From positions 1 to 20,534 of IMG/VR virus record IMGVR_UViG_3300013137_000133: a stretch of DNA of 20,534 nt; one strand, given 5' to 3'. The notes under the pieces were generated by a model that saw only the letters and a program-made list of their open reading frames with translations, searched no databases and was not told where the DNA came from. Position numbers and translations under genes: made by a program. This DNA is from a virus. Numbering within the stretch: position 1 is the first letter of the stretch; each line of letters begins with the position of its first letter. Below are positions 1-20,534 of this stretch, in pieces.

Positions 1-384
1 AACGTTTTCCAGCAGCACGATGCGCCGCTCTTTCGCCGAGACCCAAATCACCGGGGAGAAATAACGATACTCCCGGTTTTTAAGGTATTCTGCTGCTTTT
101 GCCGTCCACTCAACCGCCACCCACAACCCTTCCGTCCCCTTCCAGACCAGGCGCTTGATCCAACCGGCCGCCGGGGCCTGGACGTCCTGCATGGTCTGGT
201 GCTCGTAATCGATGACCATGTCGTTGCCGCGTTTCTTGAATTCTTCAATCAAGGCGGCAGCTTCCTGATCGTAGAGATAGGCAGGTTCGTCGCCGGAGAT
301 ATCGATCTTCCCCCAGGGGAGCAACTGGAACTCCGTCGGCGCGCCGGTCATCTCCTTCAAAACCGACAAGATCAAATGCTTCAT
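1..384 (-). CDS. I: Mu gpI-like protease/scaffold protein, N-terminal part (runs off the window)
   Basis: This open frame of 128 codons starts at the ATG at 384 and continues past the left edge. It was recognised from Mu I-family features: an N-terminal strand leading into 'PTEFQLLPWG', then 'MVIDYEHQT' (about residues 56-64), then 'YRYFSPV' (about 107-113). In Mu the I product is the prohead protease, and an internal product (Z) is the scaffold around which the capsid assembles. The gene follows the gpG-like gene by 4 bases, as in Mu, and belongs to the minus-strand late operon. The catalytic serine region cannot be judged because the C-terminal two thirds lie outside the window. Confidence 0.85.
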   Translation of the reverse strand, partial: MKHLILSVLKEMTGAPTEFQLLPWGKIDISGDEPAYLYDQEAAALIEEFKKRGNDMVIDYEHQTMQDVQAPAAGWIKRLVWKGTEGLWVAVEWTAKAAEYLKNREYRYFSPVIWVSAKERRIVLLENV

Positions 385-388
385 GGTG

Positions 389-907
389 TTACCTCATCGA
401 CAAATAACGGTTAATGATGCCTACGATCTCCGTGCTGTCCTGGGCGCTTACCCCCAGAAACGGCCTGGCGGGGATCACCGATCCCGGATGACGAACCGAT
501 TTCACCGGATGCGCCGCCCCCGGCCAGAAAAGCGCCTTCTTCGTTTTCGGGACGATGACGCTCGGCGAACTCTTCCCGCCCAATTGGTGAATCGCCGCGT
601 AAACCCGATTCGTCCCGATGGCGACGCTGAACGGTCCCTGAAGCTGATAGCGAATGCTGCCGCGCAAATGGCCGGTTTCCGTCAATGTCTTGCTGTGCTT
701 CTTCCGTCTCAAGGTCGATGCCTTCAACGGAGCCCACGGCGATCCGTCCGGGGCAGGGCCCTGTCTGTCGAACCGGTTTTCCGTCGACCGCAGCATGTAC
801 TCCCCGATGATCTTCATTGCCGGAGACGGGTCCTTGACCTTTTTGGCCAAAGCGTTCAGCGCCTGATTGACCGGTTCGTCGTGAACTGTGATTCTAATTT
901 CCGGCAT
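389..907 (-). CDS. G: Mu gpG-like virion morphogenesis protein
   Basis: This 172-residue protein resembles the phage virion morphogenesis family (Mu gpG / P2 gpS, PF05069). Visible features are an N-terminal helix region ('NQALNALAKKVKDPSPAM'), the 'RFDRQGPAPDGSPWAPL' segment, 'LTETGHLRGSI' and a C-terminal 'RPFLGVS' before the last helix. In Mu, gpG acts in head-tail joining or tail morphogenesis. The frame is open upstream to 952, but the ATG at 907 is preferred: it has GAGG a few bases upstream and begins the conserved region, while the extra 15 residues would overlap the promoter of the divergent gene at 969. In Mu this gene directly follows F; here 832 bases carrying an opposite-strand cassette separate the two. 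Confidence 0.85.
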   Translation of the reverse strand: MPEIRITVHDEPVNQALNALAKKVKDPSPAMKIIGEYMLRSTENRFDRQGPAPDGSPWAPLKASTLRRKKHSKTLTETGHLRGSIRYQLQGPFSVAIGTNRVYAAIHQLGGKSSPSVIVPKTKKALFWPGAAHPVKSVRHPGSVIPARPFLGVSAQDSTEIVGIINRYLSMR

Positions 908-934
908 TTGCCCTCTTACCTCTAAAAATAACGC

Positions 935-962
935 TTGACAAACGATATACAATGTATATCAT
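935..962 (+). promoter_or_regulatory. Promoter of the plus-strand cassette
   Basis: A perfect -35 hexamer TTGACA lies at 935-940, followed 16 bases later by TATCAT at 957-962 as the best -10. The predicted transcript start (about 967-970) falls on or just before the ATG at 969, which has no Shine-Dalgarno sequence, so the first mRNA may be leaderless. It fires against the late operon. Confidence 0.6.
944..960. promoter_or_regulatory. Perfect palindromic operator GATATACAATGTATATC
   Basis: Two perfect 7-base inverted arms (GATATAC / GTATATC) are separated by AAT. The palindrome fills the spacer and -10 of the promoter at 935-962 and ends 8 bases before the RHH gene. This is the usual arrangement for autorepression by a dimeric ribbon-helix-helix protein. 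Binding by the adjacent product is inferred. Confidence 0.6.
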
Positions 963-968
963 ATAGCC

Positions 969-1133
969 ATGAAGAAAACGGAGCTTCTCCCCATCCGGGT
1001 CGATCCGGACACCAAGCGTATGGCCGTCGAAAAGTCTGAAGCGCTCGGCATCAGCATTTCGGCGTATATCCGCATGCTGATCCGCCTGGACAACCAGCGG
1101 GCGAGCGCCGAAGCAAAACGACGAGAAGAGTAA
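969..1133 (+). CDS. Ribbon-helix-helix (CopG/MetJ-fold) small regulator
   Basis: This 54-residue basic protein has the RHH layout: a short strand 'ELLPIRVDPDTKR' followed by two helices, 'MAVEKSEALGIS' and 'ISAYIRMLIRLD'. RHH proteins bind DNA as dimers and often repress their own promoters; many are antitoxins or plasmid copy regulators. The start is fixed by the strand being at the N-terminus. No Shine-Dalgarno is visible, and the predicted transcript start is almost at the ATG. It is the first gene of a three-gene plus-strand cassette between G and F of the late operon. It could be an antitoxin or only the cassette's autoregulator; neither downstream product is a recognised toxin. Confidence 0.75.
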   Translation: MKKTELLPIRVDPDTKRMAVEKSEALGISISAYIRMLIRLDNQRASAEAKRREE

Positions 1134-1144
1134 CAGGAGAAGCC

Positions 1145-1456
1145 ATGTGGGTTTTCACCAACAGGGGTTTTGTCTCCATTGTGGAGAATCGGGACGATCC
1201 GGAAACGATGGTCGTCCGATCCCGCTTTGCCGGGCACATCAAGAGCCTTTTCCCGAAAGCGAAGGTGCTCAAGACCCCGCAGGCGGACTATCTTTACCGG
1301 TCCTTCATTCCCCGGCCTCTCGTTGTAGAAAAGCTGTCGGAAGCGATTGAAGAAATCGACTATCCGAATTTCAAAAACTCCATCGGAGACGACCGGTACC
1401 ATGACGCCTGCATGGACGTGTGGTCGGCCCTTTACAGGCACCAGAAAAGGACGTGA
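1145..1456 (+). CDS. Conserved-looking hypothetical protein, cassette gene 2
   Basis: This 103-residue soluble protein begins 'MWVFTNRGFVSIVENRDDPE', an alternating strand pattern, and continues with 'MVVRSRFAGHIKSLFP' and 'KTPQADYLYRSFIPRPLV'; it ends in a helix containing 'YHDACMDVWSALYRHQ'. I do not recognise a named family. The mix of charged and aromatic residues and a good ribosome site (AGGAG, 7 bases before the ATG) make it a real gene. It starts 11 bases after the RHH gene and is followed after 3 bases by gene 3, so the three should be co-transcribed. A function in host interaction, regulation or immunity is only a guess from position. Confidence 0.7.
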   Translation: MWVFTNRGFVSIVENRDDPETMVVRSRFAGHIKSLFPKAKVLKTPQADYLYRSFIPRPLVVEKLSEAIEEIDYPNFKNSIGDDRYHDACMDVWSALYRHQKRT

Positions 1457-1459
1457 ACA

Positions 1460-1750
1460 ATGGAACAGAACGTCTTGAAAAAACGCTATGAAGCATTGAC
1501 TCCGCTTCCGGAAACGGCAATCGGTGACTACACCTGGGTCGACCGGCTTCGCACCTGGGAGGATTTTCTTGAAAAAGGGAACATGGTCGCTGTCGGATTG
1601 CGTCAATTGAAGATCAGCGCTGCCGATTATGCGAGTTTTCGTAACCTGGCTCCCGAACTGCACGATCTCCTCCTGGAGGCATTTCCGGTTACGCCGGAGA
1701 TTCAGGCGGAACTCGATGAATGGAAGGCGGAACTCGGTTTTATCGAATAA
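1460..1750 (+). CDS. Hypothetical acidic protein, cassette gene 3; candidate immunity protein
   Basis: This 96-residue protein is acidic and predicted helical ('KKRYEALTPLP', 'WVDRLRTWEDFLEKG', 'EIQAELDEWKAELGFIE'). It has no signal peptide, membrane segment or recognised motif. AAGGA lies upstream of the ATG. Its 3' end overlaps the 3' end of the MuF gene by 11 bases, tail to tail. In MuF-type polymorphic toxins a small immunity gene commonly sits next to the toxin's 3' end, usually on the same strand. Size, acidity and position would suit such a role, but the opposite orientation and the shared RHH promoter differ from the usual case, so the idea is inference only. Confidence 0.65.
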   Translation: MEQNVLKKRYEALTPLPETAIGDYTWVDRLRTWEDFLEKGNMVAVGLRQLKISAADYASFRNLAPELHDLLLEAFPVTPEIQAELDEWKAELGFIE

Positions 1751-3959
1751 CGCTTGCACTGGCCGTCCTCCCAACAACTACGTATTCAGACTCTCCCTTG
1801 CCGTAATGCATGTATTTCACGCCTTGATAATAGGTTTTGACCGTGTCTTCGACCCGGACAGACATCCGGATGCATTTTGACCCTCCGAATCCGTTGACTT
1901 TCACGGTCACTGACTGCACCGAATTCCCGGAGAAGGAACCCTTCTTGAAATTCGTAGCAAACTCGCCTTTTGACATGAACCTGACCGCCGGGATCTCCTC
2001 ATAGCCGTGCAGCCTCCTCATGAGGTACTGCTGAAACTCGTACTCCGCGTCGAGGAGTGAAAACACCGTCTCCTGCGGCAATTTTGCTCTCTGAAAAGAA
2101 AGGCGCGCCCCGTTCGTCAAACCGGAAATGACCTCCTCGCGGGATGTCCGTCCAGAATGGTATTTGGTAGACTTTCCAAACCTGGATTCAGCCCACAGCT
2201 TGATGGTCGCGCCACCTTCTGAAGAGGAACTGTATGACCATTCTTTGAACAGGTTTCTCAGCACTCCCCGTCCCCAATTGTGAATGTTCGCCATCGCATA
2301 GGCTTCGAACTTCCCGACCAAAGCCTCAACGTCCGTGAAAAAGTGGCTTTCTCTGGCCCCATTGATCAGGCCATTGACCTCGTTCGGCTGCCAGCGGGCG
2401 ACGCCCCATTTTTTGAACTCATCAAGGTGCTTCCCGAATCCCTGGGGCACCAACTTGTTTTCCAGATCGTAGCGGTCGATCAGCGCCTGGCGTCGTTTCC
2501 AAAGGGTCTCCGTAAGGTCGGATACTTCATCCTTCGCAAACCCTGCCTGCTCAAAAGCCTTTTTCACGTCCGTCTTTTTCAGCTTCAGCAGTCCCTCGGC
2601 ACCGTCCCGCTCCAACCATGCATTCTTGTCGAAAATGGCATTGAAGACGGATGCGGATTGGCGGTTCAACTGAGCATCCCGCAACGTCTTCACCTCGGCA
2701 GGGACGGCTTCATAGGCTTTCGATCCCCCCTGGGCACGATATTTGAAGCTACCCCCGGCATCGATCATGACCAGGCGTCCATTCTTGGCGAGCATGACGT
2801 TGTCGAATTCCAGACCAACCACGTCCCAATTCTTGGTGAGCACAGAGGCTTGGAAGATCTTCGCCATCTCAGCGGGGCGACTGACCATGTCGGCGGCGCT
2901 CATGGCCTTCAAATCCGTCCGCCACTTACTCACCAGGGCCAGTTTCCCGTTCCAGTCACGAAGGGTCAGTTCCGGCATCTCAACGCCGAGCATCTTGTGG
3001 ATCGCATTGGAGGCGAATTCCGTTCTGGCCTGGCCTTCATCGGCATACAGCTTGATGTAATATCGCTGCTTGTCCGGGGCCTCATAGAGCCCGCCGGGAT
3101 TCGACCCTTTCTGTCCCTCGACCTTTTTCCAAAGAGCAGTATCGTCAGCCGATGCCTCTGCTTTCTTTTCCTTTTTCACCGTGCTGCGGATTCTTCTGGC
3201 GACCTTTGCCGCCTCCTTGTCCTTCGCCTCGATCTCCTTGATCAGGGCCTGAGCGATGTCGTCTGGAAGCCTCGCCAGGGACCCTTCCAGGATGCCGTAT
3301 TTCGCCTGGGTCGCCGTCCCGACGTTGTATCCCCAGCCTTTATCGATCCCGACCGGCTCTCCCGTCTTTGGATCGATGGGCGAGGGAGGCGCTTCCCCTG
3401 TTCCTCCCGCTTTTGCCCTGTCAAAGTCTTCCTTCGTTGCCGCGAAGATCTTGCACTTGCAACCCCAGCCGTTCGGCACGTAATGCGTCTTCCACCAGGG
3501 ATCGTCGTCGGGAAGGGTGATTCCGTCCCAGGCCAGATGGTGGGGCCTGGGGATCCGACTGTCGCCGTGGCGGTAGGTCAGATAGCCGTAAAATTTTCTG
3601 ACCTCGGGATCCTGAAGCTGCTGCCACCGCCCTGCGGCATAAGACGTCCGGATGTTGGTGGAATAGATGACCTCGCTCCTCCAGTTCCGTCCGCCTTTGT
3701 AAGCCCAGCCGTGCTTGGAGATAATGTTGTCGAAATCCTTGCGGAAATCTTCCAGGGTGATTCCCTGGGCAATGGCCTTGTCCACGGCGGCCCGAAAATC
3801 TGCCAGGAGATCTGCCTTATAGGCTCCCGCAATCATGAACCCCTTTGCGTGCTGGTCCTTCCACAGATCCGTCCACTTCTGCGTCGGGATGTTCAGCTTG
3901 TTTTTAAAGAACGATTCCTGCTCCACAAAGGGCAGTTTAAAAACGGTTTCGATGGTCAT
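1740..3959 (-). CDS. F: MuF minor head protein with kinase-fold and ADP-ribosyltransferase-like extensions
   Basis: This protein has 739 residues, much longer than a plain MuF protein. Residues 1-180 are the Mu F / SPP1 gp7 head-morphogenesis domain, ending in the hallmark 'RPHHLAWDGITL...WWKTHYVPNGWGCKCK' (about 138-170). After a charged linker (240-275), residues about 285-410 look like a HipA/PI3-4-kinase-type fold: 'GGLYEAPDKQRYYIKLY' (K303), E314, 'NWDVVGLEFDNVML' (D379, D386-N387) and 'VMIDAGGSFKYRAQGG' (D400). The last about 140 residues end in beta strands with a 'GESEYVVVG' ExE motif (E723, E725) preceded by 'AVRFMSKGEF' and 'GSFSGNS', which fits an ADP-ribosyltransferase. MuF proteins sit at the portal and some carry toxin tails, so the extra domains may be delivered with DNA. 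The start abuts the portal stop (TAA-ATG). The MuF call is firm, the kinase fold probable and the ART tentative. Confidence 0.85.
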   Translation of the reverse strand: MTIETVFKLPFVEQESFFKNKLNIPTQKWTDLWKDQHAKGFMIAGAYKADLLADFRAAVDKAIAQGITLEDFRKDFDNIISKHGWAYKGGRNWRSEVIYSTNIRTSYAAGRWQQLQDPEVRKFYGYLTYRHGDSRIPRPHHLAWDGITLPDDDPWWKTHYVPNGWGCKCKIFAATKEDFDRAKAGGTGEAPPSPIDPKTGEPVGIDKGWGYNVGTATQAKYGILEGSLARLPDDIAQALIKEIEAKDKEAAKVARRIRSTVKKEKKAEASADDTALWKKVEGQKGSNPGGLYEAPDKQRYYIKLYADEGQARTEFASNAIHKMLGVEMPELTLRDWNGKLALVSKWRTDLKAMSAADMVSRPAEMAKIFQASVLTKNWDVVGLEFDNVMLAKNGRLVMIDAGGSFKYRAQGGSKAYEAVPAEVKTLRDAQLNRQSASVFNAIFDKNAWLERDGAEGLLKLKKTDVKKAFEQAGFAKDEVSDLTETLWKRRQALIDRYDLENKLVPQGFGKHLDEFKKWGVARWQPNEVNGLINGARESHFFTDVEALVGKFEAYAMANIHNWGRGVLRNLFKEWSYSSSSEGGATIKLWAESRFGKSTKYHSGRTSREEVISGLTNGARLSFQRAKLPQETVFSLLDAEYEFQQYLMRRLHGYEEIPAVRFMSKGEFATNFKKGSFSGNSVQSVTVKVNGFGGSKCIRMSVRVEDTVKTYYQGVKYMHYGKGESEYVVVGRTASASVIR

Positions 3960-5597
3960 TTAGACCCCCGTCTCATCCTTGACCTCGGACATTCCCGCCA
4001 TTTCCGCCACTGCCATCGCCCGTGCGATCAGCACGCCGAGATCTTCCGGGTCCATTTCTCCCCAGAGATCAATGATCCGATCACGCAGATCCGCGAGGTC
4101 CCGAACATTCGGGTTGTCGATAAGGCGGCGGACCTGGTGCATATAATGGGCATCGGTTATGACACCCGCTTCGTCCGCCAAGCGGTTGTTGATCAGGTCC
4201 GCATCGTCAATTTCGCCTTCTAAGGCGTCTTCTCCCGTCTTGGCTATGATGACCCTCATCCCAGGGCGTTCGCTCGACACGGGCTTGTTTTTGGCCGACA
4301 GAGGGGCCTTTTTGCCTGATGGTTCGGGTCTGGCATCACCGAGAGGCGTCTCCCCGGACTTCGGCAGGGGAATCTTGAACCGGTCGGAAACGTGTTCGGC
4401 AGACATGGGCTGCCCCATTTCGCGAAGATTCTTGTAGACGGTGCTCAACGCTTCCAGGTCCTCCGGAGGTTCGAACATGATCTTGAACCAGGGCAGAGGC
4501 TTGTCCCATCCGAAGTTATAGCCAACCAGGGGGCGCACGATCTGGGACCGAATCGTCTTTTCAATCGCCTGACAATCGGCCTTCGTCAGATCCCTGCGGA
4601 CCCGGTCCTGAGCGTCTTCGTTGCCCAACTTTCCGGGCGTTCCTTCCGTCGTGGCTGTCTGCCCGAGGATGGCCTTCGACATCTGCCGGTCGCAGAAATT
4701 GGACAGGGCCTCGTAGATGTTTTCCGTCCCGGCGTTCTTCATGGCCTGGACAAACTCGATTTCCGTGCTCTTGGAGATGATCCCGGCAGCATCGGAGCCC
4801 AATGACTGGATTGCCGACACCAGGGCGCCCTTGTCTTCCTTGCTTGCGCCAGGATCATATTTACCCAGGCGAAGAGGCATGCCGAAAACCTCGGAGAAGG
4901 CCACCCAATCTTTCAGGGAATAATTCTTGAACAGGTACATCCAGGCGCATACCCGCAAGACGCCAGCACGGGTGTCATAGCCGGATCTGGCTTTGTATCG
5001 ATGATAAACCAGCTTGAAGGGCGGCATGATCTCCCCGTACACGGGCTCCGCTTCGGTTACGACGCGGGGTAATTCAAAGCTCTTGGCCCACATGTCACCA
5101 CCCCGGTCATAGAAAACGGCTTTCTTGGGGTGGATCCAGGACAGTCCTCCGATGACAGCCTTTCCGCCGTCGATCTTCCAGAGGATCTCGCAGAGGGAAT
5201 AACCCTTGCCGATGGCATCGAGGAGGTCCAGCAGGGCATCGTCAAAACTGTCGAGGTTAAAAATGCAATCGGAGACAAAATCCCGAATCTTCTTGTCCTC
5301 GGCAGATTCCGACCATGCCGTCAGATCGTAATCCAGTCCCAGGACCGCGTTTTTCCTCGTCTGAAGCTCCGAAAAGAGATGGGTGTCCTTCTCCTCCATT
5401 TCCTCGAATAACTCAGCCTGCCGGTAAACGTCGCCCCCATCGGCTTCTTTGAAAATGTCGGCCAGCCGCTGAGGCGTAAGCCCCTGGCTCGGATAGGACG
5501 ACCAGCGATCCCGGATCGTTGTCACGGCAATCTCGCGGGTCTCCGGTTGTTTCATGACCTTAATATCTTTGCCAAATTGATCGTATAGGATTGCCAT
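3960..5597 (-). CDS. Portal protein, Mu gp29-like (DUF935)
   Basis: This 545-residue protein matches the DUF935 portal family. Recognisable stretches are 'LADIFKEADGGDVYRQAELF', 'EEKDTHLFSELQTRKNAVLG', 'SLCEILWKIDGG', 'WVAFSEVFGMPLRLGKY' and 'ILGQTATTEGT'. Portals form the dodecameric ring at the capsid vertex through which DNA is packaged and to which the tail joins. The ATG at 5597 shares its A with the terminase stop (TGATG); a GTG one codon earlier is also possible. The stop is directly followed by the MuF start. The C-terminal acidic tail (about 430-545) is typical of the family's variable end. Confidence 0.92.
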   Translation of the reverse strand: MAILYDQFGKDIKVMKQPETREIAVTTIRDRWSSYPSQGLTPQRLADIFKEADGGDVYRQAELFEEMEEKDTHLFSELQTRKNAVLGLDYDLTAWSESAEDKKIRDFVSDCIFNLDSFDDALLDLLDAIGKGYSLCEILWKIDGGKAVIGGLSWIHPKKAVFYDRGGDMWAKSFELPRVVTEAEPVYGEIMPPFKLVYHRYKARSGYDTRAGVLRVCAWMYLFKNYSLKDWVAFSEVFGMPLRLGKYDPGASKEDKGALVSAIQSLGSDAAGIISKSTEIEFVQAMKNAGTENIYEALSNFCDRQMSKAILGQTATTEGTPGKLGNEDAQDRVRRDLTKADCQAIEKTIRSQIVRPLVGYNFGWDKPLPWFKIMFEPPEDLEALSTVYKNLREMGQPMSAEHVSDRFKIPLPKSGETPLGDARPEPSGKKAPLSAKNKPVSSERPGMRVIIAKTGEDALEGEIDDADLINNRLADEAGVITDAHYMHQVRRLIDNPNVRDLADLRDRIIDLWGEMDPEDLGVLIARAMAVAEMAGMSEVKDETGV

Positions 5598-7129
5598 CAC
5601 CAGACTCCCTGCTGCGCAGCGAAGCGCCGTTTGTTGACAGTTTCGTATTCAACGGGACCCGATTCTCCTTCCGATGTGGCAAACCAGGCCAACGCTCCGG
5701 CAACTCCGGAATCTCCATGCCTCTGCTTGTTGTCCTTGCCTTTCATCTTCGCTTCGGGAGGTTTCGCCACTCCGCGCACGACCTTGAAGAACCGATGATC
5801 CTCGATAATATCGGCGTCCTTTGGAAGCAGGATGGACCGATCCTCGAAGGCCGATTTGTATTTTGGCATGTGTTCCCGGTACCAGGTCTCGCTCAACATG
5901 ACCTGGGCGATGCGCGAGGCTCCGTATTTCTGCATGGCCACTTCCGCCAGATACTGGCCGTTTCCTCTCGCGTCGAGCGCTCCGTAACGGAACCGGGGAA
6001 GGCGGTCGACAATATAAAACAGCACCTGTTCCTGCTGTTTGAACGGGATGTTTCGGAGTTCCACGATAAATGGAGCACGGAATGTGGCTGATTGCTGCTC
6101 GCAAAGAGGCGTGATGACCGTCAAGTCACCCGTCCGACCGAAGTCCTCCCCGAAATAGGAGGCACGCTTGGCATCCAGTTTTATCAAGAAGGGTTTCAGG
6201 GTCTCATCGCACCAATCTTTCACTTCCGCGTAGCGGATGTGATCGGCGATCTCGGCAAACGCCTTCGATTGCTCATAACGGATGACCGGGATCTCATCGG
6301 AGAGGCAGGTCTCGATCAGCGCACGGGTCAAAAAGGTTCCCGTTCCCTGGCTCGGGATGCAGAAAAGCTCTTCATCGGCATCCTCGCCGTAGGAATCGAT
6401 CATTCCTTGCCGCCAGGCCGCCTCTCCCTCTTCAGTCCATTCCCGGCCCAGGACCTCGCAGATCCTCCGGTAAAGACCGTCCTGCAGGGCAGCATCAAAG
6501 TCCACCCGATGGAGGCTGTACGGCTTCTTCCCGCCCCGGATATCCTGGATGACGGAATTGAATTCGTTGACGTCCCCGAAGTGCGTGCTGATGACTCGGA
6601 CCTGCCCGCCCCACATAAGGAGGGCCATCGCCGCCTTGAGCAGTCCGGCCAGATCGTCATGGAACGCGGCTTCATCGATGACCACACGGCCCTGCTTACC
6701 GCGAAGGTTAGTCGGTCGGCTGGAGAGCGCCGTGATCCGCCAGCCCGATTCGAGGGTGATCTTGTAGGCCAGAATCTTCTTTTCCTGGACGATTCCGCCG
6801 ACTTCCTCTTCGTCAATCTCCTCGTATTCCTCCATCGCCGACGCGGCCAAGTTATAGGCCCGCGCCCAGTTGGCGCAGTCGTTGATGAATTCGAGGGCCA
6901 TGTCCTTCGTATAGCCGATGTACCAGACGTTCCGCTTCTCGCCGTTTCCGGCTTCTGAGGCGTAGAGGGTATCATCAGCAGCCTCAGCCCAAGAAATACC
7001 GACACGGCGCGATTTCTCGATGAATTTGACCGGAGATTGATCGGCGACCCAGCGGGTCTGATAGGGCAGCAAAATGCCCGTGGCGGGTCTCGCCTGGTCA
7101 AAATCGTTCTGGAGGTTCACTTCGGTCAT
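5597..7129 (-). CDS. Terminase large subunit, Mu gp28-like
   Basis: This 510-residue packaging ATPase/nuclease pumps and cuts DNA at the portal. The ATPase half shows the non-canonical P-loop of Mu gp28-type terminases, 'EKSRRVGISWAEA' (about 38-50), a Walker B 'GRVVIDEAAFHDD' and a coupling-type segment 'VRVISTHFGD'. The nuclease half has acidic positions in 'YFGEDFGRTGDLTVI' and 'YGALDARGNGQYLAEVA'. The frame is open to 7252, but those first 41 codons read the preceding gene out of frame and are low-quality basic sequence. The ATG at 7129 overlaps the small-subunit stop by ATGA and begins the conserved protein. Confidence 0.93.
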   Translation of the reverse strand: MTEVNLQNDFDQARPATGILLPYQTRWVADQSPVKFIEKSRRVGISWAEAADDTLYASEAGNGEKRNVWYIGYTKDMALEFINDCANWARAYNLAASAMEEYEEIDEEEVGGIVQEKKILAYKITLESGWRITALSSRPTNLRGKQGRVVIDEAAFHDDLAGLLKAAMALLMWGGQVRVISTHFGDVNEFNSVIQDIRGGKKPYSLHRVDFDAALQDGLYRRICEVLGREWTEEGEAAWRQGMIDSYGEDADEELFCIPSQGTGTFLTRALIETCLSDEIPVIRYEQSKAFAEIADHIRYAEVKDWCDETLKPFLIKLDAKRASYFGEDFGRTGDLTVITPLCEQQSATFRAPFIVELRNIPFKQQEQVLFYIVDRLPRFRYGALDARGNGQYLAEVAMQKYGASRIAQVMLSETWYREHMPKYKSAFEDRSILLPKDADIIEDHRFFKVVRGVAKPPEAKMKGKDNKQRHGDSGVAGALAWFATSEGESGPVEYETVNKRRFAAQQGVW

Positions 7130-7644
7130 ACAATCCCCAAGATCTTCTTCCGGATCTCCTCGGCGGTCTTTTCCGACATGCCGCTCTTTTTGACGGCCTT
7201 GACGACCTCTTCCGCCGCGTCTTTTGCTTTTCCTTTGGCCTCGGACATCCACTTCTTCTGGTCGACAGAGGCTTTCGAGAGCTTCGCCACCATCACGCCC
7301 ATCTTCGGCAGCAGAGCGGCGATATCGGCATCTTGGTTCTTGACCAGGATGTCGAAAGAAAGCTGCTGGATGAGGCGGATCAGGGCCTCATTCATGTTGC
7401 CCTCGTCGTCTCCTACCGTGGCGACGATGGCCTTTGCCTGCTCGGTAGCCAGCTTAATCGCCTCGCATTTCGTCGCGAAGTCCTGGCCGAAGCGGTGGAC
7501 CGCCGAGCGGGAGATATCCACATCCTGCTCGCGCAGCCACTTCGCAATGGCGTCGTAATTGGCAAACCCGCTTCCGATCAGGCGTCGTTCCAATTCGGCC
7601 CGGAGGGCGTCGGGAAGCAGGGTTATCTTGGATCGTGCAGGCAT
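7126..7644 (-). CDS. Small terminase-like protein, Mu gp27-like (DUF3486)
   Basis: This 172-residue protein resembles the DUF3486 family encoded just before the Mu gp28 terminase. The N-terminal half looks like a DNA-recognition helical domain: 'ITLLPDALRAELERRLIGSG' followed by 'NYDAIAKWLREQDVDISRSA', including the characteristic SRSAVHRFG. A long helical, Lys/Glu-rich C-terminus follows ('KAKDAAEEVVKAVKKSGM'). It is presumed to recognise the phage end (pac) and hand the DNA to the large subunit. Its stop overlaps the large-subunit start by 4 bases, so translation is probably coupled. Confidence 0.88.
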   Translation of the reverse strand: MPARSKITLLPDALRAELERRLIGSGFANYDAIAKWLREQDVDISRSAVHRFGQDFATKCEAIKLATEQAKAIVATVGDDEGNMNEALIRLIQQLSFDILVKNQDADIAALLPKMGVMVAKLSKASVDQKKWMSEAKGKAKDAAEEVVKAVKKSGMSEKTAEEIRKKILGIV

Positions 7645-7645
7645 T

Positions 7646-7888
7646 TCATTTACCTATAATGTCGCTGATCTTTTTCAGTTCGGCGACTACCTCGGCAGTC
7701 CGCGTCTTGACGGCGTCCAGCTCTGCCGTGAGACAGGCGACGACGTCGGGCCTCATCTCCGCGATCGACTTCAGCGGATCCACTTCGTCGCGCAAGTTGT
7801 CGATCAGCCCCTGGAAACGGATCTCCAGAGATTTTTTCTCCAGCTCCAATTCCTGACGCCGGCCTAAATATTTAAGATGTTCGCTCAT
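7646..7888 (-). CDS. Small coiled-coil protein (gp26-position hypothetical)
   Basis: This 80-residue protein is almost wholly helical with heptad-like hydrophobics ('LELEKKSLEIRFQGLIDNLR', 'LTAELDAVKTRTAEVVAELK'). It ends one base before the small terminase gene and overlaps the preceding membrane-protein gene by 17 bases. The ATG at 7888 has AAGGAAGG upstream. Mu-like phages usually have one or two small genes here before the terminases. A packaging or structural accessory role is inferred from position; no catalytic motif is visible. Confidence 0.75.
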   Translation of the reverse strand: MSEHLKYLGRRQELELEKKSLEIRFQGLIDNLRDEVDPLKSIAEMRPDVVACLTAELDAVKTRTAEVVAELKKISDIIGK

Positions 7889-8228
7889 TGTTTCCTTCCT
7901 TTAGCAGTCGGAAAACCTTCGATATCTTCTGCTCGTCCACCCGCACTAAAGGGCAGAACTGATTTGCCTTTATATCATCGGCAACACGCTGCATCTGCTG
8001 GGTATTTAAAATGACGATGCTCTTCAAATCGGTAGCCACACTGGAAAAATCCTTGCACAGGGAAACATTCGCCCTGTACATTTCGCGCTGTTCGTCCATG
8101 TCTTTTTTGTATTGCTCAAGCACGGCCCAAACCCTTTTGTTGTCGCTCCACCACAGGTAAATAACCAGGCCAACCGTTCCAAAATCAGCGAGAATCTTAA
8201 GTATTGCGCCAATGCTAAATGAGTCCAC
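7872..8228 (-). CDS. Membrane-anchored small protein of the lysis region
   Basis: This 118-residue protein has a single N-terminal membrane segment, 'LADFGTVGLVIYLWW' (about residues 11-25), followed by a charged helical region ('VWAVLEQYKKDMDEQREMY', 'QQMQRVADDIKAN'). The open frame extends to 8309, but the GTG at 8228 is preferred: AAGGAG lies 7 bases before it and the upstream codons are the overlapping zinc-finger gene read out of frame. The layout (one membrane segment plus coiled coil, between endolysin and terminase genes) recalls spanin-like or holin-accessory proteins of Mu-like phages, but no specific family is recognised. Confidence 0.7.
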   Translation of the reverse strand: MDSFSIGAILKILADFGTVGLVIYLWWSDNKRVWAVLEQYKKDMDEQREMYRANVSLCKDFSSVATDLKSIVILNTQQMQRVADDIKANQFCPLVRVDEQKISKVFRLLKEGNNERTS

Positions 8229-8457
8229 AACTCCGCTCCTTTTTGGTCTGACAGGCGATGCACCGGATGACATTGGGAAGGGCCTCCAGGCGCGCCGTTT
8301 CAATTTCATCTCCGCAGTCGCAGCATGTTGTGTGGCGAGGCAGGGTCCCTCTCCCCTTCGCTGCCGTCAAAGTATCCAGCCTATCGGCATAATGCGCTCT
8401 CAGCGCCGACTGCCGGAAAAGTTCTTCATTCTGTTGGGCGACGTCGATCTCGTCCAT
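8215..8457 (-). CDS. TraR/DksA-family C4 zinc-finger protein
   Basis: This 80-residue protein has the short TraR layout: an N-terminal helix ('VAQQNEELFRQSALRAHY') and a C-terminal zinc finger with Cys pairs in 'CCDCGDEI' and 'IRCIACQ', spaced as in DksA/TraR. TraR proteins bind the RNA polymerase secondary channel and mimic DksA plus ppGpp, shifting transcription. Phage copies are common among Mu- and P2-like late genes. The stop of the endolysin gene and this start are adjacent (TGAATG), and its end overlaps the next gene by 14 bases. Confidence 0.85.
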   Translation of the reverse strand: MDEIDVAQQNEELFRQSALRAHYADRLDTLTAAKGRGTLPRHTTCCDCGDEIETARLEALPNVIRCIACQTKKERSCGLI

Positions 8458-8901
8458 TCAGATCAACCCCGCTTCCACTGTTCGTCTGGCAACCAGGCCG
8501 GGCAGAATCCTGCCGCCGCCCCGCACCCAGCGTAGCAATTCCTTTTTTGCCTCCAGCCAATTCTGCTGGTTTATCCGCCGCCGGAGCGTTGACGCCTGCA
8601 GACGGCCAGCGCCGAGGTTGTAAACGAAGTCCGCGAGCGCTGCCAGGCAGCCATCTTTCGTGGCTGCGACCGGGCAGCAGCGCACGGCGGCAGTCATCGA
8701 CCGGCGCATTTCCCAGAAAAGCAATGCAGTGGCACGCTCCCGGTCGATAGGCGCATCAGCGAGAGAGACCTGCCGGCCGGTCTCGTACAGGGTGGAGCCG
8801 TAGCCTATAGTGGGCACGCCAGCGGGGCACAGATAGGGCTTTGCCCTAAACCCCTCGAAACGCTTGGCAATTTCAGCCGCTGTCTCCAATGCGCCCATCA
8901 T
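8458..8901 (-). CDS. Endolysin, GH24 lysozyme (muramidase)
   Basis: This 147-residue T4/P21-type lysozyme cleaves the peptidoglycan glycan chain at lysis. The catalytic region reads 'FEGFRAKPYLCPAGVPTIGY' (about 15-34): the Glu and the Thr of the GH24 triad are present, and Cys stands where T4 lysozyme has Asp, a substitution also seen in other phage GH24 enzymes. Further family features are 'LADFVYNLGAGRLQASTLRR' and 'GGRILPGLVARR'. No convincing N-terminal signal-anchor is visible, so export should depend on the holin encoded just upstream. Start and holin stop overlap (ATGA). Confidence 0.93.
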   Translation of the reverse strand: MMGALETAAEIAKRFEGFRAKPYLCPAGVPTIGYGSTLYETGRQVSLADAPIDRERATALLFWEMRRSMTAAVRCCPVAATKDGCLAALADFVYNLGAGRLQASTLRRRINQQNWLEAKKELLRWVRGGGRILPGLVARRTVEAGLI

Positions 8902-9374
8902 TTCACCCGATCAAAAACCCTGCCCAAGAACCAGAAATTTAGAATGCCTGCGACCAGCGCCTTCTCCGAATCGCCGAATACCATTGGCAACGCCAGCAAT
9001 ACCGGCGTCCCCGATTGCACCAATACGATGAAGGAGGCTACGATGACCGCGGGGTATAAAAACACCACCCATTGCAGAGTGATGAGCGGCCGCATGAGTT
9101 TCGACAGGCCGTCGATCCATTTGACCCCGCTGAGAGTCTCCTGCCCCTGCAGGGCGGCCTTTAGCGCATCGAGAGCGCCGGTGTTCCAGTCCTGCTGACC
9201 CTGGGCGTTGATTTCCTCGATCCGCTGATCTCCCTTGAGCTTCTGGAACTCCAGGGCCTTGTCCTGCATGGCCAGTTCATGGGCCCGCTCGTTTTTTGCG
9301 TCCAGGAACTTCAACAGTTCCGGGAGAAACCTGAAGATTCCGCCCAAGAGACCGCCTAACAATGTTGAAATCAT
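8898..9374 (-). CDS. Holin-like 3-TM membrane protein (GTA holin type)
   Basis: This 158-residue protein has an N-terminal amphipathic or hydrophobic segment ('ISTLLGGLLGGIFRFLPELL'), a charged coiled region ('ERAHELAMQDKALEFQKLKG'), and two strong membrane segments ('LQWVVFLYPAVIVASFIVLV' and 'LVAGILNFWFLGRVF'). This matches the 3-TM holin family first described for gene transfer agent release (PF11351). Holins perforate the inner membrane so that the endolysin can reach the wall. The ATG at 9374 has AGGAGG 5 bases upstream; the GTG at 9380 sits too close to that site. The endolysin gene follows with a 4-base overlap. Confidence 0.85.
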   Translation of the reverse strand: MISTLLGGLLGGIFRFLPELLKFLDAKNERAHELAMQDKALEFQKLKGDQRIEEINAQGQQDWNTGALDALKAALQGQETLSGVKWIDGLSKLMRPLITLQWVVFLYPAVIVASFIVLVQSGTPVLLALPMVFGDSEKALVAGILNFWFLGRVFDRVK

Positions 9375-9384
9375 ACCCACCTCC

Positions 9385-9756
9385 TCATGCTCTCAAAAGC
9401 ACGGTTGCCGCTTCCCGCGAAATGTCGAGATCGTATTTTTCGGCAATGAACCCGGCAAAACTGGCGATATCCTTAACTTTATCCAGGGAGTATTCCAACT
9501 GCTTCCGGTAGGCTTCCACCTCGGCATGGAGGCGGTAAGGATCATCGAGAAGGTACAGGAGACTATGCAAGAGGATCAACAGGCGATATGCCTGCCGGAC
9601 ATGGGTGAGTTCGTGCTGCAGCAGACCTTCGTCATTGACAGACTGCGGGCGGATCCGGACGATCATGGCGTTGGCGCAGGCTGCATATCCCGAAGGCACG
9701 TGATCCGTGGAGATCACGATGGCGGGGAGAATTTTGTAGACGAATTTGATCTTCAT
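9385..9756 (-). CDS. Small putative zinc metallopeptidase with HELTH motif
   Basis: This 123-residue protein has the zincin signature 'LLQHELTHVRQAYRL' (about 45-59), HExxH followed by the VxQ typical of small phage and bacterial metallopeptidase-like proteins. The upstream part is beta-rich ('VYKILPAIVIST', 'NAMIVRIRP'), and the downstream helices 'HAEVEAYRKQLEYSLD' could supply a third ligand (E84 or nearby). No signal peptide is clear. It lies between the DUF3310-like gene (ATGA overlap) and the holin (4-base gap after holin SD), so it belongs to the lysis/late block. Substrate unknown; wall, virion or host protein processing are all possible. Confidence 0.8.
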   Translation of the reverse strand: MKIKFVYKILPAIVISTDHVPSGYAACANAMIVRIRPQSVNDEGLLQHELTHVRQAYRLLILLHSLLYLLDDPYRLHAEVEAYRKQLEYSLDKVKDIASFAGFIAEKYDLDISREAATVLLRA

Positions 9757-10016
9757 CCTTCACCTCGCTGTTCTTTGTCTATGTCCTGAGCCAGGCATTT
9801 CAGCATTTCGGCGTAGTGGATGATCTTGTCGCAGTCGGAGACGCAGAGCTTTTCATTCTGCCGAAAGGCGTATTTGATGATGTTGCCGATAGCAAAATGG
9901 GGCAGAATCCCCCCGGAACGGTAGAGGTCGATGGGCTCGATCAGGCCGCGCTTGTAGTGGTCGGCGCCGTCGCGTTTGAGAGCTTCCCAGGTGTTTTCGG
10001 TGTTGCGGGATGCCAT
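9753..10016 (-). CDS. DUF3310-like small protein
   Basis: This 87-residue protein contains 'DHYKRGLIEPIDLYRSGGIL' followed by 'FAIGNIIKYAFRQNEK' and 'DCDKIIHYAEMLKCL', the pattern of the DUF3310 family (HYk-GgiEpid ... GNaiKYi-R ... D--Ka--Yl). The family is common in phages; no biochemical role can be named from sequence. The start codon has only a weak GGTG upstream and lies 12 bases after the T-tract of a strong terminator hairpin, so expression must depend on read-through or antitermination. It is the first gene of the lysis/late block. Confidence 0.75.
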   Translation of the reverse strand: MASRNTENTWEALKRDGADHYKRGLIEPIDLYRSGGILPHFAIGNIIKYAFRQNEKLCVSDCDKIIHYAEMLKCLAQDIDKEQRGEG

Positions 10017-10028
10017 ATTGCACCAAAT

Positions 10029-10074
10029 AAAAAAAGCCCGGCTGCCGGAGAGTTTTTCTCCGGTAACCGGGCTT
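10029..10074 (-). terminator. Rho-independent terminator at the early/late boundary
   Basis: On the minus strand a two-part stem is followed by a run of seven T (complement of 10029-10035). The outer stem pairs 10034-10041 with 10067-10074 (AAGCCCGG/CCGGGCTT), a 3x3 internal loop follows, and the inner stem pairs 10045-10051 with 10057-10063 (CCGGAGA/TCTCCGG) around a 5-base loop. It would stop transcription from the Com-like and earlier genes 12 bases before the DUF3310-like start codon. Confidence 0.85.
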
Positions 10075-10129
10075 CAAGAGCCGTGGGTACTAAAGGGCGT
10101 TCAAGACACCTCGAAAATTGTGGTTTTAC

Positions 10130-10330
10130 TTAACCCAAATTTGCGCCGCTGTCAAGCATTTTTTCACCGTAAATCCATCGGTTGCACTTCTGGCACTTGG
10201 TTATGAACCGAGGCGTGTCTGAAGACAAAGAAAGAAAGCGGTGTTTGCAATGGGGGCATCTAAATGTCTTGCTGTCGTACAGTTGCATTTCTTCTTTCTT
10301 TGCAATTACTATATACCCCGGATTCAGCAT
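10130..10330 (-). CDS. Zinc-knuckle/ribbon protein, Com-like
   Basis: This 66-residue protein has two Cys pairs in 'TFRCPHCKHRFLSL' and 'FITKCQKCNRWIYGEK', separated by about 20 residues. The pattern and size resemble Mu Com, a zinc-binding RNA-binding protein that activates mom translation (RCxxC ... IxCPRC), though C-terminal similarity is weak and no mom gene is visible here. The ATG at 10330 has no good ribosome site of its own; it overlaps the stop of a tiny upstream frame (10324-10356) with an ideal Shine-Dalgarno, suggesting coupled translation. The ATG at 10288 is an alternative start. A generic transcription-factor zinc ribbon is equally possible. Confidence 0.6.
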   Translation of the reverse strand: MLNPGYIVIAKKEEMQLYDSKTFRCPHCKHRFLSLSSDTPRFITKCQKCNRWIYGEKMLDSGANLG

Positions 10331-10356
10331 TTAACGCCTTTTGTTTCTTCCATCAT
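10324..10356 (-). CDS. Leader mini-cistron (MMEETKGVKC) coupled to the Com-like gene
   Basis: AAGGAGGAGA directly precedes two consecutive ATG codons (10356 and 10353). The frame stops after 10 codons at a TGA that overlaps the start of the Com-like gene. The strong ribosome site with no other gene to serve suggests a translated leader that delivers ribosomes to the downstream start. Confidence 0.4.
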   Translation of the reverse strand: MMEETKGVKC

Positions 10357-10395
10357 TCTCCTCCTTTATTTTCCAAAACAGTCCCATATCTCCCC

Positions 10396-10530
10396 CTATT
10401 GGCGGCGGGGTATTTTGCCATATGACGCCTTATCGGCCTCCCTGGCAACAACGCAACAGGCCAGAACCACAAAGGCCACCAACGCGCCCAGAAAGGCGCC
10501 CACCCAAAAGGCAAGCCAGACGTTACTCAT
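10396..10530 (-). CDS. Small single-TM protein, DUF3789-like
   Basis: This 44-residue protein, MSNVWLAFWVGAFLGALVAF followed by VVLACCVVAREADK and a basic tail, is one hydrophobic helix of about 24 residues with a GxxxGA-type face and a short cytoplasmic-type C-terminus. An ideal AGGAGG site lies 6 bases before the ATG at 10530. It resembles DUF3789 phage membrane proteins ('...GALVG...C..A...AD'). It begins 1 base before the end of the preceding 198-residue gene. Function unknown; a role at the membrane (superinfection exclusion, lysis timing) would be speculation. Confidence 0.65.
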   Translation of the reverse strand: MSNVWLAFWVGAFLGALVAFVVLACCVVAREADKASYGKIPRRQ

Positions 10531-10531
10531 A

Positions 10532-11128
10532 TTAACCTCCTATGCTTTTCAACAGTTCCCGCGTTCTGCGCTTGTTCTCGGCTATCTGCTCCTCCGTCAA
10601 GTGCAAGGGCGGTATAGATTTGGGGACATAATGCAATTGTGTCCCCGCCGGAAGGACGTGCTCCTCGGGGACCGGGTACGTGTCCCGGCGGCCGGACATC
10701 AGCCCTTCCTCTTTTTTGCGCAGGCTCTTTTCCGCTTCGATACCGGCGCTTTTACCTTCCCGTTCCGAAATGGAGATCATTATCTTTTTCAGATAGTTGT
10801 GGCTCTCCAGGTGCTCCGCGAAATTCTTCTTGGCAGCGATGTTCAGCGCTTCGGCAATCCCCGCCTGGCTGATAGGGTAGCGTTTTTTCTGGTAGGCAAA
10901 TTCCTCGGCCTGGAAGAGGCTTTTCATCTCATCGAGGAGGAGGCGCAGCTTCTTGCACTTGGTTTTCAGCGGCACAATCCCGAAGAGTTCACAGTAGGCC
11001 CAGACCAGGTCGTGATGTTTGCCGAAGACCGGCTGTAATTTAATGATAGCAATAAGATCGGCGTCCATCTGGATATCCTCGTAATCGCTCTCGCGGCGGC
11101 AATGTGGGCAGGTGAAAGTTGTGGTCAT
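10532..11128 (-). CDS. Phage hypothetical protein with N-terminal zinc motif
   Basis: This 198-residue protein opens with 'TFTCPHCRRESDY', a half zinc motif, followed by a helical domain ('DLVWAYCELFGIVPLKTKCK', 'LRLLLDEMKSLFQAEEFAYQ', 'YPISQAGIAEALN', 'NHNYLKK'-like 'SHNYLKKIMI') and a charged tail ending 'EEQIAENKRRTRELLKSIGG'. I recall this helical pattern as a conserved phage family of unknown function in low-GC and deltaproteobacterial phages; no enzyme motif is seen. GAGGA lies before the ATG. Its position after gemA and before the late block makes it a candidate regulator in place of Mor/C, but nothing in the sequence proves DNA binding. Confidence 0.7.
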   Translation of the reverse strand: MTTTFTCPHCRRESDYEDIQMDADLIAIIKLQPVFGKHHDLVWAYCELFGIVPLKTKCKKLRLLLDEMKSLFQAEEFAYQKKRYPISQAGIAEALNIAAKKNFAEHLESHNYLKKIMISISEREGKSAGIEAEKSLRKKEEGLMSGRRDTYPVPEEHVLPAGTQLHYVPKSIPPLHLTEEQIAENKRRTRELLKSIGG

Positions 11129-11141
11129 TCCCAGTCCTCTT

Positions 11142-11342
11142 TTAAATAATCTTTTCGGAGATCCTGGTGATGATCTCCCATTGCTTCACGGAAAGGATCA
11201 GCCTGGTACCCCAGCGACGGAATTTCTCCAAGACGTCCTCAATAAAACCCTGCTCGAATCCCGTCAGCTCATCCCAAGATTTGTCCACCTCTGATTCGAT
11301 GCGCTGAAGCCAGTCGAATTCTTTCTGAGTCAGACCTTTCAT
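11142..11342 (-). CDS. Small helical hypothetical protein
   Basis: This 66-residue protein, 'MKGLTQKEFDWLQRIESEVD' followed by 'ELTGFEQGFIEDVLEKFRRW' and a C-terminal 'LSVKQWEIITRISEKII', is predicted to be all helix. It has a strong AAGGAGGAG site and overlaps the gemA stop by ATGA, so it is the partner gene of gemA in the middle operon. No family named. Confidence 0.72.
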   Translation of the reverse strand: MKGLTQKEFDWLQRIESEVDKSWDELTGFEQGFIEDVLEKFRRWGTRLILSVKQWEIITRISEKII

Positions 11343-11836
11343 GGTTTCTCCTCCTTTTTTGCTTCAATCTTTTTCATGGTCGTGATGACTTGGACGGCCC
11401 CGGCAAAGGACAGGAAGCGCAGGTCGCTCACCTTGGCGACCCGTTGCAAAAATGCCCGGAGGGCCAGGTCTTTGTTGCCGAAGCCTTTGGGCGCCCAGTA
11501 CCAGCGGAGCAGATCCCAGTCCGTCTCGATGCGGGCGAGTTGTGCCGTGGTGGCCATGCCGCGCAGGTTGCCCCGGTCTTTGTCCCATTTCTTTTTCTTG
11601 GCGACAAAGCCCGTGAATTCATGGACGCCGTGGGATTTTTTAAAGCCCCGTTCGTCCAGGTGCTTCATGACGGCATCAAATCCCCGCTGATCCATCTCCA
11701 GAGATGAGCGCACACCGACCAGGCTAAAGAGCATCTCCCGGTACGTGTCTTCATCCAACCCCAGCTTGGCCTTGGCCGTGTGTATCAAGGACTTCTGGGC
11801 GCTTGTCAGGCCCATTTTGTGCTGCGGGTATGCCAT
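11339..11836 (-). CDS. gemA: GemA-like protein (Mu gp16, DUF1018)
   Basis: This 165-residue protein belongs to the Mu GemA/gp16 family. Visible signatures are 'SAQKSLIHTAKAKLGLDEDT' with 'YREMLFSLVGVRSS', then 'ARIETDWDLLRWYWAPKG' and the C-terminal 'LRAFLQRVAKVSDLRFL'. In Mu, GemA affects host gene expression and DNA supercoiling during the lytic cycle; its biochemistry is not settled. AGGAG precedes the ATG at 11836. A second, broken copy lies upstream at 12489-12738, so this intact copy is probably the functional one. Confidence 0.92.
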   Translation of the reverse strand: MAYPQHKMGLTSAQKSLIHTAKAKLGLDEDTYREMLFSLVGVRSSLEMDQRGFDAVMKHLDERGFKKSHGVHEFTGFVAKKKKWDKDRGNLRGMATTAQLARIETDWDLLRWYWAPKGFGNKDLALRAFLQRVAKVSDLRFLSFAGAVQVITTMKKIEAKKEEKP

Positions 11837-11845
11837 CGGTTACTC

Positions 11846-12496
11846 CTACCGGGAGATTCTATTTAGCAACTGCTGGAACTTGGCCGTTTCCTCGCGAAGT
11901 TGGCGCACCGTCTCCCGGGGGACAAAGATATCGCCGTACTTTTCCTGCAGGGACTGAAGCTCCTGCGCGTATTTTCCGGGATCCGCGGCTGCTCTGTCCA
12001 GGCACTTGCTAACCACCTGCACCCAGACCGCCGGCCCGTCATCCAGCGAGAATTGCGGTTTTTTCGGCGGCGCCGCCGGATCATCGTCAAAGCCCAGGGT
12101 GTACTGATAGGCAATGTCCACATAAGCAGCGCGGCGTCCACAACTCGCCTTAAACAATCCGGTTTTCCCACGGGAAATGAAGGACCGGTAGAATTGCTCC
12201 GTTTCCTCCGGCGCACCAGTGAGGTAATAGCCGCCGCCGTAACCAGCCTGGCAGATGATGGGCATTCTATGCGTCATGATCAGGTGGTTGATGAACTTGC
12301 GCAGGGCGCGTTTGCCGTCATCGCCGCCTTCATCGTTGCCCAGCCCCAGGGCGTCCGCCAGGTCGCCGGCAGAGATGGCCGCTGCCATTCCCTCGCCCCG
12401 GCTGCGCATGATGTCGATGCAGTTGCCCTCCAGCGCTGTCAATGTCATGTTGTGGGCGAGGGTTTTTGTGTCATATCCCAGATCAGAATCACGCAT
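11846..12496 (-). CDS. Winged-helix-type phage regulatory protein
   Basis: This 216-residue protein has an N-terminal winged-helix pattern: 'ISAGDLADALGL' then 'RALRKFINHLIMTHRMPIIC' and the wing 'GYGGGYYLTG', as in proteins that open with a phage winged-helix domain. The C-terminus is helical and coiled ('YAQELQSLQEKYG', 'VRQLREETAKFQQLLNRISR'). DNA binding is likely, the target unknown. The start at 12496 overlaps the end of the degraded gemA copy, and GGAGGT lies before the ATG. It may be a replication-organiser or transcription factor of the middle phase. Confidence 0.78.
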   Translation of the reverse strand: MRDSDLGYDTKTLAHNMTLTALEGNCIDIMRSRGEGMAAAISAGDLADALGLGNDEGGDDGKRALRKFINHLIMTHRMPIICQAGYGGGYYLTGAPEETEQFYRSFISRGKTGLFKASCGRRAAYVDIAYQYTLGFDDDPAAPPKKPQFSLDDGPAVWVQVVSKCLDRAAADPGKYAQELQSLQEKYGDIFVPRETVRQLREETAKFQQLLNRISR

Positions 12497-12738
12497 GGTC
12501 TACCTCCTGTTTTATCGATTTACCGCCGCAGGCCGGGCAGACTTTCCTCACCGCCCATCCGTACCAGCGAATCAATTCCCATTCCGTCTCGATCTTCGCG
12601 AGCTGCGCGGACGCCGGCCACGTTCCGAAGCATTTCCCGGTAGGTTTCCTCGTCCATCCCCAGTTTGGCCTTGGCCATATGGATCAACGCCTTTTGGCTG
12701 TTCGTGATTCCGCCGTTCTTTTGCTTCGGATATCCCAT
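12489..12738 (-). pseudogene. gemA: Second gemA copy with internal deletion and frameshift
   Basis: The frame from the ATG at 12738 gives a GemA N-terminus ('NSQKALIHMAKAKLGMDEET' then 'YREMLRNVAGVR'), nearly the same as residues 1-43 of the intact copy. At about 12608 the reading turns into nonsense in that frame (which ends at 12520), but a shifted frame from the same point reads 'QLAKIETEWELIRWYGWAVR', matching intact residues 99-115. About 54 codons are missing at the junction, and the frame is changed. The shifted frame ends at 12489 after an extra 'CPACGGKSIKQEVDHA' not seen in the intact copy. The truncated 72-residue product may still be made. Confidence 0.8.
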
Positions 12739-12747
12739 AACGCCCCC

Positions 12748-12930
12748 TCAGCGCATAAACGCCCGGATGATGCCCGAAAAGAGATCGGACATGACAAAAC
12801 CCGCCCCGAAATAGAGGGCCGCCAGGATCATCACCGGCCAGATCGCCCATTTTTCCAGCCCCGCCATCATGTTATTGAGCTGCTTCTCCCAGGGGCCTTC
12901 CAGGATGTACTGTTCAAGCCGCTTTTTCAT
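12748..12930 (-). CDS. Small membrane protein
   Basis: This 60-residue protein has an amphipathic N-terminus ('MKKRLEQYILEGPWEKQLNN') and a hydrophobic segment 'WAIWPVMILAALYFGAGFVM' that should span the membrane. GGAGGAG lies 7 bases before the ATG. It stands in the middle region between the winged-helix gene and the gemA remnant. No family recognised. Confidence 0.7.
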   Translation of the reverse strand: MKKRLEQYILEGPWEKQLNNMMAGLEKWAIWPVMILAALYFGAGFVMSDLFSGIIRAFMR

Positions 12931-12949
12931 GGCCGTCTCCTCCTATTTG

Positions 12950-13600
12950 TCACAAACTGCTTTTGATTTTTCTGCACTCCTCAACCAAGTCGCCCAAGCG
13001 GGATGCCAGGGTTTTCAGGTTGGAAAGCGTCTCCGCATCGATCCGCTCGATCGAAAAAAACTGCGCGGCGATCTCCCGCATTTCGTTCATTGCCGCGTCG
13101 AGATCCCGGGTCTTGCTCTGGGACCTCATGACCGGCCAGTCGTCATTCACGAGGTAGCCTTCCTCGCCGATGTAGAGCGGCGCATAGGCCGTCTCCGCCA
13201 CCTGGACGCGGCCCTCCTGGCGCACGACGCCTTTTTCCAACAACCATCCCAGGTACTTCTGGGCCGTGTAGAGGGCGCACCCGGAAAGCTCGGAGATCCT
13301 GCGGGCCGTGAAGGGGTTCCCGTTCTTGGACCGCATCCACATGACGCGCTGCATGACGCGCTGCGTCTTGCAGTAGTCGCTCTCCGGTCGGTCGGCGATG
13401 TAGCGGAACATTCCCCGGTTCACCCGCTCGCACTGCCTCGCCTTCATCAGATCGCAGACGGCCCTATGGACGCGGTTGTATCCGGCCTCACCGGAGAGGC
13501 CGATCAGGTCGCGGATCTCGGTGACGCGCAGCGGCGCCGTCGCGGTTTTCAGGGCGTCCCGCACTCTTCCTTGCGTGCTCAGGGGGTTTTGCGTCTTCAT
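12950..13600 (-). CDS. Two-winged-helix DNA-binding protein downstream of B
   Basis: This 216-residue protein seems to hold two winged-helix units: 'VRDALKTATAPLRVTEIRDL' with 'YNRVHRAVCDLMKARQCERV' and 'GMFRYI' as wing (about 12-68), then 'FTARRISELSGCALYTAQKY' with 'LGWLLEKGVVRQEG' (about 97-130). The C-terminal third is helical with 'MNEMREIAAQFFSIERIDAE'. Its start overlaps the B stop by ATGA, so it is made from the transposition operon. It may regulate early transcription or help replication; the target is unknown. Confidence 0.78.
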   Translation of the reverse strand: MKTQNPLSTQGRVRDALKTATAPLRVTEIRDLIGLSGEAGYNRVHRAVCDLMKARQCERVNRGMFRYIADRPESDYCKTQRVMQRVMWMRSKNGNPFTARRISELSGCALYTAQKYLGWLLEKGVVRQEGRVQVAETAYAPLYIGEEGYLVNDDWPVMRSQSKTRDLDAAMNEMREIAAQFFSIERIDAETLSNLKTLASRLGDLVEECRKIKSSL

Positions 13601-14373
13601 GATGCCGTCTTTCCCAGGACCCGGATCGACTTCGGGTCCCTGGCGCCGTAAAGGCGTTTCGTCAAGTTTTCCGCCTTGTTGACTGCCACGTCGATCATCT
13701 TGCCGCTGATCGTTCCGGTGGCGTTCGTCCGGCAGGCCTCTTCCAGGGTGAGCAGGTACCCGACCAGGTACCGGAAATCTCCCTCGATGTAGCGGCCGAG
13801 CAGCTCCGCCGCCTCATGACCGATGGCCAGGCCGGTCCATTCCTTGGCGATCATGATGATTTCCGGCGTCGATACCGGCTGAAACTCGACAATTCCGGCT
13901 GGGAGTATCCGGCTAAAGAAGTGGCCGTGTTTCTGGAGCTTGCCGTGGATCGATTCCATGCCGATCAGGATGATCGGGACCCGGGTCGCGTCGTGAACGT
14001 CCTTGATGATGTTCAGCATCCGGCCGCCGGCATTGAACAGGTAGTCCGCCTCATCGATAAAAAGCGGCTTGCCCCAGCGCCGGAAGCCGTTGATGACCTG
14101 GTCGCAGAGCCGGTCGAGGCGGTAGACCGGGTCGCCGACCTTGGCGATCGCGCACATCTCCTCCAGGAGGCGGCGCGTGTTCCAGGTTTCCATCATCCGG
14201 ACATAAAAGGTGTCCGACTGGCCGTAGAAGGCCTCGACGACCTCCGTCTTTCCATAGCCCCACTTGCCATAGATCAGCCCCAGGCCGGCGAGGGAAGGGT
14301 CGCGGTGGACCAGGGCGTCAACCGCTGCCGTCACTTTGTTGTAATTGTCGGTCCGGATAAAGGTCTTATTCAT
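13597..14373 (-). CDS. B: Mu B-like AAA+ transposition activator
   Basis: This 258-residue ATPase has Walker A 'GKWGYGKT' (36-43) and Walker B 'PLFIDEAD' (103-110), followed by sensor-type 'VPIILIGMESI'. In Mu, B forms ATP-dependent filaments on target DNA, selects target sites, stimulates A, and gives target immunity. The N-terminal helix-turn-helix domain of Mu B (312 residues) is absent: the P-loop starts at residue 36. The gene overlaps A by ATGA, and the two are surely co-expressed. Confidence 0.92.
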   Translation of the reverse strand: MNKTFIRTDNYNKVTAAVDALVHRDPSLAGLGLIYGKWGYGKTEVVEAFYGQSDTFYVRMMETWNTRRLLEEMCAIAKVGDPVYRLDRLCDQVINGFRRWGKPLFIDEADYLFNAGGRMLNIIKDVHDATRVPIILIGMESIHGKLQKHGHFFSRILPAGIVEFQPVSTPEIIMIAKEWTGLAIGHEAAELLGRYIEGDFRYLVGYLLTLEEACRTNATGTISGKMIDVAVNKAENLTKRLYGARDPKSIRVLGKTAS

Positions 14374-16754
14374 CGTTGCCCTCCTGCCAGGTATTTTTCG
14401 TAGTCGAGGTGTGCGTCGTATAACTGTTTGGATTCCAGATACATCTGTGATGATTCAAACTCTTCCCGGAACGTCTGCTGCGCCGGGGTCAGCTCGCGGC
14501 CGCGGGCCAGCTTCGGGATGATCTGCCCCCGATACCGGTCGGGCCGGGTGATAAAAACGAGCTCGTCGTACGGGTCGATCGAGGGAAGGGGAGGGGGCTC
14601 GGCGGTGCTGTCCGGACTACTGTCCATTTGTACAGTATCCGGCATCTCCATCGCCTCCCCCTGAGTCAGGGCCAGCAGGGCCGCGGTTTCGTCGCCGGCC
14701 TCGGCCTCGGCCTCGGCTGCCGCCGCCTCAAACACCCGGATTTTCGCCTTTGCGTCCCGCTTCTGGAGGGCGGCGATCCTCAGCTTGTCGATCATGGCCG
14801 GATCGTTCGGCGTCACAAAGGAGGCCCGATTCAAGGGTCTGCCGTCGCAGACGTATTTCCCGTCCCGGTAGATCCGGAGCGTCTTGTAATCGAAGTCGTA
14901 GAAGACCGCGACCCGGGTTCCGATCAGGATATTGAGTACCCTGGCGCCCTGGAGGTTCACGGGCACGGCCAGCTCGAACTCGCGGCCGTTTAAGTTGAAG
15001 CCCCAGTTGTGGACCGTCACGTTTTCCTTTTTCATGAGCGCGAAGTCGAGCAGGGCCGGTTCCACGGTCGAAGGCTCCGGCATCATGGAGGTAAACGCCT
15101 CGGTCGGGGTCATGCCGTTCATGCCGTGGCCCCGGTGGCGCGTCTTGTGATAGACGTTCACGACCCAGTCGTAGAACCGGGAACAGAATTCCTCCAGGGT
15201 GAGGATCGCGTTCCCGGACCGCAGCTCAAAGGCGAGCTTCTCCGGACGCTGCTCGTGGCCTGAGCCGCACCACCCGGGAAGCTCCCGGGAAAAGGACTGC
15301 ACCAGGGTCCGGTGGAACCGCTCGACCGGCTTTGCCCAAGGGTGGTAAACCGTCGCGTAGCGCTGGCCGATCCCCAGGCGGGCATAGACGCCGCCCACCC
15401 GCACGCCCTTGACCTGGTGCGCGCGATCCCCGCGCTTCTTCACCCAGATCTCCTCTTCCGCGTCGTACTCCAGGTCGATATAGAAGGGGTCGATCCCCAG
15501 GGCCGCGTAGCGCTCCATGATGTCCGGATAATCGATCTTGCCGATGGCGATCTCCTCGCCATTCAAGTATTTGGATTTATAATCCTTTCCATTGTCGATG
15601 TAGACGGAGGAGGGGAGGCCGTGCTGGGGGAAGTTCGGGTCGTTTTTCGGCATGATGGCATGATGCAGGGCCATCGCGATCGTCCGGGAGTTCGGGGCAA
15701 AGGAGATGCACCATCCCATGAGCGAGCGGGTGCGCATGTCCATCCAGGAGGTCAGCCAGGGCCGCCGATAGTTCCATCCGCCCTTGCCGTTGGGCAGCTT
15801 CACAAAGACATCGAAGATGTGATGATCGCCGCAGGACATGAAAAGCGGCGAGATCTCGTCATAGTTGCGCAGGATCTTGACCAGCCGGTCGGCCTCGAAG
15901 GCCTTTTCCCCATGCCGCGCCAGGGTGGCCGTGGATGGGTCGAGGCGGTTCAGGTAATTGAGCATCGTGGCGTAGGTGCCTGTCTTCCATCCCTTTTCCT
16001 GGGCCATCTTGAGGGTGAGCTCATAGACCTGGGATTTGTTGCGCATCTCCCCGGAGGCGTACAAAGACATGGCGTAGACCACGGCGTCGCTGTCATAGGC
16101 GACCACCCGGTCTTTCGTCCGTCCGTGCTTAGGCGCGAGCGCCCGGATCTGGGCCATGATGGTGTCGCGCCCTTCGGCTTGGGCCTCCTTGATGGCCGCG
16201 TCGGCCTTCTGCAGGTAGCGCAGCAGGCTGTGGGGGTGGCAATCGACGCTCTTGGCGTACTCGTTCAGCGCGGCGTCGCGGCCCCGGCCTGCCTTGCCCC
16301 TGATCTCGCGCACCCGGTTGACCAGGAGCAGGATGTCATAGCCCTTGTTGCGGCAGGATTCGGCCAGGTCGTTCCAGGAATCTGCCTCGTAGGAGATCGG
16401 GGCGACATCCCCGACGATGCTGCGCATGGTTGGTGGCAAGGAAGGGGGGCGGACAGCCGGGACCGGCGCCGGGGAGTCGCCGGCATCCCCGTTGATTCCC
16501 CCTTCCTTATTATATATGTCACTTTCAGGGGAGGGGAGGGCGGTTGACGTATCCTTATTATATGTGGGTGGATGGGCGACCAGCCAGCGGTTCTGAAAGT
16601 CCGCCGGGAAGCTGTGCAGGAGGTATTCGTACCGCTTGCCGGCCCGGATCCGGGCGACGGAGCGCTTTTTGATCCACTTGTCGGCTGCTTGCTGGGTTAC
16701 TCCCAGAACGCCCTTGACATCGTTGATGGTCAATGTCTGTTCGCCGTCCGCCAT
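14370..16754 (-). CDS. A: Mu A-like DDE transposase
   Basis: This 794-residue transposase cuts and joins the phage ends for integration and replicative transposition. The N-terminal 'LTINDVKGVLGVTQQAADKW' (8-27) resembles the Mu A/repressor DNA-binding domain that reads the internal enhancer. The end-binding region spans about 125-270. The RNase H-fold core has D310 ('CGDHHIFDVF'), D387 ('VYIDNGKDYK') and E478 ('WAKPVERFHRT'), and a beta-barrel domain follows at about 575-640. It is longer than Mu A (663) through a Pro/Ser-rich linker (62-110) and a C-terminal Ala/Glu-rich insert (675-725) before the B-contacting tail. The gene starts 9 bases after the preceding stop. Confidence 0.95.
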   Translation of the reverse strand: MADGEQTLTINDVKGVLGVTQQAADKWIKKRSVARIRAGKRYEYLLHSFPADFQNRWLVAHPPTYNKDTSTALPSPESDIYNKEGGINGDAGDSPAPVPAVRPPSLPPTMRSIVGDVAPISYEADSWNDLAESCRNKGYDILLLVNRVREIRGKAGRGRDAALNEYAKSVDCHPHSLLRYLQKADAAIKEAQAEGRDTIMAQIRALAPKHGRTKDRVVAYDSDAVVYAMSLYASGEMRNKSQVYELTLKMAQEKGWKTGTYATMLNYLNRLDPSTATLARHGEKAFEADRLVKILRNYDEISPLFMSCGDHHIFDVFVKLPNGKGGWNYRRPWLTSWMDMRTRSLMGWCISFAPNSRTIAMALHHAIMPKNDPNFPQHGLPSSVYIDNGKDYKSKYLNGEEIAIGKIDYPDIMERYAALGIDPFYIDLEYDAEEEIWVKKRGDRAHQVKGVRVGGVYARLGIGQRYATVYHPWAKPVERFHRTLVQSFSRELPGWCGSGHEQRPEKLAFELRSGNAILTLEEFCSRFYDWVVNVYHKTRHRGHGMNGMTPTEAFTSMMPEPSTVEPALLDFALMKKENVTVHNWGFNLNGREFELAVPVNLQGARVLNILIGTRVAVFYDFDYKTLRIYRDGKYVCDGRPLNRASFVTPNDPAMIDKLRIAALQKRDAKAKIRVFEAAAAEAEAEAGDETAALLALTQGEAMEMPDTVQMDSSPDSTAEPPPLPSIDPYDELVFITRPDRYRGQIIPKLARGRELTPAQQTFREEFESSQMYLESKQLYDAHLDYEKYLAGGQR

Positions 16755-16763
16755 CGTCGCCCC

Positions 16764-17213
16764 CTACAGCCGGTTCCAGTGCGGGAAATCGACCCGATCC
16801 GCCAGCTCCAGCGCCAGCCCTTCGGCCCGCCCCGGATCGGCAACGCCCTTTTCGTACCACATCACCTCGACGCGCCCGCCGGATAGATCTGCGATTTCGG
16901 CCAAGGGAACGATGACCTTGGCGAATCCGACCTTGTCGGCCCCCTCGAACCCGTCGGCAACCATTGCCAAGCCGACCAGGCCTTCGGGTGTCACCTCGCC
17001 TTTCGTCTCCATGAAAAAGCCTTCCCAGCATCCGTCTTCTCCGCGGAATTCGTCGCTATACCGATCCGGCATCGGGATCCCGGGACGGCAAGTGAAGCTG
17101 AGCGTCACAGTGCCCGTGTCGCTGCGGTCGGCGTATGATTTCAGCCGCTGCCCGATGTTTTTCGCAGAGAAATTTCGCAGGATCACTTTCCGCGTCGCGC
17201 TTACCCTCTTCAT
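16764..17213 (-). CDS. Hypothetical early protein upstream of A
   Basis: This 149-residue protein has a mostly beta-type pattern ('TVTLSFTCRPG', 'GRVEVMWYEKG') with a central 'EDGCWEGFFMETKGEVTPEG'. No motif or family recognised. It lies between an equally unknown gene (4-base gap) and A (9-base gap) in the early operon, the place where Mu-like phages carry lineage-specific genes. Base composition and the tight spacing support a real gene. Confidence 0.72.
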   Translation of the reverse strand: MKRVSATRKVILRNFSAKNIGQRLKSYADRSDTGTVTLSFTCRPGIPMPDRYSDEFRGEDGCWEGFFMETKGEVTPEGLVGLAMVADGFEGADKVGFAKVIVPLAEIADLSGGRVEVMWYEKGVADPGRAEGLALELADRVDFPHWNRL

Positions 17214-17217
17214 GGCC

Positions 17218-17694
17218 TCATCCCTCCTCGCCGCTCTCCATCGCCTCCAGGAGAGCCGTTTTTTTCATCCTTCGCTTCTGGATCTCGTGGATTGCCTCTT
17301 CGTCCCGGCGGATGTCGGCGCGCAGGGCGTCCGGTCCCGCCATGACAAACACCTTTGCCGACTGTCCGAGCATGACCAGCGGCCCGGTTTGGCCGGTCGC
17401 TTCACAGTACGCCGGCAGGAAGATGGCCGGAAATCGATGCTGTTCCTTGCTTTCCGCCGTCCAGGAGTCGAGCATCGTCTTGGTGATGTCCTGCCCGACC
17501 AGCTCCGACATCCGGGCCGCCACCTGGTAGCGGGACGACGGGCATGCCTTCAGCGCCCTGGAAATCTCCTCGCGGAAGGCCTTGTCGATGTCGTAGCTGC
17601 CCGGGGATGGGGATGATGGGACGACGGCGATCTCCCGGATCGCGTCGAAAATGGAAAGCTGGTTAATGTCTATTCTTTTTCGCTGTTTAGGCAT
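17218..17694 (-). CDS. Hypothetical early protein after Ner
   Basis: This 158-residue protein includes 'YDIDKAFREEISRALKACPS' and 'SRYQVAARMSELVGQDITKT', which looks like a helix-turn-helix type region, then 'HRFPAIFLPAYCEATGQTGP' and a C-terminal coiled helix ('DEEAIHEIQKRRMKKTALLE'). The central part recalls a conserved early protein of Mu-like phages sitting between ner and A. Function unknown; DNA binding is plausible. The ribosome site is weak (AGGTC), and an AT-rich palindrome lies just upstream at 17714-17727. Confidence 0.75.
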   Translation of the reverse strand: MPKQRKRIDINQLSIFDAIREIAVVPSSPSPGSYDIDKAFREEISRALKACPSSRYQVAARMSELVGQDITKTMLDSWTAESKEQHRFPAIFLPAYCEATGQTGPLVMLGQSAKVFVMAGPDALRADIRRDEEAIHEIQKRRMKKTALLEAMESGEEG

Positions 17695-17713
17695 TGACTT
17701 TGACCTGAAATTA

Positions 17714-17727
17714 GATTATTAATAATC
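17714..17727. promoter_or_regulatory. AT-rich perfect palindrome GATTATTAATAATC
   Basis: A 14-base perfect palindrome lies in the 79-base gap between the Ner-like gene and the next early gene, 20 bases before the latter's ATG. It stands out in a GC-rich region. An operator for Ner, the repressor or the neighbouring protein is likely. Confidence 0.45.
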
Positions 17728-17773
17728 CTAAATAAGGAACCCGGCAGGTCGGCGCAAGAGGCGATGCCGTTCC

Positions 17774-18013
17774 CTATGCTGCTTCATCCTTGACCCGACG
17801 TTTGCGCCGGTAGGTCTTGCAGTAGTGCTCCGGGAAGACAACCATCCGGTCCCGCCCGATCGCATCCGCCACCGCCCGCATGATCCGATCGGACTGGAGC
17901 CGCTTTGCGATCACGCTCGACACGGACATATCGGAACAGCCGAGATCGATCGCGATGGATTTCTGGGAGATGCCTTTTTTCTTGAGTTCGTATTGGATGT
18001 CTATGGGTTGCAT
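17774..18013 (-). CDS. ner: Ner-like early repressor (Nlp/Ner HTH)
   Basis: This 79-residue basic protein matches the Mu Ner family: 'IDIQYELKKKGISQKSIAID' then 'LGCSDMSVSSVIAKRLQSDR' and 'IMRAVADAIGR', a lambda-repressor-like helix-turn-helix. In Mu, Ner turns down both the early operon and the repressor promoter after induction. AAGGAG lies 6 bases before the ATG. It is the first gene of the minus-strand early operon and is divergent from the repressor side. Confidence 0.88.
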   Translation of the reverse strand: MQPIDIQYELKKKGISQKSIAIDLGCSDMSVSSVIAKRLQSDRIMRAVADAIGRDRMVVFPEHYCKTYRRKRRVKDEAA

Positions 18014-18168
18014 GGGTTTTCTCCTTTAAGAGGAAATGCGGGCCAGTAAGTCATGAAAGTCCTGACACATGGTCAGTTTGTGGCCTTCCCGGTCTCTGAA
18101 ATTGCACCAATCGAAGTGGCGGATGATGTCATTTTTTGAAGCTGTCGAAACATCAAAGGGGGTTTTAG
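18014..18168. other. Divergent control region between ner and the plus-strand repressor side
   Basis: This 155-base gap should hold the early promoter. It contains a 5-base inverted repeat CTGAC-acatg-GTCAG (18062-18076) but no clear sigma-70 promoter. On the minus strand a frame through it encodes 'HFDWCNFRDREGHKLTMCQD' ending at 18026; this looks protein-like and may be the remnant of a gene once placed before ner. Confidence 0.35.
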
Positions 18169-18525
18169 ATGACGATCGAGAAATACGAAGCCGAGGCGAT
18201 GATAGAAACCGCCTTAAAGGCCGTGCAGAAACAATATGTGATTCCATTGGCGCTCGCCCTTGAGACATTGACTCGCGTTCTATGTGTCCGGAATCCAGAC
18301 CTTTCCGTAACAATTTCCGATATCCTAAAGAACCAAGCAGGAAATTGTCGCGAGAATGACGCCGCCGGGTTTGTTTTTCTTGAATACCTGGCAGAGAGGG
18401 CTGCCTCTCCGGAAAAGTCGCTTCCAGGCGATGGCGATATTCCTCTCCGTACTTCTTTATGGGTAGTTGATGGAGGGGAAGGTAAGAATCCAGATAAAGG
18501 GAAAGGCTCTCATACGTCGAAATAG
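18169..18525 (+). CDS. Small hypothetical protein upstream of the repressor
   Basis: This 118-residue protein has a helical N-terminal half ('YEAEAMIETALKAVQKQYVI' then 'LALALETLTRVL') and a hydrophilic tail of lower quality ('GEGKNPDKGKGSHTSK'). GGGGG lies 6 bases before the ATG. It points toward the repressor gene, 135 bases away. A minus-strand frame (18026-18550) covers the same bases, but its product is rich in Arg/Ser and looks less like a protein in this stretch. No family recognised, and moderate doubt remains about which strand is coding. Confidence 0.5.
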   Translation: MTIEKYEAEAMIETALKAVQKQYVIPLALALETLTRVLCVRNPDLSVTISDILKNQAGNCRENDAAGFVFLEYLAERAASPEKSLPGDGDIPLRTSLWVVDGGEGKNPDKGKGSHTSK

Positions 18526-18641
18526 GGAGTGTTGCTCCTTCGCTGGCCATGACGTGCCTCCTTGATTTTGTTGGTTGGCGCCCTCCCCTGCTTCACCAGG
18601 GCTGGGCATTGTCTATTTCCGGAAATTTTATGGTTAATGAA

Positions 18642-18654
18642 TTATCAGTAATAA
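18642..18654. promoter_or_regulatory. AT-rich inverted repeat at the repressor start
   Basis: TTATcagtaATAA (4-base arms) lies 6 bases before the repressor ATG at 18661, within an AT-rich stretch that also holds a 10-base palindrome TTTCCGGAAA (18616-18625). TAATAA at 18649-18654 could act as a -10 that puts the transcript start at the ATG; no Shine-Dalgarno is visible. Promoter and operator roles are tentative. Confidence 0.35.
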
Positions 18655-18660
18655 CGGTAT

Positions 18661-19404
18661 ATGTCAAGAGAAAAAACTGTACAAGCTGAATTATTTTCAG
18701 ATCGCCTAAGGCTGCTAATGATTTCTTTAGGATATCAAAATAGGCAGGATGCCAAGTTTGCGAGGCATATCGAATTTAGCACCGGATTTTTGAACGATAT
18801 TTTAAATAAAAAATCAGGACCTTCGGTTGATTTGATCGCTTGCATCATGAAGAAATTCCCAGACGCCAACATCCGCTGGCTACTGACGGGTGAAGGTGAT
18901 CCCATCATCAAGACGCCCGACATCGTGATCGAGGCCCACCCCAGGGTGATCCCTCTCGGCGAAAATATCCCCACGCCTTCCCAGGATGACGAGGGAGAGT
19001 ATCTCGCCGTCCCTCTCGTGGAGGGAAAGATCGCTGCCGGCCCTGGCCGGATCGTCAAGGAGGACATCCATTCTTTTGTCTGGGTCTACCGGCCGGAGAT
19101 CGGCAAAAGGAAAAACCTGGTGGCGGTGCGGATCGGCGACCAGGAGAGGTCCATGCTGCCGACACTGCCACCGGGATGCATCCTTATTGTTGACAGGAAC
19201 GACAAGGAGATCTCCCGAAAGGGCATCTATGCCGTCCGGACGGGAAGCGACGAATGCGCGGTGAAGCGGGTCCACGTCTTCGACGGTCATGTCCTCCTTT
19301 TTTCAGACAACCCGGATTTTCCCCCCTTGATGGCGCCGACGACCGATGTCGATCAACTGGTGATCGGTCGGGTGATTTGGACATGGAAAAGCCTCATCCG
19401 CTGA
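18661..19404 (+). CDS. c: Lysogeny repressor, LexA/S24 self-cleaving type
   Basis: This 247-residue protein has an N-terminal helix-turn-helix region (about 12-75, 'SDRLRLLMISLGYQN', 'KFARHIEFSTGFLNDILNKK', 'ANIRWLLTGEGDP') and a C-terminal S24 peptidase domain. The cleavage site is likely Ala126-Gly127 ('EGKIAAGPGRI'). The catalytic Ser164 ('ERSMLPTLPPG') and Lys202 ('CAVKRV') have LexA-like spacing. It should hold the prophage silent and be inactivated by RecA after DNA damage, unlike the Mu c protein, which is not LexA-like. It is divergent from ner and is transcribed toward the left end. No Shine-Dalgarno precedes the ATG. Confidence 0.92.
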   Translation: MSREKTVQAELFSDRLRLLMISLGYQNRQDAKFARHIEFSTGFLNDILNKKSGPSVDLIACIMKKFPDANIRWLLTGEGDPIIKTPDIVIEAHPRVIPLGENIPTPSQDDEGEYLAVPLVEGKIAAGPGRIVKEDIHSFVWVYRPEIGKRKNLVAVRIGDQERSMLPTLPPGCILIVDRNDKEISRKGIYAVRTGSDECAVKRVHVFDGHVLLFSDNPDFPPLMAPTTDVDQLVIGRVIWTWKSLIR

Positions 19405-19409
19405 GCAAG

Positions 19410-19446
19410 GCCAAAATTTACCGGTAAGCCTTATTTGGCGGTTTTT
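19410..19446 (+). terminator. Possible terminator after the repressor
   Basis: GCCAAA (19410-19415) pairs with TTTGGC (19434-19439) and is followed by GG and six T (19441-19446). An inner palindrome TTACCGGTAA lies in the loop. The stem is short, so the call is weak. Confidence 0.35.
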
Positions 19447-19469
19447 TCGGTTTGGTTTTTGGGAATGGT

Positions 19470-19588
19470 GGTTGTAGTTGCAAAAAACGGCGTTTTCGAC
19501 ACTCTTAATAAAATCTTGAAGTTGCAAACTACAACCGGTTGTAGGAAATGGTTGTAGTTGCAGGCGGCCAACTACAACCACCTGCAAC
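19470..19588. repeat. Array of GGTTGTAG(TTGCA) operator-like repeats
   Basis: Six copies in alternating orientation lie between the repressor and the next gene: 19470-19482 (+), 19527-19536 (-), 19537-19544 (+), 19550-19562 (+), 19570-19579 (-), and a variant GGTTGCAG at 19581-19588 (-). Copies 2 and 3 make a perfect 16-base palindrome CTACAACCGGTTGTAG (19529-19544). Copies 4 and 5 make an 11-base inverted repeat with an 8-base spacer (19550-19579). The last ends 7 bases before the AGGAGG of the gene at 19608, so a bound protein should block that gene. Confidence 0.75.
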
Positions 19589-19607
19589 CACCCCAGGAGG
19601 TGATTTT

Positions 19608-20159
19608 ATGGCCTTAAATCTGACTCCGAAGGCGAGGGCACTCTTCGAGAAACGGCTCTCCATCACCAAAGCCTACGACACGGCCCGTCGCCAGGAGGAG
19701 CAACGCTGTCACATGTCAGGAGAGCGCTTCGACAAAAGGCCGTTTATTGACGAATTCGCCGCAGAGCACCAGGTGGCCACTGCAACCGTTTACCGATGGT
19801 GGGATGACTATAAGGAAGGAGGAGAGGACGCCCTGATACCAGGCTGGGGCAGGAATAAAGGGAAAACGATCATTGGGATCCGCTTTCCCCATCTCATGGA
19901 TCCATTGATCGTTCCTGGAAGATCTGACGGAGAGATCATTAAGGAGTTCCTTGCGTGCTGCGCGGCCGCCGGCGAGAAGCCGCCCTGCAGGCCCACCATC
20001 CGCACATATATAAAGGATAAGCGGGCAGCCGACGGGCAGCCCTACGCTCCTCCGAAACCGTTATCCAGGAAGGAATTGTCGGAAATGCTATCTTTCTCTC
20101 AGAAGGAAGTTGTGAATTTGCGCGACAAGATTAAGCAGTTGGGCGGCACAATGCCATGA
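19608..20159 (+). CDS. HTH protein resembling a transposase DNA-recognition region
   Basis: This 183-residue protein has no DDE catalytic core. Residues about 44-80 form a helix-turn-helix with 'EHQVATATVYRWWDDYKEGG' and 'DALIPGWGRNKGK', the pattern of the first DNA-binding unit of IS481/Mu A-type transposases. Residues about 105-140 ('SDGEIIKEFLACCAAAGEKP', 'RPTIRTYIKDK') look like the second unit. The end is a coiled helix ('SRKELSEMLSFSQKEVVNLR'). The ATG at 19608 with AGGAGG 7 bases before it is preferred over 19548. It lies between a repeat array and end-like sites, so it probably binds one of them. Frame analysis shows 15 more in-frame codons after its TGA. Confidence 0.72.
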   Translation: MALNLTPKARALFEKRLSITKAYDTARRQEEQRCHMSGERFDKRPFIDEFAAEHQVATATVYRWWDDYKEGGEDALIPGWGRNKGKTIIGIRFPHLMDPLIVPGRSDGEIIKEFLACCAAAGEKPPCRPTIRTYIKDKRAADGQPYAPPKPLSRKELSEMLSFSQKEVVNLRDKIKQLGGTMP

Positions 20160-20211
20160 GCCGAACTGACGACATTGCTTGAGGAGGTGAAGCAGGCCGA
20201 CGGATGATTTT

Positions 20212-20229
20212 TGTCGCAGAGTTCGTTTT
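20212..20229 (+). repeat. End-like site 1 (TGTCGCAGAGTTCGTTTT)
   Basis: First of three near-identical 18-base sites, 5 bases after the end of the extended frame of the HTH gene. Orientation is opposite to site 2. With site 2 it forms a 14-base perfect inverted repeat (TTTTGTCGCAGAGT / ACTCTGCGACAAAA). A transposase-binding site (Mu L2/L3 type) is inferred. Confidence 0.6.
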
Positions 20230-20259
20230 AATAACCTTTTTCGGTGGCGATTTTTTTAT

Positions 20260-20277
20260 AAAACCGACTCTGCGACA
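20260..20277 (-). repeat. End-like site 2; candidate left terminus of the prophage
   Basis: The minus strand reads TGTCGCAGAGTCGGTTTT from 20277 leftwards, so its TG points outward and its body points into the prophage, as expected for the outermost Mu A-type site at the left end. The terminus would be at or a few bases beyond 20277. The 5-base target duplication cannot be seen without the right end. Confidence 0.5.
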
Positions 20278-20405
20278 AAAGTGCATCTTTAATACGCCTC
20301 ATGTCGGTGCGGCCGCCAAAAATTTGTCAATTATATCTTTCCTGTGCAATCCCTCCATCCAAACACTTCCCGCCATATCCCGCCAAGTCCGTCATCAAAG
20401 TCACA

Positions 20406-20423
20406 TGTCGCAGAGTCCGTTTT
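20406..20423 (+). repeat. End-like site 3, opposite orientation
   Basis: TGTCGCAGAGTCCGTTTT on the plus strand, 128 bases beyond site 2. Its TG faces left and its body right, so it would be the outer site of an element lying to the right. It is 5 bases beyond the end of a minus-strand gene, as the right end of a Mu-like phage would be. Confidence 0.5.
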
Positions 20424-20428
20424 CCCTT

Positions 20429-20533
20429 TCACTTCTCCTGTATTTTTGAAAGCAGTTCCTCCCGTTTCAACTTTTTTGTGTGCAGATGGGCCACAAGGTC
20501 AAGAAAGGAGGGAAGGATGGCTTCCCCTTCGCC
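20429..20533 (-). CDS. C-terminus of an unidentified gene (runs off the right edge)
   Basis: An open minus-strand frame enters from the right edge and ends at the TGA at 20431-20429. Its 34 visible residues ('GEGEAILPSFLDLVAHLHTK' then 'KLKREELLSKIQEK') have a good helical pattern and a normal codon look, and the stop lies just before site 3. It could be a host gene or the last late gene of a second phage copy. The product cannot be named from this fragment. Confidence 0.5.
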   Translation of the reverse strand, partial: GEGEAILPSFLDLVAHLHTKKLKREELLSKIQEK

Positions 20534-20534
20534 A

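What the first reader, a model, noticed from the sequence alone, without database searches (positions are those of the whole stretch)
1740..3959. MuF minor head protein fused to a kinase-fold domain and an ART-like tail
Seen: a 739-residue protein whose first 180 residues are a clear MuF domain, followed by a region with K303, E314, D379, N387 and D400 in a HipA/PI3-4-kinase-like arrangement ('NWDVVGLEFDNVM', 'VMIDAGGSFKYRAQGG'), and a C-terminus with an ExE motif (E723/E725) in the context expected for an ADP-ribosyltransferase. Known: MuF proteins can carry polymorphic toxin domains, and phage polyvalent proteins string effector domains together for delivery with DNA. Inferred: this head protein carries two different protein-modifying activities into the host, or has one acting on the other. 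The kinase plus ART pairing on one MuF chain is unusual.
Basis: partly seen in the sequence, partly recalled or inferred. Interest (0 to 1): 0.85.

Follow-up and report, generated by a model that had tools for sequence, protein, structure and literature searches.

The report
Two-enzyme phage-head toxin with guard operon
A Mu-like phage carries a head protein whose tail joins a HipA-like kinase to a nitrogenase-DraT-like ADP-ribosyltransferase, and directly behind it, on the opposite DNA strand, sits a small operon with two proteins that each co-evolve with one of the two enzyme domains, which suggests a two-warhead injected toxin with one dedicated guard per warhead.

Summary
The 739-aa minus-strand gene (3959->1740) of a Mu-like phage is MuF + kinase-fold domain + ART. 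The tail is specifically a DraT-type ART (PF07357, over cut-off). The pairing is not rare: 561 viral contigs carry the kinase domain, and 42 of 80 examined have a classical ART in the same protein.

Convergent with the gene lies an operon: RHH repressor (969-1133), s103 (1145-1456), s96 (1460-1750), with a conserved promoter/operator. In a sister phage the tail and operon are replaced together as one 2.4-kb block. s96 sits tail-to-tail with all 12 DraT-tailed genes and nowhere else found; its divergence follows the DraT domain, not kinase or MuF. s103 follows the kinase, not the ART, in two independent sets, and all 8 isolated phages with s103 carry the kinase.

Best reading: a head-delivered two-enzyme toxin with one guard per enzyme, made from the lysogen's own promoter. 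Enzyme activity, toxicity and neutralisation are untested. New variant of MuF polymorphic toxins.

The parts
1740..3959 (-). F-like minor head protein with toxin tail, 739 aa: MuF - HipA-like kinase - DraT-type ART
3447..3797 (-). MuF domain (residues 55-171)
   Evidence: PF04233 E 1.2e-12; follows the Mu-type portal gene 3960-5600 (PF06074 E 5e-105)
2460..3137 (-). HipA/CtkA-like kinase domain (residues 275-500): GSNPGG loop, K303, E314, NWD379, DN387, D400xGG, RAQG
   Evidence: 27 of 67 members hit HipA_C at E<=0.1, best 8e-4, sub-threshold
1740..2462 (-). DraT-type ADP-ribosyltransferase tail (residues 500-739; Pfam core 568-730 = 1770-2258); R660, S683-x-T685, E723-x-E725
   Evidence: PF07357 E 4e-10 over cut-off; residues kept in the Rhodobacter DraT
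935..962 (+). sigma70-type promoter TTGACA-N16-TATCAT of the opposite-strand operon
   Evidence: 11 of 12 consensus positions; -35 in all 10 RHH-bearing loci aligned
944..960 (+). near-palindrome GATATACAATGTATATC over spacer and -10, candidate RHH operator
   Evidence: core ATACAATGTAT in 8 of 10 loci while upstream flanks differ; absent in L100 and L105
969..1133 (+). RHH protein, 54 aa, candidate autorepressor
   Evidence: PF21983 NikA-like E 2.2e-6 (over cut-off), RelB 0.003; 66-96% identical in related loci
1145..1456 (+). s103, 103 aa, orphan family; candidate partner/guard of the kinase domain
   Evidence: AF2 pLDDT 94.5
1460..1750 (+). s96, 96 aa, orphan family; candidate immunity protein of the ART domain; its 3' end overlaps the toxin gene's 3' end by 11 nt
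910..3318 (.). exchangeable cassette (tail + opposite-strand operon), replaced as one block in sister phage L007
   Evidence: 90% nt identity on both sides (window 2-909 and 3319-6918), no match between

Best explanation
This is a polymorphic toxin of the MuF type carried in the head of a temperate Mu-like phage. The MuF domain places the protein at the portal so that it enters the next cell with the DNA (inferred from known MuF proteins). Its tail carries two enzymes: a HipA/CtkA-fold kinase and a DraT-type ART of the R-S-ExE class, predicted to modify arginine on a host protein (folds and conserved residues shown; activities inferred). The opposite strand carries the protection: an operon with its own promoter, an RHH autorepressor, and two guards, s103 matched to the kinase and s96 matched to the ART. 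Because this operon does not depend on late transcription, a lysogen can make the guards while the toxin gene is silent, and is protected against leak expression, its own late burst and incoming sister phages (inferred). Tail and operon travel as one cassette between phages (shown).
For: Domains and fold. Cassette swap on an otherwise 90% identical phage. s96 convergent with all 12 distinct DraT-tailed genes from unrelated heads, none elsewhere. s96 divergence is predicted by DRAT (beta 0.96), not MuF (0.18) or kinase (-0.13); partial r 0.90, permutation p 0.0002. s103 is predicted by the kinase (beta 0.95), not MuF (-0.22) or DRAT (0.19); repeated in 31 other loci with different ARTs (partial r 0.62 with kinase, -0.16 with ART). 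s103 occurs in 8 of 50,697 phage records, all 8 with the kinase. Conserved promoter and palindrome. Temperate phage (Mu-type transposition genes, S24 repressor). Precedent: the MuF toxins Apk2 and Bxa each have two adjacent immunity proteins (PMC12226406, PMC11699363).
Against: No activity, toxicity or neutralisation has been measured. s103 is absent from two DraT-tailed loci that keep the kinase (L020, L022) and from Gordonia phages with the kinase, so it is not obligatory. s103 in lytic phages cannot be lysogen immunity and could be a chaperone or packaging factor. Neither s96 nor s103 resembles a known immunity protein or solved structure. The co-evolution sets are small (12 and 31 loci) and partial Mantel-type tests can overstate significance. 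The ART half did not appear among the listed PDB fold hits, which were filled by kinases. The palindrome core is missing in two of ten loci.
Confidence: 0.7

Rival explanations
1. Alt-like take-over effector: the injected kinase-ART retunes host proteins to help phage development, like T4 Alt, and is not a toxin against competitors. The small genes then spare the lysogen or limit superinfection.
For: The same kinase-ART combination occurs in large virion proteins of apparently lytic phages with no lysogeny context. Known injected phage ARTs act this way (PMC9503650, PMC5512222).
Against: The DraT-tail set has a dedicated convergent partner in every case and the tail is exchanged with it, the layout of a polymorphic toxin.
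Confidence: 0.45
2. The kinase domain is a regulator of the ART (cis-inhibitor, activator or phosphorylating switch), and s103 is its chaperone or co-factor, not an immunity protein.
For: Kinase and ART are linked in one chain in most loci at similar spacing; s103 tracks the kinase and is made on the toxin strand in lytic phages and in L103 and L107.
Against: The same kinase is joined to at least two, probably three, unrelated tails, and L020 keeps an 80%-identical kinase with a 41%-identical tail, so a fine-tuned cis interaction is less likely.
Confidence: 0.35
3. The small plus-strand genes are ordinary morons inserted between head genes, unrelated to the tail.
For: They have their own promoter and opposite orientation, typical of morons.
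Against: s96 is found only with DraT tails, in 12 of 12, across unrelated heads; s96 and s103 identities follow specific toxin domains, not the MuF backbone.
Confidence: 0.08
4. The kinase-like domain is a pseudokinase or does another reaction on the kinase fold (for example AMP transfer).
For: Only distant sequence similarity to HipA (sub-threshold) and an unusual spacing D379-x7-N387.
Against: Loop, Lys, Glu, Asp, Asn and Asp are kept at 90% or more in 67 diverse members, as expected of an active ATP-using enzyme.
Confidence: 0.2

Closest known systems
Bxa, MuF-ART toxin of a Bacteroides prophage, with immunity proteins BAH and Bsi (PMC11699363)
   Same: MuF + ART in the head gene region of a temperate phage; two small partner genes next to the toxin gene; proposed head delivery
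   Different: Bxa is not described with a kinase; one of its guards is an ADP-ribosyl hydrolase and both act on the ART; here neither guard is a recognisable hydrolase, they follow different domains, and they lie on the opposite strand with an RHH repressor
Apk2 MuF toxins with IapK and Aph1 (PMC12226406)
   Same: MuF polymorphic toxin with two immunity genes
   Different: one toxin activity ((p)ppApp synthetase); immunity genes are described as following apk2; no kinase or DraT
DraT, dinitrogenase reductase ADP-ribosyltransferase (PF07357)
   Same: C-terminal ART core, R, ExE, K and H residues shared
   Different: matches only profile positions 83-249; no draG neighbour; carried in a phage head protein. 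Of 30 genomes with PF07357 in one phylum sample, only the MuF-tail one (G002) has it in a 754-aa frame at low score; 26 have near-full-length profile matches, and the rest include short fragments at frame or contig ends
HipA / CtkA kinases and the tripartite HipBST module (PMC10627512)
   Same: kinase fold; layout of DNA-binding repressor + ~103-aa partner + kinase resembles HipB-HipS-HipT
   Different: repressor is RHH, not HTH; s103 shows no sequence or fold match to HipS; kinase is fused to MuF and an ART
Polyvalent protein kinases (PMC5512222)
   Same: kinase domains in injected phage multidomain proteins
   Different: those are protein-kinase-superfamily domains lacking the C-terminal subdomain, in Verrucomicrobia-Chlamydia and Bacteroidetes; HipA is not mentioned in that paper

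Membership tests
MuF polymorphic toxins | MuF domain encoded right after the portal gene | tested here: met
MuF polymorphic toxins | variable C-terminal tail on a conserved head part | tested here: met
   L007: MuF ~89% identical, tail replaced
MuF polymorphic toxins | small ORF (<150 aa) next to the 3' end | tested here: met
   s96 in 12 of 12 DraT-tailed loci, but on the opposite strand
MuF polymorphic toxins | carried by a temperate phage | tested here: met
   Mu-type transposase and B-like ATPase, S24 repressor
MuF polymorphic toxins | toxic tail neutralised by the neighbour | not testable with these tools
   bench experiment needed
DraT (PF07357) | profile match over curated cut-off | tested here: met
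   39.7 vs 25 bits; also in four further genomes
DraT (PF07357) | conserved R and ExE of the ART core | tested here: met
   R660, E723, E725
DraT (PF07357) | full-length stand-alone DraT with draG neighbour | tested here: not met
   only 83-249 of 256, fused to MuF-kinase; no ADP-ribosyl-hydrolase Pfam hit for s96 or s103
DraT (PF07357) | modifies nitrogenase reductase | not testable with these tools
   target unknown
HipA-like kinase superfamily | kinase fold of HipA/CtkA type | tested here: met
   CtkA 3akl E 1.5e-5, prob 1.00; HipA E ~1e-3
HipA-like kinase superfamily | ATP loop, Lys, Glu, catalytic Asp, Asn, metal Asp | tested here: met
HipA-like kinase superfamily | Pfam HipA_C over curated cut-off | tested here: not met
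   27 of 67 members hit at E<=0.1, best 8e-4; no hit for the window's own protein; L014 14.2 vs 30.5 bits
HipBST-type tripartite TA | small inhibitor homologous to HipS | tested here: not met
   s103 gives no PDB sequence or fold match

The most novel reading that the evidence does not exclude
The phage-head kinase family (GSNPGG...NWD...DxGG...RAQG) and s103 form a previously undescribed toxin/guard pair spread across lytic and temperate phages, and this Mu-like phage combines it with an independent DraT-ART/s96 pair on one head protein: a two-warhead injected toxin with one guard per warhead, run from an RHH-controlled operon on the opposite strand.
Probability: 0.45. Interest if true: 0.85.

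Novelty: new variant of a known kind. Interest (0 to 1): 0.74.

Why it matters
It would show that the machinery behind nitrogenase regulation (DraT) has been recruited as a phage-injected toxin; it describes a HipA-like kinase domain in hundreds of phage contigs that has no Pfam or PHROG family; and it gives two orphan small-protein families a testable role, one per toxin domain, with natural experiments (tail swaps, loss of s103) already in hand. It also shows that MuF immunity genes can sit on the strand opposite to the toxin, where a search for a downstream same-strand ORF would miss them.

Tried and rejected
PDB sequence searches of the whole protein, the kinase profile and the tail profile gave only chance hits. 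NCBIfam and PADLOC gave nothing useful. s103 as a HipS relative: considered from size and layout (PMC10627512), rejected on sequence and fold. A frameshift in L002/L003: on reading the DNA it is an in-frame TAA at the position of K284. The kinase+ART pairing as a rarity: rejected. NikA mobilisation function for the RHH protein: only the N-terminal half matches, so read as a generic RHH. No complex prediction of guard and toxin was possible (two structure jobs, single chains only).

Full report
WHAT IS THERE. The window is a 20.5-kb virus record of a Mu-like temperate phage: Mu-type transposase (14370-16754), TniB/MuB-like ATPase (13597-14373), GemA, Gp27, terminase, Mu-type portal (3960-5600), F (1740-3959), G (389-952), I protease (1-384, cut) and an S24-type repressor (18661-19404). 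The finding's gene is F, on the minus strand (the plus frame is closed). It is 739 aa: MuF at 55-171 (PF04233 E 1.2e-12), an unannotated middle, and a C-terminal DRAT domain (PF07357, 568-730, E 4e-10, over cut-off).

THE KINASE DOMAIN. Residues 275-500 match no Pfam, PHROG or NCBIfam model in the window protein, but tblastn finds the domain in 19 phage records and a profile-driven scan finds 561 viral contigs. The AF2 model of residues 270-739 is confident (pLDDT 90.8, pTM 0.91), and its best PDB matches are H. pylori CtkA (E 1.5e-5, probability 1.00), RIO1 and HipA. 27 of 67 members hit Pfam HipA_C at E<=0.1, best 8e-4, below the curated cut-off. So the fold and active-site layout are HipA-like, in a family without a name in the libraries searched.

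THE ART DOMAIN. The tail aligns with a cellular Rhodobacter DraT that has draG next to it. K587, H601, R660, E723 and E725 are invariant in nine phage tails and that DraT, and an S-x-[TS] pair (S683, T685) is kept. This is the R-S-ExE pattern of arginine-directed ARTs (general knowledge of the family). In the AF2 model R660 lies in one strand and E725 at the start of another, as in ARTs, but the PDB list was filled by kinases, so the ART fold rests on the Pfam match, the residues and the strand order. Among 395 genomes of one phylum, 30 have PF07357; 26 of them show near-full-length profile matches, three more are short fragments, and the MuF-tail case (G002) matches only 83-250 in a 754-aa frame.

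THE PAIRING IS COMMON. Of 80 kinase-bearing contigs, 42 have a PF03496-type ART in the same ORF, 6 a DraT tail, 18 a third conserved tail that looks ART-like by eye, and 14 are other or truncated. Annotated examples: Yersinia phage fHe-Yen8-01 'ADP-ribosyltransferase toxin', noted as particle-associated; Pseudomonas phages Jeremy and Touem01; Enterobacter phage phiT5282EW.

THE OPPOSITE STRAND. Three small genes run the other way directly behind F: an RHH protein (969-1133), s103 (1145-1456) and s96 (1460-1750), s96 overlapping the end of F by 11 nt. Upstream is TTGACA-N16-TATCAT (935-962) with a near-palindrome GATATACAATGTATATC (944-960). The -35 is present in 10 of 10 RHH-bearing loci and the palindrome core in 8 of 10, although flanks differ strongly.

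NATURAL EXPERIMENTS. (i) L007 is the same phage backbone at 90% nt identity on both sides, but window 910-3318 is replaced by about 610 nt with another tail and none of the small genes: tail and operon swap as one block. (ii) s96 is convergent with the tail in all 12 distinct DraT-tailed loci, including heads with only 19-34% MuF identity (L103, L022, L105, L100). A viral scan with s96 returned nine loci, all of them with a DraT tail or, for one 4.4-kb fragment, its last 37 residues. (iii) In L020 the kinase is 79% identical to the window but the ART 41% and s96 36%. (iv) In L103 and L107 s103 lies on the toxin strand, divergent from s96, sharing a CATG start, while s96 keeps its place.

WHO GOES WITH WHOM. 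Regressing guard identity on MuF, kinase and DRAT identity gives s96: DRAT 0.96, MuF 0.18, kinase -0.13 (R2 0.91); s103: kinase 0.95, DRAT 0.19, MuF -0.22 (R2 0.90). Partial correlations with permutations agree: s96~DRAT|kinase 0.90, p 0.0002; s96~kinase|DRAT 0.14, p 0.26; s103~kinase|DRAT 0.72, p 0.0016; s103~DRAT|kinase 0.43, p 0.04. In 31 other loci with PF03496-type ARTs, s103 again follows the kinase (partial 0.62, p 0.001) and not the ART (-0.16). s103 occurs in 8 of 50,697 phage records, all 8 among those with the kinase. In IMG/VR 47 of 80 s103 loci have the kinase within 8 kb, and 16 of 31 others have it elsewhere on the record. Such tests use few loci and can overstate significance; the dissociation in two sets is the stronger point.

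MECHANISM. Shown: domains, fold of the kinase half, conserved residues, cassette exchange, partner specificity by co-evolution, conserved promoter. Inferred: packaging via MuF, injection, kinase and ART activity, neutralisation by s96 (about 0.8 likely) and by s103 (about 0.55; a chaperone or packaging role is the main alternative), autorepression by the RHH protein, protection of lysogens. The best explanation and the Alt-like rival overlap (an injected enzyme can be both a toxin and a helper), so their confidences do not sum to one.

NOVELTY. MuF toxins, MuF-ARTs and two-immunity layouts are known (PMC5576092, PMC11699363, PMC12226406). In the text searches made here of the MuF and polyvalent-protein papers I found no DraT-type tail, no HipA-like kinase and no opposite-strand guard operon. 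That covers only the open-access library. Hence a new variant of a known kind.

Noticed in passing
L002 and L003 (contigs 3300037046_000210 and 3300038679_000219): Near relatives carry an in-frame TAA at the position of K284, between MuF and the kinase; the kinase-DRAT part stays open (449 aa) and the guard operon is intact.
   Followed up: partly
L024, L040, L041, L042, L059, L069, L088, C-terminal ~330 aa: Third conserved tail on the kinase (HH..., RRG, GGASYxFTR, NETxFKxxLSxFD, WPDGRxL) in 18 of 80 loci; the one member scanned (L088) has no significant Pfam hit; may be an ART of another class.
   Followed up: partly
L010 8191-9009, L012 8227-9075, L015 8192-9055: A NUDIX gene lies between the kinase-ART gene and s103 in phages with large virion ARTs; in L014 a NUDIX domain is fused in the same protein as kinase and ART.
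   Followed up: partly
L103 ~6998-7000, L107 ~7853-7856: s96 and s103 are divergent with overlapping start codons inside CATG, leaving no intergenic promoter.
   Followed up: no
L007 2964-4082: Sister phage with the same MuF part and a different short tail, by eye resembling the PBECR/MuF-C nuclease type; no significant Pfam hit for the tail.
   Followed up: no
L104, L105, L106, L107: Bacterial contigs with the MuF-kinase-DRAT gene come from Deltaproteobacteria (two), Beggiatoa and Porticoccaceae MAGs; each genome has a single PF07357 match.
   Followed up: partly
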